64,000 bases of DNA. It comes from Microtetraspora malaysiensis (GTDB taxonomy: Bacteria; Actinomycetota; Actinomycetes; Streptosporangiales; Streptosporangiaceae). Position 1 is the first letter of the stretch, and the number at the start of each line of letters is the position of its first letter. A program made the translations under genes and the position numbers. Of this stretch, positions 1 through 64,000 are shown piece by piece. The notes beneath the pieces were generated by a model that searched no databases, was not told the DNA's origin, and saw only the letters and a program-made list of their open reading frames with translations. The stretch lies in NCBI RefSeq assembly GCF_001528665.1, contig NZ_BBYJ01000017.1, positions 286,828 to 350,827 of the forward strand, read 5' to 3'.

Positions 1-342
1 CTGCACCGAGAGGCCGGGCTCGCCGAGCAGGTCGGCCGTGTAGACGGCGCGGCGCGAAGCGGTGAGACCGGCGAGGTTCGGCGCCCACATCGGGGTGGAC
101 GCGGTGCGTCCCGGCAGCAGGAGGAGCGGCCTTCCGGCGTCGGCGTCGTCGGCGCCGAAGCGGTAGACGCGCACGGTCCCGAAGCCGGTCGGCACGTCCT
201 GGACCTGGTCGGGCGCCGGAAGGTCGGCCATGGCCCGGTCGTAGTTTCGCCGGTAGCGCGTGTAGGCCGGCGCGTCCGTGAAGTGTCCGAGGCGCCGTCG
301 GTTGAACTCGGCTCCGATGTTGGGCCGCACGAGGTCGTTCAC
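1..342 (-). CDS. Alpha/beta hydrolase, N-terminal part (runs off window)
   Basis: The reverse strand reads 114 codons without a stop from a GTG at 342 to the window edge, preceded by GGAGGA at 7-nt spacing. The product has an N-terminal lead of about 50 residues and then an LLLLPGRTAS stretch, the usual first core strand plus oxyanion turn of alpha/beta hydrolases, followed by TADLLGEPG. The catalytic nucleophile and His lie outside the window, so the substrate cannot be told. It is divergent from a TetR gene, and the palindromic operator between them suggests that TetR controls this gene. Family assignment is from the fold pattern only. Confidence 0.7.
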   Translation of the reverse strand, partial: MNDLVRPNIGAEFNRRRLGHFTDAPAYTRYRRNYDRAMADLPAPDQVQDVPTGFGTVRVYRFGADDADAGRPLLLLPGRTASTPMWAPNLAGLTASRRAVYTADLLGEPGLSVQ

Positions 343-370
343 GTACGGGTCCTCCGTTCACCGTTGGCAG

Positions 371-410
371 TACGATCGTATTGTATCAATATCACGATAC
401 GGTCGTATTG
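371..410. promoter_or_regulatory. TetR-type operator between hydrolase and TetR gene
   Basis: Two near-identical elements, TACGATCGTATTG at 371-383 and TACGGTCGTATTG at 398-410, flank an AT-rich centre. Each contains a full or near-full 10-bp palindrome (TACGATCGTA), and the two halves also form an inverted repeat with each other. The location in a divergent promoter region next to a TetR gene makes it the likely binding site. Confidence 0.65.
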
Positions 411-430
411 CGAAATAGGGAGGGTGGGCT

Positions 431-1036
431 GTGCCCAAGCAGGTCGATCACGCGGCTCGGCGGGAGGAGATCGCCCAGGCGGCGCTGCGGCTGTGCGCGC
501 GAGACGGCCTGGCCGGAGTGACCATCGGGCAGGTCGCGCAGGAAGCCGGCATCTCCAAGGGGCTCGTGCAGCACTACTTCGCCGGGAAGGCCGATCTGCT
601 GCGCGCCAGCGCCCACGTCCTGCGAGGAGAGATCGAGCGCCGCATGCGCGAGGCCGTCCGGGACGCCCGCGGCCCGGCGGACACGCTGCGGCGCGTGCTG
701 ATCGCGGTCGTAGAGCTGGGTGTGACCGCTCCGATCCCGCTGCTCGCCGGGCACGCGTTCCTGGCCAGGGCCGTCGCCGATCCGGAGATCCGCGACCTCT
801 ATCGCACCGGCGGCGACGCCGTCCATCGCGAGATCGTCGCGCTGCTGGCGGCCTCCGGTCCGGCCCCGGACGTCGACCCCGGCGCAGAGGCGCACGCGCT
901 GCTCGGTCTCGCGCGCGGCCTCTCCGACGGGGTGCTGCTCGGAGACCTCGGCGTGGGTGACGCGGCCGCGATCGTCGACCACCACCTCCGCCGGATCCTG
1001 CCGGGGGCCGCGATCGGCTCTGATTCGTCCTCCTGA
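431..1036 (+). CDS. TetR family transcriptional regulator
   Basis: A 201-residue protein starting at GTG 431, with GGGAGGG six bases upstream. Residues 8-55 form the TetR helix-turn-helix (VTIGQVAQEAGISKGLVQHYF), with the recognition-helix pattern GISKGLVQHYF. The rest is the variable ligand-binding and dimer domain. It is divergent from the alpha/beta hydrolase gene, and a doubled palindrome lies just upstream of its own start, so auto-repression and repression of the hydrolase are expected. The ligand is unknown. Confidence 0.88.
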   Translation: MPKQVDHAARREEIAQAALRLCARDGLAGVTIGQVAQEAGISKGLVQHYFAGKADLLRASAHVLRGEIERRMREAVRDARGPADTLRRVLIAVVELGVTAPIPLLAGHAFLARAVADPEIRDLYRTGGDAVHREIVALLAASGPAPDVDPGAEAHALLGLARGLSDGVLLGDLGVGDAAAIVDHHLRRILPGAAIGSDSSS

Positions 1037-1060
1037 CCGCGGCCTTTCAGGTGACGATCG

Positions 1061-1987
1061 TCAGGCGTCGTGCGGGCGGGCGCGGCGGAAGCCGTACGTC
1101 TCGTGTCGTCGGACGAACCCGAGCGAGGCGTACAGCCCGGCCGCGGCGGTGTTCTCGGCGTTGTGGTTGACGGTGACCGTGGTCATGCCGTCCGCCGCCA
1201 TGTGTCGCATCGCGGACAGCATGGCGGCGCGGGCGAGGCCGCGGCGCTGGAAGTCGCGATGGGTGCCGACCGGCTCGAAGTGCCCGATCCCGTTCCGCTC
1301 GTCCGTCCAGTAGACCGTGAACGCGGCGATCCGCCCCTCGGGCGACTCGACGACGATCTCGCGGGCGGGGTCGTAGCCGGGCTTCGCCATGACCGCCGAG
1401 CGGTACAGGTCTCCCGTCCAGCTCTCCTCGAACGAGTTGTTGCGGGCCTCGGCGAGTCCGGCGGCGTCGTCCGGGCGGGCGCCGCGCACGACGAATCCCG
1501 CAGGGAGTCGGGGCTCGGCGATCGGGCCGTCCAGATCGCGCTCGTTGACGTGGTCCCAGACGCGGAAGCGGGTGAACCCGAGCCCGGTGAGGAGGTCGGC
1601 TCGCACGGTGTCGCAGTCGAAGAGGTCGGTCAGCACGAAGGGCTCGTCCTCGTCCATGAGGCGGCCCGTCGTCTCGTACGCGGTGTGGAGCATGTGTGAC
1701 TCCGCCGCGGTCCCGCGCAGCGACGGCGCGGTGAACACGTCGAAGGCCGCCCCGAAGCGCAGGTTGATCGCGAGCCCGGCGACACCCCCGGCGTCCTCCC
1801 AGACGTGGACCAGCTCGCCGACCGGGCGTCGTCCGCGGAGGTTCTCGTAGATGCGGTGCGGCAGTTCGCCGATGTGGTCGTATCCGCAGCGGCCCGCCTC
1901 GGCGATCCAGCCGGCGAAGGTCCGCTGGAGAAGTGGCAGGTCCGCGTCGGCGTAGGGGCGCACGGTGAGGTCGCTGGCGATGGTCAC
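1061..1987 (-). CDS. GNAT family N-acetyltransferase, two-domain
   Basis: A protein of about 308 residues beginning LTVRPYADADLP after a GTG at 1987. The C-terminal half holds the acetyl-CoA site of GNAT enzymes (motif A FQRRGLARAAM, then YASLGF), and the N-terminal half looks like a second, degenerate GNAT fold, as in tandem-domain acetyltransferases. The start is uncertain: in-frame starts at 2023 (ATG) and 2071 also exist, but homology to GNAT domains begins just after 1987. The substrate is not predictable. It converges with the TetR gene. Confidence 0.8.
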   Translation of the reverse strand: MTIASDLTVRPYADADLPLLQRTFAGWIAEAGRCGYDHIGELPHRIYENLRGRRPVGELVHVWEDAGGVAGLAINLRFGAAFDVFTAPSLRGTAAESHMLHTAYETTGRLMDEDEPFVLTDLFDCDTVRADLLTGLGFTRFRVWDHVNERDLDGPIAEPRLPAGFVVRGARPDDAAGLAEARNNSFEESWTGDLYRSAVMAKPGYDPAREIVVESPEGRIAAFTVYWTDERNGIGHFEPVGTHRDFQRRGLARAAMLSAMRHMAADGMTTVTVNHNAENTAAAGLYASLGFVRRHETYGFRRARPHDA

Positions 1988-2101
1988 CCGGCCATCATTC
2001 CGGGGCGGAACATCCCGCTGCATCCCGTTTTCCGGCGACCTGGCCCGGAGGGGATCGGGGCCATGCGGCACCCCTCAGATCAAATGGAGCGGGAGACTCG
2101 C

Positions 2102-2153
2102 TTGACATCATCGTTCTCTAAAGAGAGCATTGCTCTCGAAATAGAGCGACGCG
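2102..2153 (+). promoter_or_regulatory. Promoter-like TTGACA with nested inverted repeats
   Basis: TTGACA at 2102-2107 is followed by three inverted repeats: CTCT-AA-AGAG (2116-2125), the 15-bp GAGAGCA-T-TGCTCTC (2123-2137), and GCTCT-N6-AGAGC across 2132-2147. They lie directly upstream of the membrane protein gene at 2180. This is typical of a repressor operator, but no regulator gene is adjacent. Confidence 0.5.
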
Positions 2154-2179
2154 CTAGCGATTCTCGATGGGAGCCGTCC

Positions 2180-2812
2180 ATGTCCACCCTCAACTCATCC
2201 CGTGCTCGGCTGGGTGCCGGTTCTCTCGCTGTGGCCGGGGTGCTGTTCCTCCTCTATCCGGTGGTCCGGCCGTACTCGGACGAGACCACCCTGGCCGGGG
2301 CGCGGGCGATGGCCTCGTCGGCCTGGGTCGCGGCGCACCTGTTCGCGGCGGTCGGGTTCGTCCTGCTCACGCTGGGCCTGCTGGCGCTGCACCTCGTGCT
2401 CGACCGGCGCCCGTCGCTCACCGCCGTGGTGGTCACGTGGATCGGCGCGGGGCTGACGCTCCCGTACTACGGGGCCGAGGTGTTCGGCCTGAACGTCATC
2501 GCCGCCCGCGCCCTCAAGGAGCAGGACGCGTCCCTGCTCTCGCTCGCCGACGACTTCCGGTTCGGCCCCGCGGCGGTCACGATGTTCGGGGCCGGGCTCC
2601 TGCTGCTCGGCGTCGGCGTGGTCCTCGCGGCCGTCGCCGTGTGGCGTTCGGGCGTGCTCTCGCGGTGGAGCGCCGTTCCGCTGGCCGTCGGGTTCGCCCT
2701 CTTCCTCCCGCAGTTCTTCGGCCCGCCCGCGCTCCGGATGGCGCACGGCGCGCTGATCACCGTCGGCGCCCTGTGGGTGGCCGTGGAGCTGTGGCGGTCC
2801 CGCCGCGCCTGA
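2180..2812 (+). CDS. Hypothetical multi-pass membrane protein
   Basis: A 210-residue protein from ATG 2180 with GGGAG upstream. It has about six hydrophobic segments (near residues 13-33, 50-75, 78-105, 130-160, 165-180 and 183-205), so it is an integral membrane protein resembling small DUF4386-like actinobacterial proteins. No catalytic motif is visible. Its promoter region carries several inverted repeats, so expression is probably under a repressor encoded elsewhere. The function is unknown. Confidence 0.7.
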   Translation: MSTLNSSRARLGAGSLAVAGVLFLLYPVVRPYSDETTLAGARAMASSAWVAAHLFAAVGFVLLTLGLLALHLVLDRRPSLTAVVVTWIGAGLTLPYYGAEVFGLNVIAARALKEQDASLLSLADDFRFGPAAVTMFGAGLLLLGVGVVLAAVAVWRSGVLSRWSAVPLAVGFALFLPQFFGPPALRMAHGALITVGALWVAVELWRSRRA

Positions 2813-2927
2813 CCGCCGCGCCTGAGCGGGCGCCCGCCCCATCCGGAGGCGTCGCGGAGTGACTGCACGGTGCGACGCGGGGCAGGTAGGCGGTCAGGGA
2901 CAGCGGACCGGTGAGGGGAGACCGTCC

Positions 2928-4670
2928 ATGGCCAGGCAGACCATCGCCGAGCAGTTCGTCGACATCCTCGGCCAGGCGGGCGTACGGCGGATCTACGGTG
3001 TCGTCGGAGACAGCCTCAACCCGGTCATCGACGCCATCCGCCGGGCTCCCGGCATGGACTGGGTGCAGGTGCGGCACGAGGAGACGGCCGCCTTCGCGGC
3101 GGGCGCCGAGGCCCAGCTCACCGGAAACCTGGCGGCGTGCGCGGGCAGTTGCGGCCCGGGAAACCTGCACCTGATCAACGGTCTGTACGACGCGCACCGG
3201 AGCATGGCGCCGGTGGTGGCGCTCGCGGCGCAGATCCCGAGCAGCGAGATCGGCACGGCCTACTTCCAGGAGACGCATCCCGACCGGCTCTTCGCCGAGT
3301 GCAGCCACTACTCGGAGCTGATCTCGCACCCCTCGCAGATGCCCCGGGTGCTGCAGACGGCGATCCAGCACGCGGTGGGCCGTTCCGGTGTCTCCGTGGT
3401 CAGCCTGCCCGGTGACATCGCGGCCCTTGAGGCGCCGCAGCGGGCGGCCGAGCTGGCGCTGGTCACCCGCCGTCCCACCATCCGCCCGGCGGACGAGGAG
3501 ATCGACGCGCTGGCCCGGATGGTCGACGACGCCCCGCGCGTGACGCTCTTCTGCGGTAGCGGCACGGCGGGTGCCCACGACGAGGTGATGGCCTTCGCGG
3601 AACGGGTGAAGGCGCCGGTCGGCCACGCCCTCCGCGGCAAGGAGTGGATCCAGTACGACAATCCGTACGACGTGGGCATGTCGGGGCTGCTCGGCTACGG
3701 AGCGGCGTACGACGCCATGCACGAGGCGGACCTGCTGATCCTGCTCGGCACGGATTTTCCGTACAACGCCTTTCTGCCGGATGACGTGCGCATCGTCCAG
3801 GTAGACGTGCGGCCGGAGCATCTGGGCCGCCGGTCCAAGCTGGACCTGGCGGTGTGGGGTGACGCTCGCGAGACGCTGCGGGCGCTGCTCCCGCGCGTGG
3901 CCGAGAAGGCCGACCGCAGGTTCCTGGACCGCATGCTGAAGAAGCACGCGGACGCGCTCACCGGCGTCGTGGACGCCTACACCCGCAACGTGGAGGGGCA
4001 CGTGCCGATCCACCCGGAGTACGTGGCGTCCGTTCTCGACGAGGAGGCCGACGACGACGCCGTCTTCACCGTGGACACCGGCATGTGCAACGTCTGGGCG
4101 GCCCGCTACCTCACGCCGAACGGCCGCCGCCGGGTGATCGGCTCCTTCAGCCACGGCTCGATGGCCAACGCCTTGCCGCAGGCGTTCGGCGCCCAGTTCA
4201 TCGACCGGGACCGCCAGGTCGTCTCGCTCTCCGGCGACGGCGGGTTCTCCATGCTGATGGGCGACTTCCTGTCGCTGGTCCAGTACGGTCTGCCGGTCAA
4301 GGTGGTGCTCTTCGACAACTCCGCGCTCAGCATGGTGGATCTGGAGATGATGGTCGCGGGCCTGCGGCCGTACGGCACGACGTATCCGCACACCGACTAC
4401 GCCGCCATCGCGCGGGCGGCCGGGGCATACGGCGTGCGGGTCGAGGACCCGAAGCAGGTCAGGGACGCGCTGCGCGAGGCGTTCCGCCACGACGGGCCGG
4501 TCCTCGTGGACGTCGTCACCGATCCGAACGCCCTCTCCCTGCCGCCGCGCGTCACGGGGGAGCAGCTCGCGGGCTTCGCGCTGTCGGCCGGGAAGATGGT
4601 GCTGAACGGCGGTGTCGGGCGGATGGTCCAGATGGCCCGCGCCAACCTCCGCAACATCCCTCGTCCCTGA
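2928..4670 (+). CDS. poxB: Thiamine pyrophosphate-dependent pyruvate oxidase/dehydrogenase (PoxB-like)
   Basis: A 580-residue protein from ATG 2928 (GAGGGGAG upstream). It has the three-domain layout of ThDP enzymes: an N-terminal Pyr domain with the cofactor-activating Glu in RHEETAAF (Glu51), a central FAD/nucleotide domain, and a C-terminal PP domain with GDGGFSMLMGDF (from residue 436) through DNSALSMV (near 463), the Mg-ThDP motif. The family decarboxylates pyruvate to acetate with electron transfer to quinone (PoxB) or oxygen. The overall pattern fits pyruvate dehydrogenase (quinone); acetolactate synthase or another 2-oxoacid enzyme is less likely. It stands alone, with an ArsR gene downstream. 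Confidence 0.85.
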   Translation: MARQTIAEQFVDILGQAGVRRIYGVVGDSLNPVIDAIRRAPGMDWVQVRHEETAAFAAGAEAQLTGNLAACAGSCGPGNLHLINGLYDAHRSMAPVVALAAQIPSSEIGTAYFQETHPDRLFAECSHYSELISHPSQMPRVLQTAIQHAVGRSGVSVVSLPGDIAALEAPQRAAELALVTRRPTIRPADEEIDALARMVDDAPRVTLFCGSGTAGAHDEVMAFAERVKAPVGHALRGKEWIQYDNPYDVGMSGLLGYGAAYDAMHEADLLILLGTDFPYNAFLPDDVRIVQVDVRPEHLGRRSKLDLAVWGDARETLRALLPRVAEKADRRFLDRMLKKHADALTGVVDAYTRNVEGHVPIHPEYVASVLDEEADDDAVFTVDTGMCNVWAARYLTPNGRRRVIGSFSHGSMANALPQAFGAQFIDRDRQVVSLSGDGGFSMLMGDFLSLVQYGLPVKVVLFDNSALSMVDLEMMVAGLRPYGTTYPHTDYAAIARAAGAYGVRVEDPKQVRDALREAFRHDGPVLVDVVTDPNALSLPPRVTGEQLAGFALSAGKMVLNGGVGRMVQMARANLRNIPRP

Positions 4671-4707
4671 CGCCCTGTGCCTGCCGCCTCCGACAACTCC
4701 CATCGCC

Positions 4708-4725
4708 TTGACAAGAAAAATTGTC
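4708..4725. promoter_or_regulatory. Inverted repeat and -35-like box upstream of ArsR gene
   Basis: GACAA (4710-4714) and TTGTC (4721-4725) form an inverted repeat with a 6-nt A-rich centre, overlapping a TTGACA box at 4708-4713. A further CGACAA lies at 4691-4696. Position about 20 bp before the regulator start suggests an autoregulatory operator. Confidence 0.45.
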
Positions 4726-4743
4726 GGTGACATCGTGGGGCGC

Positions 4744-5358
4744 ATGTTGGAAGTCGCGGTGATCGAAGATCCGTCGGCGGCCGAGGTCTCACTGGATCCG
4801 GTGCGTGCCCGGCTGCTGGCCGAGCTGGCCGAGCCGGGGTCGGCCACGATGCTGGCCGCCCGGGTGGGCCTGCCCCGGCAGAAGGTGAACTACCACCTCA
4901 AGACGCTGGAGAAGCACGGGCTGGTCGAGCTCGTGGAGGAGCGCAGGAAGGGCAACGTCACCGAGCGGGTGCTGCGAGCCACGGCGGCGTCGTACGTGAT
5001 CTCGCCGATCGCGCTCGCCAGCGTGCAGCCGGACCCCGCCCGCTCGCCCGACCGGCTGTCGGCGCGCTGGCTGCTCGCCCTGGCCTCCCGGCTGGTGGGC
5101 GATGTCGGCGCCCTCATCACCGGCGCGACCCGGGCCCGCAAGCGAATCGCGACGTTCGCGCTGGACGGCGAGGTACGGTTCGCCTCGGCGGCGGACCGCG
5201 CGGCGTTCGCGGAGGAGCTGGCGAACGCCGTCACCGCGCTGGTGTCGAAATATCACGATGAGACGGTCGAGGGCGGCCGCGACCACCGGGTGGTCGTCGC
5301 CGTGCATCCGAGCGTGAAGGCCGTGACCGAGCCCATGACGCAGACGAAGGAGTCCTGA
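4744..5358 (+). CDS. ArsR-type winged-helix transcriptional regulator
   Basis: A 204-residue protein from ATG 4744. Residues 15-85 form a winged helix (LDPVRARLLAELAEPG, then VGLPRQKVNYHLKTLEKHGLV), the ArsR/helix-turn-helix 20 type. The C-terminal half has no metal-binding Cys pattern. It is two bases from the start of an SRPBCC gene and clearly co-transcribed with it. ArsR-SRPBCC pairs are common in actinobacteria, where the regulator controls its own operon. The GACAA/TTGTC repeat upstream is the likely operator. Confidence 0.85.
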   Translation: MLEVAVIEDPSAAEVSLDPVRARLLAELAEPGSATMLAARVGLPRQKVNYHLKTLEKHGLVELVEERRKGNVTERVLRATAASYVISPIALASVQPDPARSPDRLSARWLLALASRLVGDVGALITGATRARKRIATFALDGEVRFASAADRAAFAEELANAVTALVSKYHDETVEGGRDHRVVVAVHPSVKAVTEPMTQTKES

Positions 5359-5359
5359 T

Positions 5360-6112
5360 ATGCCGCACGAGTTCGAGGTGCGCGAGGAGATCGCCCTGGA
5401 CGCCACTCCCGAGCAGGTGTGGGAGGCGATCGCCACCGGACCGGGAGTGGACTCCTGGTTCATGGGACGGAACACGATCGAGCCCCGGGAAGGAGGCCGG
5501 ACGCGCCAGGAGATCATGGGCTTCCCGTCCGAGGCCACCGTCACCGCCTGGGAGCCCGGGAAGAAGTACGCCATCCGGACCGACGACAACCCCGACGGCA
5601 CGTTCATGGCCATGGAGTACCTGATCGAGGGCCGCGGCGGAGGCAGCGCCGTGCTCCGGTTCGTGCACAGCGGCTTCCTCGGCGACGACTGGGAAGCGGA
5701 GTACGACGCCCTCAAGGTGGGCGACGGCATGTACCTCCGCAAGCTCGCCGCCTACCTCAGGCACTTCCCCGGCCGGACCTCCGCGTACAACGTCTTCGCC
5801 GTCGGACCCCAGGTGGCGGACAAGGACCGGGTCTGGTCGGCGTTCGCGGGCGTGCTCGGCCTGACCGGCACGGAGGTCGCCGAGGGCGCTCCGGGACGGC
5901 TCACCGTCGAAGGCCTCGCCCCGGTCGACGGGGTCGTCGAGTTCGCCCGGCGGCCCGGCTACCTGGGCCTCCGTACGGACGAGGGCCTCTACATGCTGAT
6001 CCACGGCTACCAGGACGCGGTCGTCGTCGAGCACCACGACTTCTCCGGAAGCGCGGACGGGGCGCGCCTCGACGAGGTCTGGCAGTCCTGGCTCAACCGG
6101 TCCTTCGCCTGA
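5360..6112 (+). CDS. SRPBCC (AHSA1/START-like) domain protein
   Basis: A 250-residue protein from ATG 5360, with AAGGAG ending eight bases upstream, inside the end of the ArsR gene. The first 145 residues fit the SRPBCC/AHSA1 fold (EEIALDATPEQVWEAIATGPG, FMGRNTIEPREGG, TVTAWEPGKKYAIR), a hydrophobic-ligand pocket. The C-terminal 100 residues look like a second alpha+beta half. It is translated from the ArsR operon. The ligand is unknown. Confidence 0.82.
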   Translation: MPHEFEVREEIALDATPEQVWEAIATGPGVDSWFMGRNTIEPREGGRTRQEIMGFPSEATVTAWEPGKKYAIRTDDNPDGTFMAMEYLIEGRGGGSAVLRFVHSGFLGDDWEAEYDALKVGDGMYLRKLAAYLRHFPGRTSAYNVFAVGPQVADKDRVWSAFAGVLGLTGTEVAEGAPGRLTVEGLAPVDGVVEFARRPGYLGLRTDEGLYMLIHGYQDAVVVEHHDFSGSADGARLDEVWQSWLNRSFA

Positions 6113-6118
6113 CCGGGG

Positions 6119-6448
6119 TCAGCCGGACACCACCGCGACGTCATAGAAGCAGAAGTGGTCCTTGATCTGGGCGACGTCCGGCTTCGGGTCCGGATACGCC
6201 CAGACCAGGTCCTCCGCGTCCGGGCGTGACCAATAGGACGCCGTGCCCTTGAACGGGCAGTAGGTGTGGTTCTCCGACGGCGTCAGGAGGTCGATGCGCA
6301 CGTCCTCCGGCGGCAGGTAGTAGCGGACGGGCAGCCCCGTCTCGCGGAGCAGGAGCGGGCGGCGGCTCTCGGCGAGGAGTACGCCGTCCCGCTCGACGCG
6401 TACGTGCTGGGTGCCCTGCTCGATCGTGATGCGGTGTCCCTCCGACAC
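6119..6448 (-). CDS. DUF427 domain-containing protein
   Basis: A 109-residue protein from GTG 6448 with a GGAG-type site upstream. It matches the small beta-rich DUF427 family: ADGVLLAESRRPLLLRE-like N-terminus, YYLPPEDVR, and the family signature YCPFKGTASYW near residue 65. The biochemical role is unknown. It sits between the convergent SRPBCC gene and the murJ-like gene and is transcribed in the murJ direction. Confidence 0.85.
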   Translation of the reverse strand: MSEGHRITIEQGTQHVRVERDGVLLAESRRPLLLRETGLPVRYYLPPEDVRIDLLTPSENHTYCPFKGTASYWSRPDAEDLVWAYPDPKPDVAQIKDHFCFYDVAVVSG

Positions 6449-6519
6449 GGTGCCTCCTCGCTCGTTCCACAGCTGCTCTCTTCGCTGACAGCACCGCGAT
6501 GCGCGGAAATAGTCCCCGA

Positions 6520-8109
6520 TCAGGCGGGGCGGAGCGCGGAGAGGAGGATGCGGAGCTCGCCGACTCGGAGCAACCGCGCCGCGATGGGATAGAGCACGGT
6601 GGCGGCGGCACCGGCGGTGAGCAGGGCGACGAGAGATCCGCTCCATCCCGTCCCGATGGCGGGGGCGAGGGCGCGGGTGACCGCGATCGCGGCGAAGCCG
6701 GCGCCCACCGCGGCGATCGACGTGCGCGTGTGGGTGGAGAGCAGCCGGTGCCCGTCGACGCGTCCGAGCCGCGCCCGCAGGATGACCGCCGCGGTGAGGA
6801 GGCCGACGGTGCTGGCCAGCGCGTACCCGGCGGCGAGACCGACGAGCATGGCGGGTCCGGGGACGAGGGCCGAGGCGGCCCAGGCGGAGGCGGCCGTGAC
6901 GGCGGACACGAGGACGCCGATCAGCGCCGGCGTGCGGGTGTCCTCCAGGGCGTAGAAGCCGCGGATCAGGATCTGGTAACCGCAGAAGGGTACGAGCGCG
7001 AGCCCGTACGCGGACAGGACGGAGCCGGTCAGCGCGACCGCCGACGGCGTCGCGCTCCCGTGCCCGAACAGCACGGTGGCGATGTGCGGGCCGAGGGCGA
7101 TCAGGAGCGCGGCCACCGGCAGCAGCGCGACGCCGGACAGGCGCAGGCTCTGGGAGAGTTCGGCGGTGACCTGTTCGAGGTCGCGCCGCGCGGCGGCCTG
7201 ACTCATCCTGGGCAACACTCCGGTGATGAGCGACACCGTGATGATCGCGTACGGCAGCTGGAACAGCGTGTACGCGTTGGCGTAGACGCCGGTGGCCCCG
7301 GCGCCGACGGTCGTGGCGAGCCGGCCGACGAACAGCAGGGCCGCCTGGCTCGCGACGACGGCGACGACCGTCCACCCGGCCATGCCCACGATGTGCCGGA
7401 GCCCGACACCGCGGACATCCATCCGCAGCCGGGGCCGGAAGCCCGCCCGCCGTCCGGCGTGGACAAGCAGCAGCATCTGCGCGGCGACGCCCGCGGTCGT
7501 GCCGACGGACAGCAGCAACGTCTGCGCCGGGGTCAGCTCCTCGATGCGGTGGCCGCCCCCGAGGGCCAGGTACGCGACGGCGGCGGCGATGACCATGACG
7601 TTGTTGGCCACCGGGGCCCACATGGGGGCGGCCATGCGTCCCCGGGTGTTGAGGACGGCGGCAAGGGCCGCGCCCGCGCCGTAGAAGAGCACCTGCGGCA
7701 GGAAGAAGCGGGTGAAGGTGATCGTGAGCTGCCGCTGCTCCGGGGTGTAGCCGGGCGCGCACAGGTCGACGATCTGCGGGGCGAACACCATCGTGACCGC
7801 GACGGTGACACCCAGGGCGTAGACGATCAGCGAGAGCAGCCGCTGGGCGAACGCCTCGTCGCTGTGCCGTACGAGGAGGGGAACCAGAACGCCGGCGAGG
7901 GCGCCGCCCAGCACCAGGTCGTAGATGGAGTTGGGCAGGGTGTTGGCCGTGGTGTACGCGTCGAGCAGCCGCGATCCGAGCCCGAGCGCCGTGACCAGGG
8001 CGAGTGTGCGGCCGAACCCGGTCACCCGGGAGACCAGCGTGGCCAGGGCCATCGCCCGTCCCGCCTTGGCGAGCCGCGGCTGCGGGTGCCCGTCCTGTGG
8101 TTCGTCCAT
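6520..8109 (-). CDS. murJ: MurJ/MviN-family lipid II flippase
   Basis: A 529-residue protein from ATG 8109, with GGAGGG ten bases upstream. It has 13-14 hydrophobic segments and the MOP-superfamily MurJ pattern, including the N-terminal LVSRVTGFGRTLAL. MurJ moves lipid II across the membrane for peptidoglycan synthesis. It lacks the long cytoplasmic kinase-like tail of mycobacterial MviN, so this may be a second, short MurJ paralogue. It stands alone, not in the usual chromosome-end sigM-trx neighbourhood, which supports the paralogue reading. Confidence 0.85.
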   Translation of the reverse strand: MDEPQDGHPQPRLAKAGRAMALATLVSRVTGFGRTLALVTALGLGSRLLDAYTTANTLPNSIYDLVLGGALAGVLVPLLVRHSDEAFAQRLLSLIVYALGVTVAVTMVFAPQIVDLCAPGYTPEQRQLTITFTRFFLPQVLFYGAGAALAAVLNTRGRMAAPMWAPVANNVMVIAAAVAYLALGGGHRIEELTPAQTLLLSVGTTAGVAAQMLLLVHAGRRAGFRPRLRMDVRGVGLRHIVGMAGWTVVAVVASQAALLFVGRLATTVGAGATGVYANAYTLFQLPYAIITVSLITGVLPRMSQAAARRDLEQVTAELSQSLRLSGVALLPVAALLIALGPHIATVLFGHGSATPSAVALTGSVLSAYGLALVPFCGYQILIRGFYALEDTRTPALIGVLVSAVTAASAWAASALVPGPAMLVGLAAGYALASTVGLLTAAVILRARLGRVDGHRLLSTHTRTSIAAVGAGFAAIAVTRALAPAIGTGWSGSLVALLTAGAAATVLYPIAARLLRVGELRILLSALRPA

Positions 8110-8247
8110 CGGCTGTCCCTCCTGCGGCCGGCCGGTGCGGCCGGGGTCGGCCAAGAGCAGTAGAGCACGCGGTACCGGAGTGCGCTGAGCGTTTCGCGGT
8201 GATTGGTGCAACCTGTCCGCCTCCGGGCGGGGTGGCATGATCGACGG

Positions 8248-8700
8248 ATGCGTAAGGTTCAAGCCGCGGACGTGGCGGCTGTAAGACGGTTGGTCCTCGA
8301 CGCCTACCAGCCGTGGGCGGAGGTCATCGGCAGGCCGCCGATGCCGATGGAGGCGGACTACGAGGCCCTCGTCGCCGAAGGGCGGGTGCACGTGCGGGAC
8401 GCGCCCGACGGGATCGAGGGGCTCATCGTGCTGATCCCGGAGGACGGCGTGCTGCTCGTCGACAACGTCGCCGTCCGGCCCGACCGGCAGGGCAGGGGAG
8501 TCGGCCGGAGCCTGCTGGCCTTCGCCGAGGAGGAGGCGCGGCGGCTCGGGCTTCCCGCGCTGCGCCTCATCACGAACGTCAAGATGACGCCGAACATCGC
8601 CCTGTACGCGTCACTCGGCTACGCGGAGACCGGCCGCGACGAGCTGGACGGCCGCTTCGTCGTGCGGATGCGCAAGGAACTCCCCGGCTGGGGCGCGTAG
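8248..8700 (+). CDS. GNAT family N-acetyltransferase
   Basis: A 150-residue single-domain acetyltransferase from ATG 8248. It shows the GNAT core VDNVAVRPDRQGRGVGRSLL (acetyl-CoA pyrophosphate loop QGRGVG) and the C-terminal YASLGYAET strand-turn. The N-terminus ADVAAVRRLVLDAY is typical of the family. It is divergent from murJ, whose start lies about 140 bp upstream. The substrate is not predictable. Confidence 0.88.
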   Translation: MRKVQAADVAAVRRLVLDAYQPWAEVIGRPPMPMEADYEALVAEGRVHVRDAPDGIEGLIVLIPEDGVLLVDNVAVRPDRQGRGVGRSLLAFAEEEARRLGLPALRLITNVKMTPNIALYASLGYAETGRDELDGRFVVRMRKELPGWGA

Positions 8701-8843
8701 CGGATTGTGAGCAATCTGCGGGATTCGCCTGGATGGCGAGGTCGGATCCGTTAGGCCGCCCTGCGTGATGCGAGTCCCCGGCTGCTGGATCACGGCAGGC
8801 AGGCGGGCCGGTGCGGTCCGCCTGTCGTCCGGTGAGCGCAGGC

Positions 8844-9797
8844 TCAGAAGCAGCTTGTCCGCTTCAGGGACGTGGACCAGGCCGGGAGTACGTCGGTGAT
8901 CCGCAGACGGGTGATGGACCAGAGTTCGCGCCCGTGCCCCGGCACGAGTTCCTGGCCGCCCAGCAGGACGTAGGAGGTCTTGTCGAAGATGAGGGATTCG
9001 CGGGAGATAGAACCCCCGGGGCCGAGGTTGTCCACCCGGGTCACTGCGATGCCCGATTTGCCGGTGGCGTCCTTGAGCTCTTCCGTCTCGATGCCCGGCA
9101 GGGTTGCGGCGATCTTGAAGATGGCCGCCTGCAACTTGGGCGGGACCGGGGTGCCGAGGGTGCTGACGACGCCATTCCAGGTCTGGGTCGCGGCGTCCTT
9201 GTTGGCGACGCTCTCGTTACCGCGTTCGGCCAGCTTGCGCCGGAGCTGCTCCTGGTCGGCCGGCCACCCACGGAAGTCGGCGTAGGTCACGTAGGCGCGG
9301 CCGGGGCACCGGGTCAGGAGTTCCTTGTACTCGTTGCCCCGGGGGATGGACTTCGCCGGCTTGTGCCAGAGGACTCCTGGGCGGGAGCCGTCGACGGACT
9401 CCCAGACCTCGCCATTTATGTGACGCGGACCGACGTTGCGAACCCCCTTCTCGGCGCGCGACTCCGCGATCCACTCATAGTGGAAGTACTGGTCGTCGCG
9501 GGGTTCCGGCCACGGGGTGGCGGTCGCGGCCTCGGCCGCCAGCCTCAGGACCTCGGCGGCGCTCGCGGGCGCGGAGGGGTTGAACGTCTGAACGGTGATC
9601 ACTCCTACGGTCATCGCCGCGACCAGGCTGCCTGCGAGCATCAGACGCCGCAGGCCGATCGCCCGGGCCCGGGGCCGCCGCTTCGTGCGGGCTTCGGCCA
9701 GGAGTGCGGTACGGGCGGGGGCGAGGCGGTCCGCCGTGGGGTGCGGATTGTCGGCGAACAGGTCGCGGAGTTCGGTCAGGTCGGTCAGTTCGTTCAT
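8844..9797 (-). CDS. CU044_5270 family protein (ECF-sigma partner, anti-sigma-like)
   Basis: A 317-residue protein from ATG 9797. A cytoplasmic N-terminus of about 45 residues is followed by one membrane span (residues 49-68) and an extracellular domain with Cys in TRCPGRAYV and a C-terminal Cys. This is the CU044_5270 architecture, found beside actinobacterial ECF sigma factors. Its start overlaps the sigma-factor stop by 4 bp (ATGA), so translation is coupled. It probably acts as a membrane-bound sensor or anti-sigma factor; no zinc-binding HxxxCxxC motif is visible, so the mechanism is unproven. Confidence 0.8.
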   Translation of the reverse strand: MNELTDLTELRDLFADNPHPTADRLAPARTALLAEARTKRRPRARAIGLRRLMLAGSLVAAMTVGVITVQTFNPSAPASAAEVLRLAAEAATATPWPEPRDDQYFHYEWIAESRAEKGVRNVGPRHINGEVWESVDGSRPGVLWHKPAKSIPRGNEYKELLTRCPGRAYVTYADFRGWPADQEQLRRKLAERGNESVANKDAATQTWNGVVSTLGTPVPPKLQAAIFKIAATLPGIETEELKDATGKSGIAVTRVDNLGPGGSISRESLIFDKTSYVLLGGQELVPGHGRELWSITRLRITDVLPAWSTSLKRTSCF

Positions 9798-10372
9798 GAG
9801 GCCTGCTCCATCGTGGGGTCGGTGCTGCCGAGGGCGTTGCGGACGATGGCCCGCGCGCGGTTGAGGCGGGAACGGACTGTTCCGATCGGGATGGACAGGG
9901 CGTCGGCGACCTCCTCGTAGGTGAGGTCGGCCCAGGCCACGAGTAAGAGGACGTCGCGGTCGCGGGCCTTCAGTGAGGCGAGCGCCTGGGCGAGAGGGCG
10001 GCGTACGGCATGCGCGCTCGCCCGCTCAAGAGCTTGTTCCGCGGCGTCGTCGGCGTCGGGAAGCACGCCCATTTTCGAGTACGCCTTATAGCGGTGTAGC
10101 TCGGCGCGCTGATGCCGGCGGATGAAGTTGGTCGTGATGCCGTACAACCAGGGGAGGGCCTCCGGGCGGGCGGTGTCGTAGTCGCGGCGCTGCCTGAACG
10201 CGGCGAGGAATGTCTCGGAGACGACGTCGTCGACCGTGTCGTCGCCGAGCCGGCGGGCCACATAACGGTGGATGTGTCCTGCGTGCCTGTCGAACAGCAA
10301 GGCGAAATCCTCGGGATCTCGCCACGACCGTTCGATCAGGGCGGCGTCAGACAGGGTCGTGCTGAGGGGCAT
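9794..10372 (-). CDS. ECF RNA polymerase sigma factor
   Basis: A 192-residue sigma-70 family protein from ATG 10372. Region 2 spans residues 20-90 (FALLFDRHAGHIHRYVARRL, then YGITTNFIRRHQRAE), and region 4 spans about 125-180 (LLLVAWADLTYEEVADALSI with PIGTVRSRLNRARA). Such factors direct RNA polymerase to stress-responsive promoters. The downstream overlapping CU044_5270 gene forms its operon and probable control partner. Its own promoter could not be recognised in the 280 bp upstream. Confidence 0.92.
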   Translation of the reverse strand: MPLSTTLSDAALIERSWRDPEDFALLFDRHAGHIHRYVARRLGDDTVDDVVSETFLAAFRQRRDYDTARPEALPWLYGITTNFIRRHQRAELHRYKAYSKMGVLPDADDAAEQALERASAHAVRRPLAQALASLKARDRDVLLLVAWADLTYEEVADALSIPIGTVRSRLNRARAIVRNALGSTDPTMEQAS

Positions 10373-10654
10373 GTGGCCGGGCCTTCCAAAGGAAGTAGTG
10401 TCGCCCGTCTTTCACACGAGTCAGGAAACGAGTTCACGGAACACGGAACGCTGCCGACCGCCCGGCAGGCTCGGGTGAAGGCGTCCTGGCCCCGGCAAGG
10501 TCGTCGGTGGACCAGCCACGAAAGACCTGCACCGGGCCCGTCCGGGGCGTCGCGAGCCTGCTCAACGCGCTCACCCGGTTGGCCTTCGCCTACCTGCTCC
10601 CCATCGACGCCGCTCCGGTGGACATGCAGGCGTGTGGGCCGGTCGGGGTGCCGC

Positions 10655-11497
10655 TTACCGGGCTCCGGCGAACGCCAGCCCCGCGGCGGAGGCGATCACC
10701 GTGGCGAGCACGACCATGACGAGGATCGTGCCGAGCGGGTTCCGGCGCCGGCTGGGATGCCCGGCGGCTTGGCGGGCCCGCTTCCGCTGGACGGTCACCA
10801 CCGGCGAGGGCGACGGGCGGTGCTTCACCACGGGGCGCGCGGGCGGCCTCGGCTGCTCCGGACGCGGAGTGGCCCGTACGGGAGGCGGGGGAGGCGGAGC
10901 CGGTGTCTCCGTCGGCGGGGGCGGTACGACCGGCGGCGTCGGAGGAAGCGGGGGCGGTACGACCGGCGGCGTCGGAGGAAGCGGTGGCGGCGTTTCCTGC
11001 GGTGGCTCAGGCGGCGTCGGTTCCGGTTCCGGTTCCGGTGGCGGTGCCGGTGTCGGGGGCTGGGGCGCGGAGCACTGGGAGCCGCAGCCGCAGGGATAGG
11101 TCCCTATCCCGACCCCCAGCCCCAGCTCGATCACGGTGTGCAGCTCGACGCAGATCCCCAGCTCCACCCCGAGCGCCGGTCCGTCCGCGCCGGGGTCGGC
11201 CGCTCCCAGGTGTGCTCCGGCGCGGGCGGAGAGCCCGACGTCGGCCGCGCCCACGTCGGCCCTGGCCTGCGCGGAGGCCTCGACTCCCGTGTCGGCATCG
11301 GTGGAGAGCCCGACGTCGGCCCCGCCAACGTCCGCGTGCAGGCGGGCGGCGGCCGCGGACGCGGGGTCGGCGAGGACGGACGATCCGACGAACGCGGAGC
11401 CCGCGAGCACGGAGGCCGCCACCGCCGATGCCGCCAGGGCGTGCGTCGCCGCTCCGGTCGCGTTGCGGATGCCCGCCCGGCCGTGCCGCCCCCTCAT
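10655..11497 (-). CDS. Proline-rich surface protein with C-terminal membrane anchor
   Basis: A 280-residue protein whose ATG (11497) overlaps the upstream DUF4239 stop by 4 bp. It has a signal-like hydrophobic N-terminus (residues 15-45), an Ala/Asp/Gly repeat region with ADVG-LS units (about 52-110), a Cys cluster CGCGSQC (near 137), a long proline-rich stalk (145-215) with a tandem 11-residue unit, a basic patch, and a C-terminal hydrophobic span (about 255-278). It looks like an exported, wall-spanning protein held at the membrane. No family is recognised; function unknown. Confidence 0.65.
   Translation of the reverse strand: MRGRHGRAGIRNATGAATHALAASAVAASVLAGSAFVGSSVLADPASAAAARLHADVGGADVGLSTDADTGVEASAQARADVGAADVGLSARAGAHLGAADPGADGPALGVELGICVELHTVIELGLGVGIGTYPCGCGSQCSAPQPPTPAPPPEPEPEPTPPEPPQETPPPLPPTPPVVPPPLPPTPPVVPPPPTETPAPPPPPPVRATPRPEQPRPPARPVVKHRPSPSPVVTVQRKRARQAAGHPSRRRNPLGTILVMVVLATVIASAAGLAFAGAR
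10915..10980. repeat. 33-bp tandem duplication in proline-rich coding region
   Basis: Two exact 33-bp units (10915-10947 and 10948-10980) lie side by side inside the proline-rich gene. On the reverse strand each encodes an 11-residue Pro-rich unit with PPLPPTPP. The exact identity suggests recent slippage or unequal exchange, so length may differ between strains. Confidence 0.9.
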
Positions 11498-12351
11498 CGG
11501 CCCTGAGGGGTCAGCGCGGCCCGGGGCGTCTGCGGGATCTCGGTTGTCGGACGCTTCCCCGACTTTTCCGACTTCTGCGGAGTCTCCGGGATCTGGGGGA
11601 TCCGCTGGATCTCCTGGGCCGCCGCGCGCAGCGCTTCCGGCTTGACCGCGAGACCGCCGCTGAAGACGTGCGAGATGTCCCAGGCCTGGTACGTGCCGAG
11701 CCCGAGCAGGGCCGCCATCGTCACCAGCGGGACGAGCGCCATGCCGCGCGGACGCGCCCCCGCCATGAAGGGGAAGAGGATGACGACGATCCCGGTCACG
11801 ATCGACAGGGCCAGAACCCCCGCGGGCGGCGTGGCCTTGGCGTCCGCCGCCCGCTGCTGGCGGGTGGCCGACAGGTCGGCGAGCCCGTCGAGCACCGCGT
11901 TCTTGGCGTCATGGGCGTCGTCCCCGGTGACCTTGAGGCCCGTGACGTGGGCGCGCAGCCCGTTGAGCAGCGCCCCGCCCTCCGGGCTGAGCTCCCCCTG
12001 GGCCATGATCGGCCACTCCTCGTCCACCACGAACCCGACGTAGTCGCGCAGCCGTGACTGGATCTCGGCCGCGGCCGGAGCGGGCAGGGCCGTCGAGGCC
12101 CAGTATGTCTGCACCACCGCCTCGCCCTCGGCGTAGGTGTTCTGGCGGGCGGCGTCGGCCGTCGTCCACGGGACGATGATCGCGATGGCGAAGACCAGCA
12201 GGAAGAGGGCGGACAGCATCGCGCCCGCGTGGCCGGCGGAGGGGCCGCCGGGATCCCGGTCGTCGGCGCCCCGGTCGAGCTTCCGGAAGAGGAAGGCGGC
12301 CAGCGCCACGACGCCGACCGCCGCCGCCACGGCGAGTACGCAGACCATCAT
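11494..12351 (-). CDS. DUF4239 (bestrophin-like) membrane protein
   Basis: A 285-residue protein from ATG 12351 with GGGAGAG upstream. It has an N-terminal span (residues 2-22), a second near 45-65 followed by the helical NTYAEGEAVVQTYW region, and two more near 180-200 and 207-225, as in DUF4239 proteins. The tail is Pro/Lys-rich. It overlaps the proline-rich surface protein gene by ATGA, so the two are translationally coupled and may form a membrane complex. DUF4239 has no established function. Confidence 0.75.
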   Translation of the reverse strand: MMVCVLAVAAAVGVVALAAFLFRKLDRGADDRDPGGPSAGHAGAMLSALFLLVFAIAIIVPWTTADAARQNTYAEGEAVVQTYWASTALPAPAAAEIQSRLRDYVGFVVDEEWPIMAQGELSPEGGALLNGLRAHVTGLKVTGDDAHDAKNAVLDGLADLSATRQQRAADAKATPPAGVLALSIVTGIVVILFPFMAGARPRGMALVPLVTMAALLGLGTYQAWDISHVFSGGLAVKPEALRAAAQEIQRIPQIPETPQKSEKSGKRPTTEIPQTPRAALTPQGR

Positions 12352-12599
12352 GACGCTCTCCCATTGCCGAGGGATGACAGAGAGGTCCCGCCGCTTTGCC
12401 GATCGCGGGCCGTGTCATGACTATCACAATGGGTAAGGTTCCGGGCGCTGCTGGATGCAAGGCGGCGAGAAGGGATTCCAGGAAATATCGGGGCCCGCTC
12501 CCCGCCCAATGGATCGCCGTAGGGAGGGGCAGGGTCTCACCCGCGCGGCGGATGTCGGAGCCGCCATCATGGGGCCTCCGCGTCGCCGTTCCGGTCCCT

Positions 12600-12665
12600 C
12601 AGGCGGACGACAAAGATGACAAGGGCGACAAGGGCGGCAAGGACGGCAAGGACGACAAGGACGAC
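12600..12665. repeat. GACAAG-type short repeat upstream of AarF-like gene
   Basis: A purine-biased run of (GAC/GGC)(GAC)AAG-like triplets. On the plus strand, in frame with the gene downstream, it would encode an Asp/Lys/Gly run; on the minus strand it would encode a strongly hydrophobic run (VVLAVLAALVALVIFVV). Neither reading has a clear start with a ribosome-binding site. Confidence 0.7.
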
Positions 12666-12692
12666 GGCGCGAGCGTGGGAGGATCGCGAGCC

Positions 12693-14678
12693 GTGCCCCC
12701 TCACACTGACGCGGCGATGAGCCCTCCCCTCGCTCTGAGCCTCTCGTTCGCCACCGTTGTGATGCTGGTCCTGCTGGCCGTGGCGGCCAGACGGCTCCTG
12801 GGTGTCACGTTCGGTGCCTTCCGCACGGCCGTCGCCGCGGTTCTGGCGTTCGTCCTGACCGGCCCGATGCTGTCTCCGGTCATGGCGCAGTTCCAGAGCA
12901 CCGGGACGGGGAGCGATTCGGGGTTCGGCGCGCTGTGGGTGCTCGTACTCGTGGTCATGTGCATCGTGCTGTTGCCCATGGTCATCCTGGTGGTCGCCGA
13001 GGCGCTCGTGCCGTCGGGCTCCGTCCCCGGGCCGATCGAGGTCGCCCGTTCGCTGCGCGGCCGGATCTCCAGGGCGCGCCGCTACTCGCAGATCACCCGC
13101 ATCGCGTTCCGGCACGGCCTGGGGCCGTACCTGCGCGGGCGGGGCGACCGGCTCGACGACCGGGGCGGCAGGGTACGGCTCGCCCGGGCGCTGCGCGGCG
13201 CCCTCGACGACGGCGGCGTCACCTTCGTGAAGCTCGGCCAGGTGCTCTCCACCCGCCGCGACCTGCTCCCCGCCGAGTTCGTCGAGGAGCTGGGCACGCT
13301 GCAGGACCGCGCCGCCCCCGCGCCGTGGGAGCAGGTCGAGCAGGTCCTCGTGGCCGAGCTCGGCGGGCCCGTCGACGAGGTCTTCGCCGAGTTCGACCGC
13401 AGTCCGCTGGCGTCCGCGTCCATCGCGCAGGCCTACGCCGCCCGGCTGCGTACGGGCGAGAGCGTGGTGGTCAAGGTTCAGCGCCCGGCCATCCGGGCGG
13501 TCGTCGCCCGTGACCTCGACATCGTGGCCCGGCTGGCCCGCACCCTGGAGGCCAGGACGCGCTGGGGCCGCGCGCTCGGACTGCGCGTCCTGGCCGACGG
13601 GTTCGCGGCCGCCATCCGGGAGGAGCTCGACTTCAGGGTCGAGGCGGGGAACATGGCCGCCGTCGCGGCCTCCGGCGGCGGCACCGTCACCTACCCGTCC
13701 CCGTACGCGGAGCTGTGCACGGAGCGCGTCCTCGTCATGGAGCGCCTCGTGGGCGAGCCGCTGTCCGGCGCCATCGAGCGCGGCCATGAGCAGGGTCACG
13801 AGCTGGCCCGCACGCTGCTCGGCTGCCTGCTGCGGCAGGTCCTGGTCGAGGGCGTCTTCCACGCCGACCCGCATCCCGGCAACATCATGCTGCTCCGCGA
13901 CGGCACGCTCGGCCTGCTCGACTTCGGCTCCGTCGGCCGCCTGGACGCGTCCGTACGGGCCGCGCTGCAGCGGTTCCTGGTCGCGATGAACCGCCAGGAC
14001 CCGCTCGGCGTCACCGACGCGCTGCTGGAGGTCGTCCCCAGGCCGGAGGAGATCGACGAGGCGGCTCTGGAGCGGGCGATGGGCCAGTTCATGGCCAGGC
14101 ATCTCGCGCCGGGCGGGGCGAGCGTGGTGATGTTCACCAACCTGTTCAAGATCGTCACGGAGTACGGCCTGGCCGTGCCGCCCGAGGTCGCGGCCGTCTT
14201 CCGGGCGCTGGCCACACTCGAAGGCACCCTCGTCGCCCTCGCACCCGGGTTCGACCTCATCGAGGAGGCCCGCGCCTTCGCCGGGCGGCACCTGGCGGAG
14301 CAGCTCAACGCGACGTCACTGAAGGACGAGGTGACCCACGAGCTCGCCACCCTGCTGCCGATGCTGCGGCGGCTGCCCCGGCGGGTCGAGCGGATCGCGA
14401 GCGCCGCGGAGCACGGGCGTTTCAGCATGAACGTGCGGCTGCTCGCCGACGAGCGGGACCGCCGGTTCATCACCGGGTTGCTGCACCAGGTCGTGCTCAC
14501 GGTGCTGGGGGCCACGGCGGGCATCATGGGCGTCGTCCTGCTCGGGACGGACGGAGGTCCTCAGGTGCTACCGAGGGTGATCAGCCTGTACGAGCTCATC
14601 GGGTTCAACCTGCTCGTCATCAGCGCGATCCTGGCGCTTCGGGTCCTCGTCGGCGTGTTCCGCCGGGACGGGCTCTGA
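12693..14678 (+). CDS. ABC1/AarF (UbiB-like) atypical kinase
   Basis: A protein of about 661 residues from GTG 12693, chosen because GGGAGGA lies nine bases upstream; ATG 12717 is an alternative without a visible site. Two N-terminal membrane spans (about residues 12-35 and 85-105) precede the atypical kinase domain, which has the KLGQ motif (near 180), a VVKVQRP nucleotide-binding strand, and HADPHPGN plus LDFGSVG (near 390). Two more spans lie at the C-terminus. Family members support quinone or lipid metabolism; a specific partner cannot be named from the context. Confidence 0.87.
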   Translation: MPPHTDAAMSPPLALSLSFATVVMLVLLAVAARRLLGVTFGAFRTAVAAVLAFVLTGPMLSPVMAQFQSTGTGSDSGFGALWVLVLVVMCIVLLPMVILVVAEALVPSGSVPGPIEVARSLRGRISRARRYSQITRIAFRHGLGPYLRGRGDRLDDRGGRVRLARALRGALDDGGVTFVKLGQVLSTRRDLLPAEFVEELGTLQDRAAPAPWEQVEQVLVAELGGPVDEVFAEFDRSPLASASIAQAYAARLRTGESVVVKVQRPAIRAVVARDLDIVARLARTLEARTRWGRALGLRVLADGFAAAIREELDFRVEAGNMAAVAASGGGTVTYPSPYAELCTERVLVMERLVGEPLSGAIERGHEQGHELARTLLGCLLRQVLVEGVFHADPHPGNIMLLRDGTLGLLDFGSVGRLDASVRAALQRFLVAMNRQDPLGVTDALLEVVPRPEEIDEAALERAMGQFMARHLAPGGASVVMFTNLFKIVTEYGLAVPPEVAAVFRALATLEGTLVALAPGFDLIEEARAFAGRHLAEQLNATSLKDEVTHELATLLPMLRRLPRRVERIASAAEHGRFSMNVRLLADERDRRFITGLLHQVVLTVLGATAGIMGVVLLGTDGGPQVLPRVISLYELIGFNLLVISAILALRVLVGVFRRDGL

Positions 14679-14784
14679 CCGTCCCGGCTCGGCTCCGCGC
14701 CGCCGCGTGAAGATTATCTACGGCGGAAGATCGGACGAATCACGCTTGCACGTGGGAGAACGCGCACGTAATCTTCCGGCAACG

Positions 14785-15033
14785 CGTTGACGGAGACGAG
14801 TAGTCACCGAACCGGACAGGTAGGAGAGAGCCGCCGGAAGCTGCGAAGGCGGACCTGTCCCCGGGAACGAAGACCCTCCTGAGCGCGGGGAGGAACGGCG
14901 CCCACGCCCAATGCCCCGCCGGCCGGCCCCCGTCATCGGGCCGTCGAGGCCGCCGTGTCACGGCGGTGAAAGTGCGGTGGCACCGCGAGTTCCCTTCTCG
15001 CCCGCACTCCCAAGGGATCACCACTCACTGATC
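14785..15033 (+). promoter_or_regulatory. T-box leader upstream of aspartyl-tRNA synthetase gene
   Basis: The core GCGGTGGCACCGCGA (14974-14988) matches the T-box consensus. It lies in a textbook T-arm-sensing hairpin: helix A1 14971-14977/15002-15008, a 7-nt bulge TGGCACC, and helix A2 14985-14989/14997-15001. The bulge TGGC can pair with a tRNA ending GCCA, which fits the G73 discriminator of tRNA-Asp and tRNA-Asn. Upstream, GGACAGGT and ACCTGTCC form a long stem enclosing GCCGCC/GGCGG, as expected for the distal part of stem I. A specifier such as AAC or GAC lies in GGGAACGAAGACC; I cannot decide which. There is no U-run, so control of translation is more likely. Confidence 0.85.
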
Positions 15034-15041
15034 AGAGGTTT

Positions 15042-16376
15042 GTGTTGATCTCCACGTCCGCAACAGTTCCCGCCTCCTGCCGTGTCCTGGCGGCGGAGCT
15101 TCCTCATCACGTCGGCCGGCGGGTGACCGTCCAGGGATGGCTCCACCGCAGGCGGGTCCTGAAATCCGTGGCCTTCCTCATCCTGCGCGACCGCTCCGGC
15201 CTGGCCCAGGTCGTGGTGGCCGAGCCCGACGCCCTGAGCGCCGTCGGCGACCACCCCGAGGAGACCGTCCTGCAGGTCACCGGGACGGTGACCGCCAACG
15301 CCCAGGCGCCCGGCGGAGCCGAGGTGACCTCGCCTGAGGTGGTCGCTCTGTCGGGCCCCGCGGTGGCCCCGCCGTTCGACCTCTATCGCCCCACGGTGCC
15401 GGCGACGTTGCCGACCGTCCTCGACCACGCGCCGGTCGCCCTGCGGCATCCACGGCTGCGGGCGCCCCACGCCATCTCCGCGGCGTCGGTGGCGGGGTTC
15501 CGTACGGCGCTGGACGCGCTCGGCTTCACCGAGATCCACACGCCGAAGGTGGTGGCCTCGGCGACCGAGTCGGGGGCCAACGTCTTCGCCATCGACTGGT
15601 TCGGCACCCGCGCCTATCTGGCCCAGTCGCCGCAGTTCTTCAAGCAGGCCATGGTCGGCGTCTTCGAGCGTGTCTACGAGATCGGCCCCGTCTTCCGGGC
15701 CGAGCCGCACGACACCGCGCGGCACCTGGCCCAGTACACCTCGCTGGACGCCGAGCTCGGCTTCATCACCGACCATCGCGAGGTGATGGCGGTGCTGCGC
15801 GAGGTTCTCGCCGGGATGACAGCCGCCGTCGCGGACCGGGCGGGCGAGGCGTGCGCCCTGTTGGACGTCACGATGCCCGAGGTCCCGCGCCAGATCCCGG
15901 AGATCCACTTCGCCGAGGCCCAGGAACTTCTCGCCGAGCACACCGGCGAGGACCCCCGGGGCGAGCCGGACCTGGCCCCGGCCCACGAACGCTGGCTGTC
16001 AGAGTGGGCGCTGCGTGAGCACGGCAGCGAGTTCCTGTTCGTCACCGGCTACCCGATGGTCAAGCGGCCCTTCTACACCCACCCCGAGCCCGGCAGGCCG
16101 GAGCATTCCAACAGCTTCGACCTGCTCTTCCGCGGTCTGGAGCTGGTGACCGGCGGCCAGCGCCTGCACCGCTACCAGGACTACCTCGCGGCCCTGGCGG
16201 CGCGCGGAGAGTCGCCCGAGCCGTACGCCGGATACCTGGCCGCCTTCCGGCACGGCATGCCGCCGCACGGCGGCTTCGCCATCGGCCTGGAACGGTGGAC
16301 CACCCGGCTGACCGAGGCCGACAACATCCGCCGCGCCACCCTGTTCCCGCGTGACCTTCACCGGCTGACCCCGTGA
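15042..16376 (+). CDS. aspS: Aspartate--tRNA(Asp/Asn) ligase, archaeal-type (AspS2)
   Basis: A 444-residue class II synthetase from GTG 15042 (AGAGG upstream). It has an OB-fold anticodon domain (residues 15-105: VTVQGWLHRRRVLKSVAFLILRD) and a class II core with motif 2 (VFRAEPHDTARHL) and motif 3 (GFAIGLERW). It lacks the GAD insertion of standard bacterial AspRS, so it is the short archaeal/Deinococcus type, often non-discriminating and feeding Asp-tRNA(Asn) to GatCAB. The T-box leader suggests induction when Asn or Asp tRNA is uncharged. It is probably additional to the housekeeping AspRS. Confidence 0.85.
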   Translation: MLISTSATVPASCRVLAAELPHHVGRRVTVQGWLHRRRVLKSVAFLILRDRSGLAQVVVAEPDALSAVGDHPEETVLQVTGTVTANAQAPGGAEVTSPEVVALSGPAVAPPFDLYRPTVPATLPTVLDHAPVALRHPRLRAPHAISAASVAGFRTALDALGFTEIHTPKVVASATESGANVFAIDWFGTRAYLAQSPQFFKQAMVGVFERVYEIGPVFRAEPHDTARHLAQYTSLDAELGFITDHREVMAVLREVLAGMTAAVADRAGEACALLDVTMPEVPRQIPEIHFAEAQELLAEHTGEDPRGEPDLAPAHERWLSEWALREHGSEFLFVTGYPMVKRPFYTHPEPGRPEHSNSFDLLFRGLELVTGGQRLHRYQDYLAALAARGESPEPYAGYLAAFRHGMPPHGGFAIGLERWTTRLTEADNIRRATLFPRDLHRLTP

Positions 16377-16383
16377 CGAGGGC

Positions 16384-16413
16384 GTGCGGCCCGTCCCTCG
16401 GGACGGGCCGCAC
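16384..16413 (+). terminator. Strong hairpin after aspS
   Basis: GTGCGGCCCGTCC (16384-16396) pairs perfectly with GGACGGGCCGCAC (16401-16413) around a CTCG tetraloop, eight bases after the aspS stop. There is no U-tract, as is usual for actinobacterial terminators. Confidence 0.8.
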
Positions 16414-16491
16414 CTGTCGCAGGTGACGACGCATGAGCCGAGGCGGTGCGATCGAGGCGGACGTTCAGGCCACGGGCGGGCGCTTCACCAT

Positions 16492-17889
16492 TCACGCCGC
16501 GCAGGAGTCCTGAGTGGCGTCGAAGCCGGTCAGCTCCTCCGAGTCGCTGACCCGCATGGGTTTCAACCCCTGCCAGTCGTCACCGATGGTCAGGATCAGC
16601 CGGGACGTCGTCCCGGCTGAAACCAGCTGGGGCTTGCCCTTCTTCAGATCCCTGGCCAGGGTCGGGACGCGGGACTCGCCGTTGGGCGAGTACAGGATCG
16701 TCGTTTTCGGGTACGGACCGCTCCCCGGGCGGATCTTGGATATGTGGTAGCCCCGCTGTTCCAGTGCGGCGGCCACCTGGGTGGCGAGCGAGGCCTTACC
16801 GGCGCTGTGGCGGATTTCGATCTGCACCCGAGAACGCGCCGTCTTGATCTGGCCGCTGCGCAGTTTCGAGTTCTTCGTGCTCTTGTCCTGCGCGACCAGC
16901 TGGAAGAGCGTGCGCGCCTGCGGCTGAACCCATTCCACCCGCCCCGGCTGCTTGACCGAATACCGCCATGGGACGGTGATGAAGCGGATCTCGCCCGCGC
17001 TCAGTCCCTGTGCGCTGTCGGCCAGGTTCTTCATCACGCCCGGAGTCAGGTCGGGGTCGGTGGTGACGGACTTGGTGGCGGCGTCCAGGAAGTCGTACAG
17101 CTTGGTCGGACTGGTCAGCGTCTCGCCGCTCATCACCTTTTTGATCATGGAGGCGACGAACATCTGCTGCCGCTGGATCCGGCCGATGTCCGAGCCGTCG
17201 CCGAGGCTGTACCGGGCGCGTACGTAACCGAGCGCCTGCTCGCCCTTCAGCGTCTGGCGGCCGGCCGGCAGGTGGAGGAGGGCCTTCTTGTCGTCGATCG
17301 GCTGGGGCACGCAGATCTCGACCCCGCCGATGGCGTTGACCATGCCCTTGAACCCGATGAAGTCGACTTTCACGAAGTGGTCGATATGAATGCCGGTCAG
17401 CGTCTCGATGGTCTTCCAGGTGCAGGCTATCCCGCCGAAGTTGAACGACTCGTTGATCATGCCGGTGTGCGGGGCCTGGCCGGTGAGGTTCTTCGACGGG
17501 TCCGCGCGGCAGGCGGGAAGCCGGACCAACGAGTCGCGGGGGAAGCTGATGATCAGGGCGTTGTCCCGGTTGGGTGACACGTGGGCGAGCATGATCGTGT
17601 CCGTACGCTCGCCTTCAATGCGGCGGCCGTACTTGGCGTTCTTGCCGTCACGCTGATCGGAGCCGACGATCAGCACGTTCATCGCCTTGGTGGGGGCCTT
17701 GGGCGGGCGAGTCTCGCCGAGGTCCTGCGGGGCCACCTCGATGTGCCGGACGTTTCGGGAGAGCTTGGCGTAGGCGGTCGCGACGACGCCCACCGCCACG
17801 AGCGGCAGGGCCAGACCGAGCACGATCAGCCAGCGGAGCCGACGCCGCCATCGGCTGCGCGGCGGCGGTTCGGTATCCGCGCTGTTCAC
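16492..17889 (-). CDS. LytR-CpsA-Psr (LCP) family protein
   Basis: A 465-residue protein from GTG 17889 (GGAG upstream). A short basic N-terminus and one membrane span (near residues 20-42) lead to the extracellular LCP domain (NVLIVGSDQRDG, ERTDTIMLAHV, SFPRDSLV, and the YVRARYSLGDGSDIGRIQRQQ block), followed by a LytR_C domain. LCP enzymes transfer undecaprenyl-linked glycopolymers onto peptidoglycan. The promoter region carries TTGCAGAATTGCGCAA (reverse strand, within 18027-18050), shared with tatB and the second LCP gene, so it is probably co-regulated with them. Confidence 0.9.
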   Translation of the reverse strand: MNSADTEPPPRSRWRRRLRWLIVLGLALPLVAVGVVATAYAKLSRNVRHIEVAPQDLGETRPPKAPTKAMNVLIVGSDQRDGKNAKYGRRIEGERTDTIMLAHVSPNRDNALIISFPRDSLVRLPACRADPSKNLTGQAPHTGMINESFNFGGIACTWKTIETLTGIHIDHFVKVDFIGFKGMVNAIGGVEICVPQPIDDKKALLHLPAGRQTLKGEQALGYVRARYSLGDGSDIGRIQRQQMFVASMIKKVMSGETLTSPTKLYDFLDAATKSVTTDPDLTPGVMKNLADSAQGLSAGEIRFITVPWRYSVKQPGRVEWVQPQARTLFQLVAQDKSTKNSKLRSGQIKTARSRVQIEIRHSAGKASLATQVAAALEQRGYHISKIRPGSGPYPKTTILYSPNGESRVPTLARDLKKGKPQLVSAGTTSRLILTIGDDWQGLKPMRVSDSEELTGFDATQDSCAA

Positions 17890-18026
17890 ACGTCGCTCCG
17901 AGGGACGGGGGCCACGACATCGACCGTGACCGGAACTTGCCATTTGTTAGGGGAAAGGCCTGCTGTGCGAGTCCGCGTTCTATGTCCGGGATTGCCGCAC
18001 TGCTCAGGCCATGGGCAATCTTGGCG

Positions 18027-18050
18027 TCACTTGCGCAATTCTGCAAGTGA
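18027..18050 (-). promoter_or_regulatory. Operator A of shared element (LCP1 promoter)
   Basis: TCACTTGC and GCAAGTGA are perfect inverted arms with an 8-nt centre. Read on the reverse strand, toward LCP1, it contains TTGCAGAATTGCGCAA, matching the 13 fixed positions also seen at the other two sites. Confidence 0.7.
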
Positions 18051-18197
18051 TGGGGTGTTGGTGACCCCTCGGCTCATCAGGCCGGCGCGGCGCCTTCTTC
18101 GGTTGACCGGCCCCCTGGCTCCCTGGATCGGGCCGGCGATCGGCGGCGGGGTGGACACCGGCGTGGTGGGGATACGTGTGCCGCGATAGCCTGTGTC

Positions 18198-18221
18198 TCA
18201 CTTGCTCGATTGCGCAAATGA
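18198..18221 (+). promoter_or_regulatory. Operator B of shared element (tatB promoter)
   Basis: TCACTTGC-N8-GCAAATGA, containing TTGCTCGATTGCGCAA on the plus strand, toward tatB, whose start is about 70 bp downstream. A weaker TTGC-N8-GTAA follows at 18239-18254. Confidence 0.7.
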
Positions 18222-18291
18222 TCGACGGAGGGTGACATTTGCATCCTTGCGTAACTATCCTGTCGATGGCGGCTCTCGGTCAGGAGCTCTG

Positions 18292-18609
18292 ATGTTCGGG
18301 CTGGACATAACGAAGGTCGTGGCTCTCGCGGTCGTGGCTCTGCTCGTCTTCGGCCCGGAGCGGCTGCCCAAGGTCGCGGCGGAGGCGGGGCGGGCGCTTC
18401 GTCAGCTCCGGCAGTTGGTGGAGAACGCCCGTGCGGGACTCGGCCCCGAGTTCGCCCACCTCGACGTCACGGAACTGCACCCGAAGACCCTGGCGCGTAA
18501 ATACCTGTTGGAGGAAGCGGGCGAGAGCCCGATGCCGGCGCCGACCGCGGTGGAGAACCGTGAGCTGGCGTGGGGGGAGATCCCTCCCTATGACCCCGAG
18601 TGCACCTGA
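18292..18609 (+). CDS. tatB: TatB-like twin-arginine translocase subunit paralogue
   Basis: A 105-residue protein from ATG 18292 (AGGAG upstream). It has the TatA/B signature: a short N-terminal membrane helix with FGLDITKVVALAVVALLVFGPERLP (FGP hinge) and then an amphipathic helix. The C-terminal tail is short and acidic. TatB normally binds the Tat substrate with TatC, but no tatC lies here, so this is probably a paralogue or specialist copy. It is followed by tatA and an ArsR gene and preceded by operator B. Confidence 0.85.
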   Translation: MFGLDITKVVALAVVALLVFGPERLPKVAAEAGRALRQLRQLVENARAGLGPEFAHLDVTELHPKTLARKYLLEEAGESPMPAPTAVENRELAWGEIPPYDPECT

Positions 18610-18656
18610 GGTGCTGATCGCCATCCCGGCGATGGCATGAAGAGAAGGAGAAGGTG

Positions 18657-18947
18657 ATGGGCGGACTGAGCCCCATGCACTGGATGATCGTGGCCATCGC
18701 CGCGGTGCTGTTGTTCGGCGCGAAGAAGCTGCCCGACACCGCTCGCTCTGTCGGGAAGTCGCTGCGCATCTTCAAGAACGAAGTGACCCGGTCCGACCAG
18801 GAGGAGCCGCAGGCTCCGCCCGCGTTGCCGTCCGTCGAGGAGCAGGCCCGCCAGCTCGAACAGCAGGCCGCCGCACTGCGTGCTCAGGCGGCAGCCGACG
18901 CGAAAGACAAGCCGGTCGACGCGAAAGACAAGCCGGCCGCTTCCTGA
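18657..18947 (+). CDS. tatA: TatA-like twin-arginine translocase subunit paralogue
   Basis: A 96-residue protein from ATG 18657, with GGAG at 18647-18650. The N-terminal helix and hinge (PMHWMIVAIAAVLLFGAKKLP, FG motif) and an amphipathic helix with RSVGKSLRIFKNEV are typical of TatA, the pore-forming subunit. The tail has a QQAAALRAQAAADA coiled segment and two DAKDKP units. It is spaced 47 bp from tatB and is probably in one operon. No TatC is encoded nearby. Confidence 0.88.
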   Translation: MGGLSPMHWMIVAIAAVLLFGAKKLPDTARSVGKSLRIFKNEVTRSDQEEPQAPPALPSVEEQARQLEQQAAALRAQAAADAKDKPVDAKDKPAAS

Positions 18948-19070
18948 CCCTCGAGCGTGTGCCTCGATCGGCGTGGCCGGGTCTCGCGCCGGCGCGCCGG
19001 GCGCTGATCGTGCCGGGCGAAGCGGGGAGACGAGGTCGGGTCACGCCATTACTCGGGGAGGAAGAGCTCG

Positions 19071-19418
19071 ATGACAGCGGCTGGGATCGACGATCCGCCG
19101 GCCGCGGTGCTGGCCGAGGCCGCGGCCGCGTTCGGGTTGCTGTCCTCGCCTCCGCGCCTGCACATCGTCTGGGTGCTGGCCCAGGGGGAGTGTGATGTCA
19201 CCTCGCTGGCAGAACGCGTCGGCAGCGCGCTGCCTGCCGTGAGTCAGCACCTGGCGAAGCTCAAACTCGCGGGCCTGGTCCGCTCACGCAGGGAGGGCCG
19301 CCGCGTCGTCTACCTGATCGACGACCTGGACGTCGTCGTGATGGTGCGGGAGCTGATCGGTTGCCTGACCCCGCGGGTGACCGAGCCGGGAGAGCGCCTC
19401 CGAGGCATGGGAGCCTGA
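19071..19418 (+). CDS. ArsR family transcriptional repressor
   Basis: A 115-residue protein from ATG 19071 with GGGAGGAAGAG upstream. It has the full ArsR winged helix (LSSPPRLHIVWVLAQGECDVTSLAERV, LPAVSQHLAKLKLAGLV, REGRRVVYL). The usual metal site ELCVCDL is replaced by GECDVTSL, with one Cys, plus another near residue 101, so metal sensing is uncertain. It lies 124 bp after tatA, without an own copy of the shared element, and may be co-transcribed with it. It is the best candidate to bind the three shared operators. Confidence 0.87.
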   Translation: MTAAGIDDPPAAVLAEAAAAFGLLSSPPRLHIVWVLAQGECDVTSLAERVGSALPAVSQHLAKLKLAGLVRSRREGRRVVYLIDDLDVVVMVRELIGCLTPRVTEPGERLRGMGA

Positions 19419-19453
19419 GGCGCCGGACGGCGGCGGATTCGGTGCGGGCACGG

Positions 19454-20920
19454 TCATCCGTACGACAGGTCCGCACACGGGTCGTCGTCCGCTGAGCGGG
19501 CCTTGGAACTGAACGCGGTCGGGGTCGGCGTGGGCTGCGCGTAATCGGAACCCAGGATCACCGTGATGCCCGGCGTGGAACCCGACTCGAGTTTGGCGCC
19601 CGGGACGGCCCGGGCGACGACCTTGGCCTGATCCTGAGCGTCCGGGCCGTACGTGACGACAGAGGATGTGTAGTTCTGAGAGGCGGCGGTGCCGACCGAT
19701 GTGACGGTGAAGCCGGCCGACTTCAGCTTGGCGGCGGCCCGGGCGCCCAGGCCGTTGACGGTGGTGCCGTTGTAGAGGGCCAGGCGGATGCCCGCACCTG
19801 ACACCGGGCGGGTCGGCTTGGGCGAGGAAGTGGCCGTACTGCTCGCCTTGCCGCTGGCGTCGGCGCCGTCCAGAGTACGGTCGGCCCTGAGCGCGGCCCA
19901 CAACTGGTCGGCGTCGGGCTGGACGATGGCGACGCGAGCGCCCTGATAGCGCCACGGCACGGTGATGAACTTGGTGTTGTGCAGGTCGATGTCCTTCAGC
20001 CCGAGAGCGAAGGACAGCAGTTTGTCGGCCGAGCCCAGTCCGGGGTCGACCGTGATGGCGGAGGCGGCGGCCTCGGCCAACGGCAGCAGCGTTGTGGGGT
20101 TGAGGCCTTGAGCCTTGACCTTCTTCACCAGGCTGGAGATGAAGGCCTGCTGGCGCTTGATGCGCCCGATGTCTGATCCGTCGCCGATGCCGTGCCGGAT
20201 GCGGACGTAGTCCAGGGCCTTCTTCCCGGAGACGGTCTGCTGGCCCTTGGGGAACAGCAGCGCGCCCTTCGATCCGCGGTTGGGGTTGAGGTCACCCTGG
20301 TAGACGTCGTTGGGCAGGCAGACTCGGACGCCGCCGACCGCTGCGGTGATCTTGGAGAACCCGGCGAAGTCGACCACGATCGTGTGGTCGACGCGCAGGC
20401 CGGTCATTTTCTCCACGGTGTTCTGACTGCAGGCGGGGTTCCCCTTCGCCGTGAGGCCGACGGTGAACGCGGCGTTGAACATCACACCGCTCTGCGGTGC
20501 CGTCCATGTGCCGTTGGGCAGCCGGCAGCGCGGGATGTCGACCAGCGTGTCACGCGGTATCGACACGGCCACGGCGTGCTTGCCGTCACGGTAGACGTGC
20601 ACGAGCAGGGCGGTGTCGGAGCGGCCGACGTCCCCGGTGCCTCCACCCAACTTGCTGTTGCCGCCCGAGCGTGAGTCCGAGCCGAGAATGAGGATGTTCT
20701 GCCCGCCGACGTTCGCCGCGGGCCGCTCGCTGTTGATGCCGTCGGCGGCGAAGGTGTTGATGTCGGCGTTCAGCCGCGCATACAGCGATCCTCCCGCGGC
20801 CGCGATCACCACAGCGAGAGTCACCGCCACAGGTACGATGACCGGCGCTCGCTTCGACCGGCGTCGACGCCTGGTCGTGCCGCGAGGGCGATCCCTCAGC
20901 GGTGTGCTTGCTGTAGGCAT
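19454..20920 (-). CDS. LytR-CpsA-Psr (LCP) family protein with LytR_C domain
   Basis: A 488-residue protein from ATG 20920. A basic stretch (RRRRRSKR, near 17-24) precedes one membrane span (27-47) and the LCP domain (NILILGSDSRSG, RSDTALLVHV, SIPRDTLVDIP, YVRIRHGIGDGSDIGRIKRQQ). A Ser/Thr/Pro linker (residues 350-375) leads to a LytR_C domain (LALYNGTTVNGLGARAAAKL). It attaches cell-wall glycopolymers. Operator C sits 28 bp upstream of its start on the reverse strand. It converges with the ArsR gene. Confidence 0.9.
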   Translation of the reverse strand: MPTASTPLRDRPRGTTRRRRRSKRAPVIVPVAVTLAVVIAAAGGSLYARLNADINTFAADGINSERPAANVGGQNILILGSDSRSGGNSKLGGGTGDVGRSDTALLVHVYRDGKHAVAVSIPRDTLVDIPRCRLPNGTWTAPQSGVMFNAAFTVGLTAKGNPACSQNTVEKMTGLRVDHTIVVDFAGFSKITAAVGGVRVCLPNDVYQGDLNPNRGSKGALLFPKGQQTVSGKKALDYVRIRHGIGDGSDIGRIKRQQAFISSLVKKVKAQGLNPTTLLPLAEAAASAITVDPGLGSADKLLSFALGLKDIDLHNTKFITVPWRYQGARVAIVQPDADQLWAALRADRTLDGADASGKASSTATSSPKPTRPVSGAGIRLALYNGTTVNGLGARAAAKLKSAGFTVTSVGTAASQNYTSSVVTYGPDAQDQAKVVARAVPGAKLESGSTPGITVILGSDYAQPTPTPTAFSSKARSADDDPCADLSYG

Positions 20921-20947
20921 GCCCGCTCCCGCACCATCGTTGTATGG

Positions 20948-20963
20948 TTGCGCAATATAGCAA
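20948..20963 (-). promoter_or_regulatory. Operator C of shared element (LCP2 promoter)
   Basis: The reverse strand reads TTGCTATATTGCGCAA, identical to sites A and B at the 13 fixed positions. It is 28 bp from the LCP2 start and also lies before the small ORF at 20996 on the other strand. Confidence 0.7.
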
Positions 20964-20995
20964 TCATTGAGACGTCGAGGCGTCGGGGCTGGTTC

Positions 20996-21088
20996 ATGCG
21001 AACAGGGAGTCAGTTCAGGCTTGCCGCCCTTTTGCTGTGGGCGCTGGTTTGGTCACTCAACGTGTACGAGTGGATCGTGCGTGTTTGA
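20996..21088 (+). CDS. Candidate 30-residue membrane peptide
   Basis: An ATG-TGA frame of 30 residues, MRTGSQF followed by a hydrophobic stretch LAALLLWALVWSL and ending EWIVRV. It is long enough for one membrane helix. It is divergent from LCP2 with operator C between them, so it could be part of the same regulon. The ribosome-binding site is weak (GGGGCT eight bases upstream; GAGG is too far). No homologue recognised; support is limited to position and composition. Confidence 0.3.
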   Translation: MRTGSQFRLAALLLWALVWSLNVYEWIVRV

Positions 21089-21255
21089 ATCGGCGTACGC
21101 CTGCCCGCCGGGAAGCGATCCGTCCCTTGACTCTTCGTGAATCGGAGTGGCGGGAGGTGGCCCACGGCCTCTTCTGTGCCGTGGCGCCGGCGGGCGAGAG
21201 CGTCTCCGCCGTCGAGGGCGTCGACCGGTTCCGTCGTGCGCCTCGTGGCTCCTTT
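21089..21255. other. Intergenic, nothing recognised
   Basis: After operator C and the small ORF, the rest of the stretch up to the DUF4267 stop at 21256 holds no hairpin, repeat or coding signal that I can support. Confidence 0.5.
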
Positions 21256-21618
21256 TCAGGCGGCGAACAGCAGGGCGGCGCTGATCAGGACGATGACGGC
21301 GGTGGCGAAATGGATGCCGAAGGCGACGGCCTTGGAGCCTCCGCTGCGCAGCACGATCAGGGTGTCGCCGAGCGGGTTCAGCGCGACGACGAGCATGAAC
21401 CAGGCTGCCGCGTATGTCCCCGCGAAGGCGAGCAGGGCCAGGCCGAGGACGCCGTAGCTGAAGTCGCGCACGCCCTTGATGGTCAGGTAGGCGTTCGGCT
21501 TGGCCGGCACGCCGTACCCGGTGGCCGCGGCCTCGGGCTGCAACAGGAACCGGGCGCCGATGAACATGACCAGCAGGTTGAGCAGGATGGCCAGGCCGTA
21601 CGCGATGGGGGTGAGCAT
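21256..21618 (-). CDS. DUF4267 family membrane protein
   Basis: A 120-residue protein from ATG 21618 with GGAGG seven bases upstream. Four hydrophobic segments (residues 5-25, 52-70, 70-88 and 100-118) fit the DUF4267 family, and VPAKPNAYLTIKGVRDFSYG is its characteristic loop. The function is unknown. It is divergent from a TetR gene across three palindromes that cover its promoter, so TetR repression is very likely. Confidence 0.82.
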   Translation of the reverse strand: MLTPIAYGLAILLNLLVMFIGARFLLQPEAAATGYGVPAKPNAYLTIKGVRDFSYGVLGLALLAFAGTYAAAWFMLVVALNPLGDTLIVLRSGGSKAVAFGIHFATAVIVLISAALLFAA

Positions 21619-21633
21619 GAGTTCCTCCGGAAA

Positions 21634-21697
21634 CTAGCGTTGCTAGGTGCAAGATCGACGCTAGCATAGCGAGGGCAAGCAACGCTAGCGATGCTAG
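21634..21697. promoter_or_regulatory. Three CTAGC-N3-GCTAG operators
   Basis: CTAGCGTTGCTAG (21634-21646), CTAGCATAGCGAG (21661-21673, one mismatch) and CTAGCGATGCTAG (21685-21697) lie in the 88-bp divergent promoter of DUF4267 and TetR. The last is 10 bp before the TetR start. Confidence 0.75.
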
Positions 21698-21706
21698 GAT
21701 CGGAGT

Positions 21707-22291
21707 ATGTCGATACAGACCCGACGAGAGCGGGAGCGAGCGGAGCGGGAGCGGCTGATCGTCAGAGCGGCCCGAGAGTTGGCTGAGGCCGAAGGCTGGG
21801 AGGCGGTGACGATCCGGCGGCTGGCCGAGCGCGTCGAATACAGCCAGCCGGTGCTCTACAGCCACTTCGCGGGTAAGGACGCGATCATGGCGGCGGTCGC
21901 GGTCGAGGGGTGCGCCGATCTGGCCGTCGAGATGCGGACCGCCCGCACGTCGGCGAGCGGCCCGGAGCAGGCGCTCGCCGACGTCGCCGCGGCCTATGCC
22001 GCGTTCGCCGAGCGGCGGCCGGCGATCTATGACGTGATCTTCAATCAGGCGGTGGACCTGCCGTTCGCCACGCCCGAGGCGCCGGAAGCCCTGCATGCCG
22101 CCTTCGACGAGCTGCGCCAGGTCGTCCGGCCCATCGCCGGAGACGACGAGGTGGATCTGCTCGCCGAGGTGTTGTGGAGCGGGCTGCACGGGATCATGAC
22201 GCTGACACGCGGCGGAAGGCTCCCACGCGAGTACCACGAACGCCGGCTGGCCCTGCTGCTCCGCCGGTTCGCGGGTTGGACGCGACCCTAG
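21707..22291 (+). CDS. TetR family transcriptional regulator
   Basis: A 194-residue protein from ATG 21707. Residues 10-60 form the DNA-binding domain (LIVRAARELAEAEGWEAVTI, RLAERVEYSQPVLYSHFAGK). The C-terminal domain matches the TetR_C 'WHG' type, with YDVIFNQAV and LWSGLHGIMTLTRGG. It is divergent from DUF4267, with three palindromes between, and should repress both genes. The inducer is unknown. Confidence 0.9.
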   Translation: MSIQTRRERERAERERLIVRAARELAEAEGWEAVTIRRLAERVEYSQPVLYSHFAGKDAIMAAVAVEGCADLAVEMRTARTSASGPEQALADVAAAYAAFAERRPAIYDVIFNQAVDLPFATPEAPEALHAAFDELRQVVRPIAGDDEVDLLAEVLWSGLHGIMTLTRGGRLPREYHERRLALLLRRFAGWTRP

Positions 22292-22309
22292 GCCGAGTTG
22301 GGCACGACC

Positions 22310-22636
22310 CTAGGCCGACTCGGTGGGCAGACCGGCCTCGACCCAGTCCTGGATGCCCTCCCGGTACTTGCGGACGTCGGTGTAGCCGAGCGCGGTGAGT
22401 CGATCGGCGACCTGGCCGCTGTTCGGGCAGGCCGGGTTGGAGCAGTACGTGACGATCGCGGCGTCGCGGTCTGGCAACAGTGCCGCCGCCCGGGCGTCCA
22501 CCTCGGTGGGGGTCAGGGGGAGGGCGTTGGGCAGGTGCTGCTTGGCGTAGTACTCGCCGCCCAGTGCGTCGATGACGGTCACCGTGCCGGCGTCGATCGC
22601 GGCCTGGAGTTCGTCGCGGGTGATGAGCGCGGTCAT
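22310..22636 (-). CDS. Rhodanese-like sulfurtransferase
   Basis: A 108-residue single rhodanese domain from ATG 22636. It has LITRDELQAAIDAG, VIDALGGEYYAKQHLPNA and the active loop YCSNPACPNSG (Cys near 65) with AADRLTALGY-like helix and YREGIQDWVEAG. Such proteins carry persulfide sulfur or handle thiosulfate and cyanide; the particular sulfur acceptor is unknown. It is divergent from a TetR gene, whose 12-bp palindrome lies in the shared promoter, and its stop lies close to that of the TetR gene at 21707. Confidence 0.88.
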   Translation of the reverse strand: MTALITRDELQAAIDAGTVTVIDALGGEYYAKQHLPNALPLTPTEVDARAAALLPDRDAAIVTYCSNPACPNSGQVADRLTALGYTDVRKYREGIQDWVEAGLPTESA

Positions 22637-22655
22637 GGCATTCCTTTCGCGAAAT

Positions 22656-22667
22656 GGACTATAGTCC
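22656..22667. promoter_or_regulatory. Palindromic operator GGACTATAGTCC
   Basis: A perfect 12-bp palindrome 19 bp from the rhodanese start and 5 bp before the TetR ATG at 22672, with TCGCGA-like elements on either side. It is the probable site for TetR at this divergent promoter. Confidence 0.65.
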
Positions 22668-22671
22668 GGTT

Positions 22672-23289
22672 ATGTCTCGCGACGATAGCGGACCGCGGTC
22701 CGGTTCTGCAATCCCACTGGAGCTGCTCCGCACCCCGCCGCCCAAGGAGCGCGCCGACGCCGCGCGCAACCGGGCCGCCGTCCTGGAGGCGGCCGAACGG
22801 CTGTTCGCCGAGCACGGGGTGGCCGCCGTCTCCATGGATCAGATCGCCGCGGCGGCCGGGGTCGGCAAGGGCACCCTGTTCCGCCGCTTCGGTGACAAGT
22901 CGGGCCTGGCCGTCGCGCTGCTCGACGCACGGGAGCGGGTGCTGCAGGAGGCGATCCTGCACGGCCCGCCGCCGCTGGGCCCCGGCGCGCCGCCCGCCGA
23001 GCGGCTCACCGCGTTCGTCGACGCCTACCTCGACTACCTGCTGAAACACCTGGACCTGGTGCGGGTGTCGGAGACCGCGGCGCCCGGCGCCCGGTACCGG
23101 ATCGGGGCCTACCGCTTCTGGCACCGGCATGTGGCGATCCTGCTGGACGGCGTACCCGACCCGGACCACGCCGCGCACGCCCTGCTCGCCGCACTGGCGG
23201 CCGAGCACGTGAGCGCGCTGCTGCCCGAACTCGGCGAAAAGCGCATCCGGGCCGGGCTGCGCCGCCTCGCCGAGAGGTGTCAGGACTGA
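22672..23289 (+). CDS. TetR family transcriptional regulator
   Basis: A 205-residue protein. ATG 22672 is preferred because the in-frame ATG at 22654 lies within the operator. Residues 25-75 form the DNA-binding domain (AVLEAAERLFAEHGVAAVSM, IAAAAGVGKGTLFRRFGDKS). The C-terminal domain is of the SACE_7040-type with LDYLLKHLDLVRVSE. It is divergent from the rhodanese gene, with GGACTATAGTCC between; both genes are likely targets. The ligand is unknown. Confidence 0.88.
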   Translation: MSRDDSGPRSGSAIPLELLRTPPPKERADAARNRAAVLEAAERLFAEHGVAAVSMDQIAAAAGVGKGTLFRRFGDKSGLAVALLDARERVLQEAILHGPPPLGPGAPPAERLTAFVDAYLDYLLKHLDLVRVSETAAPGARYRIGAYRFWHRHVAILLDGVPDPDHAAHALLAALAAEHVSALLPELGEKRIRAGLRRLAERCQD

Positions 23290-23358
23290 ATGAGCCGGCC
23301 GGTCGGTCTCTGCTCGGTCCCGTACGCCCTCCCTACCGAGCGGCACGCGAAATCGAAG

Positions 23359-24078
23359 CTAGCCCTTCATAAGTTGGGCGAGGCGGTCCCAAGCCGGGGA
23401 TGAGGCTCCGGGCTGCGACTGCGCCGCCAACCGGGCGATGGCCGGGTTGTGGACGGGGCGGGTCTCGGATCGGCTGTGATGACTGGCGAACCAGGTCCGG
23501 GTACGGTCCGCGAGGGCGGGGAGGCGGGGATCGTCCGGCGACCAGTCGTAGGCGGCGTCATGTTCGAGGTAGAGGGCGCGGAACTCGGGATCGGCGATGA
23601 GCTCGCGTTTTTCGGCGATCCACACGGAGGCGTCCTCGGGTGAGGCTGTTTGCATGAGGATCCAGCCGTCGCGTTCCAGGTGCGTCTGGCGCTCGCTCAC
23701 GCCGAGTTCGCGCAAATCGTCGAGATAGTCGGCGACTTCCGGGGAAACGAAGAGCCGGTCGCCGCCGCGCAGCTGGGCGAGTTGATCGCGGGTTCGCCGC
23801 AGCTGCGCGATGCGGTCGTGGAGATTGTGGTCGATCTCGGTGATGGCTGCTGTGAGCGTGTCCTGGTCGGCGTCAAGAAGGTCTTTGATGCGGGTCAGTG
23901 GCACGCCCGCGTTGGCCAGGGTCCTGATCTTGACGAGGTCGACGGCGTCTTTGGCGGTGTAGCGCCGGTAGCCGGACGAGTCGCGGCCGGGCTCGGCCAG
24001 CAGACCGCGCTCGTGATAGTGGCGGACGGCTTTGGTGGTCACGCCGGCGTAGTCCGCGAGCTGGCCAATCGTGATCAT
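23359..24078 (-). CDS. MerR family transcriptional regulator
   Basis: A 239-residue protein from ATG 24078 (GGAAGG nine bases upstream; ATG 24087 is in frame but too close to that site). The N-terminus is a MerR winged helix (MITIGQLADYAGVTTKAVRHYHERGLL), then a long coiled-coil dimer helix (residues 75-110) and a C-terminal TipAS-like or ligand domain of unknown specificity. It follows the serine hydrolase gene by 42 bp on the same strand, so the two form an operon, with a MerR-type palindrome at the operon start. Confidence 0.88.
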   Translation of the reverse strand: MITIGQLADYAGVTTKAVRHYHERGLLAEPGRDSSGYRRYTAKDAVDLVKIRTLANAGVPLTRIKDLLDADQDTLTAAITEIDHNLHDRIAQLRRTRDQLAQLRGGDRLFVSPEVADYLDDLRELGVSERQTHLERDGWILMQTASPEDASVWIAEKRELIADPEFRALYLEHDAAYDWSPDDPRLPALADRTRTWFASHHSRSETRPVHNPAIARLAAQSQPGASSPAWDRLAQLMKG

Positions 24079-24120
24079 GCTGGGCATCCTTCCACTCGGT
24101 GGTCAGGTCGTTCGGAACGG

Positions 24121-25536
24121 TCAGGCCCGTCGGGTCAGGCGGCCGCCGCCGTTGCGGAAGCGCGCTTGGCCGTCGCGGACGTCGTGGTAGGAGACGAGCA
24201 GCAGCCGCAGGTATCCGTCGAACGTTTCCTGTGGGTATCCGGCGGGCGCGAAAAGGCCGGGCCGGATCGGCACGTAGCGCTGCGGCGGGGCGGAGGTCAT
24301 GCCGCCGGCGAACTCGGTGAAGATCCGCTTCTGCCATTCGTCCGCCGGTTCATAGGTCGTCCGCTCCTCAAGCTGACCGTCGACGATGCTGACGTCGATG
24401 CGGAGCTGATTGGAGCGGTACGTGCCCACGTATGGGGTGAGGTCGACGTCCTGCTCCATTTCGGTGACCAGAGTGGGGATCCGGACGTCGAGATGCTCAC
24501 TCAGGAGCCGCTGCAGGATCTGGTCCTGCAGCATGATCGCCCCAGGGGTATTGCCGAAGGCGGCGAAGACCAGGTCGTGTTCGGGCACGACACACAGGAT
24601 GGACACGCCGCCGGGAGACGCGCCCGACATGGCGAGGACAGTCGTGTCGCCGAACGGGTACCGCACCCAGCCGAGGCCCATCGGCGGCACGTTCGGGGTC
24701 GCCATGTCGTGCGAGACCTGCTGCATCAGGGCGGTTGACTCGGCCGACAGGACGCGCGCGCCGGACGGGGACACACCGCCCGCGAGGTGGGTGCGTCCGA
24801 AGGCGAGCAGGTCGGCGATGGTGCCGATCGGCGTGCCGCCGGCCGGCCCCCAGGTGTCGGGCAGCGTGAACATGCCTGTGGGCTTGGCCGCCATGGTCTC
24901 GGGGTCGAGGAAGTGGCCGACGGCCGTGCTGCGCAGGATGGCCTGCTCGGCTGAGGTGCTGGACTCCCTCATGCCGACGGGGGCGTAGACATCGCGTTCG
25001 AGCAGGTCGGGGAAGGGCATGCCGGTCACCACTTCCAGCAGGCGGCCCGCGACGATCATGCCGCCGTTGGAGTAGCTGAGCTGCTCGCCGGGTTCGAACA
25101 GGGCGCCACAGTTGCTCGCGAGGCCGTTGACGTAGGTCTTCAGGGCGTCGCGGCCCTTGGCGTCGGGGAAGAACAGGTCCGCGTCGATGCCGTTGGTGTG
25201 GGAGATCAGGTGGCGGATCAGGATCTTGCCCGCCGCGCCCGGCGCGATCAGGGCGAATTCGGGAAGGTGCTTCACCACCGGGGTGTCGAGGTCCAGCAGC
25301 CCGCGGTCGACCTGCTGCAGGACCAGCGTGGTGGTCAGGACCTTGGTGACCGAGCCGAAGAGGAATCCGGTGTCGTCGCGCATCGGTGCGCCGGTGGCGA
25401 CGTTCGCGGTGCCGTGGGCGACGACGATCTGCTCGCCGGCGTGGTAGACGCCGGCGACGAACCCGGGGACGTTGCAGTAGGTGGCGGCCTGCTCGCGGAT
25501 CTGGGCTTCGACGGTGCGCAGCGCGTTGTCGTTCAT
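24121..25536 (-). CDS. Serine hydrolase, class C beta-lactamase/esterase family
   Basis: A 471-residue protein from ATG 25536. The SxxK motif is Ser62-Lys65 (GSVTKVL), the YSN motif is 155-157, and a HISHTNG segment lies near 110. This is the beta-lactamase-related penicillin-binding-like family; substrate could be an ester, D-amino peptide or beta-lactam. No signal peptide is obvious, so it may be cytoplasmic. The MerR gene follows it in the operon. The MerR-type promoter places the start codon about 7 nt after the -10, implying a leaderless mRNA. Confidence 0.87.
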   Translation of the reverse strand: MNDNALRTVEAQIREQAATYCNVPGFVAGVYHAGEQIVVAHGTANVATGAPMRDDTGFLFGSVTKVLTTTLVLQQVDRGLLDLDTPVVKHLPEFALIAPGAAGKILIRHLISHTNGIDADLFFPDAKGRDALKTYVNGLASNCGALFEPGEQLSYSNGGMIVAGRLLEVVTGMPFPDLLERDVYAPVGMRESSTSAEQAILRSTAVGHFLDPETMAAKPTGMFTLPDTWGPAGGTPIGTIADLLAFGRTHLAGGVSPSGARVLSAESTALMQQVSHDMATPNVPPMGLGWVRYPFGDTTVLAMSGASPGGVSILCVVPEHDLVFAAFGNTPGAIMLQDQILQRLLSEHLDVRIPTLVTEMEQDVDLTPYVGTYRSNQLRIDVSIVDGQLEERTTYEPADEWQKRIFTEFAGGMTSAPPQRYVPIRPGLFAPAGYPQETFDGYLRLLLVSYHDVRDGQARFRNGGGRLTRRA

Positions 25537-25550
25537 GCAGGCCATCGTCG

Positions 25551-25573
25551 GACCTTGCCCCTGGGGCAAGGTC
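25551..25573 (-). promoter_or_regulatory. MerR-type operator-promoter of serine hydrolase operon
   Basis: Perfect 11-bp arms GACCTTGCCCC and GGGGCAAGGTC surround one central base. On the reverse strand they overlap TTGACC as -35 and lead, with a long spacer of 19-20 nt typical of MerR promoters, to a GACGAT -10. MerR proteins activate such stretched promoters. Confidence 0.7.
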
Positions 25574-25810
25574 AAACCCGGAACGAAGGAAATCGGTGCG
25601 CTCCTTAGTGGGCGCCGGCCGTCGATCACGAAAATGACGGTCGAAAATGTGGCCATCGGTGATGGGGAGGAAGGTGACTATAGTGCCGAATGTGATGATC
25701 GGGGCAGGGGGTGTATTCGGCGTGCGCCGGTACCGCTCCACGTCCCGGTCGGGGGCCGAGCGTTGTAGACGTGAGCGGCCTCGCCATACGGCACGCACAA
25801 CCGGAGAGGT

Positions 25811-26767
25811 ATGGCATACCCACCGTCCCCGAACCGCCCGCCCGCGTACCCGCCGAACCCCGGGCAGCCTCCGTACACCCCCTCCTATCCACCACCCGGC
25901 CCCAGCCAGGCGCCCGGGATGTACCAACCGCCAGGAACGTACCAATCTTCTGGGCCACCGCAGCCGGGGATGTACCAGCCGCACCCTCCGGGGCCACCGC
26001 CGGGCGGTGACGAGAGGCCGCGGCGCGGTGCGGGGCGGATAGTGGGCGGGATCCTGGCGGCCGGAGTCGGACTCCTCGTCCTGCTGGGCGGCGGCGGTGT
26101 GCTCGCCCACGCGGTCTCGAACAGCCGGCAGGAGATCCCCAACAAGGCGTACAGGGAGAACCTGTGGCGCAACGTGCCCGTAGAGTCGCTGCTCCCCGCC
26201 GAGATCGGCCTGCAGGGTCCGGAGAAGAAGCTGGGCGACCCGAGCGGCGAGCGTGGTTGGAGGCGGGTCGCGGTCTCGCCGGAGACCTCGTGCGACAAGA
26301 CGCTGTCCGGGAAGCTCGCCGAGATGGCGGCGAAGAGCGGCTGCGTGGCGGCCGTGCGTGCCACCTACCTGGACATTACGGGCGGCACCGCGGCGACGAT
26401 CGCCATCGTCACGTTCAAGGAGGAGAAGGCCAAGAGCGATGCGGTCGATCTCATGGGCCAGCTGCCTGGAGAACGGCCGGACCACGCGGTACACGCCCTC
26501 GCCGCTCCCGGAACGAAGTGGAACGACGGCGCACGGGCCGGAAACGGGGGATATCCGGTGATGGACCTGGACGCACACTCCATCGCGGTGGTCACGGCCG
26601 GGCCCGCGGACGGCCGGACGGCCGGACGGCTTCCGCAACCCTGGGGGCGCAAGGCGGACAGCCAGCGGCAGGACCGATCACCCTGGGGCGAAACCGCCAA
26701 TGGACTGGCGGCGACGGTGGCGTGGCGGCTGAGCGACCTGATCTCCAAAGCGGGAGCGCGACGATGA
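25811..26767 (+). CDS. Proline-rich single-pass membrane protein, mycosin partner
   Basis: A 318-residue protein from ATG 25811 (GGAGAGG upstream). A cytoplasmic Pro/Tyr-rich N-terminus (residues 1-70) precedes one membrane helix (IVGGILAAGVGLLVLLG, about 77-98) and an extracellular domain of about 220 residues with two Cys (SCDKT and SGCVAAV, near 158 and 178), which may form a disulfide. Its stop overlaps the protease start by 4 bp (ATGA), so both are made together and could form a membrane complex. No named family is recognised. Confidence 0.72.
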   Translation: MAYPPSPNRPPAYPPNPGQPPYTPSYPPPGPSQAPGMYQPPGTYQSSGPPQPGMYQPHPPGPPPGGDERPRRGAGRIVGGILAAGVGLLVLLGGGGVLAHAVSNSRQEIPNKAYRENLWRNVPVESLLPAEIGLQGPEKKLGDPSGERGWRRVAVSPETSCDKTLSGKLAEMAAKSGCVAAVRATYLDITGGTAATIAIVTFKEEKAKSDAVDLMGQLPGERPDHAVHALAAPGTKWNDGARAGNGGYPVMDLDAHSIAVVTAGPADGRTAGRLPQPWGRKADSQRQDRSPWGETANGLAATVAWRLSDLISKAGARR

Positions 26768-27951
26768 TCCGCAAACGCGCGGGCCTGCTCGCTCCTCTGC
26801 TCCCCCCTCTCCTCCTCCTCGTCGCCGGTACGGCGTCGCCCGCGACGGCGGCTGCGGCACCGCATTGGGAAATCGCGGCCATGCGCCTGCCCGAGGCACA
26901 AAGGGTCGCGCAGGGCGATGGCGTCACGGTCGCCGTCCTCGACTCCGGTGTCATGGCCGGGCATCCCGCGCTCAAGGGGCGGGTGACCACGGGCCCCGAC
27001 TTCATCGGCGGCGGAGCCCGTCCCGGCATGGCGTACTGGGGAGCGCACGGGACCTCGATGGCGTCCGATGTGCTGACCGTGGCTCCCCGGGCGCGCGTCC
27101 TGTCGGTGCGCGTCATCTACGACCATGATGATCCCGCGCGCAAGGCCGCGAAGGAGCTCAAGCGGGACGCGCAGAGCCGCAAGGCCGGCCAGTCGGTGGC
27201 CAGGGGCATCAGGTACGCCGTGGACAAGGGAGCCAAGGTCATCTCGATGTCCCTCGGCACCGACGAGTGGGCGATCTTCTCGGGTTACGAGAAGGGCACG
27301 GCCGCCGCGGTGAACTATGCGATCGCCAAGGGCGTGGTCCTCCTGGCCAGTTCGGGCAACGGCGGTTCGACCGACATCCTGGACGCCGACGCGAACAACG
27401 CCGTGTCCTATCCCGCCGCCTATCCCGGGGTGATCGGCGTGGCGGCGTCGGGGCCGGACGGTGGTCGCGCCGAGTTCTCGCAGGTGCACTCCTACACCGC
27501 GATCGCGGCCCCGGGCGTGGATATCTACAGCGCCCAGAACACCGGCGGCTACCGCATGGTCGCCGGCACGTCCCCGGCGTGCGCCAATGCCGCCGGGGTG
27601 GCGGCGTTGATGCTGTCGCGGAATCCGGCGCTCAGCCCCGGCCAGGTGCGGGACATCCTGACGCGGACCGCCACGCATCCGGCCGGCGGCTGGAACGTCT
27701 TGGTGGGCTACGGGCAGGTGAACGCGGCGGCGGCGGTCGCCGCCGCCGGGGCGGCGGGGAAGTCCGCCGTCCGGGCCGTGCCGTACAAGGGGGAGAAGTA
27801 CTTCGGGCACGGGCCGGCCGACTCGCCGATCACGCATCCACCCATCGATTCCGAATATCTGATCATCGGTGGCACCGGTGCCGGGATCGGGCTGCTCCTC
27901 CTGGTCGGGGCCTTTCTGCTGCTGCGCCGGCCACGCGCCGGGAAGACCTGA
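26764..27951 (+). CDS. mycP: Mycosin-like S8 (subtilisin) serine protease
   Basis: A 395-residue protein from ATG 26764. A signal peptide (residues 1-32) leads to the subtilisin domain with the complete triad Asp60 (VAVLDSG), His95 (GAHGTS), Ser270 (AGTSPA), and the oxyanion Asn199 (SSGNG). A C-terminal membrane helix (about 365-388) ends in basic residues. This is the MycP layout of type VII secretion proteases. No other ESX genes are near, so it is an orphan; gene symbol is by family only. It is coupled to the upstream membrane protein. Confidence 0.85.
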   Translation: MIRKRAGLLAPLLPPLLLLVAGTASPATAAAAPHWEIAAMRLPEAQRVAQGDGVTVAVLDSGVMAGHPALKGRVTTGPDFIGGGARPGMAYWGAHGTSMASDVLTVAPRARVLSVRVIYDHDDPARKAAKELKRDAQSRKAGQSVARGIRYAVDKGAKVISMSLGTDEWAIFSGYEKGTAAAVNYAIAKGVVLLASSGNGGSTDILDADANNAVSYPAAYPGVIGVAASGPDGGRAEFSQVHSYTAIAAPGVDIYSAQNTGGYRMVAGTSPACANAAGVAALMLSRNPALSPGQVRDILTRTATHPAGGWNVLVGYGQVNAAAAVAAAGAAGKSAVRAVPYKGEKYFGHGPADSPITHPPIDSEYLIIGGTGAGIGLLLLVGAFLLLRRPRAGKT

Positions 27952-27961
27952 CCCGGGCCGG

Positions 27962-28627
27962 TTACCCGGTGAGGCCGAGCTCGCCCGCGCGCACCCCGGC
28001 CTGGAACCGGGAATCGGCCTCCAGCGTGGCCATGAGCTCGGCGACGCGTCTCCGGTAGGTGCGCAACGAGAGGCCGAGCTGTCTCGCCGCGCTCTCGTCG
28101 GTGTATCCCGCACCGAGAGCACGGAGGACGGCCCGGCTGCCGGCGTCGAGGTGCGGCACGTCACCGCGGAGATAGGCGGCCAGATCGGTGGCGGTCTCCC
28201 AGGCCGCACGGAACAGGGAGTACACCCCGTCGACCAGGACGGGCGAGGTGGTCACGGTGAACTCGCGCATGCCCGGCGCCCCGCGTCCGGCGAGGATCAT
28301 CACCCGGCGGTCGATGATGATCGTCTCGTGTGGCAGCGGTGCGGAGCTGATCCGCACCCGCGCGCCCCTGGCCGCGACCTCGCGGAGGTGCGACCGTGCG
28401 GCCTCGTCGGCCAGGGCGACCGGGCTGACGAGCTTGTCGACCGTGATGCCGGACGTGTCCGCCCCGCGCATCCGCCGGCCGATCGCCTGGCGCGCCTCAG
28501 GCTGGGACCACGTGTCGAGATCGCGGGCCGCGCACACGAACTCGCGCTGAGTACCGGCGAACAGGTGGCCGGCCCGGGCGATGAGTTCCGCGTCACCGTG
28601 GACGGTGATGACCTGATCGGCTGTCAC
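27962..28627 (-). CDS. LuxR-type HTH transcriptional regulator
   Basis: A 221-residue protein from GTG 28627. The C-terminal third has a LuxR/GerE HTH (LRALGAGYTDESAARQLGLS followed by RTYRRRVAELMATL), and the N-terminal part (residues 1-145) resembles the TrmB-like/PLD-like sensor domain of actinobacterial one-component LuxR proteins. There is no receiver domain. It is divergent from an aldo/keto reductase gene, starting 85 bp from it, which is the natural target. The signal is unknown. Confidence 0.8.
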   Translation of the reverse strand: MTADQVITVHGDAELIARAGHLFAGTQREFVCAARDLDTWSQPEARQAIGRRMRGADTSGITVDKLVSPVALADEAARSHLREVAARGARVRISSAPLPHETIIIDRRVMILAGRGAPGMREFTVTTSPVLVDGVYSLFRAAWETATDLAAYLRGDVPHLDAGSRAVLRALGAGYTDESAARQLGLSLRTYRRRVAELMATLEADSRFQAGVRAGELGLTG

Positions 28628-28712
28628 CCGCCCATTATGGCCGCCTCTGGGGCGATGGCAGCTTGTTGCCATCGCGTTGGCCCGCCCTCTCATCTGCGCG
28701 AGGCTGACTCGC

Positions 28713-29606
28713 ATGACGACGAACACGCACCCAGACTCGGTATCCCCGGCCGCGCTCACCGGTGAATTCCTTCTCGGCGGAGACCTTCCGGTCCGCCGGC
28801 TCGGCTTCGGCGCCATGCGGCTCCCGACCGGCACCTTCCAGGGACCCGCTCGCGACCCCGAGACGGGCATCGCCGTACTGCGCCGCGCGGTCGAGCTCGG
28901 GGTGAACCACATCGATACGGCGTGGTTCTACCGAAGGCCGGGGGTGGTGGCGAACGAGCTGATCCGCATGGCGCTCGCCCCCTATGGAGACGACCTCGTG
29001 GTCGCGACGAAGGTCGGGCCGTTGCTCGACTCCAGCGGCGTTCCGAGCGGCGAGGCGGGCCCGGCCCAGTTGCGCGGCCTGGTGGAGGACAACCTGCGCA
29101 GTCTCGGCGTCGACCGGCTCGACCTCGTGTACCTGCGGGTCGGCGGCATGAGCGGCCCGGGCGGCGAGTCGATCTCCGGCCGGTTCGCGGCGCTCGCCGA
29201 ACTGCGTGAAGAGGGGCTGATCCGGCACCTGGGCGTCAGCAACGTCGACACCGCGCAGCTGGCCGAGGCGCGGGCGATCGCTCCGGTGGCGGCCGTGCAG
29301 AACAGCTTCCACGTACAGGATCGGGGCGACGCCGAGCTGCTGGCGCAGTGTGAGAAGGACGGGATCGCCTTCGTGCCCTTCTTCCCGCTCGGCGGCGGAC
29401 ACCGTCCGATCGACGCGACCGCGATGGCGGCGGTCACGGCCCGGCATGGGGCGTCGACCGCCCAGGTCGCGCTCGCGTGGCTGCTGGCGAGCTCGCCCGT
29501 GATGCTGGCCATCCCCGGCACGGGTTCTCTCGGCCACCTGGAGGAGAACATGGACGCCGGACGCATCCGCCTGACAGCGGACGACTTCACCGCGCTCGGA
29601 GGTTGA
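28713..29606 (+). CDS. Aldo/keto reductase
   Basis: A 297-residue TIM-barrel oxidoreductase from ATG 28713. The catalytic set has Asp68, Tyr73 (DTAWFY) and Lys100 (VATKVG). The usual catalytic His region reads LVYLRVGG, so an Arg stands where His is common, as in some AKR subclades. NADPH-binding residues lie near the C-terminus (AIPGTG). It reduces aldehydes or ketones, substrate unknown. It is divergent from a LuxR-type gene and ends at a bidirectional terminator. Confidence 0.88.
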   Translation: MTTNTHPDSVSPAALTGEFLLGGDLPVRRLGFGAMRLPTGTFQGPARDPETGIAVLRRAVELGVNHIDTAWFYRRPGVVANELIRMALAPYGDDLVVATKVGPLLDSSGVPSGEAGPAQLRGLVEDNLRSLGVDRLDLVYLRVGGMSGPGGESISGRFAALAELREEGLIRHLGVSNVDTAQLAEARAIAPVAAVQNSFHVQDRGDAELLAQCEKDGIAFVPFFPLGGGHRPIDATAMAAVTARHGASTAQVALAWLLASSPVMLAIPGTGSLGHLEENMDAGRIRLTADDFTALGG

Positions 29607-29660
29607 GCGCCCAACCGGCGTTCGCCGGAGCTTCTGGTTCCGAGGTTCGACCGTACGGCG

Positions 29661-29691
29661 GAGCTCAGGGCTGAGCTTCGGCCCTGAGCTC
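29661..29691. terminator. Bidirectional terminator hairpin
   Basis: GAGCTCAGGGC (29661-29671) pairs perfectly with GCCCTGAGCTC (29681-29691) around a 9-nt loop. It lies between the convergent aldo/keto reductase and AhpD-like genes. Confidence 0.75.
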
Positions 29692-29715
29692 TCATCCGGC
29701 GCGGCGTTCGACGTT

Positions 29716-30243
29716 CTATGCGGGCTGCTCCGCGGGCTCCAAGCCCGCCAAGAGGTTGAAGGCGCCGGTCAGGAGATTGAGAGTGACGATGCCCACGATC
29801 TCCGCTATGACGCGATCGCTCCAGCCGAGGCTCCGCAGCTCCGCGACGTCCTCATCGGTGATCGACGACGGCTCGGCCAGCACGCGTACGGCCAGGGCGA
29901 TGAGCGCCGCCTCCCTGGCGTCGGTGGACGTACCCTGCCTGGCCAGGGCGATGTCGGCCTCGCTGAGTCCCGCCGCGCGCCCGGCCTCGGTGTGCGCCTG
30001 GCGGCAGAGGCCGCATCCGATCCATTCCTGCACGGCAAGCGAGATCTTCTCGCTGAGCGCCCGAGGCAGCTTGACGCGCTTCATCGCGCGCGAGAAGTCC
30101 AGGTATCCCTGCAGCAGTGCGGGCGAGTGAGCCATGGTGGACACCATCTCGCCCACGCTGCCCCTCCTGCCGATGATGTCATTCAACAGTTCTCTGGACT
30201 TTTCGGGCGCATCTGCGGGATCCAGCGGGGTCAGACGTCGCAT
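29716..30243 (-). CDS. AhpD-like carboxymuconolactone decarboxylase family protein
   Basis: A 175-residue protein from ATG 30243 with GGAGGAGA upstream. It has the AhpD/CMD redox motif Cys77-x-x-Cys80 with His84 (CGLCRQAH) and helices of the CMD fold. AhpD proteins reduce peroxiredoxins or act in thiol redox. A CsoR-type palindrome lies 22 bp upstream, so copper control is likely. A close paralogue with the same CxxC-His numbering lies at 36359-36889. Confidence 0.85.
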   Translation of the reverse strand: MRRLTPLDPADAPEKSRELLNDIIGRRGSVGEMVSTMAHSPALLQGYLDFSRAMKRVKLPRALSEKISLAVQEWIGCGLCRQAHTEAGRAAGLSEADIALARQGTSTDAREAALIALAVRVLAEPSSITDEDVAELRSLGWSDRVIAEIVGIVTLNLLTGAFNLLAGLEPAEQPA

Positions 30244-30264
30244 GTCTCCTCCTCAATGTCTTTT

Positions 30265-30284
30265 TACCCTACCCCCCTAGGGTA
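30265..30284. promoter_or_regulatory. CsoR-type operator 1
   Basis: TACCCTA (30265-30271) and TAGGGTA (30278-30284) flank six C. This is the CsoR/RcnR GC-core type, upstream of the AhpD-like gene and at the end of the CopA fragment. Confidence 0.7.
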
Positions 30285-30285
30285 T

Positions 30286-30402
30286 TTAGGAGGTAGTGGT
30301 GAGACGGCACACGCCGTCCATCTTGTTGGGCCTGTGCTCGACGCGGTTGGCGCACGAGGCGCAGGTCATGCCGCCGGTGGAGAGTTCGGCCGCGATCCGC
30401 CG
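30286..30402 (-). pseudogene. Remnant of heavy-metal-associated (CopA/CopZ) domain
   Basis: The reverse strand reads 38 codons between stops with GGMTCASCANRVEH, the copper-binding GMTCxxC motif and first helix of a CopA or CopZ domain, followed by KMDGV. After that it loses similarity and ends at TAA. No start with a ribosome-binding site is present. It looks like the leftover N-terminal domain of a copper ATPase or a CopZ chaperone. Confidence 0.7.
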
Positions 30403-30441
30403 TCATCGGTGACCGAGGCCATCGGCGTTCTCACTTCTCGT

Positions 30442-31212
30442 TCAGTGGTGGTGGTGCCCGCTCGGCGCGGCAGTCCGCGGGGTGGCGGGCCGCTCACCGG
30501 CGTTGAGGGTGAAGTCGGCGGTACGGACCTTGCCCTCGTGCTGGAAGTCCAGGAACAGGCGGTAGTCGCCGGTGCTGGGCACTTCGGCGTAGAAGACGAT
30601 CTCGGGGCCTGCCGTGGTCCTGCCGTCGCCGGGTTCGCCGTCGGGGTGGACGTGCAGGTAGGCCAGGTCCTCGGCGCGCAGGGCCACCAGGTGGCCGTAG
30701 GCGCCGAGGTAGGGCTGCAGGTCGGTGACCGGGCGGCCGTCCTTGGCGACCTTCAGCGTGAGCCGGCTCGCCTGCCCGAGCGCCAGTTCGCCGTCAAGGG
30801 TGACCGTGTATCCGTCCACCGTCGCCGTACGGCTGGCCTCGGGCAGGGGTTTGGGATCGTAGTCGCCCGCCGCGGACAGGTCGGCGCCCAGCGTCAGGGA
30901 CGCACCGCCTGTCGGTGCGACGTCGGCGAAGGCCCGGTAGGCCCCCGCCTCCGGCAGCGTCAGCTTGACCGACCAGACGCCGTCGGGCGCCATCTCGGGG
31001 TGCAGGTGCTGGAAGCTGCCCAGATCGCGGGAGACCACGATGAAGTGGAGCTTCTTCTCATGCTGGACCTGGTAATCGGTGACGGGCCGGCCGTCGGGGC
31101 CGCTCACGGTGAAGTGGAAGTCGGTCGGCTCGCCCGGTTCGATCGTCGTGGTGAGCGGGTTGAGGGTGTAACCGTTCTCAGACACTTGGTGCCCCCCGGG
31201 GGTATCGTTCAT
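30442..31212 (-). CDS. His-rich YtkA-like secreted-type copper module protein
   Basis: A 256-residue protein; ATG 31212 is shown, and GTG 31185 (GGGGGG upstream) is an alternative. It has two beta-rich repeats, each with a FIVVSRDLGSFQHLHPE-like or LVALRAEDLAYLHVHPD segment (xLHVHP), like YtkA/copper-binding proteins, and a terminal HHHH. It lacks a clear signal peptide. It is 63% or so similar by eye to 35438-36310, the second copy. CsoR follows upstream, and a GC palindrome (about 31191-31207) overlaps its start. Probable copper binding, unproven. Confidence 0.72.
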   Translation of the reverse strand: MNDTPGGHQVSENGYTLNPLTTTIEPGEPTDFHFTVSGPDGRPVTDYQVQHEKKLHFIVVSRDLGSFQHLHPEMAPDGVWSVKLTLPEAGAYRAFADVAPTGGASLTLGADLSAAGDYDPKPLPEASRTATVDGYTVTLDGELALGQASRLTLKVAKDGRPVTDLQPYLGAYGHLVALRAEDLAYLHVHPDGEPGDGRTTAGPEIVFYAEVPSTGDYRLFLDFQHEGKVRTADFTLNAGERPATPRTAAPSGHHHH

Positions 31213-31301
31213 CTCTACTGGCTTGCGTGCTCGTTGTGGGCCGCGCTCGCAGTGGACGCCGCCACGGCGCGGTGCTCATGTCAATCTCTCCTTCGATCCG
31301 A

Positions 31302-31583
31302 TCAGGATCGAACGAGTCGGGCGATGGCGTCCGAGGCCTCTTTGACCTGCGCGTCGGCCTCGGGACCACCCTTGAGCGTGGCCTCGGCCACACAGTGGGC
31401 CAGATGCTCTTCGAGCAGTGACAGGGAGAACGACTTCAGCGCACTGGTCGCCGCCGACACCTGAGTCAGGATGTCGCTGCAGTACTTGTCGTCTTCGACC
31501 ATCCTCTGCAGGCCGCGGACCTGCCCTTCGATACGGCGCAACCGCATCGCGTGATCACGCTTGGCGCCGGTGTGTCCGACCAT
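31302..31583 (-). CDS. csoR: CsoR copper-sensing transcriptional repressor
   Basis: A 93-residue protein from ATG 31583 (GGGAGGG upstream). It is all-helical, with the CsoR/DUF156 pattern RLRRIEGQVRGLQRMVEDD and the complete Cu(I) triad Cys35, His60 and Cys64, matching Cys36/His61/Cys65 of the M. tuberculosis protein. It should release DNA on Cu(I) binding. A CsoR-type palindrome sits 38 bp upstream of its start, and two more precede its likely targets, so it probably governs all three. Confidence 0.92.
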   Translation of the reverse strand: MVGHTGAKRDHAMRLRRIEGQVRGLQRMVEDDKYCSDILTQVSAATSALKSFSLSLLEEHLAHCVAEATLKGGPEADAQVKEASDAIARLVRS

Positions 31584-31620
31584 GTCCTGCCCTCCCATCG
31601 GGCTCGTCGCAACCAAAGAC

Positions 31621-31638
31621 ACCATACCCCCCTATGGT
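31621..31638. promoter_or_regulatory. CsoR-type operator 2 (csoR promoter)
   Basis: ACCATA (31621-31626) and TATGGT (31633-31638) flank six C, the same architecture as operator 1. It lies upstream of csoR and suggests autoregulation. Confidence 0.75.
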
Positions 31639-31696
31639 ATCTCGATGGCAAGTGGTGGATCTCCGGATATTTCGCGACAGCGGGCAGGGGGTGAAC

Positions 31697-31739
31697 GCAG
31701 AAGGCCGGTTCCGATGATCGGAACCGGCCTCTCGGCTGG
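31697..31739. repeat. Second copy of tRNA-Pro terminator hairpin
   Basis: The 43-nt stretch matches 38431-38473 with two mismatches and forms the same hairpin, AGGCCGGTTCCGA (31702-31714) with TCGGAACCGGCCT (31718-31730). No tRNA gene is next to it. It could be a leftover from recombination at tRNA-Pro, or simply a terminator used by both operons. Confidence 0.8.
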
Positions 31740-31889
31740 CGCTGCGATCTCTGTAGCGACCTGAGCGCGCAATTATTTCGGATCACGAAGGATATGGCGC
31801 TGCCGGAGAGTTCGTGGGGTACGAACGTGACTTCGGGGTTGCCGGCGAGCGCGGCAAGGACAGGGAAGGACAGCATGGCCGGCTTCGTC

Positions 31890-32372
31890 TCATGCTGTGG
31901 CCGTCGGGGCGGGTGTCGGTCCGTGATCCGAACTCGGCTTGGTGGTGCCGTCCGAGGTTGTTCCGGTTTTGGTGTAGAGGACCTCGCGGGCCTGCTCCGC
32001 GGCGCGGATGAGGCCCTCGCTGACGAAGTCGAGGAAGCGGGCGACGTTCTCCAGGCGGGTGGCGGCGGGGGTGCCGGGGCCGAGGATGCCGACGCCTTGG
32101 CGTGCGGCCTCGACGACTTGGTCGTTGGACCGGGCGCTGCGGATCATGGACTGGTACCAGAGGTCGTCGTCGACGACGTAGCGCTCGCGGCGGCGTTCGT
32201 CGCGTTCTCGGCGGATGAGGTCCATGCTCTCGAGGAACGTGATCGCTTTGGAGATGGATGCCGGGCTGACCTGGAGGCGCTGGGCGAGTTCGGAGGCGGT
32301 GAGGCTGCCGGTGTCGAGGGTGTAGAGGCAGGCCAGCACTCGGGCCATCATCTTGGGCAGGCCCGAGGTCAT
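31890..32372 (-). CDS. MarR/GbsR-type transcriptional regulator
   Basis: A 160-residue protein from ATG 32372. It has a winged helix (ARVLACLYTLDTGSLTASELA, LQVSPASISKAITFLESMDLI, ERRRERYVVDDDLWYQSM). Related proteins often have an N-terminal extra helix-turn-helix; here a TGA lies just upstream, so this copy is the short form or truncated. It is divergent from the DUF4097 gene, its usual partner. Palindromes in the shared 245-bp region are its likely sites. Confidence 0.85.
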   Translation of the reverse strand: MTSGLPKMMARVLACLYTLDTGSLTASELAQRLQVSPASISKAITFLESMDLIRRERDERRRERYVVDDDLWYQSMIRSARSNDQVVEAARQGVGILGPGTPAATRLENVARFLDFVSEGLIRAAEQAREVLYTKTGTTSDGTTKPSSDHGPTPAPTATA

Positions 32373-32442
32373 GAAGACGGTGGTGGGTGTCTCATGGCGC
32401 TGTTCGGTGTTCCCTGATGGCTTCCACCATAGCGTTCAGTTT

Positions 32443-32476
32443 CAATGCATTGCAATGATCGAGCGGTGGTCATTGC
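32443..32476. promoter_or_regulatory. Palindromes in GbsR/DUF4097 divergent promoter
   Basis: CAATGCATTG (32443-32452) is a perfect palindrome. GCAATGA (32452-32458) and TCATTGC (32470-32476) form an inverted repeat overlapping it. A further GTTGCACAAC-like palindrome follows near 32550. These are probable binding sites of the MarR/GbsR protein. Confidence 0.6.
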
Positions 32477-32617
32477 GTTAACCGAGAAGACCGTTGCAAC
32501 AGTTTTCCGGCATCTGCCTGCATGGATGCTGATTCGGCGCAACGTTGATGTTGCACAACTTTGGAAAGCAACGTAGCGTTTGTGATGTCGGAAACACCGC
32601 AGCACAAGGAGCACACG

Positions 32618-33280
32618 ATGCAGAAGTTCGCCACCCCCGCCCCGATCTCCGCCGTCCTGGACATCCCCGCCGGACGCGTCCAGTTCATCGCCGCCGACCG
32701 GGCCGACACCACCGTCGAGGTCCTGCCCGCCAGCCCCTCCAAGGGCCGTGATGTGAAGGCGGCCGAGCAGACCACGGTCGAATACGCCGACGGCGTCCTG
32801 CGGATCGAGACCTCGATGAAGCACCAGTACCTCGGCCCGACTGGGGCCATCGAGGTGACGGTCAAGCTGCCCGCCGGCTCCCGCATCGAGGCCAAGACGG
32901 CCAGCGCCGAACTCCGGACCGTCGGCCGCCTCGGCGACGTCGCCTTCGAAGGCGCATACCGCCAGATCAAGATCGATGAGACCGCAACCCTCCGCCTCAC
33001 CGCGACCGACGGCGACGTCGAGGTCGGCCGCCTGGGCGGTCCCGCGGAGATCAGCACCGCAAGGGGCGACATCCGGATCGCCGAGGCCATGGGCGGCAAG
33101 GTCGTGCTCCGCACGCAGTCCGGCGACATTTCGGTCGGCGCCGCCGCGGGCGTCTCGGCTTCCCTGGACGCCGGCACCACCCACGGCCGTATCACCAACG
33201 CCCTCAAGAACGATGGCACCGCCGAACTCGAGATCCACGCCACCACCTCCAACGGCGACATCACCGCCCGCAGCCTCTAG
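32618..33280 (+). CDS. DUF4097 family beta-strand repeat protein
   Basis: A 220-residue protein from ATG 32618 with AAGGAG eight bases upstream. It is made of short beta-strand repeats (TASAELRTVGRLGDVAFEG, TDGDVEVGRLGGPAEI, ARGDIRIAEAMGG, QSGDISVG, TSNGDITARS), the DUF4097 beta-helix or beta-roll. No signal peptide is visible. In actinobacteria it is often adjacent to a GbsR/MarR regulator, as here. The function is unknown. Confidence 0.85.
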   Translation: MQKFATPAPISAVLDIPAGRVQFIAADRADTTVEVLPASPSKGRDVKAAEQTTVEYADGVLRIETSMKHQYLGPTGAIEVTVKLPAGSRIEAKTASAELRTVGRLGDVAFEGAYRQIKIDETATLRLTATDGDVEVGRLGGPAEISTARGDIRIAEAMGGKVVLRTQSGDISVGAAAGVSASLDAGTTHGRITNALKNDGTAELEIHATTSNGDITARSL

Positions 33281-33395
33281 CTCCCAGTCGACCCGCAGTG
33301 TCCGGGGCTGAGCACCACTTGCATCGACCGTCCGCACTACGCGCCCACGGGGTCATGCCCGGCCGGCTACGTCCGCCGCAGGTCAGCGGCGGCGT

Positions 33396-33764
33396 CAGAA
33401 CGGCAACAGCCCCGGCGGCGAACGGATCCTGTCCCGGCTCGCCGTCGAGCTGATGACCACCCACCGCCTGACGCCCGAGCAGACGGCCGCCCGAACCGCC
33501 ATGGCCCGCGACAACGTCCATGTGTCCTTCGGCCAAGGGCAGCACGGCGGCTGGGGCTTCGGGATGGCGGTGCGCACCTACCGCGGCGACTACGCCTCCA
33601 ACGGCCAGTTCGGCTGGGACGGCGGAACCGGCACCTCGACCTACGCCGACCCGGACAAGCAGCTCACCGGAATCCTGCTCACCCAGGTCGGGATGTCCAC
33701 CCCGGATTCGGCGCGGCTCATCCACGACTTCTGGACCACCCTCTACCAGGCGATCGACGACTGA
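33396..33764 (+). pseudogene. C-terminal remnant of a serine hydrolase/beta-lactamase
   Basis: The open frame reads QNGNSPGGERILSRLAVELM and then GWGFGMAV, GQFGWDGGTGTSTYADPDKQ, LIHDFWTTLYQAIDD, the last third of class C beta-lactamase-type esterases (WDGGTG replaces the KTG region). The SxxK and YxN parts are missing, and no start fits. It is a truncated remnant. Confidence 0.75.
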
Positions 33765-34358
33765 CACCGAGCCCGCGCCCGGTGAGGGTGCGATCCGCTC
33801 GGGCGGCCCCGCCTCGTACCCGATCTGAAAGAGTTGCGGGCCGCCAGCGTCTCGTGCCAACTCCCGGTGGACACGCGATGATCCGTAGCCCGCACCGGAT
33901 GAAGGGCGCTTGCATGGGGCGCACGCGGTCCTCATCGTCTCCCTGGTCCCCGTAACTCTCGTGGCTGTCGGTGCGGCGCGCGAGATCCTAGGAATCGCCC
34001 CGTTGGACGCCGAGGTCCACATGCTTCGGCCATCGGCCCACAGCTCTGAAGCGTGGTCGTCGAACCGGTCGACGAGCCTGATGCCCCGGCCAGCCCCCGC
34101 AAGCCGATTTCAGAATTGCCGCCGAATTGGCGCATTATTCACGTTATCGGAAAAATGTGACCTCGGACCGCTTGAATGCGTATCCGATGTGGCCGTCGGA
34201 TGTGGGGAAGAATGGATCCGGCGCCGAGGTGAGAAATAATGCATCCGTGACATTCGCTCAGGCGGCGACCCAGGACAGCGTCGTCGAGGTGCTGACTGCC
34301 GAATGGTCATTGATCCTCGCGTGAGCGGATTCCGATTTGCGAATTATGAGAGGGCGCC
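33765..34358. other. Intergenic, no gene supported
   Basis: Almost 600 bp without a frame I can support. It is less GC-rich from about 34100 to 34340 than its surroundings, with mixed codon periodicity, so it may be decayed foreign DNA. No tRNA, repeat or hairpin of note. Confidence 0.5.
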
Positions 34359-34922
34359 ATGCGGATCAGATCTGTCCCGTCCAACCTTTTCGGCCGCGTC
34401 GGTTTTGCCGCTGTCGGGATGGCCGTGCTCCTCGCCGGCTGCGATCACGGTGGAGCGCCGACTCAGCGTGGCGGCGCCGTGTCGAGCGGCCTGACATCGA
34501 CCCCCAGCCCATCCCCGGTCTCCCCCAGCCCATCCCCGGTCTCCCTTAGTCCGCCTCGGGTCTCCCCAAGTCGGCCTGTGGCATCCCATAGGACCGACCT
34601 TGCGGCGTGTGCGAAGGCGGACTGTGAAGTAGAGGTCCGGCCTGGTGATCGGCTGAAGATCGACAGTCGGTTCGGCGTAAATACGATCACCATCAAATCC
34701 GTGAGCGCTGATGAGGTCAGGCTTCGAATCGACGGCACATCGGGCGGGCTGAGCGTCCAAGGAGAGAGCACCAGCGTCCAAGGGTCCTGCACCAACGGGC
34801 GCTGTCGTGATGAGGGAGAAATGTCACTGACCACAGGCACGCCAGGCCGCATCAACAAAATCCGGCTGCGTCTGGTGAAAGCGGACTTCTCTCGTGCTGT
34901 TCTGGTACTCACGCCGGAATAG
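34359..34922 (+). CDS. Hypothetical lipoprotein
   Basis: A 187-residue protein from ATG 34359. It has a basic N-terminus, a hydrophobic h-region and a lipobox LLAGC (Cys28), so it should be lipidated and membrane-anchored. A Ser/Pro-rich linker with repeated PSPSPVS units (about residues 48-75) precedes a globular C-terminal domain with three Cys (CAKADCEVE and SCTNGRC). No family is recognised. It lies in the accessory stretch, next to integration scars. Confidence 0.7.
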   Translation: MRIRSVPSNLFGRVGFAAVGMAVLLAGCDHGGAPTQRGGAVSSGLTSTPSPSPVSPSPSPVSLSPPRVSPSRPVASHRTDLAACAKADCEVEVRPGDRLKIDSRFGVNTITIKSVSADEVRLRIDGTSGGLSVQGESTSVQGSCTNGRCRDEGEMSLTTGTPGRINKIRLRLVKADFSRAVLVLTPE

Positions 34923-34954
34923 ACGCCAGAGGAAGGCGAGGCTCAGTTCAGACC

Positions 34955-34975
34955 GACGGTCAAATGACGGTCAAA
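34955..34975. repeat. Paired GACGGTCAAA repeats beside tRNA-Pro copy
   Basis: GACGGTCAAA occurs at 34955-34964 and 34966-34975, about 55 bp from the tRNA-3'-end copy. Such close direct repeats beside an attachment core resemble integrase arm-type sites. Confidence 0.6.
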
Positions 34976-35030
34976 CGATCAAGGGCCTGGCCGCTGTCTC
35001 CGGCGATCAGGCCCTTGGCCTGCAGCTCTC

Positions 35031-35065
35031 GGGTCGGGGCGGCGGGATTTGAACCCACGGCCTCT
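35031..35065. repeat. 35-nt copy of tRNA-Pro 3' end (candidate att core)
   Basis: It matches 38481-38515 with one mismatch, covering the T-arm, acceptor 3' strand and variable part of tRNA-Pro. A hairpin (AAGGGCCTG 34981-34989 with CAGGCCCTT 35008-35016) precedes it. A direct repeat of a tRNA 3' end is the standard mark of integrase-mediated insertion. The two copies enclose 3.4 kb. Confidence 0.78.
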
Positions 35066-35179
35066 GTCAACGGATGAGCTTCGGGTACCAGCCTCGCCTG
35101 CGCGGATGATATTTGCCCTGGTCAGGGGCGTGGTCTCGATGAGGTTTGCGCGGTGTGGCGAGGGTTCGGGGAGCGGGTC

Positions 35180-35200
35180 GGCTCCCAGATGGCTCCCAGG
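35180..35200. repeat. Paired GGCTCCCA repeats beside tRNA-Pro copy
   Basis: GGCTCCCA occurs at 35180-35187 and 35191-35198, with 3 nt between. Similar TGGGAGCC pairs sit beside actinobacterial integrase att sites. Together with the GACGGTCAAA pair on the other side, they frame the 35-nt core. Confidence 0.55.
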
Positions 35201-35354
35201 AGTAGTCAGAGCGTCGTTCCTCTCGCTCGTGTCGGTGCCTCCGCCGACCGGTCCGGCGTGACGGCCGTACCCCGGCGTCACGGGGGCATCGTGGCGACTG
35301 CGCGTGACCCACTCCTCTCAAGCCCCTCGCGAGATTTCGTCCATGGGGACTCCA

Positions 35355-35377
35355 CATATACCCCTAGGGGGTATATG
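35355..35377. promoter_or_regulatory. CsoR-type operator 3
   Basis: CATATACCCC (35355-35364) and GGGGTATATG (35368-35377) are perfect arms around TAG. It lies 60 bp before the second His-rich gene. Confidence 0.75.
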
Positions 35378-35437
35378 GTTCTGATCGTCGCCCGAACGGG
35401 CGGCGCCAGCAGACGCATCAGAGCCCAGGGAGTTGTC

Positions 35438-36310
35438 ATGACGAACCACGCCGGCCACGACCACACGACCCACGGTAACCACGCTGACCACGCCGCCCAC
35501 GCCGCCCACGGCGGAGCCCGGCCCGGTGGGCTGTCGGTCTCCGAGAGTGGATACACCCTTGAGCTCGACGCGACGATCCTCGGCGCGGGCCCGCAGGCGA
35601 TCACCTTCCGCGTAACCGGCCCCGACGGCCGGTCCGTGACCGAGTTCGTGCCCGAGCACGAGAAGGAACTGCACTTCATCGCCGTACGGCGGGACACGGC
35701 CGGGTTCCAGCACGTGCACCCGGTGAGGGACGAGAAGGGCGTCTGGACCACCGAGCTAACGCTGGAGCCGGGCGACTGGAGGTTCTTCACCGACATCCAC
35801 CCGGCGGGCCACACCGGAACCCTGACGCTGGGCGCCGACGTCGCGGTCGCCGGCGCCTACGACCCGCGCCCGCTCCCGGAGGCCGCCGGGATCGCACAGA
35901 TCGGCGACTACACCGTCACGCTCGACGGCGGGCTCCGGCCGGGCGAGGCGAGCGAACTGACCCTCACCGTCAGCCGGAACGGCCACCCCGTCACCGATCT
36001 CCAGCCCTACCTGGCCGCCTACGGACACCTGGTGGCCCTGCGCGTCGGCGACCTGGGCTACCTCCACGTCCACCCGGAGGGCGCCCCCGGCGACGGCACC
36101 ACCGCACCGGGACCCGAGATCTCCTTCATGGCCGTCGCACCCTCGGCCGGCACCTACCGCCTGTACCTGGACTTCCAGCACGACGGCATCGTGCGGACCG
36201 CCGAGTTCACGGTGCACACGACCGCGACCGCGCCCCGGCCGAACGCCGCACCCGAACACGGCAGCCACCACCACGGCCACCAGCACCACAGCGCCCACGC
36301 ACACCACTGA
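35438..36310 (+). CDS. His-rich YtkA-like copper module protein, second copy
   Basis: A 290-residue protein from ATG 35438 (CAGGGAG upstream). The N-terminus is His-rich (HDHTTHGNHADHAAHAAHGG) and the C-terminus also (HGSHHHGHQHHSAHAHH). The core repeats the two-part beta layout of the 30442-31212 protein, with FQHVHP and LHVHPEG. The His clusters fit copper or other metal binding. No clear signal peptide is seen. A CsoR-type operator lies 60 bp upstream, and an AhpD-like gene follows 48 bp downstream. Confidence 0.75.
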   Translation: MTNHAGHDHTTHGNHADHAAHAAHGGARPGGLSVSESGYTLELDATILGAGPQAITFRVTGPDGRSVTEFVPEHEKELHFIAVRRDTAGFQHVHPVRDEKGVWTTELTLEPGDWRFFTDIHPAGHTGTLTLGADVAVAGAYDPRPLPEAAGIAQIGDYTVTLDGGLRPGEASELTLTVSRNGHPVTDLQPYLAAYGHLVALRVGDLGYLHVHPEGAPGDGTTAPGPEISFMAVAPSAGTYRLYLDFQHDGIVRTAEFTVHTTATAPRPNAAPEHGSHHHGHQHHSAHAHH

Positions 36311-36358
36311 TGGCGCGAGCGCACACCCCCGCCCCCTCCAACGGAAGGAGCACAAGGA

Positions 36359-36889
36359 ATGCCCCGCCTCTCCACCCTCACGCCCGATACGGCGGTCGGC
36401 GCCTCGCGCGACCTCCTCGCCGACCTGGTCTCCCGCCATGGCCGGATCGGCGACCTGGTCTCCACGATGGCCCACTCGCCGGCCGTACCGGGCGGCTACC
36501 TCCAGCTCAGCCGGGCCATGGGCCGCGCCAAACTCGACCGCGGAATCAGCGAACGGATCTCGAACGCCGTCCAGGTACAGCAGGGCTGCGGGCTCTGCCT
36601 CGACGCCCACCTTGGCGCCGCCCGCGCCCGGGGAGCGGACGAGGAAGAGATCGAGCGCGCCCGCACCGGCACCTCGGCCGATCCCGCGATCGCGGCGATC
36701 ACCGCCCTCGCCCTCCAGATCTACCGCGAACCGACGTCGATCACCGACGAACAGATCACCGCCCTGCGCGCGCACGGCTGCAGCGACCGCGCGATCGCCG
36801 ATGTCGTCGGCGTCGGCGCACTGAACATCCTCACCGGCGTCTTCAACCTCCTCGCCGGCCTCACAGCGGGGAGCGACACCGGTGCGTAG
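36359..36889 (+). CDS. AhpD-like carboxymuconolactone decarboxylase family protein, second copy
   Basis: A 176-residue protein from ATG 36359 (AAGGAG upstream). It has Cys77-x-x-Cys80 and His84 (CGLCLDAH), aligned position for position with the 29716-30243 protein. The CMD fold is complete. It is 48 bp after the His-rich gene and in one operon with it, behind CsoR-type operator 3. A thiol redox role during copper stress is an inference from context. Confidence 0.85.
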   Translation: MPRLSTLTPDTAVGASRDLLADLVSRHGRIGDLVSTMAHSPAVPGGYLQLSRAMGRAKLDRGISERISNAVQVQQGCGLCLDAHLGAARARGADEEEIERARTGTSADPAIAAITALALQIYREPTSITDEQITALRAHGCSDRAIADVVGVGALNILTGVFNLLAGLTAGSDTGA

Positions 36890-36973
36890 CGAAAACACCC
36901 CTGCCTGTACTCGCGGGGCACGGTCTCCGCCCCGGGGCCGCGCCCCGCCGCATGGACACGGAAGGAACCTGTC

Positions 36974-38248
36974 ATGCGACTGTTCGCCATCCGCGACTAC
37001 CGCCACCTGTTCGGCGCCCAGGTCATCGCCCTCTTCGGCACCGGGCTGACCACAGTGGCCCTCGGGCTGCTCGCCTACGACCTCGCCGGCCCCCGTGCCG
37101 GGACGGTCCTCGGCACCGCCCTGACCATCAAGATGGTCATGTACGTGGCCATCGCCCCTCTGGCCGCCGCGTACATCGACCGGCTCCCCAGAAGAGCCCT
37201 CCTCGTCCTCCTCGACGTGATCCGCGGCGTGGTGGTCCTCGCACTGCCGCTGGTCAGCGAGGTCTGGCACGTCTACGTCCTGATCGGCCTGCTCCAGGCC
37301 GGTTCGGCAGCGTTCACCCCGACGTTCCAGGCGGTCATCCCCGACATCGTCACCGACGAGTCCGCCTACACGCGTGCGCTGTCCGCCTCCCAGGTCGCCT
37401 CCACCATGGAGAGCCTGCTCAGCCCCGTGCTGGCCGCCGTCGCCCTGACGTTCATGACCTTCGACCGCCTGTTCCTGGGCACCTCCGCCGGATTCCTCGT
37501 CTCCGCCCTGCTCGTCCTGTCGACCCGCATCCCCGACGCCCGCCCCAGCATCCACACCAAGGCCTGGGACAAGGCGGCAGCAGGCATCAGGACCTTCCTC
37601 ACCACGCCGCGGCTGCGCGGCATCATGGCGCTCAACCTCGTGGTCGCGGCCGCAGGCTCGATCGTCGTCGTCAACACCGTCAACTACGTCCGTGACGACC
37701 TCGGAGGCTCGCAGTCGGACGTCGCCTGGATGCTCGCCGCCTCCGGCACCGGAACCCTTCTGGCCGCCCTCGTGCTGCCCCGCCTACTCGACCGGATCGC
37801 CGCCCGCACCGTCATGATGACCGGCGCCGGCGTACTGGTCGGCGGCACGACGGCCGCGGTCACGCTCGTCGCGGCCGGCCTCACCACCTGGACGGGTACG
37901 GCGATCACCTGGACCGTGATGGGCGTGGGCATGGCGCTGATCATCACCCCGACCGGCAAGGTCCTGCGCGCCTCCGCCGGACGGAACGCGATTCCCGAGG
38001 TGTTCGCGGCCCAGTTCTCCCTGTCGCACTTGGCCTGGCTGATCACCTACCCCATCGCGGGATGGCTCGGCACGACCGTCGGCTTCACCCTCGCCTGGTC
38101 CGTCCTCGCGGCCATCGCCGGGGTGGGAGCGGCCGGAGCCCTTCTTCTGTGGCCGCGCCACGACGGCCAAGGAGCCATCACTGCACCCGCGATGCCCGCC
38201 GGACACGCACCCAGCGAGGACCGATCCACCCTGGCCAAGGCCGCGTGA
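36974..38248 (+). CDS. MFS transporter
   Basis: A 424-residue protein from ATG 36974 (GGAAGGA upstream). It has about 12 membrane helices and the MFS loop IDRLPRRALLVLLDVIRG between helices 2 and 3, as in the enterobactin-exporter/drug-efflux MFS_3 group. It ends in an Ala/Thr-rich tail. It follows the His-rich/AhpD operon by 84 bp and may be the third gene, so it could export copper or a copper ligand, but the family suggests only efflux. Confidence 0.85.
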   Translation: MRLFAIRDYRHLFGAQVIALFGTGLTTVALGLLAYDLAGPRAGTVLGTALTIKMVMYVAIAPLAAAYIDRLPRRALLVLLDVIRGVVVLALPLVSEVWHVYVLIGLLQAGSAAFTPTFQAVIPDIVTDESAYTRALSASQVASTMESLLSPVLAAVALTFMTFDRLFLGTSAGFLVSALLVLSTRIPDARPSIHTKAWDKAAAGIRTFLTTPRLRGIMALNLVVAAAGSIVVVNTVNYVRDDLGGSQSDVAWMLAASGTGTLLAALVLPRLLDRIAARTVMMTGAGVLVGGTTAAVTLVAAGLTTWTGTAITWTVMGVGMALIITPTGKVLRASAGRNAIPEVFAAQFSLSHLAWLITYPIAGWLGTTVGFTLAWSVLAAIAGVGAAGALLLWPRHDGQGAITAPAMPAGHAPSEDRSTLAKAA

Positions 38249-38430
38249 AGCGTCGGTTCAGAGAGGGGAACGGCTTGCCGGGGAACCCGGCGGGGGTACC
38301 GTCGGTCTACGTGGCCGGACGCCTGAGGCCATCAACGCCCCGCGCGAGACCCTGCCCCGAGAGTGGTTCCACTGGGAGCGGCCTCGGTTGGAAGATCCGT
38401 GCCCTCTGAAGCCGTAGTCACTCAGATAAT

Positions 38431-38473
38431 GCAGAAGGCCGGTTCCGAAGATCGGAACCGGCCTCTCAGCTGG
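38431..38473 (-). terminator. tRNA-Pro terminator hairpin
   Basis: AGGCCGGTTCCGA (38436-38448) pairs with TCGGAACCGGCCT (38452-38464). It lies 11 nt beyond the tRNA 3' end on the reverse strand and is followed by TTCTG. It is duplicated at 31697-31739. Confidence 0.75.
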
Positions 38474-38483
38474 TACTTCTGGG

Positions 38484-38557
38484 TCGGGGTGGCGGGATTT
38501 GAACCCACGGCCTCTTCGTCCCGAACGAAGCGCGCTGCCAAGCTGCGCTACACCCCG
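38484..38557 (-). tRNA. tRNA-Pro (anticodon CGG)
   Basis: The reverse strand folds into a full cloverleaf: acceptor stem CGGGGTG/CACCCCG with discriminator A, D-arm AGCGCAGCTTGGCAGCGCGCT, anticodon stem CTTCG/CGAAG with loop TTCGGGA (anticodon CGG), T-arm GGGTTCAAATCCC. CCA is not encoded. Its 3' end is duplicated at 35031-35065, marking it as an integration site. Confidence 0.95.
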
Positions 38558-38639
38558 GTGCTTACAGAGCTTGCGCCCTGCTTGCCTCGGAAAGTCTAGC
38601 GGACTTTGGTCGTGCTTGTGTCATCCGCTGATTCGGTGA

Positions 38640-39542
38640 TCAGGAAGTGGTCCGCCGGGGGACGAGCGTGAGGAGCGTCGCCTCCGGCGGGCAGGCGAAC
38701 CGGACCGGCGCGTACGGTGAGGTGCCGAGGCCGGCGGACACGTGCAGCCACGCGGCCTCGTGCCGGCTCAGGCCCTTCACCCGGGCCCGGTCGATGCCGC
38801 AGTTCGTCACCAGGGCGCCGTAGAAGGGGATGCAGAGCTGGCCGCCGTGGGTGTGGCCGGCGAGCAGGAGCTGGTAGCCGTCGGCGGCGAACCGCGACAT
38901 GTTGCGCGGTTCGGGGGAGTGCATGACGCCCAGCCGAAGGTCGGCGTCGTCGGGGGAGGGACCGGAGATCAGGTCGTACCGGTCACGGTCGATGTGCGAG
39001 TCGTGGATGCCGCCGACGTGCACGTCCAGATCGCCCACCTTGAGGCGCGCGGTCGTGTTGTTCATGTCCAGCCATCCGGCCGCGGTCATCGCGGCCCCCA
39101 ACTCGTCCCAGGGGAGGTTCGGGATGGTCTGCCGGGCATCGTTCTTGGACGTACGCCAGAGGTACCTGGCGGGGTTCTTGGGGCGCGGCGCGTAAAGGTC
39201 GTTGGACCCATACACGAACATGCCGGGCCGGTCGAGCAGGGGCTCGACGGCGCGCATGTAGGCCGGGACCGCGTCGGGGTGGGCGAGGGTGTCGCCGGTG
39301 TTCACCACCAGGTCGGGCTGGAGGGACGCTAGTGAGCGCACCCAGTCGATCAGCCGGGACCGCCGCGGGGTGAGGTGCAGGTCGGAGATCTGCAGGATCC
39401 GGACCGGCCGTTGCCCTGGAGCGAGTACGGGGACGTCGAAGCGCCGTAGCCGGAACCAGTTGCGTTCCAGGACGGACGCGTAGCCGAGACCCGCCACGCC
39501 GAGGCCGAGCAGGGACAAGGGCACCGTGACAGCTTTCCTCAC
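38640..39542 (-). CDS. Metallophosphoesterase (YkuE-like)
   Basis: A 300-residue protein from GTG 39542 (an in-frame GTG at 39569 is the other option). An N-terminal hydrophobic segment precedes the calcineurin-like phosphoesterase domain with SDLHLT, NTGDTL, GSNDLY, MHSPE and AGHTHGG, which bind the two metals. YkuE-type enzymes act at the membrane on phosphodiesters. It is divergent from the YqeY gene, next to the PBP and wblA genes, a conserved actinobacterial neighbourhood. Confidence 0.88.
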   Translation of the reverse strand: MRKAVTVPLSLLGLGVAGLGYASVLERNWFRLRRFDVPVLAPGQRPVRILQISDLHLTPRRSRLIDWVRSLASLQPDLVVNTGDTLAHPDAVPAYMRAVEPLLDRPGMFVYGSNDLYAPRPKNPARYLWRTSKNDARQTIPNLPWDELGAAMTAAGWLDMNNTTARLKVGDLDVHVGGIHDSHIDRDRYDLISGPSPDDADLRLGVMHSPEPRNMSRFAADGYQLLLAGHTHGGQLCIPFYGALVTNCGIDRARVKGLSRHEAAWLHVSAGLGTSPYAPVRFACPPEATLLTLVPRRTTS

Positions 39543-39614
39543 AGTGCCATCATGCCCGACCCGGGCCACGGCTCAGGGATAACGAGGCGAGAACCGATCC
39601 GCCGAGGCGGCAAG

Positions 39615-40079
39615 ATGGACCCCATGAGTGCGTTGAAGGACAAGCTGAAGGCCGATCTCTCGGCCTCGATGAAGGCCCGCGACGAGGTACGCCTCCGGAC
39701 CATCCGCATGGCCCTGGCCGCCATCAACGTCGAGGAGGTGGCGGGCAAGGAGGCTCGCGAGCTCTCGGATGAGGAGATCCTCAAGGTTCTCACCCGCGAG
39801 GCGAAGAAGCGTCGCGAGGCGTCCGAGGCCTTCGCGAACGCCGGACGGGCCGCCCAGGCGCAGGCCGAGCTGGACGAGCAGGCCGTTCTTGAGGAGTACC
39901 TGCCCGCGCAGCTTTCCGACGACGAGCTGAACCGCCTGGTGGACGAGGCGATCGCGGAGAGCGGCGCCGAGGGGCCCAAGGCGATGGGGCAGGTCATGAA
40001 GGTCCTCAACCCGAAGATCGCGGGTCGTGCAGAAGGTGGCCGAGTCGCCCAGGCGGTACGCGCCCGTCTCGCCGGCTGA
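39615..40079 (+). CDS. yqeY: GatB/YqeY domain protein
   Basis: A 154-residue protein from ATG 39615, with GAGG seven bases upstream; ATG 39624 (MSALKDKL) is a near alternative. It is all-helical and matches the C-terminal tail domain of GatB: LKDKLKADLSASMKARDEVR, LTREAKKRREASEAF, EEYLPAQLSDDEL, MGQVMKVLNPK. It may bind tRNA or modulate amidotransferase-related proteins; the role is unclear. It converges with the PBP gene. Confidence 0.92.
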   Translation: MDPMSALKDKLKADLSASMKARDEVRLRTIRMALAAINVEEVAGKEARELSDEEILKVLTREAKKRREASEAFANAGRAAQAQAELDEQAVLEEYLPAQLSDDELNRLVDEAIAESGAEGPKAMGQVMKVLNPKIAGRAEGGRVAQAVRARLAG

Positions 40080-40205
40080 TCCGGCCGCCCGCCGAAGCAC
40101 CCGTGCTCGGAGCGCGAAGCGAGCAAGGAGCGGGCTGAGGCCGCCCGCTGGGCCGGCCCGCTGACTCAAGCCATCCGAACCGGGATGTAGGGGCCGTAGA
40201 CGCGT

Positions 40206-40237
40206 CGCGGGCCGGCGGTGGCGACCGCCGGCCCGCG
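40206..40237. terminator. Bidirectional terminator hairpin
   Basis: CGCGGGCCGGCGGT (40206-40219) pairs perfectly with ACCGCCGGCCCGCG (40224-40237) around GGCG. It lies between the convergent yqeY and PBP genes. Confidence 0.8.
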
Positions 40238-40260
40238 AACCACCGCCTCAGGCGGCCGGG

Positions 40261-42513
40261 TCAGTTGCCGAGGATGATCGGGTCGTCGCCGCCGTTGTTC
40301 CAGCGGCCGAACCCGCCTCGGCCGTTGCCACGATCTCCACCGTTGCCGCGGTCTCCGCCGTTGCCACGGTCGCCACGGTCGCCACGGTCGCCGCCGTGAT
40401 CGTCACGCTCCGGACGGCGCGGCGCGCACTGGCTGGTGCACCCGCCGAACCGCGACATATCGGGCGAGGTGAACGACGAGGCCGAGACGCCCTTGAGCGC
40501 CCCCAGCATGGTGTCCTTCCAGATCGGCCCCGGGATGGTGGCGCCGAACACCGAGCCGTAGGCACGCCCGCCCATGACCTGGCCGCTCAGCGGGTAGCGG
40601 ACCGGGCCGCGGGGGTCGCCGAGGCTGACCGCTCCGGCGAGGTCCGGGGTGTATCCGGCGAACCAGACGGTGCGCGACTGGTCGCCGGTACCGGTCTTGC
40701 CGGCCGCGTCGCGGCCGATGCCGCCGACGCCGCGCATGGTGCCGTTGGTGAACACGCCCTTCAGGATGTAGCTGGTCGCGTCGGCGATCTCCGGCTCCAC
40801 GGCCTGCTTGCAGTCCGGCTTGAACGCGGTGGCCTTGCCGAACCGGTCGACGATCTCGGTGATCGCCATCGGCGCGCAGGCCTTGCCGCGCGCGCCGAGC
40901 GTCGCGTACGCGGACGCCACGGTCACCGGGTCCATCTCGTTGAAGCCGAGGGTGAAGGTCTGGAACTCGCGCAGCTTCTGGCCGTCGGCCCGCTTGATGC
41001 CGAAGTCCTTGGCCGTCTTGACGACGTCGCAGAGGCCGACCTTCCGCTCCAACGTCATGAAGAAGGTGTTGACGGAGCCCCAGGTGCCGGTCTTCAGCGT
41101 CTCGAACCCGCCGTTGCCGCCCTCGGAGTTGTGCTGGACGGCGCTCGGGTCGCCGACGTTCTCACCCTTGCAGTTCTTGAAGTCGGAGTACCCGTTGGCC
41201 TGGAACGTGCCGCCGACGCTGAATCCGTCGTCGATCTTCATGCCCTCCTTGAGGGCGGTGACCAGGGTGAACATCTTGAACGTCGAACCGGCCTGGAAGC
41301 CGGTGCCGCCGCCGTGCAGGGCGTCGGCGACCACGTTGAACGACATCTCGTTCTTCTTGGGGTTGGTGCCGAACTTCCGGCTCGCCGCCATCGCCCGGAT
41401 CGCGCCGGTGCCCGGCTCGATGAGCGCCTCGGACGCCACCGGCTTGTCGGACGCGTGGACGTACTTCTTGATCGCCTTCTCGGCGGCCTTCTGCATGTCG
41501 CGGTTGAGCGTCGTCTTGATGGTCAGGCCGCCCCGGTTCAGGAACTCCCGCCGGGCCTTCTCGGTCTTGCCGAACTGCTTGTCGTGCAGGATCTCGTTCT
41601 GCACGTACAGGCAGAAGTACGGGAACTCGCTCTCCTCGCACCCGCCGGGGATGGGCTTGTCCTTGAAGCCGAGCTTCTTGGACTTGGACTTGGTGGCCTC
41701 AGCCTTGGTGATGATCTTCAGCTCGGCCATGCGGTCGAGCACGGTGTTGCGCCGCGAGACGAGGCGGTCGCGGTATGCCTTGCCCAGGTTCGGGTCGGTG
41801 TTGTTCGGGTTCTGCACGGCTCCGGCCAGTGTGGCGGCCTGCACGAGGTCGAGTTCGGAGGCGTGCTTTCCGAAGAACCGCTTGGAGGCCGCCTCGATCC
41901 CGTAGGATCCGGCACCGAAGTACGCGATGTTGAGATACCTGTTGAGGATCTCGTCCTTCGTGTACTTCTTCTCGATGGCCATCGCGTAGCGGATCTCGTT
42001 GAGTTTGCGCGAGAACGTCGGCGCGAGCGCCGCGGCCTTGTCCGCGTCGGTCTCGGCCCTGTTGAAGATGACCTGCTTGACGTACTGCTGAGTGATCGAG
42101 GAGCCGCCCTGCGTGACGCCCCCCGTGGTGAGGTTCTTGACGAGGGCACGGCTCGTGCCCTCAAGATCGAGCGCTCCATGCTCGTAGAAGCGGAAGTCCT
42201 CGATGGCGACGATGGCCTTCCGCATAATCGGTGCGATCTTGTCCAGCGGGACGGATTCGCGGTTCTGGAAATAGAACTGCGCGATCTGCTTGCCGCCCGC
42301 GTCGAGCAGAGTGGTCTTCTCGGGAAGCGGAGGTTCGTCGAGTTCCTCCGGCCCGATGTTCAGCTCTTCCTTGACGGATTTCACCGTGATGCCCGCACCG
42401 CCGACAGCCGGTAGCGCGATGGCCGCCGCCAGCACCCCCGCCGCGCCCGCGGCGACGAACAGCCGCAGGACGGTACCGAGCGCCGTTGCCTGAGCTTTGC
42501 CTTTAGCTTGCAC
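40261..42513 (-). CDS. Class A penicillin-binding protein
   Basis: A 750-residue bifunctional enzyme from ATG 42513. An N-terminal membrane helix precedes the GT51 glycosyltransferase domain with Glu105 in EDFRFYEHG, then the transpeptidase domain with Ser410-x-x-Lys413 (GSTFK), Ser480-Val-Asn482 and Lys606-Thr-Gly (KTGTG). It builds and cross-links peptidoglycan. The C-terminus is a Gly/Asp/Arg/Asn run with GDRGNG units and no PASTA domain. It lies upstream of and divergent from wblA, the usual actinobacterial arrangement. Confidence 0.93.
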   Translation of the reverse strand: MQAKGKAQATALGTVLRLFVAAGAAGVLAAAIALPAVGGAGITVKSVKEELNIGPEELDEPPLPEKTTLLDAGGKQIAQFYFQNRESVPLDKIAPIMRKAIVAIEDFRFYEHGALDLEGTSRALVKNLTTGGVTQGGSSITQQYVKQVIFNRAETDADKAAALAPTFSRKLNEIRYAMAIEKKYTKDEILNRYLNIAYFGAGSYGIEAASKRFFGKHASELDLVQAATLAGAVQNPNNTDPNLGKAYRDRLVSRRNTVLDRMAELKIITKAEATKSKSKKLGFKDKPIPGGCEESEFPYFCLYVQNEILHDKQFGKTEKARREFLNRGGLTIKTTLNRDMQKAAEKAIKKYVHASDKPVASEALIEPGTGAIRAMAASRKFGTNPKKNEMSFNVVADALHGGGTGFQAGSTFKMFTLVTALKEGMKIDDGFSVGGTFQANGYSDFKNCKGENVGDPSAVQHNSEGGNGGFETLKTGTWGSVNTFFMTLERKVGLCDVVKTAKDFGIKRADGQKLREFQTFTLGFNEMDPVTVASAYATLGARGKACAPMAITEIVDRFGKATAFKPDCKQAVEPEIADATSYILKGVFTNGTMRGVGGIGRDAAGKTGTGDQSRTVWFAGYTPDLAGAVSLGDPRGPVRYPLSGQVMGGRAYGSVFGATIPGPIWKDTMLGALKGVSASSFTSPDMSRFGGCTSQCAPRRPERDDHGGDRGDRGDRGNGGDRGNGGDRGNGRGGFGRWNNGGDDPIILGN

Positions 42514-42771
42514 GTTACCAAGGGTACGCGTGTTGCGGCACTTGCTCGATACCGGAGGTGCCGACTTTACTGTCGGCCCTGACCGGCAGGACTAGTCATT
42601 CCCGGCCACATGGCCTGACATGACCATCCGGGAAATTGGTCCGCCCGGGTCTGTCGAACAGATCGTCATCTTGCGTACGTTCTCCTCTGCGGCAATGCAA
42701 CCAGGAGGCTCGACGCCCGCGCCCGTCGGCCGAAATGACGACTGACCACCTTAAGGGGAGTGGGGTCGAAC

Positions 42772-43068
42772 ATGTGGATCACGGATTGGACCTCCCGTGC
42801 CGCCTGTCGAGGTGCGGATCCTGACGCGCTTTTCGTGCAGGGCGCCGCGCAGAACCGGGCGAAGCTGATCTGCCGGGGATGCCCGGTCCGTACCGAATGC
42901 CTCGCCGATGCGCTGGACAACCGCATCGAGTTCGGGGTGTGGGGCGGCATGACAGAGCGGGAACGCCGCGCGCTGCTGAGGCGCCGGCCCGATGTGAACT
43001 CCTGGCGCGACTTGCTGGAGTCGGCCAAGGAAGAGTACGAGCGGACCAACGAGCTCATCGCGGGATAA
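42772..43068 (+). CDS. wblA: WhiB-like protein WblA
   Basis: A 98-residue iron-sulfur protein from ATG 42772 (AAGGGGAG 11 bases upstream; GTG 42760 lacks spacing). It has the four Fe-S Cys (12, 34, 37, 43; ICRGCPVRTEC) and the GVWGG turn at 55-59, then a basic ERERRALLRRR. The sequence and position between the PBP and ArsA genes match Streptomyces WblA, a redox-linked regulator of development and stress, orthologous to WhiB4. Confidence 0.93.
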   Translation: MWITDWTSRAACRGADPDALFVQGAAQNRAKLICRGCPVRTECLADALDNRIEFGVWGGMTERERRALLRRRPDVNSWRDLLESAKEEYERTNELIAG

Positions 43069-43100
43069 GCCGAGGGTCCGCCCCCTCCCTCCTCACTCGC

Positions 43101-44303
43101 TCATGAGGCGAGGAGCTCTCCGATCTCGCGCAGCCCGTCCAGATCGTGGACGTCCTCGGCCATCGCCGGGACGTGGGCGATCGGCACGGTCGGGTGCGCC
43201 GACGTGAAGTGTTCCTGCTCACGCTGCTCGCGGGCGGCGAGCTGCATCCGTCCCGCGTGCAGGCGCAGGACGGCGGCGGCCAGATCGTGCTCGCCACGGG
43301 ACTCCAGATCCTCCGCCGCCGCGGTGCTCCGGGCGGCGGAGAGGGCGGCAGCGGGCGAGCGGTGCATCCGGTTGATCACGAGCCCGGCCAGGGGCATCCG
43401 CTCCTCGGCCAGCCGCTCGACGAAGTAGGACGCTTCGCGGATCGCGTCACGCTCCGGCGTGGCGACGATCACGAAGGCCGTCCCCGGCGCCTGGAGCAGC
43501 TTGTACGTCTGCTCCGCGCGCTGCCGGAAGCCGCCGAACACCGCGTCGAGGGCCGAGACGAACATCTGGAGGTCCTTGAGCACCTGGGCGCCCAGCACCT
43601 TGGTCAGTGCGCCGGCGACGATGCCGAAACCGGCGTTGAGCAGCTTGAAGGCACTCCTGCCGCCGGCCTTGGCCGGGGCCATGAGGATGCGGATCAGCCG
43701 CCCGTCGAGGAACCGGCCGAGCCGTTCCGGCGCGTCGAGGAAGTCGAGCGCGGACCGGGACGGGGGCGTGTCGACGATGATCAGGTCCCAGTCGCCGGAG
43801 CGGCGGAGCTGCCCCAGCTTCTCCATCGCCATGTACTCCTGCGTGCCGGAGAAGCTCGACGACAACGACTGATAAAAGGGATTTGTCAGGATCTGACGGG
43901 CGCGCTCGGGGTCGGCGTGCGCTTCGATGATCTCGTCGAAGGTCCGCTTCATGTCGAGCATCATGGCGTGCAGCTCGCCCCGGGAGCCGTCCGGCGAGCC
44001 ACCCCGGGAGCCCGTGGAAGCCTGGGAGCCGTCGTGACCGCTCTTGGCGCCGTCCGGGGAGCGGACGCCCTTGACCAGGCGGGGGATGTTGTCCAGCTCG
44101 GTCAGCCCCATGGCCTGGGCCAGCCGCTTCGCCGGGTCGACGGTCAGCACGACCACCGACCGGCCCCGCTCGGCCGCGCGCAGCCCGAGGGCCGCGGCCG
44201 TGGTCGTCTTGCCCACGCCGCCGGAGCCGCAGCACACGATGATGCGCGTGTTCTCGTCGTCGAGGATCGCGTCGATGTCCAGAGCGGGCGCCGTCTTGGT
44301 CAC
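43101..44303 (-). CDS. ArsA-like (anion-transporting/Get3-type) ATPase
   Basis: A 400-residue SIMIBI-class ATPase from ATG 44303. It has the deviant P-loop CCGSGGVGKTTTAA (about 24-37), VVVLTVDPAKRLAQAMG, and DTPPSRSALDFLDAP as switch II. An insertion of Ser/Gly-rich residues near 85-108 is unusual in composition. It is the second member of the tandem pair, 73 bp from the first, both transcribed toward wblA. The arsenite role is not implied in this conserved actinobacterial pair; the true partner is unknown. Confidence 0.87.
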   Translation of the reverse strand: MTKTAPALDIDAILDDENTRIIVCCGSGGVGKTTTAAALGLRAAERGRSVVVLTVDPAKRLAQAMGLTELDNIPRLVKGVRSPDGAKSGHDGSQASTGSRGGSPDGSRGELHAMMLDMKRTFDEIIEAHADPERARQILTNPFYQSLSSSFSGTQEYMAMEKLGQLRRSGDWDLIIVDTPPSRSALDFLDAPERLGRFLDGRLIRILMAPAKAGGRSAFKLLNAGFGIVAGALTKVLGAQVLKDLQMFVSALDAVFGGFRQRAEQTYKLLQAPGTAFVIVATPERDAIREASYFVERLAEERMPLAGLVINRMHRSPAAALSAARSTAAAEDLESRGEHDLAAAVLRLHAGRMQLAAREQREQEHFTSAHPTVPIAHVPAMAEDVHDLDGLREIGELLAS

Positions 44304-44376
44304 AACTCAGCCTTTCCACGTCGGGGCGCGCCGGGCCGGGGCCGACCGGCGGCCGCTCGTGCCGTACGGGGGCGGG

Positions 44377-45381
44377 TCATGCCGCGCCCTGCGCGCGGAT
44401 GGCCTCCGCGAGCTCGTACAGCCCGGCCAGGTCGGCGCCGTCGGCGAGCAGCGGCAGCTCGTAGCGCGGCGTGCCCGCCTTGGCCAGGGTGGCCCGTTCC
44501 CGCTTCTCCAGGCGGGTCCGGTGGGCGTGGTCGACGACCTCCTGGGCGAGGGCCTGGGCGATCGCCGTCGCGTCGTCGGAACCTCCGGCGAGACCGGCCG
44601 CCTTGAGCCCCAGCGCGAGCTCGGCGTGGTCGAGCCGGTTCTTCACCGCCGCGTCCAGCACGTCCTTCGGCAGGTCGACCGGGCGGACCATGTTGATGAA
44701 GATGCCGCCGACCGGAAGCCCGGCCTCGTGCAGCTCGGCGATGCCGTCCAGCGTCTCCTGGACCGGCATCTCCTCCAGCAGCGAGACGAAGTGCACCGCC
44801 GTCTCGGGCGAGGCGACGACCCCGCGCACCAGGTCGGCGTGGTTCTTGACGGGGCCGACGCGGGCGAGCCCGGCGACCTCCTGGGTGACGTTGAGGAACC
44901 GGGTGATCCGTCCGGTCGGCGGCGCGTCCATCACCACCGCGTCGTAGACGCGTCGGCCGGACCCGTCGCGACGGCGTACGGCCTCGCTGGTCTTGCCGGT
45001 GACGAGGACGTCGCGCAGGCCGGGGGCGATGGTGGTGGCGAAGTCGACGACGCCCATCCGGGTGAGCGCCTTGCCCATCCGCTTGAGGCCGTAGAACATC
45101 TCGAGGTAGTCGAGCATGGCCGCTTCGGGGTCGATCGCCAGGGCGTACACGTCGCCGCCACCGGGTGCGACGGCGATCTTGCGCTCCTCGTACGGCAGCG
45201 GCGGCAGGTCGAAGATCTGGGCGATGCCCTGCCTGCCCTCGATCTCGACGAGCAGCACCTTGCGGCCGCCCGCCGCGAGGGCCAGGGCCAGGGCGGCGGC
45301 GACGGTGGTCTTGCCCGTGCCGCCCTTTCCGGTGACGACGTGCAGGCGCACGCCGTCCCAATCGGTGTCCCGAGAGCTCAC
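44377..45381 (-). CDS. ArsA-like ATPase, first of pair
   Basis: A 334-residue protein from GTG 45381 (GGAGGAG upstream). It has the P-loop VVTGKGGTGKTTVAAAL (about 15-31), LLVEIEGRQGIAQ, and DAPPTGRITRFLN in switch position. Such pairs of ArsA-like proteins form a conserved operon between wblA and Crp-region genes in actinobacteria. Probably the two form a heterodimer. Function is not established. Confidence 0.87.
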   Translation of the reverse strand: MSSRDTDWDGVRLHVVTGKGGTGKTTVAAALALALAAGGRKVLLVEIEGRQGIAQIFDLPPLPYEERKIAVAPGGGDVYALAIDPEAAMLDYLEMFYGLKRMGKALTRMGVVDFATTIAPGLRDVLVTGKTSEAVRRRDGSGRRVYDAVVMDAPPTGRITRFLNVTQEVAGLARVGPVKNHADLVRGVVASPETAVHFVSLLEEMPVQETLDGIAELHEAGLPVGGIFINMVRPVDLPKDVLDAAVKNRLDHAELALGLKAAGLAGGSDDATAIAQALAQEVVDHAHRTRLEKRERATLAKAGTPRYELPLLADGADLAGLYELAEAIRAQGAA

Positions 45382-45602
45382 GGCTCCTCCTCGCCAGGGG
45401 GCGTGGAAATGGCGTCGGAGACGCCGCCGCGCCGGGTTGTTCGCTCGCTCCGCTCGCTCACGGGTTGAAGGCTACCCAAAGGTCACATGTCGATTTCGCG
45501 GAGGCTGTCCCTTGTGAACCCTTGCGATACGACGTGTGCGTCGATTGGCTTGGGGGCGGACGTCATGGCTTTTACACAATGGTGTGGAAAGGGGTAGCGA
45601 GC

Positions 45603-46547
45603 GTGGAGTCGGTCGTGTTCGCGCTTGTTCTGTTATTGGCGATCTTCGTGCTGGTCGTGCTGGCACGCAGCATCCGGGTCGTGCAGCAATTCGAGACCGG
45701 CATCGTCTTCCGTCTCGGGCGCATCCAGTCGAACGTCCGAGGGCCGGGAGTTCACCTGGTCGCTCCGGTGATCGACCGGTTGCAGAAGGTCAACATGCAG
45801 ATCGTGACGATGGGCATCCCCGCCCAGGAGGGGATCACCCGTGACAACGTCTCGGTCCGGGTGGACGCCGTCGTCTACTTCCGGGTCATCGACCCGATCA
45901 AGGCCGTCGTCAACGTGCAGAACTATCTCTTCGCGGTGTCGCAGGTCGCCCAGACCTCGCTGCGGTCGTTCATCGGCCAGTCGGAGCTGGACCAGCTCCT
46001 GGCCGACCGCGACGAGCTGAACTCCCGGCTCAAGAGTGTGATCGACGAGCCGACCGAGGGGCCCTGGGGCGTCAGGATCGAGCGGGTCGAGATCAAGGAC
46101 GTGGCGCTCCCCGAGGGCATGAAGCGGTCGATGTCCCGCCAGGCCGAGGCCGAGCGTGAGCGCCGCGCCCGCATCATCACCGCCGACGGCGAGTTCCAGG
46201 CGTCCAAGCGGCTGGCCGCCGCCGCCAAGGAGATGTCGTCCGACCCGGCCGCCCTGCAGCTGCGCCTGCTGCAGACCGTGGTGGAGGTCGCCGCGGAGAA
46301 GAACAGCACCCTCGTCATGCCGCTGCCCGTCGAGATGCTGCGCTTCTTCGACCGGATGGCTCCGGACGCGCCCAAGTCCGGCGCGGCGCCGGAGGAGCCC
46401 GAGCCGGCGGAGGATGTCGTCGAGGAGGTGCCCGCGATCGAGCCCCAGACCGTCGTTCCCGGCCTGTCCGGCCTTCCCGGTGCGACGGATGGGGTGGACC
46501 GCGCTCCGACCGTCCAGAGCCCAGTCTGGGACCGCGACACCCACTGA
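45603..46547 (+). CDS. SPFH/Band 7 (slipin/stomatin-like) membrane protein
   Basis: A 314-residue protein from GTG 45603 (GGGG nine bases upstream; ATG 45579 is in frame). One N-terminal membrane helix (residues 3-22) precedes the SPFH domain (FETGIVFRLGRIQSNVRGPGVHLVAP, NVSVRVDAVVYFRVIDP, SFIGQSELDQLLADRDEL) and a helical segment (RQAEAERERRARIITADGE). The tail is acidic and Pro-rich. Stomatin-like proteins order membrane microdomains. It is divergent from the ArsA-like operon. Confidence 0.9.
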   Translation: MESVVFALVLLLAIFVLVVLARSIRVVQQFETGIVFRLGRIQSNVRGPGVHLVAPVIDRLQKVNMQIVTMGIPAQEGITRDNVSVRVDAVVYFRVIDPIKAVVNVQNYLFAVSQVAQTSLRSFIGQSELDQLLADRDELNSRLKSVIDEPTEGPWGVRIERVEIKDVALPEGMKRSMSRQAEAERERRARIITADGEFQASKRLAAAAKEMSSDPAALQLRLLQTVVEVAAEKNSTLVMPLPVEMLRFFDRMAPDAPKSGAAPEEPEPAEDVVEEVPAIEPQTVVPGLSGLPGATDGVDRAPTVQSPVWDRDTH

Positions 46548-46603
46548 CTCGTGGGCGATCGGCCCCCCGGGCGCGGCGGATGAACCGTCGCTAACCTGGC
46601 CCC

Positions 46604-46756
46604 ATGACCAAGTGGGAATACGTCACCGTGCCGTTGCTGACGCACGCGACGAAACAGATTCTGGACAACTGGGGAGAGGATGGCTGGGAGCTGGTCTCCG
46701 TCATCCCGGGTCCGAACCCTGAGCAGCTTGTCGCCTACATGAAGCGGGAGAAGTGA
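46604..46756 (+). CDS. DUF4177 domain small protein
   Basis: A 50-residue protein from ATG 46604. It reads MTKWEYVTVPLLTHATKQIL, then NWGEDGWELVSVIPGPNPEQ and KREK, the DUF4177 fold (WEY...WELVSV). Its TGA overlaps the next gene's ATG, so it is translated with RidA. The function is unknown. It is conserved in this place in Streptomyces. Confidence 0.9.
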   Translation: MTKWEYVTVPLLTHATKQILDNWGEDGWELVSVIPGPNPEQLVAYMKREK

Positions 46757-47217
46757 TGACCACCCCTGAGCAGCGCATCGCCGATCTGGGCCTGACCCTG
46801 CCCGAGGTGGTGGCTCCGCTCGCCGCCTACGTGCCGGTCGTACGCACCGGTGACTACGTCTACACCTCCGGCCAGCTTCCGATGGTCGGCGGCAAGCTGG
46901 CCGTCACCGGCAAGGTCGGGGCCGAGGTCTCCGCCGAGGAGGCCGCGGCGCAGGCGCGGATCTGCGCGCTGAACGCCCTGGCCGCGGTGAAGTCCGTGGT
47001 CGGCGACCTGTCGAACGTCGTCCGGATCGTGAAGGTTGTCGCCTTCGTGGCGAGCGCTCCCGGCTTCACCGGCCAGCCGCAGGTGGCCAACGGCGCCAGC
47101 GAGCTGCTCGGGGAGATCCTCGGGGAGGCCGGCAAGCACGCGCGCAGCGCCGTCGGCGTGGCGGTCCTCCCGATGGACGCCCCGGTTGAGGTCGAGCTGA
47201 TCGCCGAGGTCCGCTGA
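46756..47217 (+). CDS. RidA family (YjgF/Rid) protein
   Basis: A 153-residue protein from ATG 46756, overlapping the DUF4177 stop. It shows the trimeric RidA fold (VYTSGQLPMVGG, EEAAAQARICALNALAAVKSV, VVRIVKVVAFVAS) and the SAVGVAVLPMDAPVEVE block with a conserved glutamate. It hydrolyses or clears reactive enamines/imines. The usual catalytic Arg near 105 is not in its typical context, so activity is uncertain. It is a two-gene operon with DUF4177. Confidence 0.88.
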   Translation: MTTPEQRIADLGLTLPEVVAPLAAYVPVVRTGDYVYTSGQLPMVGGKLAVTGKVGAEVSAEEAAAQARICALNALAAVKSVVGDLSNVVRIVKVVAFVASAPGFTGQPQVANGASELLGEILGEAGKHARSAVGVAVLPMDAPVEVELIAEVR

Positions 47218-47405
47218 CCCTCCTCGTACGCGGTGTGATCACGCGCGGGGCGTCCGCCCGAGGGCGCGCTCCTCGCGTGATCGCCGCCGGGGCCGCGGTG
47301 CGGTCCGGCATCTCGCGAGCGGGGACGTGACACCCTGCCGGATATACCCGGCATTTCCGTACGCGTCATGATGGGTCACCAGAGGCGCTACCGCGTGGAG
47401 GATGT

Positions 47406-48254
47406 ATGGCGATCCCGCTTCCGGGAGAGATCGGGCAACGGGCGCGGGACGTCCTCGCGGGACGCGTCCCCGTGGTGCCCGCGAGGGACGCGGCCACCGT
47501 GGTGGTGCTCCGCGACGGCCCCCTTGAGGTCTATCTCCTGCGCAGGAAGGCGACGATGGCGTTCGCCGCGGGCGCGTACGTCTTTCCGGGCGGCTCGGTG
47601 GACCCCCGGGACGCCGACCACGCCGTCGCCTGGGCGGGCCCCTCGCCCCGCGAGTGGGGCGCGGTCTTCGGCGCGGACGAGCGGACCGCGCGCGGGCTGG
47701 TGTGCGCCGCCGTACGGGAGACCTTCGAGGAGTCCGGCGTGCTGCTGGCCGGGCCCAGCGCGACCACGATCGTGGCGGACACCACCGGCGACGACTGGGA
47801 GGCCGACCGCCTCGCCTTGATCGCCCATGAGCTCTCGTTCGCGGAGTTCCTCGACCGGCGGGGCCTCGTGCTGCGCTCCGACCTCCTGCGGCCATGGGCG
47901 CACTGGATCACGCCCGAGATCGAGACCAAGCGGTTCGACACCCGGTTCTTCGTGGCCGCGCTCCCGCCGGGTCAGCGTACGCGCGACGTCGGGGGAGAGG
48001 CGGACATGGTCGCCTGGATGCCGCCCGCCGCCGCCCTGGACCGGGCCGCGGCCGGGGAGATCATGCTCATGCCGCCGACATTCAGCACGTTGGCCGAAAT
48101 GTCCGAGTTTGAGGCGGTCGGCGACGTACTGCGCGCGGATCGCGTGATCACCACCATCCAGCCGTCGGCCGCCGAGGTGGACGGCGAGATGGTCCTGATC
48201 GTCCCCGATGCCGGTCAGCTCGCCGGGCAGGGCGACGGAGGCGGGGGCCGATGA
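47406..48254 (+). CDS. NUDIX hydrolase
   Basis: A 282-residue protein from ATG 47406. It holds the NUDIX fold and box VFPGGSVDPRDAD ... AAVRETFEESGVLL, with the GX5EX7REUXEEXGU pattern stretched by an insertion between the Gly and Arg parts (residues 57-105). It resembles the NUDT19/coenzyme A diphosphatase-like group. Substrate is a nucleoside diphosphate derivative, unknown. It overlaps the MBL gene by 4 bp (ATGA), so it is translationally coupled to it. Confidence 0.87.
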   Translation: MAIPLPGEIGQRARDVLAGRVPVVPARDAATVVVLRDGPLEVYLLRRKATMAFAAGAYVFPGGSVDPRDADHAVAWAGPSPREWGAVFGADERTARGLVCAAVRETFEESGVLLAGPSATTIVADTTGDDWEADRLALIAHELSFAEFLDRRGLVLRSDLLRPWAHWITPEIETKRFDTRFFVAALPPGQRTRDVGGEADMVAWMPPAAALDRAAAGEIMLMPPTFSTLAEMSEFEAVGDVLRADRVITTIQPSAAEVDGEMVLIVPDAGQLAGQGDGGGGR

Positions 48255-49078
48255 GCGGCATCCGGATCCCGGTAGAGGGCACCCCGGGCGCTTCGGGCGC
48301 TCGGGACGGCTCGGACATCGACGGCTCCGGTACGGCGCACGCCACCGCCCTGCTGGCCCCGAACCCCTCGCCGATGACGCTGGACGGCACGAACACCTGG
48401 GTCGTCGGGCGGGCGGAGACCGTGATCGTGGTGGACCCGGGGCCGGACCACGACGGGCACCTGCGGCGGGTGGCCGGCCACCTCGACGGCCGCCGGGTGG
48501 CGGCCGTGCTGCTCACCCACGGTCACGACGATCACAGCGGAGGCGCGCTGCGGTTCGCCGAGATGGTGAACGCGCCGGTCCGGGCACTCGACCCGCGCCA
48601 CCGGCTGGGCGACGAGGGGCTGGGCGACGGCGACGTCATCGATCTCGACGGACTGGAGATCCGGGTGGTCGGGACCCCGGGGCACTCCTCCGACTCGCTC
48701 TGCTTCTGGCTGCCGGAGGACCGGGCGATGCTGACCGGCGACACGATCCTGGGCCGGGGGACGACGGTGATCGCGCCGGACGGAGACCTGGCCGACTACC
48801 TGCGCAGCCTGGACCGCCTGCGGGTGGGGGCCGAGATCCTCAACGCGGAGGCGCTGCTGCCCGGCCACGGCCCGGTCCTGGCCGACCCCGTGGGAGTCCT
48901 GGACGAGTACATCGCCCATCGGCGGCAGCGGCTGGACCAGATCCGCCAGGCCATCCGGGACGGGGCCAAGGACGCCCGGCAGATCGTCGAGATCGTCTAC
49001 GCGGAGGTGGACCCGGCGCTGTGGCCCGCCGCCGAGATGTCGGTGGCGGCCCAGCTCGCGTACCTTAAGGCGCTCTAG
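48251..49078 (+). CDS. MBL-fold metallohydrolase
   Basis: A 275-residue protein from ATG 48251. It has HGHDDH (motif HxHxDH in LLTHGHDDHSGG), TPGHSSDS, GDTILGRG and LPGHGPV, all metal-binding sites of the glyoxalase II/LACTB2-type metallo-beta-lactamase fold. It is translated with the NUDIX gene. The family includes endoribonucleases and thioester hydrolases; substrate is not clear. It converges with crp, overlapping 4 bp. Confidence 0.9.
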   Translation: MSGIRIPVEGTPGASGARDGSDIDGSGTAHATALLAPNPSPMTLDGTNTWVVGRAETVIVVDPGPDHDGHLRRVAGHLDGRRVAAVLLTHGHDDHSGGALRFAEMVNAPVRALDPRHRLGDEGLGDGDVIDLDGLEIRVVGTPGHSSDSLCFWLPEDRAMLTGDTILGRGTTVIAPDGDLADYLRSLDRLRVGAEILNAEALLPGHGPVLADPVGVLDEYIAHRRQRLDQIRQAIRDGAKDARQIVEIVYAEVDPALWPAAEMSVAAQLAYLKAL

Positions 49079-49755
49079 CGGGAGCGGTTGTAGAGCCGCT
49101 CCATGTCCAGGATCACCACGGCCTTGGCCTCGATGCGCAGCCACCCGCGCTGGGCGAAGTCGGCCAGCGCCTTGTTGACCGTCTCGCGGGAGGCGCCGAC
49201 GAGCTGGGCCAGCTCCTCCTGGGTGAGATCGTGGTGGACCCGCAGGCCGTCCTCGATCTTGCGCCCGAAGCGGTCGGCGAGGTCGAGCAGCTGCTTGGCC
49301 ACCCGTCCCGGTACGTCCGTGAAGACCAGGTCGGCCAGCACGTCGTTGGTACGGCGCAGCCGCTGCGCGAGGGCGCGCAGCAGGTGCAGGGCCACCTCGG
49401 GCCGGCCGGTCAGCCAGGGCCGCAGGTCGTCGTGGCCCAGCCCCGCCAGCCGCACGTCGGTCAGGGCGATGGCGGAAGCCGTACGGGGGCGGGGGTCGAA
49501 CAGCGAGAGCTCGCCGAACATCTCGCCCGGGCCCAGCACGCTGAGCAGGTTCTCCCTGCCGTCGGGTGCGGTGCGGGCCAGTTTGATCTTTCCTTCCAGC
49601 ACCACGTAGAGCCGGTCGCCGGTCTGGTTCTCGCTGAACAGGGTCTGTCCCTTGGACAACTCGACCTCGGTGACGCTGGTCCGCAGTGCCGCGGCGCCCT
49701 CACGGTCGAGCGCGGAGAACAGCGGCGCCTTGCTCAGTACGTCTTCGGTGCTCAC
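49075..49755 (-). CDS. crp: Crp/Fnr family cAMP receptor protein
   Basis: A 226-residue protein from GTG 49755 (AAGGAGG upstream). The cNMP-binding domain (GQTLFSENQTGDRLYVVLEG, EMFGELSLFDPRPRTASA, residues 30-105) and a C-terminal winged helix (LTQEELAQLVGASRETVNKALADF) are complete. It matches Streptomyces/Mycobacterium Crp in sequence and position, beside nth. It regulates development and secondary metabolism in Streptomyces. Confidence 0.93.
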   Translation of the reverse strand: MSTEDVLSKAPLFSALDREGAAALRTSVTEVELSKGQTLFSENQTGDRLYVVLEGKIKLARTAPDGRENLLSVLGPGEMFGELSLFDPRPRTASAIALTDVRLAGLGHDDLRPWLTGRPEVALHLLRALAQRLRRTNDVLADLVFTDVPGRVAKQLLDLADRFGRKIEDGLRVHHDLTQEELAQLVGASRETVNKALADFAQRGWLRIEAKAVVILDMERLYNRSR

Positions 49756-49837
49756 GGTGCCTCCTTGCAATGGTCGCGCTCGATCGTTGGCGCCGTGCAA
49801 GCCATTGTGACCTACACCATCCGCGTACTCTTACGGG

Positions 49838-50557
49838 GTGTCCCGCAAAGTCCAGACGGCTGGGGAGTCCCGGCTCGCTCTCGTTCGCCGCGCGCGGCGG
49901 ATCAACAGAATCCTGGCGGAAACCTATCCTGACGCCCATTGCGAACTCGACTTCGCCAACCCCCTCGAACTGCTGGTCGCCACGATCCTCTCGGCGCAGT
50001 GTACGGACAAAAGGGTAAATATGGTTACTCCGGTGCTTTTCGCGAAGTATCGGACACCCGCCGACTACGCCGCGGCCGACCGGACACAGCTCGAAGAGAT
50101 GATCAGATCCACCGGGTTCTTCCGGGCCAAGGCCAACAGCGTCATCGGCATGGCACAGGCGGTCTGCGACCGCCATCACGGCGAGGTGCCGGGCACACTC
50201 AAGGAACTCGTCGCCCTCCCCGGAGTGGGCCGCAAGACCGCCAACGTCGTGCTCGGCAACGCGTTCGACGTCCCCGGCATCACCGTGGACACCCACTTCG
50301 GACGGCTGGCCCGGCGCTTCGCGTGGACCACCGAGACCGACCCCGTCAAGATCGAGCACGAGGTCGGCGACCTGATCCCCAAGTCCCAGTGGACGATGCT
50401 CTCGCACCGCCTGATCTGGCACGGCCGCCGCATCTGCCACGCCCGCAGGCCCGCCTGCGGCGCCTGCCCGGTCGCCGCCCTGTGCCCCGCGTACGGCACC
50501 GGCCCGACCGACGCGGCGGAGGCGGCCAAGCTCGTGAAGGAAGGCCCCTTTTCCTGA
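49838..50557 (+). CDS. nth: Endonuclease III
   Basis: A 239-residue DNA glycosylase/AP lyase from GTG 49838. Active-site Lys133 (VGRKTANVV) and Asp151 (VDTHFGRL), and the [4Fe-4S] loop Cys200-x6-Cys207-x2-Cys210-x5-Cys216, are all present, in the HhH-GPD fold. It removes oxidised pyrimidines. It is divergent from crp, with an 82-bp shared region, as in other actinomycetes. Confidence 0.96.
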
Positions 50558-50648
50558 GGCCGCCGAGCGGACGGCGATCGGCGGGAAGTTCGGCCGCCGC
50601 TCCGCGGTTGTACGGCTTGCGCGGCTCGACCTGCATTCGGAGGAGACC

Positions 50649-51341
50649 TTGGTTCCCGGCTGGCTGACGGACCTGGCGGCGGAAGCCGTGCGGAACCCCG
50701 TACCCGAGGTGCTGCGGCCCCCCGGCGACGGTGCCGGGCGGCCGGCCGCGGTGCTCCTGCTGTTCGGGGAGGGGCCGTCGGGACCGGACATCCTGCTCAT
50801 CCAGCGCAGCTCCAACGGCCGCAGGCACGCCGGCCAGCCTGCCTTCCCCGGCGGCGGTGTGGACCCGGGCGACAACGGGCCCGTGGGCGCCGCGCTGCGG
50901 GAAGCCCAGGAGGAGACCGGGCTCGACCCGAGCGGCGTGGAGACCATCGCCACCATGCCCGAGCTGTACGTCTGGCGCAGCCACAACCGGGTGACCCCGG
51001 TCCTGGCGTGGTGGCACACGCCGTCCGCCGTCCACGCGGCCTCGCCGGACGAGGTCGAGTCCGTGGAGCGCATCCCGATCGCCGAGCTGGTGGATCCCGC
51101 GAACCGGCTGCGGCTGCGCTACCCGAGGGGCCGGGCCACGCCGGAGGAGGACGCGTCCCGCAGGTACGCGGGGGAGCCGGAGGGCGCGCCCGCGTTCCGG
51201 GCGCGCGGCCTGCTGGTCTGGGGCTTCACCGCGGGGATACTCGACCAGGTGCTCGCCATGTCGGGCTTCGAGCAGCCCTGGGACCGTTCACGCGTCGAGG
51301 ATCTGCCGCCCGACGTGCTGAGGCTCGCCTCACGCGGCTAG
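50649..51341 (+). CDS. NUDIX family CoA pyrophosphatase-like hydrolase
   Basis: A 230-residue protein from TTG 50649, chosen for the GGAGGAG site six bases upstream. The domain has LLIQRSS, GQPAFPGGGVDPGD and AALREAQEETGL, the NUDIX box. The PGG-GAxREAxEEtGL and LLIxRxS order fits the CoA-pyrophosphatase (NudL) group. It follows nth by 91 bp on the same strand. The exact substrate is unproven. Confidence 0.87.
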   Translation: MVPGWLTDLAAEAVRNPVPEVLRPPGDGAGRPAAVLLLFGEGPSGPDILLIQRSSNGRRHAGQPAFPGGGVDPGDNGPVGAALREAQEETGLDPSGVETIATMPELYVWRSHNRVTPVLAWWHTPSAVHAASPDEVESVERIPIAELVDPANRLRLRYPRGRATPEEDASRRYAGEPEGAPAFRARGLLVWGFTAGILDQVLAMSGFEQPWDRSRVEDLPPDVLRLASRG

Positions 51342-51371
51342 GCCCTCAGACCGGGCCCTCAGACCGAGCCC

Positions 51372-51923
51372 TCAGAGCGGGCGGGGGTCGGCGCCTTCGG
51401 AGGAGGACGAGCCGAGGTGGCCGACGAGGCTCATGCCCAGCGTGGCCCAGTCCGCGACGTCGTCGTCCGGGTCGCTCGCCAGCAGACGCAGCGCCGTGAG
51501 CCCGGCCGGGTCCGGCGGGTTCCCTATCACGTTGGGCAGCGCGTACGCGGCGCCGTACCGGACGGAGTGCTCCGGGTGGGAGGCCAGCTCGATCACCGAG
51601 GGCAGCGCCCGCGCGTCGCGCAGGTGGCCGAAGGCGATCAGCACCGAGTAAAGCACGCGCGGATCCAGCTCGCTGGCCGCGAGATAGCGCAGGATGGGGA
51701 GCGTCTTGTCGGCGAAGGGCCGGTCGCGGCCGAGCTCACCGAGGATGTCCACCCCGAGGACGCGCTCCGCGGTCGTGTTCCCGGCGCACAGGCGCCGGGC
51801 CAGCGTGAAGGTCTCCAGGTCGCCGCGCTCCTGAAGTACGGCTATCGCCTGCCAGCGGACCGCGCCGTCCGGGTCTCCGTCGGCCAGCGCGATCTGGATC
51901 AATTCCTCGATCGGTCCCCCCAT
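51372..51923 (-). CDS. HEAT-repeat protein
   Basis: A 183-residue protein from ATG 51923. It is built of HEAT/PBS-lyase-type helical pairs (LLEELIQIALADGDPDGAVRWQAI-like, AVLQERGDLETFTLARRL, VLYSVLIAFGHLRDARALPSV, YGAAYALPNVIGNPPDPAGL). It ends in a Ser/Glu-rich tail. It converges with the NUDIX gene and is divergent from the MarP-like gene. It may be a binding scaffold; no partner is known. Confidence 0.82.
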   Translation of the reverse strand: MGGPIEELIQIALADGDPDGAVRWQAIAVLQERGDLETFTLARRLCAGNTTAERVLGVDILGELGRDRPFADKTLPILRYLAASELDPRVLYSVLIAFGHLRDARALPSVIELASHPEHSVRYGAAYALPNVIGNPPDPAGLTALRLLASDPDDDVADWATLGMSLVGHLGSSSSEGADPRPL

Positions 51924-51995
51924 GACGTCACGATATCGAGCTGGGGTGAAAGAAGGTGTGCACGATGACGGGCGTGGCTGGATACCGTTGAATCT

Positions 51996-53180
51996 GTGCG
52001 CGGCGATCTCCTCGACCTCATTCTGATAGGCCTGGTTGTGGCCTTCGCCGTTTCCGGCTACCGGCAGGGCTTCATCATCGGGGCGTTCAGCTTCGTCGGG
52101 TTCATCGGCGGCGCCGTGCTCGGGATGTTCATCGCGCCCCCGATCGCCGGGGCGATCGTGAACGGCGACACCGAGCGCGCCCTGCTCGCCATCGTGATCG
52201 TCTTCCTCGCCGCGACCATCGGCCAGTTCGCGTCGTCCACCGTCGGCGCCGTGGTGCGCAGCCACGTGACGTGGGAGCCCGCCCGCCTGGTCGACGCCTT
52301 CGGCGGCTCGCTGGCCAGCGGGCTCTCGGTGCTGCTCATCGCCTGGCTGCTCGGCTCGCTGATCGTCTCCATGGGCTTCCCCCTGCCCAAGGAGCAGATC
52401 AACGGCTCGGTCGTCTGGCAGGCGGTGGACGAGGCCATCCCGAACGGCGTACGCGCCCTGCAGAAGCCGTTCCGCGACTTCGTCGACTCCTCCGAGTGGC
52501 CCGAGGTGATCACGTCCATCGGCGGGCAGAACGTGCCCCCGCCGGACGAGGGCGTGCTCAGGGGCAGCCCCGGGCTGACCCGCGCGCGCCGGGCCATCGT
52601 CAAGATCCAGGGCACCGCGCCGACCTGCCGCAAGCGCATCGAGGGCACCGGCTTCGTCTACTCCCGCAACCGCGTGATGACCAACGCCCACGTCGTCGCC
52701 GGGGTCAGCCAGGAGTTGCGGGTCACCGACTCCGGAGGGTCCCAGCACAACGCCCGGGTGGTGCTCTACAACCCCGACCGCGACATCGCCGTGCTCTACG
52801 TGCCCGGGCTGAACGTGACGCCGCTGCGCTTCGACTACACCGCGAGGAGCCGCGACGACGCGATCATCGCGGGCTACCCGAAGGGCCACGGGTTCACCCC
52901 GCTCGCCGCCCGGATCCGGATCAAGCAGCCCGCCGAGTCGTACGACATCTACAACCGGCACAAGGTCGAGCGCGAGGTCTACGCCATCCGCGGCGTCGTG
53001 CAGCCGGGCAACTCCGGCGGCCCGCTGCTCAGCCCCGAGGGCCGGGTCTACGGCGTCATCTTCGCCGCCGCGACCGACCAGGCCGAGACGGGGTACGCCC
53101 TCACCGCCGACGAGGTCCGTCCCGACGCCGACGGCGGCAGCGTCGCGTTCGCCCCCGCCAATACCCAGGAGTGCGACTAG
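51996..53180 (+). CDS. MarP-like membrane serine protease (CvpA fused to trypsin-like domain)
   Basis: A 394-residue protein from GTG 51996. Four N-terminal membrane helices form a CvpA-like domain (residues 5-125), and the periplasmic-side protease domain has His232 (NAHVV), Asp263 (DRDIAVL) and Ser340 (GNSGGP). Cys211 and Cys393 match the disulfide pair of M. tuberculosis MarP (Cys214/Cys395). MarP cleaves RipA and is needed for acid resistance there. The neighbourhood beside Nth and Crp is conserved. Confidence 0.93.
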   Translation: MRGDLLDLILIGLVVAFAVSGYRQGFIIGAFSFVGFIGGAVLGMFIAPPIAGAIVNGDTERALLAIVIVFLAATIGQFASSTVGAVVRSHVTWEPARLVDAFGGSLASGLSVLLIAWLLGSLIVSMGFPLPKEQINGSVVWQAVDEAIPNGVRALQKPFRDFVDSSEWPEVITSIGGQNVPPPDEGVLRGSPGLTRARRAIVKIQGTAPTCRKRIEGTGFVYSRNRVMTNAHVVAGVSQELRVTDSGGSQHNARVVLYNPDRDIAVLYVPGLNVTPLRFDYTARSRDDAIIAGYPKGHGFTPLAARIRIKQPAESYDIYNRHKVEREVYAIRGVVQPGNSGGPLLSPEGRVYGVIFAAATDQAETGYALTADEVRPDADGGSVAFAPANTQECD

Positions 53181-53761
53181 CGCTCCTTCGGACGTTCGTG
53201 AGGCTCGACGCCGAAGGCGGACAGCAGAGCGGCGATGGAGTCCTCACTGTCGCCAGGGGCGGCGTCAACCCGACGCAGCAGGTGGGGGAGGATCTCGCCG
53301 ATCGCCGTCCCCGCGTCGGTCTCCTGCGTGCGGATCCCGCGTACGATCCGGCCCGCCGCGCCGGCCACGCCGTCCAGGTCCAGTCCGTACGGCGGCGCGC
53401 CCGGCGGGAGGGAGCGGCCGTAGGCGAGGGCACGGGCCGAGCCGCGGGAGAGCAGGGCGGCGGCCCCCGAGAGGTTGCCGCGCTGGAGATGGGTGAGGCC
53501 CACGCAGATCTGGGCGAGCCCCTGCCACAGTTCCCGCTCGCCGCCGGGGCCGGTCTTCCAGCGGGCTTCGAGGACCTCGTGCGCGTGGAACGGCCGCCCG
53601 TCGGCCAGCAGCCGCGCGGCGTCGGCCAGCGCCTCCTCGGCGTCCGGCGCGTAGTCGTCGGGGACCCGGGGCACGCCCTGAGCGCCGTGGGGCAGCGGCC
53701 TGCCGTACTCGTCGCGGGGGCGGGCGTTGCGGGGGCGGCCCGCCTCGTCACGGTCGCGCAT
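53177..53761 (-). CDS. DUF309 domain-containing protein
   Basis: A 194-residue protein from ATG 53761 (GGAGGG upstream). The N-terminus is Arg/Pro-rich, and DUF309 follows (FHAHEVLEARWKTGPGGER, LWQGLAQICVGLTHLQRGNL, GGAALLSRG-like), an all-helical fold with a conserved HE...W. Its function is unknown. The stop overlaps the MarP stop by 4 bp on opposite strands. It may be co-transcribed with the alpha/beta hydrolase. Confidence 0.85.
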   Translation of the reverse strand: MRDRDEAGRPRNARPRDEYGRPLPHGAQGVPRVPDDYAPDAEEALADAARLLADGRPFHAHEVLEARWKTGPGGERELWQGLAQICVGLTHLQRGNLSGAAALLSRGSARALAYGRSLPPGAPPYGLDLDGVAGAAGRIVRGIRTQETDAGTAIGEILPHLLRRVDAAPGDSEDSIAALLSAFGVEPHERPKER

Positions 53762-53807
53762 GATCCCTCCAGATCGCTCGATGTCGGAGAGCGGCCGTCG
53801 TGGGGCG

Positions 53808-54728
53808 TTAGCGGTCCGGCTCCGGGTCGGCGAGCCAGGCGACCAACTCGGCGTCGAACTCCTCGGGACACTCCTCGTGCGGGAAGTGCCCGGCTCCTTC
53901 GAGCATGCGCCAGCGGTAGGGCGCGGCGACGAAGCGGCTGGACCCCTGGGCCGTACGCGGCAGGACACAGGAGTCGAGCGCGCCGTGGAGCTGGAGCGTC
54001 GGCGCCTCGATCTCCGCGCGCATCTGGCGGGCGTAGCGCAGGCCGTCCGGCCGGAACTGCGACCGGAAGAACCAGCGGTGGTACTCAAGCGCGCAGTGCG
54101 CGACGCCGGGGATGCCGAACGCCTCGCGGTAGGTCAGAGCGTCCTCCTCCGACGGCCACTCCGGCCCCGACCACTCGTCAAGCAGCCGCCCGACGAGCGC
54201 GCCGCCGTCGGCGGTGAGCCGGCGTTCGGGCAGCGCGGGCAACTGGAAGCCGAGGGTGTGGCCGCTGGCCCTGAGCTGCCCCAGCGGGTCGGTGAGCAGC
54301 GACGCCCGCAGCCGCAGCGGGTGCGGCGCCGAGACCGGGACCAGCCGGCGGACCACCTTGGGATCGAACGCCGCCATGGTCCAGGCCAGCAGCCCGCCCC
54401 AGTCGTGGCCGACGACGATGGCGCCGGTCTCGCCCAGCGCGCGGACCAGCCCGGCGCCGTCCATCGCCAGGTTCGGCAGGTCGTAGCCGCGCGGCGGCTT
54501 GTCGCTCGCGCCGTACCCGCGCAGATCGACCGCGACCGCGCGGTAGCCGGCCGCGGGCAGCGACACGAGCTGGTGCCGCCAGGTCCACCAGAACTGGGGG
54601 AACCCGTGCAACAGCAGCACCAGCGGGCCGTCACCCGCCTCCACCACGTGGAACCGGGTGCCTCCTGCGTGCACGGTGCGATGCGTCCAGGGCCCCTCGA
54701 TCTGGACGAAAGCCTCGTCAGTCGCCAT
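53808..54728 (-). CDS. Alpha/beta hydrolase (epoxide hydrolase-like)
   Basis: A 306-residue protein from ATG 54728. It has HGFP (41-44), the nucleophile Asp109 in GHDWGG, a cap domain with EYHRWFFRSQFRPDG, and the catalytic His in GAGHFPHEE (near 284). Asp as nucleophile and the cap Tyr are typical of epoxide hydrolases or haloalkane dehalogenases; the former is favoured. It overlaps the upstream holin-like gene by 11 bp, so both are co-transcribed. Confidence 0.88.
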   Translation of the reverse strand: MATDEAFVQIEGPWTHRTVHAGGTRFHVVEAGDGPLVLLLHGFPQFWWTWRHQLVSLPAAGYRAVAVDLRGYGASDKPPRGYDLPNLAMDGAGLVRALGETGAIVVGHDWGGLLAWTMAAFDPKVVRRLVPVSAPHPLRLRASLLTDPLGQLRASGHTLGFQLPALPERRLTADGGALVGRLLDEWSGPEWPSEEDALTYREAFGIPGVAHCALEYHRWFFRSQFRPDGLRYARQMRAEIEAPTLQLHGALDSCVLPRTAQGSSRFVAAPYRWRMLEGAGHFPHEECPEEFDAELVAWLADPEPDR

Positions 54729-55233
54729 GGTCCGATGACTCGCTCACCGTCTCGCGGTGCGCGCCGACCTGCCCGGCCGTCGGGCCGGTGTACGCCTTGC
54801 GCGGCGGGGCGGTCTCGGGGAACAGGCTGGACGTCTCCGCCTCGGCCTCGGCCGCCTCGCCGCCCTCGCCGCCGCCCTTGAGGCTCTTGATGGAGCGGGT
54901 CGTCCGGCGCATGCGGGTCAGGCCCTTCAGCCGGCGGTAGCCGACGAAGACCAGCCCGGCCGCCACCACCAGATAGAACACCGTGACGATGACGAACGCG
55001 AGCCACTGGGACAGCCCGGCCGCCACCAGGGCGTACGCGATGGCGAACGAGGCGAGGATCAGACACAGGTGGGCGATGAAGGCCGCGGCGGCGAACAGCC
55101 CGGTGGCCATCCCCACCCGCTTGGCGTCGAACTTCAGCTCGGCCTTCGCCAGCTCGATCTCCGAGCGGACGAGTGTCGAGATGTGCGTGCTCGCCTGGGC
55201 GACGAGCGCGCCGAGCGATTCGTCCTCGGGCAT
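54718..55233 (-). CDS. Phage holin family (DUF1469-type) membrane protein
   Basis: A 171-residue protein from ATG 55233 (AGGAG seven bases upstream). An N-terminal amphipathic helix (ISTLVRSEIELAKAELKFDAKR), two hydrophobic segments (near residues 40-68 and 74-96) and a charged tail fit the actinobacterial holin-X (DUF1469) family, also in Acs/NhaA neighbourhoods. It is not phage-linked here. Probable peripheral role in the membrane; function unknown. It lies between nhaA and the alpha/beta hydrolase. Confidence 0.85.
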   Translation of the reverse strand: MPEDESLGALVAQASTHISTLVRSEIELAKAELKFDAKRVGMATGLFAAAAFIAHLCLILASFAIAYALVAAGLSQWLAFVIVTVFYLVVAAGLVFVGYRRLKGLTRMRRTTRSIKSLKGGGEGGEAAEAEAETSSLFPETAPPRKAYTGPTAGQVGAHRETVSESSDHGD

Positions 55234-55258
55234 CAGCGTTCTCCTATTCTGCGAACCA

Positions 55259-56458
55259 TCAAACATCATCCCGTGCCCGCTTGCGCACGCGGACGTGCAG
55301 GAGGATCGCGGCCAGCACGGACGCGATGAAACTCGCGACCAGCACCGCCGTCGTGATCTTCTCCATGCCGGGATAGGCGCGGTCGCCGATCAGCAGCGCG
55401 ACCGTGAAACCGATCCCGGCGAGTACGGACACGGCCGCGAGGTCGCGCCAGTACAGGTCCTCGCTGATCCTCGCGAAGCCCAGCCGGACCGACAACCAGG
55501 CGCCTCCGAACACACCGAGGAACTTGCCCACGACCAGCCCGATGATGACGCCGAGCGTGATCTTCTCGGTGAAGACCGCGCCGAGCGACTGCGGGTCCAG
55601 CCGGACCCCGGCGGCGAAGAAGGCGAACACGGGAACCGCGAAACCGGCCGAGATCGGCCGGATGAAATGGTCGGCGCGCTCGGCGGGCGAGCTCTTCTCG
55701 TCCGCGTCCGCGCGCACGCGGGTGAGCAGGCCGCAGATCACGCCGGCGACGGTGGCGTGCACGCCGCTCTCGTGTACCAGCACCCAGGCGGTCACGCCGA
55801 GCGCGATGAAGATCAGGGGGTTGCGCACCCGCTTCCACTGGAGCAGCCCGAACAGGGCGAGGACGGCGGTCGCGGCGAGCAGCGGCGTGAAATGCACCTG
55901 GTCGCTGTAGAAGAGGGCGATGACGGTGATCGCCCCGAGGTCGTCCACCACGGCGAGGGTGAGCAGGAAGGCACGCAGCGCGTTCGGCATCGCGGGGGCG
56001 GCCACGGCGAGGATCGCCAAGGCGAACGCGATGTCGGTCGCGGTCGGGATCGCCCAGCCTCGCGCGGCGCCGTCCACGCCCGAACTCACCACGAGGTAGA
56101 GGACCGCGGGAATGATCATCCCGGCGATCGCGGCGACGATCGGCAGGACCGCGTCCCGGACGTTGGACAGCTTCCCGTGGACGAACTCCTCCTTCACCTC
56201 CAGGCCGGCGACGAAGAAGAAGACGGCGAGCAGGCCGTCGGAGGCCCACTGGTAGAGCGAGAGGCCGAGCGGACCCGGCACGGTCTCCCGGAGCGCCTGG
56301 TAGGAGTCCGACCACGCCGAGTTGGCCCAGATGAGCGCGGCCACGGTCGCGGCCAGCATGATGACGCCGCCGATCGTCTCGGTCCTGAGCGCCTCCGCGA
56401 GTTGCCGGGCGTACTTCACCCTCGGCCGGACAGGCCGGATTTCGGCAGCGCGACGCAA
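55259..56458 (-). CDS. nhaA: Na+/H+ antiporter NhaA
   Basis: A 399-residue protein from TTG 56458, preferred because GAGGGGG lies upstream; a GTG at 56527 is in frame. It has about 12 membrane helices, and the paired Asp (VVDDLGAI, near 170) of the Na+ site are present, together with FFVAGLEVKEEF and GWAIPTATDIAFALA. It exchanges Na+ or Li+ for protons. It is followed on the same strand by the holin-like gene, 25 bp away. Confidence 0.92.
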   Translation of the reverse strand: MRRAAEIRPVRPRVKYARQLAEALRTETIGGVIMLAATVAALIWANSAWSDSYQALRETVPGPLGLSLYQWASDGLLAVFFFVAGLEVKEEFVHGKLSNVRDAVLPIVAAIAGMIIPAVLYLVVSSGVDGAARGWAIPTATDIAFALAILAVAAPAMPNALRAFLLTLAVVDDLGAITVIALFYSDQVHFTPLLAATAVLALFGLLQWKRVRNPLIFIALGVTAWVLVHESGVHATVAGVICGLLTRVRADADEKSSPAERADHFIRPISAGFAVPVFAFFAAGVRLDPQSLGAVFTEKITLGVIIGLVVGKFLGVFGGAWLSVRLGFARISEDLYWRDLAAVSVLAGIGFTVALLIGDRAYPGMEKITTAVLVASFIASVLAAILLHVRVRKRARDDV

Positions 56459-56563
56459 TGATCCCCCTCGGTGAACCGGTACGTCGTGGGCGGTTCCCGC
56501 GACGGCCGACCAGACTTCCCGGCACACCTGCCGCCAAGGCTACCTATGTCCTGGCATGTAAAC

Positions 56564-56596
56564 GGGCGCGGGTGTTCGCCGAGAACACCCGCGCCC
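56564..56596 (-). terminator. Intrinsic terminator of acs
   Basis: GGGCGCGGGTGTTC (56564-56577) pairs perfectly with GAACACCCGCGCCC (56583-56596). On the reverse strand the stem is followed by GTTTACATG, 15 bp beyond the acs stop. Confidence 0.85.
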
Positions 56597-56611
56597 GCCC
56601 GGAAATCCCGG

Positions 56612-58588
56612 TCAGTCCTCGCTCTTCGCGCTCGGCAGCTGCTCGGAGATGAGATTCATCACGGAGCTGTCGGTCAGCGTCGTGACGTCGCCGAGGGAGC
56701 GGTTCTCCGCGACATCGCGGAGCAGTCGTCGCATGATCTTGCCGGAGCGGGTCTTGGGCAGCTCGGGCACGATGAGGATCTGCCGCGGCTTGGCGATCGG
56801 GCCGAGCGTCTTGGCCACGTGGGTGCGCAGCTCGGCCGCGATGTCGTCGTTCTCCTCCGCGCTGCCGCGCAGGATGACGAACGACACGATCGCCTGGCCG
56901 GTCACCGGGTCGGTCGCGCCCACGACCGCCGCCTCCGCGACCTTCGGGTGGCTGACCAGAGCGCTCTCGACCTCGGTGGTCGAGATGTTGTGGCCGGAGA
57001 CGAGCATGACGTCGTCCACGCGGCCGAGCAGCCAGACGTCGCCGTCGTCGTCGCGCTTGGCGCCGTCACCGGCGAAGTACATCCCGTCGAAGCGCGACCA
57101 GTAGGTGTCGATGTAGCGCTGGTCGTCGCCCCAGACGGTGCGGAGCATCGACGGCCACGGCTCGCGGACCACGAGGAAGCCGCCGCCGCCGTTCGGGACC
57201 GAGTTGCCCTGGTCGTCGACGACGTCGGCGACGATGCCCGGCAGGGGACGCATGGCCGCGCCGGGCTTGGCCGAGGTCACGCCCGGGAGCGGGCTGACCA
57301 TGATGGCGCCGGTCTCCGTCTGCCACCAGGTGTCCACCACGGGGCAGCGGTCGCCGCCGATGTGCGTGCGGTACCAGACGTACGCCTCGGGGTTGATCGG
57401 CTCGCCGACCGAGCCGAGGACGCGCAGGGACGACATGTCGAACTTGGCCGGGATGTCGTCACCCCACTTCATGAACGTCCGGATCGCCGTCGGCGCGGTG
57501 TAGAGGATCGTCACGCCGTACTTCTGGACGACCTCCCAGTAGCGGCCCCGGTGCGGGGTGTCCGGGGTGCCCTCGTAGAGGACGCTCGTCGCGCCGTTGG
57601 CCAGCGGGCCGTACACGATGTAGGAGTGGCCGGTGACCCAGCCGATGTCGGCGGTGCACCAGTAGACGTCGGTATCCGGCTTGAGGTCGAAGACGGCGTG
57701 GTGCGTCCAGGACGCCTGGGTGAGATAGCCGCCGCTGGTGTGCAGGATGCCCTTGGGCTTACCGGTGGTGCCGCTCGTATACAGGATGTACAGCGGGTCC
57801 TCGGCGTCGTGCGGCACGGCCGTGTGCTGGTCGGACTGCCGCTCGACGAGGTCGTGCCACCACACGTCCTTGTCCGTCGTCGCGACCTCCTGGCCGGTCC
57901 TGCGGACGACCACGACGTGCTCGATTTCGGGGCACTCGCGGACCGCCTCGTCCACCGTGGGCTTGAGCGCGCTCGGCGCGCCGCGGCGGAAGCCGCCGTC
58001 CGCGGTGATGACCACCTTGGCGTCCGCGTCGTGGATGCGGCTCGTCAGCGCGCTCGCGGAGAAGCCACCGAAGACCACCGAGTGGATCGCGCCGATGCGG
58101 GCGCAGGCGAGCAGCGAGATCGGCAGCTCGGGGATCATCGGCATGTAGATGGCGACGCGGTCGCCCTTGCGCACGCCGAGCTCCTCAAGCGCGTTGGCCG
58201 CCTTGCAGACCTCGCGCTGGAGGTCGGCGTACGTGATGGTGCGGCTGTCGCCCTCCGGCTCGCCCTCCCAGTAGTAGGCGACCTTGTCGCCGCGGCCAGC
58301 CTCCACGTGGCGGTCGACACAGTTATAGGCCACGTTGAGCTTGCCGCCCACGAACCACTTGGCGAAGGGAGGGTTCCATTCGAGCGTGTTGGTCCAGCGC
58401 TCAGCCCAGGTCAGCCGCTCGGCCGCGCGCTCCCAGAAGCCCAGCCGGTCCTCCGCCGCCTCGTCGTAATCGGCCGCGGTGACGTTCGCGGACGCTGCCA
58501 GGTCGGCCGGTGGTGCGAACCGGCGAGTCTCGGTCAGCAGGTTCGACAGCGTCTCCTGAGTCTCGTGACCAGGGGTTTCGGAGGTCAC
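56612..58588 (-). CDS. acs: Acetyl-coenzyme A synthetase
   Basis: A 658-residue ANL-family enzyme from GTG 58588 (AAGGAG six bases upstream). It has [11 protein letters not shown] (P-loop), [26 protein letters not shown] (hinge region), and [11 protein letters not shown] near the C-terminus, whose Lys is the acetylation site. It makes acetyl-CoA from acetate, ATP and CoA. It is transcribed away from the Fic-like gene and ends at a strong terminator before nhaA. Confidence 0.96.
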
Positions 58589-58832
58589 AACGTACTCCTT
58601 CGCATGGCGGTCATGATTGTCGCGTCCCACTTCACCAGTCCGGAAGCGCCCAGGACAAGAGGTCTAGACAGGTCCGTACCGACAGGGCCTTGGTTGGCTG
58701 AAGAGGGCCATTCACCTGTTATCTGGATACCTGATGAAACACAGTGGAATGCGATAGGGGGTGCCGGTTTGTGCGTTCAGCGGCGGGACCTCCTCGTTGA
58801 ATGACGCCTACTCGCCGGTATGGTCGGTTCCC

Positions 58833-59609
58833 GTGAGCGACCCATTGGCAGTCATCGCCGAACTTCCGGGAGTGCCGGAGGCCGTACAGGAGGCGCGCGA
58901 GGCGGTCGACCGGCTTTACGGTCACCGCGTGCTCCGGCGGCGCAGCCCCGAGGTCTCGGCCGAATCGGCGCTGCGTGGCGCGCGCGCGTCGGCCGCGCTC
59001 GAAGGCGCCGACGTGCCGCTGGAGAAGCTGCGCGCGGGAGAGGCGACCGATGCCACCGTCCAGGGCGCGCTCCGTGTCTCCGCCGAACTGGGACGGCTCG
59101 GCAAGACCTGGCGTACCGCTCCGCGCCAGGTGCTGGCCCGGCTGCACGCCCTCGCCGCGGCCGGTCTGACCGCCGATCCGGGACGTCCGAGAACCGAGCC
59201 GACGTCCATCGACCCCATGGGCCTCGGCCCCGCCCCCGACCCCGAGGAGACCGGCGTGCGGATGGCCGCACTGGCGGACCTCGTCGCCGGCGGCAGTGGC
59301 GCGCCCGCGCTCGTCCTCGCCGCGATCGTGCACGCGGAACTGGTCGTGCTGCGGCCGTTCGGGGTGGCGGACGGGGTCGTGGCCCGCGCCGCCGAGCGGC
59401 TGACCCTGGTCGAGCACGGGCTCGATCCCAAGTCGCTCACCGCCGTGGAGGTCGGGCACGTCGATCTCGGAGGCGCGTACGTGGAGGCGTTGCGGGCCTA
59501 CCAGACCGGCACCGCCGCGGGGGTCGGCGCCTGGGTGCGGCACTGCGCTTCGGCCGTGGTTCTCGGCGCGAGGGAGACGACCGCCATCTGCGAGGCCCTG
59601 TCCCGCTGA
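58833..59609 (+). CDS. Fic-like protein with degenerate catalytic motif
   Basis: A 258-residue protein from GTG 58833. It has the inhibitory-helix-like SAESALRGARASAALEGA (an E/S-rich helix) and helical Fic-fold parts. The Fic motif HPFxxGNGR is replaced by LRPFGVADGVVAR near residue 175, where the conserved GN(G)R is degraded to GVADGVV, so AMP transfer is doubtful. It probably keeps the fold for another role. It is divergent from acs. Homologues lie in the same place in Streptomyces, so it is an old conserved gene. Confidence 0.7.
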   Translation: MSDPLAVIAELPGVPEAVQEAREAVDRLYGHRVLRRRSPEVSAESALRGARASAALEGADVPLEKLRAGEATDATVQGALRVSAELGRLGKTWRTAPRQVLARLHALAAAGLTADPGRPRTEPTSIDPMGLGPAPDPEETGVRMAALADLVAGGSGAPALVLAAIVHAELVVLRPFGVADGVVARAAERLTLVEHGLDPKSLTAVEVGHVDLGGAYVEALRAYQTGTAAGVGAWVRHCASAVVLGARETTAICEALSR

Positions 59610-59639
59610 CACGTTTCCCTTGCTGGGGCAGCCCTTCGT

Positions 59640-59870
59640 CGGGAAGCCGCTGGCATCCGCGGGCTGCGGAGGTCCCCCAGCCACCGGGCGAACCGGGTTA
59701 AAGAGGTCCGAAAACGACAGCAGACGGCGTCCCTGGGAGGGGACGCCGTCGCCAGTACGTCGCACCGGGTTACCAAGCGTGCACCTGTATTTGTCGGGGC
59801 GGGACAAGCCCATCCCGACACGCCTCCCGCGGCTGGTCGCGCGTGGGTACCCGGCGGCCGTACCCGGGCA
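59640..59870 (+). other. Structured intergenic region, unassigned
   Basis: Three stems are evident: GACGGCGTCCC (59723-59733)/GGGACGCCGTC (59740-59750), TGTCGGG (59793-59799)/CCCGACA (59815-59821), and GGGTAC (59845-59850)/GTACCC (59860-59865). The first part has AACCGGGTT-like repeats (59691 and 59764). The density of stems, absent coding and conserved neighbours suggest an RNA element; I could not fit it to a known family. Confidence 0.4.
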
Positions 59871-60235
59871 CTAGGCCCGTCTTCACCTTTCTACGTCGGA
59901 TTTCCGTACATGGGAACCCCTCGGGCCAAGACCTTTACCGACGATCGCGAACGGACACGAGGGGATGCGCGGATGCGCTCTTGCCCTTAGGGATATTGGA
60001 TCGTTACATACGTTTTTGATCACATTGTGTGATCGTTTTAGGTCGCGAATTGACAACGGCTGTGGAGAGACAGGGGGCATCGAGGGAAAGAAACCCGCCG
60101 AATCGGGCGATTGGTGCTCGACGCGGCTGCCGAGATCGGGCAGCATACGGTGGTGACTCTCATTACACAGAGTTGACCTGCCGGTGGGGCGCGCTTGGCG
60201 ACTCCCTTGCCAGGCCATGGGCAACTGTTGAAAGC
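59871..60235. other. AT-richer promoter-like intergenic region
   Basis: About 365 bp without a gene, less GC-rich than its surroundings. It holds the palindrome at 60018-60034, TTGACA at 60050-60055 and TTGACC at 60173-60178. A promoter for 6C RNA or the ssd operon is expected here, but I could not place a clear -10. Confidence 0.5.
60018..60034. promoter_or_regulatory. Palindrome GATCACA-TTG-TGTGATC
   Basis: Perfect 7-bp arms around TTG in an AT-rich stretch, about 220 bp upstream of 6C RNA. It has GTGTGATC halves reminiscent of Crp half-sites but in the opposite arrangement to the TGTGA-N6-TCACA consensus. Binding protein unknown. Confidence 0.5.
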
Positions 60236-60325
60236 TTTCTTCCGAATACGGGTCCGGCCTACCCCCCCAGTGCCGGACCGGTAGGCGACCCCCGCTCTCC
60301 CCCCCGGCGGGGGTCGCCCCTTTTG
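60236..60325 (+). ncRNA. 6C small RNA
   Basis: Two hairpins each present seven C in the loop: stem GGTCCGGC (60251-60258)/GCCGGACC (60272-60279) with C7 at 60262-60268, and GGCGACCCCCG (60284-60294)/CGGGGGTCGCC (60308-60318) with C7 at 60299-60305. A TTTT tail at 60321-60324 follows. This is the 6C RNA pattern (mycobacterial B11/ncRv13660c). It lies just upstream of ssd, as in M. tuberculosis. The 5' end is approximate. Confidence 0.88.
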
Positions 60326-60485
60326 GTGTCGATCTCGCCCAGACCTGCCGCGTGAACGGCCGGCGTGGCCGCGCCCGCTCTCCTTCGAGTCCACAGGGGA
60401 CGAGTTATCCCCAGAACGCCGTTCGGTGAGGCTGGGGGTGGTGCCGTACTCGCAAGGTGGTCTTCCTGCCAGGAGGGAGACTGCC

Positions 60486-61526
60486 ATGCACCGGCCGCTG
60501 GCCATCACAGACGATCAGGAACTCCTCGACGACCTCCTCCGCATCGCCGCGGCGGCCGGAGTCGAGCTCGATGTCGCGCACGCCGCGGCGCACGCCCGGC
60601 CGTACTGGAGCGGCGCGCCGCTGGTCCTCGTCGGCGGCGACCTGGCGGACGCGCTCGCCGCCACCGGCCCGCCCCGGCGGCCGGACGTGCTGCTGGTGAC
60701 ACGCGGTTCGGACGATCCGTCGATGTGGCGGCGATGCGTCGCCGTCGGCGCGCGGGCGGTGGTCGAGCTGCCCCAGGCCGAACGGCTCCTGGTCGACGAG
60801 CTGGGCGAGGCGGTCGAGCCCGTGAGCAGAGCGGGCACTGTCATGTGCGTCTCGAGTGGCGGAGGCGGCGCCGGCGCGACCGTCCTGGCGGCGTCATTGG
60901 CCCTGACGGCCTCACGGCGCGGGCTTCGAACCCTCCTGGTGGACGCCGATCCGCTGGGCGGCGGCATCGACGTGGTCCTCGGCGAGGAAGAGGCGACCGG
61001 AGCCCGCTGGCCGGACATCGCGGGCAGAGAGGGGCGGGTCAGCTTCGCGGCGCTTCAGGACGCGCTGCCCACCTTCGGCGAGCTGACCGTGCTGTCCTGG
61101 CATCGCGGGGAGCCCGCCGCCGTCCCGGCCCAGGCCATGCGGGCCGTGCTCGACGCCGCCCGGCGCGGCTGCGACCTGGTCGTCACCGATCTGCCGCGCC
61201 ACCTGGGCGGCGCCGAGACGGAGGCGCTGTCCCGGGCCGCTGCCACGCTGGTCGTCGTCCGTTCCGACGTACGCGGCGTGCTCGCCGCCGGGCAGGTCCT
61301 GGCGCAGCTCCGCCGCCACACCGCGGACCTCCGGCTGGTGGTGCGCCCCGGCGCCCTCGCCCCCGAGGTCGTCGCGGCCTCTCTCGGCGTGCCGGAGGTC
61401 GGCGTGCTGCCGGATCAGCGGGGCCTCGCCCACGCGCTCGACCGGGGCGCGCCGCCCCCGCTGGGCCGTACGCCCCTGGGCCGGCTCTGCTCGGACCTGC
61501 TCGACACCCTGGTGGAGGCATCGTGA
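60486..61526 (+). CDS. ssd: Septum site-determining protein Ssd / CpaE (TadZ)-like ATPase
   Basis: A 346-residue protein from ATG 60486 (GGAGGGAG upstream). The N-terminal receiver-like domain (residues 1-110) precedes a MinD/ParA-type domain with a deviant Walker A (SSGGGGAGATVLA, near 124), VDADPLGGG and DLPRHLGG. In actinobacteria it is the first gene of a Tad-like operon; the M. tuberculosis version is Rv3660c. It probably localises the Tad machinery. It overlaps tadA by 4 bp (GTGA). Confidence 0.9.
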   Translation: MHRPLAITDDQELLDDLLRIAAAAGVELDVAHAAAHARPYWSGAPLVLVGGDLADALAATGPPRRPDVLLVTRGSDDPSMWRRCVAVGARAVVELPQAERLLVDELGEAVEPVSRAGTVMCVSSGGGGAGATVLAASLALTASRRGLRTLLVDADPLGGGIDVVLGEEEATGARWPDIAGREGRVSFAALQDALPTFGELTVLSWHRGEPAAVPAQAMRAVLDAARRGCDLVVTDLPRHLGGAETEALSRAAATLVVVRSDVRGVLAAGQVLAQLRRHTADLRLVVRPGALAPEVVAASLGVPEVGVLPDQRGLAHALDRGAPPPLGRTPLGRLCSDLLDTLVEAS

Positions 61527-62776
61527 GCGCGCGTGCCGGGCAGACGGTTCCGTACGGCTCGACGCAGACGGCGGCGACACGGCCGGCCGAGCCGCGGGGG
61601 GTGAGCGAGCCGCCGTCCGATCCCATGGTCGCCCCGGATCTCGTCGAGGCGGTGCGGGTCCGGCTCGCCCGTTCAGGACTGGAGCCGACCGCGGCCAGGG
61701 TGGCGGCCGCACTCAGAGCTGAGCGAGCGGTGCTCGGAGACGCCGAGGTGCTGGCCATCGCACGCACCCTGCGCGCCGATCTCATCGGCGCGGGGCCGCT
61801 CGAAGGGCTCCTCGCCGAGCCGGATGTCACCGACGTGCTGGTCAACGGGGCGCGAGAGGTGTGGATCGACGACGGTCGGGGGCTGCGGCGCACCTCCGTC
61901 ACCTTTTCCGGCGACGAGGAGGTCCGTCGCCTCGCCCAGCGGCTCGCCGCGGCGGCCGGTCGCCGACTGGACGACGCCAGCCCGTACGTGGACGCCAGGC
62001 TGGCCGGCGGTGTCCGGCTGCACGCCGTGCTCCCTCCGATCGCGCCGGACGGCCCCTGCATGTCGCTTCGGCTCCCGTCGCGCCGCACGTTCACGCTTGA
62101 GGAACTCGTCCCCGGCATCGGGGCGGCGGTGCTGCGCGAGATCCTGGCCGCGCGGCTCGCCTTCCTCGTCTCGGGAGGCACCGGCACGGGCAAGACCACC
62201 CTGCTTTCGGCCATGCTGTCTCTCGCCGACCCGGGCGAGCGGCTCCTGCTCGTCGAGGACTCCGCCGAGCTGCGACCTCGGCATCCTCATGTCGTACGCC
62301 TGGAAACCCGGCCGCCCAACCTCGAAGGCGCGGGCGGCGTGATCCTCCGTGATCTCGTACGGCAGGCGCTCCGCATGCGGCCGGATCGTCTGGTGGTCGG
62401 AGAGGTGCGGGGAGCCGAGGTCGTGGATCTCCTGGCCGCGCTCAACACGGGGCATGAGGGCGGATGCGGGACGCTCCACGCGAACGCGGCGACGGATGTG
62501 CCGGCCCGGTTGGAGGCTCTCGCCTGCGCGGCCGGGCTGTCCAGGGAGGCGGTGCACAGCCAGCTCGCGGCCGCGCTCGACGTGGTCGTCCATCTCGTCC
62601 GCGATCCCGGATCCGGACAACGTAGGGTCGCCGAGATCTGCGTCCTGGAGCGCGACGCCTCCGGCCTGGTGACCGCCGTTCCCGCCCTGACCTTCGGCTC
62701 CGACGGCAGTGTGGCGTCCGGTGCCGCGGCTCCGGGGCTCGCGGCCCGATGCCCGGGGCTCTCATGGGCGTCGTAA
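61523..62776 (+). CDS. tadA: TadA/CpaF secretion ATPase
   Basis: A 417-residue type II/IV secretion ATPase from GTG 61523, coupled to ssd by GTGA. It has Walker A GGTGTGKTT at 218-226, the Asp box LLVEDSAEL, Walker B MRPDRLVVGEVRG and the His box THEGGCGTLHANAA-like segment. It powers pilus or secretion assembly as a hexamer. TadB overlaps its 3' end. Confidence 0.94.
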   Translation: MSARAGQTVPYGSTQTAATRPAEPRGVSEPPSDPMVAPDLVEAVRVRLARSGLEPTAARVAAALRAERAVLGDAEVLAIARTLRADLIGAGPLEGLLAEPDVTDVLVNGAREVWIDDGRGLRRTSVTFSGDEEVRRLAQRLAAAAGRRLDDASPYVDARLAGGVRLHAVLPPIAPDGPCMSLRLPSRRTFTLEELVPGIGAAVLREILAARLAFLVSGGTGTGKTTLLSAMLSLADPGERLLLVEDSAELRPRHPHVVRLETRPPNLEGAGGVILRDLVRQALRMRPDRLVVGEVRGAEVVDLLAALNTGHEGGCGTLHANAATDVPARLEALACAAGLSREAVHSQLAAALDVVVHLVRDPGSGQRRVAEICVLERDASGLVTAVPALTFGSDGSVASGAAAPGLAARCPGLSWAS

Positions 62777-63471
62777 CCGTGCTGGCCGCGGTGCTCGCCG
62801 TATGGGTCTGGACCGGCTCGGGCACGGGCGCTGTTCGTCTGGCCGGGCTTGTCGGTGCCGATCGTCCGGCCCCGAGACGCCTGCCCGCCCTGTTCGACCG
62901 GCCCCGTCCAGATCGCCAGGCCGCGGCCTGGCGCGCGCTCTCCATCGAGCTCTGCCAGGGCGTCGTGGCCGAACTCGCCGCCGGCGGCACGCCAGGCGAA
63001 GCGCTGTCGCGCGCCGTCGCCGCGCTCACCCCTCCGGACGCGGCCGCGCTCAGACCGGTGGCCGCGGTCGCCAGAGACGGGGGCGACGTCGCCGCCGCTC
63101 TGCTCCGTGTCGTCCCACCCAGAGGAGGCGAGGGCCTCGTACGGCTCGCCGCCTGCTGGCGGGTCAGCGTCGCCACCGGCGGTGGCCTGGCCGCGCTTGT
63201 GGAGCGCCTCGGCGGGTCGTTGCGCGAGGCGGAGGCCCACAGGCAGGACCTTGACGCCCAACTGGCCGGTCCCCGGGCCACCGCTCGCCTCCTCGCCGTC
63301 CTGCCCGCGCTCGGCCTGCTGATGGCCGCCGGGCTCGGCATGAGCCCCTTGACATTTCTCCTCAGCGAGCCGGCCGGGATCGGATGCCTCGTCACCGGGC
63401 TCGTCCTGGACGGCGTCGGCGTGTGGTGGACCAACCGGCTCGTCGCCCGCGCGGCAGAGGCGTCCCCATGA
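62749..63471 (+). CDS. tadB: TadB-like type II secretion F-family membrane protein
   Basis: A 240-residue protein from ATG 62749 (overlaps tadA by 28 bp; ATG 62764 is an alternative). An N-terminal membrane helix (residues 6-22) is followed by the T2SS-F helical domain (ELCQGVVAELAAGGTPGEALSRA, VARDGGDVAAALL) and two C-terminal membrane helices. It is the inner-membrane platform for TadA. The next gene starts 107 bp downstream. Confidence 0.88.
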   Translation: MPGALMGVVTVLAAVLAVWVWTGSGTGAVRLAGLVGADRPAPRRLPALFDRPRPDRQAAAWRALSIELCQGVVAELAAGGTPGEALSRAVAALTPPDAAALRPVAAVARDGGDVAAALLRVVPPRGGEGLVRLAACWRVSVATGGGLAALVERLGGSLREAEAHRQDLDAQLAGPRATARLLAVLPALGLLMAAGLGMSPLTFLLSEPAGIGCLVTGLVLDGVGVWWTNRLVARAAEASP

Positions 63472-63577
63472 CTGCGCGGATTACGGCGTCTCTCACGTCG
63501 CATCGGCCTTCTCCCCCAAATCGAGGTGGACGTTTCCCAAGGCGGAGAAGAGGCGACTACGAGGCGGGAGTAGGCAC

Positions 63578-64000
63578 ATGGCGACGTTGATCGCCGTCGC
63601 CTTCGCCGCGCTCGCCGTGATCGCATGGCCTGCGCGCGTCCCTCCCTCCGACAGGTTGCGGGCGATCGCGACCGGGGAGACGAGGCGAAGAAACGACGGC
63701 GGAGAGACCGGAGAGTTCGGATCACCCCTGGGATCGATCCGCGCTGAGGCGGGAGCGGAAGGCGATACGAAGGCCGTCTCCGCGAGCCGGCTTCGCGGGC
63801 TGGCGATCGCCGTTCCGGCGGGCGTGGTCGCGTTCTTCATGTTCGGTGGAGCTCCCGGCATGGTCGCCGGCGTTCTGGCCGCCGGGGGCGCATGGGTGAT
63901 CGCGCGCAGGCGTGAGTCGGCCGATGTCCGCCGTCGTCGTGAACGTATGGCGGCAGACCTCCCGTTCGCGGTGGACCTCATGGTGGCGTGCCTGCGCGCC
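63578..64000 (+). CDS. tadC: TadC-like type II secretion F-family membrane protein, N-terminal part
   Basis: From ATG 63578 (GGGAG six bases upstream), 141 codons open to the window edge. A short N-terminal membrane helix (residues 2-15) is followed by a charged linker and a helix pair (LAIAVPAGVVAFFMFGGAPGMVAGVLAAGGAWV), then RERMAADLPFAVDLMVACLRA, the start of the T2SS-F domain. It completes the ssd-tadA-tadB-tadC order. Confidence 0.85.
   Translation, partial: MATLIAVAFAALAVIAWPARVPPSDRLRAIATGETRRRNDGGETGEFGSPLGSIRAEAGAEGDTKAVSASRLRGLAIAVPAGVVAFFMFGGAPGMVAGVLAAGGAWVIARRRESADVRRRRERMAADLPFAVDLMVACLRA

Follow-up and report, generated by a model that had tools for sequence, protein, structure and literature searches.

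A predicted tRNA-Asp-sensing T-box leader on a second, archaeal-type aspartyl-tRNA synthetase gene in actinobacteria

In Bacillus subtilis, the spare synthetase genes thrZ and tyrZ are controlled by T-boxes through transcription antitermination. The transamidation operon aspS2-gatCAB of Clostridium acetobutylicum is reportedly under T-box control as well, with an Asn/Glu specifier. The class I LysRS of Bacillus cereus is a second synthetase controlled by a T-box (PMC2916919). T-boxes that act on translation are known for ileS in actinobacteria (PMC1262725, review PMC7583486); a 2005 survey placed T-boxes upstream of ileS (PMC1262725), a 2008 survey, whose text names ileS, counted 32 T-boxes in 12 actinobacterial genomes and mentions 18 in Symbiobacterium (PMC2494555), and, in the literature covered here, the translational T-boxes with a short stem I that are named belong to ileS. 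An extra AspRS is known in Actinomycetales (PMC4206432), and sections 16 and 17 of that article contain no mention of how actinobacterial AspRS genes are regulated. Our search covered the open-access literature, with TBDB and subscription papers outside it, and turned up no account of an actinobacterial Asp T-box or of an ultrashort T-box other than that of ileS. Within that literature, T-boxes, actinobacterial translational ileS T-boxes and the second AspRS of Actinomycetales are known, and an Asp T-box on aspS2 is apparently new.

We analysed a 64,000-nucleotide stretch of the Microtetraspora malaysiensis genome (contig NZ_BBYJ01000017.1, positions 286,828 to 350,827; hereafter the window). 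The 5' leader of its aspS2 gene, at about 14779-15044 on the + strand, is a full-length T-box with stems I, II, IIA/B and III and an antisequestrator. The features of the locus are:

14746-14751 and 14769-14774, + strand: likely candidate promoter, -35 TTGCAC, 17-base spacer, -10 TAATCT (sequence reading)
14779-14885, + strand: stem I, long form (RF00230 alignment; covariation over 57 leaders)
14783-14785 with 14883-14885, + strand: K-turn flank of stem I (RF00230 alignment)
14792-14795 with 14876-14879, + strand: lower helix of stem I, GGAG/CUCC (RF00230 alignment; covariation over 57 leaders)
14799-14802 with 14869-14871, + strand: S-turn, AGUA with GAA (RF00230 alignment; covariation)
14825-14829 and 14836-14847, + strand: elbow-binding motif, AGAGA and distal loop (RF00230 alignment)
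14872-14874, + strand: specifier GAC (Asp), directly after the S-turn GAA without a linker, then C
14885-14919, + strand: stem II, GCGGGG/CCCCGC (RF00230 alignment; sequence)
14950-14966, + strand: stem III hairpin, CCGCCGT/ACGGCGG (RF00230 alignment; sequence)
14972-15007, + strand: antisequestrator, A1 GTGCGG/CCGCAC, A2 GCGAG/CTCGC, loop TTCCCTT (sequence; RF00230 alignment)
15014-15020, + strand: GGGATCA, proposed to pair with TGATCTC of the start-codon region at 15046-15052 (matched-versus-mismatched partner test)
15034-15038, + strand: Shine-Dalgarno (SD) AGAGG, 6 bases ahead of TTG 15045 (sequence)
15045-16376, + strand: aspS2, archaeal-type aspartyl-tRNA synthetase, predicted non-discriminating, 443 aa (profile and structure matches)

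The aspS2 product is an archaeal-type, GAD-less class II AspRS with an OB fold. It scores 543.6 bits against NCBIfam PRK05159 (aspartate--tRNA(Asn) ligase; cut-off 353) and carries only the Pfam domains tRNA-synt_2 and tRNA_anti-codon, with no GAD domain found, in keeping with the short, GAD-less enzyme that the original prediction described. Its closest PDB match is Thermus thermophilus AspRS2 (1n9w), with which it shares His34 (GWLH) and the Pro of APGG; chain 3nel, which we take to come from T. kodakarensis, has W and K there, and both positions presumably bear on tRNA-Asn recognition. By these residues and matches the enzyme is probably a non-discriminating AspRS. Translation most likely starts at TTG 15045; we preferred this codon to GTG 15042 because most relatives have ATG at that position.

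The original prediction had named AsnRS, GatCAB and a second AspRS as informative genes. In this genome a profile search found no AsnRS above cut-off, GatB is above cut-off on a contig other than that of aspS2, and a bacterial-type AspRS is also present (C12, TIGR00459). The arrangement recalls C. acetobutylicum in that a T-box precedes an additional AspRS connected with the tRNA-dependent formation of Asn, and differs from what is reported there (an Asn/Glu specifier and an operon with gatCAB) in its Asp specifier and its separate GatB. As with thrZ, tyrZ and the B. cereus LysRS, a spare synthetase carries a T-box, although those cases are in Firmicutes and concern other amino acids. With the non-discriminating AspRS2 of Thermus and Deinococcus it shares a GAD-less second AspRS beside the bacterial AspRS in AsnRS-less GatCAB organisms (PMC4206432).

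Using cmscan in E-value mode on 14650-15100, we aligned RF00230 over its whole length (model positions 1-219 of 219) with 14778-15008 on the + strand, at 59.8 bits and E 1.2e-12. The match is far beyond chance and bears out the earlier claim of a T-box leader on an archaeal-type AspRS, though it is sub-threshold for Rfam. Because 59.8 bits lies below the gathering score of 93 bits, the default gathering-threshold scan of the window listed no T-box, only tRNA and 6C RNA. Helix A1 (14971/14972-14977 with 15002-15007/15008), helix A2 (14985-14989 with 14997-15001) and the bulge TGGCACC (14978-14984) lie exactly where the original prediction had put them, both in the sequence and in the RF00230 alignment. 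Stem I, whose absence from a covariance-model match had been named as grounds for doubt, was matched too, and the hallmarks of T-boxes are present: the S-turn AGUA/GAA, a specifier loop and a distal double T-loop.

Minimum-free-energy folding of the window's leader gave no signal (z +0.23). Covariation among relatives supports the structure. Over 57 leaders (from 68 candidate pieces, at most two per genus, with duplicates and odd lengths dropped), stem I had 91.6% paired cells and two-sided changes in 18 of 25 pairs, against 37-48% and 7-9 pairs in slid controls, and 0 of 500 shuffles equalled the observed covariation on any of five measures. A 6-base A1 complement, with G-U allowed, occurs in all 119 leaders of our larger set, which joins 39 leaders of the window's family, the window included, to 80 from named genomes; some species are counted twice in it, since six pairs are identical over the 150 bases before A1. 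The two A1 strands co-vary as GTGCGG/CCGCAC, GTGTGG/CCACAC, GCGTGG/CCACGC and GCGCGG/CCGCGC. A separate family alignment comprised 33 of the 39 leaders, those with long inserts or no stem II being excluded.

The T-box probably stands at the very start of its transcript, because the TAATCT box adjoins the match, ending at 14774, three bases ahead of the match start at 14778, and because -10 and -35 boxes recur in family leaders. TAnnnT lies 24-26 bases ahead of the S-turn AGUA in 39/39 of them, and 18/39 have the full arrangement TTGnnn-16..18-TAnnnT; a strict sigma-70 scan found no promoter.

We consider it very probable that this leader is a translational T-box that senses tRNA-Asp and renders the second AspRS inducible, a reading that builds on the structure, the specifier, the discriminator match, the gene's identity, conservation, and pairing with the SD and start codon across relatives. 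Uncharged tRNA-Asp would make two contacts: its GUC anticodon with the GAC of stem I, and its free GCCA end with the UGGC of the bulge, the second of which would stabilise the antisequestrator. Charged tRNA-Asp would leave the antisequestrator unheld; the freed A1 3' strand and the segment after it could then cover the SD and the start codon, and translation of AspRS2 would drop. We infer the switch itself, tRNA binding, its direction and its physiological trigger; that uncharged tRNA-Asp raises AspRS2 is the direction expected from established T-box behaviour. On this proposal AspRS2, the second AspRS, would be induced during a shortage of Asp-tRNA-Asp, such as might follow from aspartate starvation or from inhibition of the bacterial housekeeping enzyme. 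That would offer a regulatory rationale for the puzzling presence of a second AspRS in Actinomycetales, as a spare brought in when Asp-tRNA falls.

Control of aspS2 is most likely translational, a view that we hold with moderate confidence: pairing across relatives and the lack of a terminator point to it, and folding of the window's own leader shows no switch. In a test that set each leader's own segments against mismatched segments from other leaders (all 119; some starts, such as that of L094, are misplaced), the A1 3' strand paired with the SD at z -4.4 (0/5000 permutations; one leader per genus, z -3.4, 1/5000) and the post-A1 segment with the start-codon region at z -7.6 (0/5000; one per genus, z -4.4, 0/5000), counts that ignore the relatedness of the leaders and so do not represent independent events, independent changes being few. 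The second pairing is striking by eye: where the gene begins AUGAUC, GGGAUCA faces UGAUCUC or UGAUCC, and leaders of genes beginning AUGCAACGCAUCC carry GCGUUGC instead. In 111/119 leaders one or both of these pairings are strong enough to pass a simple energy threshold; SD pairing in the window's own clade is weak (-4.1 kcal/mol). When the antisequestrator was forced or excluded in the nested ensemble of the window, opening stayed at 0.65/0.65 for the SD and 0.34/0.34 for the start; also against the model, the start-codon helix and the antisequestrator share no bases. Across the 106 of 119 leaders that this ensemble test took, leaders above 60 bases being dropped, the SD opened by >0.1 in 34 and changed in the opposite sense in 2.

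Transcriptional control, in which the leader would terminate or attenuate transcription (for example through Rho) instead of hiding the ribosome site, is improbable. Most annotated T-boxes do act on transcription (review PMC7583486), and the window's folding gave no visible switch. Against this, we found no terminator-like site in 14660-15100, the SD and start pairings covary at clade level, and actinobacterial ileS T-boxes have been proposed to be translational (PMC1262725). The glyQS-type antiterminator of the original prediction thus keeps its helices and bulge, but is most likely a translational antisequestrator, given the pairing with SD and start and the missing terminator. We also considered an OFF state with an H-type pseudoknot, helix S1, between the A2 loop UCCCUU and AAGGGA. 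Both sides are conserved, with compensating letters in some clades; we do not claim it, because matched partners paired no better than mismatched ones (z -0.5; one per genus, -0.2).

The translational reading sets the aspS2 leader beside the ileS T-boxes of Actinobacteria, with which it shares a T-box aptamer and, on that reading, would share an SD-sequestering platform. Those leaders have AUC, a one-base linker after GAA and a following A, whereas the aspS2 leader has GAC, no linker and a following C, with UGGC instead of UGGU. The only other T-box hit in the window's genome is an ileS leader (L001:1501-1722, - strand; 70.1 bits, also <93) with a long stem I and AUC, ahead of an IleRS that we read from its frame. 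It reads GAA-A-AUC-A with UGGU, and nine other actinobacterial leaders also have a base between GAA and AUC; Asp leaders have no linker base after GAA, and most lack the following purine.

The specifier itself is settled, on comparison of relatives, as GAC (Asp) and not AAC (Asn). GAC is kept in the long stem I of 112/119 leaders, the window included (105 parsed, 7 read by eye; the parse covered 105/119, with L085 in the wrong register), and the seven leaders without a long stem I are six from Catellatospora and L093. In long-form relatives GAC adjoins GAA directly; after it comes, as a rule, a single C, A or G and then the 3' strand of the lower helix, CUCC or CUUC, whose partner is GGAG or GAAG. 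All six pairs of the helix above the S-turn have two-sided changes, which fixes the register. The codon agrees with the AspRS encoded downstream, so the specifier names the right amino acid for its gene. The base after it is C in 68, A in 34 and G in 2 of the 105 parsed leaders, with one misparse, and is C in the window, where the purine directly after the specifier is absent. We treat that purine as a frequent, not a defining, feature of T-boxes; where stem II is present, its contacts make stacking on this base less necessary (review PMC7583486), a possible reason why most Asp leaders lack it.

We read tRNA types at the loci of the best 30 of 57 tRNA hits. The tRNA-Asp among them (anticodon GTC) has G73 as its discriminator, tRNA-Asn has G73 and a U1-A72 pair, and tRNA-Glu (TTC) has A73. 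The UGGC bulge matches the G73 of the genome's own tRNA-Asp, and the earlier remark that UGGC suits a GCCA end as in tRNA-Asp and tRNA-Asn holds for both. Among these three tRNAs, only tRNA-Asp fits GAC and UGGC without wobble. Across the 119 leaders the bulge is UGGC in 105 and UGGU in 14, and the latter would pair with G73 by wobble.

It is very unlikely that AAC is the specifier and that the leader, by sensing tRNA-Asn, monitors the amidotransferase pathway. The window does have AAC at 14866-14868, just ahead of GAA, tRNA-Asn also has the G73 that fits UGGC, and the aspS2 product is predicted to be non-discriminating. We rejected the AAC reading since relatives differ in the base ahead of GAA (C, T or G), whereas GAC is kept in 112/119; AAC would also sit on the far side of the S-turn, inside the covarying upper helix, and relatives with ultrashort leaders present GAC in a loop. 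The original prediction had left it to an Asn or Asp specifier to decide which pathway is sensed; conservation decides for Asp, and the amidotransferase (Asn) branch would not be sensed directly.

Dual specificity, in which the GAA of the S-turn would also serve as a Glu specifier or both Asp and Asn tRNAs would be sensed, has an even smaller chance of being right. GAA adjoins GAC, and a T-box with two codons is said to exist in Clostridium. GAA is accounted for by the S-turn opposite AGUA, the tRNA-Glu seen among the best 30 of 57 tRNA hits has A73 and is unfit for UGGC, and Asn would require a G-U first pair. We rejected GAA as the specifier.

T-boxes recur on archaeal-type AspRS genes in many actinobacteria, as judged from their upstream sequences. 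In the window's family, 45/150 genomes encode the aspS2 protein (E 1e-60 or better), and 39/45 have a T-box just upstream, counting three (G125, G077, G024) whose RF00230 matches are weak (E 0.002-0.6) and which we read by eye. The six loci without a T-box are that of G104 and the divergent copies of G115, G139, G016, G102 and G074; four pieces (L050, L051, L052, L207) were examined by cmscan, and G102 and G074 were judged by eye. The five divergent copies have 41-45% identity, and four others at 43-45% do carry a T-box. Bacterial AspRS is over cut-off in 42/45 of the family genomes with aspS2; those without it are G128 (99% complete, 170 contigs), G104 (93%) and G125 (77%). In G128, AspRS2 has a T-box and no bacterial-type AspRS was found; if that assembly is right, AspRS2 can serve as the sole AspRS.

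Among named genomes we kept the best 80 of 298 relatives, which are the closest and therefore not a fair sample, and all 80 have the bulge motif upstream of aspS2. They include Microtetraspora, Streptosporangium, Nonomuraea, Streptomyces, Kitasatospora, Catenulispora, Kutzneria, Micromonospora, Amycolatopsis, Nocardioides and others. Ten of these leaders were scanned, and all match RF00230 at 35.5-79.9 bits, each <93; the Rfam threshold misses such elements in these genomes. Class-wide, the aspS2 protein occurs in 36/394 genomes. The element is present in 21/21 of those with ≥59% identity, window included (13 by the stem I model R1, 8 by reading upstream DNA), and in G317 at 42% identity; it was not found in the three copies checked of 14 at 35-40% identity. 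A T-box that had decayed to a non-functional remnant and travelled with its gene by horizontal transfer would suit the gene's patchy presence, and a real fossil exists elsewhere (L177, below), but the strong covariation, the tRNA-contact elements that are invariant across genera and the -10-like box at constant upstream distance in 39/39 leaders make this highly improbable. In G156 (L173, G156:C895), aspS2 appears split, with the T-box and an AspRS2-like N-terminus followed by the rest about 3 kb further on the same contig. CRISPR repeats (RF01340) lie at L069:1363-1399 and 1437-1473, about 800 bases upstream of the Streptoalloteichus aspS2 T-box.

Some relatives have a reduced stem I. In six Catellatospora leaders (L099, L101, L104, L108, L113, L122), a 5' hairpin GGGGCGA(A)UCACCGGAGUGACGCCC replaces it, with GAC on the 3' side. 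In seven further genomes (G351, G276, G414, G421, G305, G482, G214), the antisequestrator remains and RF00230 finds nothing; by eye, most of these ultrashort leaders have a strong anti-SD. When we searched the whole family around G351, the gene turned up in 92/341 genomes (E 1e-90), and 30 loci were obtained: stem I is long in 7, 21 have a hairpin with the loop NNUGAC[A/G]NN, and 2 lack the element (L214, L219), so that long and ultrashort stem I occur within one bacterial family. In 25 ultrashort hairpins (19 unique; four further loci included), 3.89 of 4 stem positions were paired, against 3.43 with mismatched partners (0/5000), the loop being fixed at 9 bases; L233 (2/4) and L202 (3/4) fit less well. 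The constancy of GAC in these loops is partly built in, because the search pattern requires UGAC[A/G]. The ultrashort aspS2 leaders comprise L196, L197-L202 and 21 of loci L209-L236, mostly in family f26, with the bulge intact.

A sister leader in G357 (L176:1364-1610, - strand) reads GAA-UCC-A, without a linker and with UGGC, in front of serS (TIGR00414, 361.8 bits; cut-off 301.65). The R1 model scores it at 92.5 bits, within the Asp range of 76-121; the remaining R1 hits reach at most 64.5 bits, and nine of them carry AUC. It looks like a specifier-switched (UCC, Ser) sister of the Asp leaders. In G203 (L177:1501-1745), a UCC stem I is fused directly to a serS 3' end, by eye a deletion fossil, and adjoins the same upstream gene as L176.

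Taken jointly, and as a tentative proposal well short of our confidence in the aspS2 leader itself, these leaders may form an unrecognised actinobacterial T-box lineage whose long form has a zero-linker specifier loop and whose members guard additional synthetases of G73 tRNAs. The lineage would be Asp-specific on archaeal-type AspRS2 over much of the class, would have switched its specifier to UCC on a serS, and would repeatedly have lost most of stem I, leaving ultrashort hairpins whose loop still presents GAC. Both the start codon and the SD would be covered, and AspRS2 would act as a backup, or as self-protection, that is induced when the housekeeping AspRS is lost. With such a natural family, which includes another codon and has long and ultrashort forms in one bacterial family, loss of the elbow-binding domain by a T-box that keeps its specificity becomes directly testable.

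Elsewhere in the window, a 6C RNA (RF01066) lies at 60248-60322 (57.6 bits) and a tRNA gene at 38484-38557 on the - strand (64.1 bits), with anticodon CGG (Pro) by loop reading.
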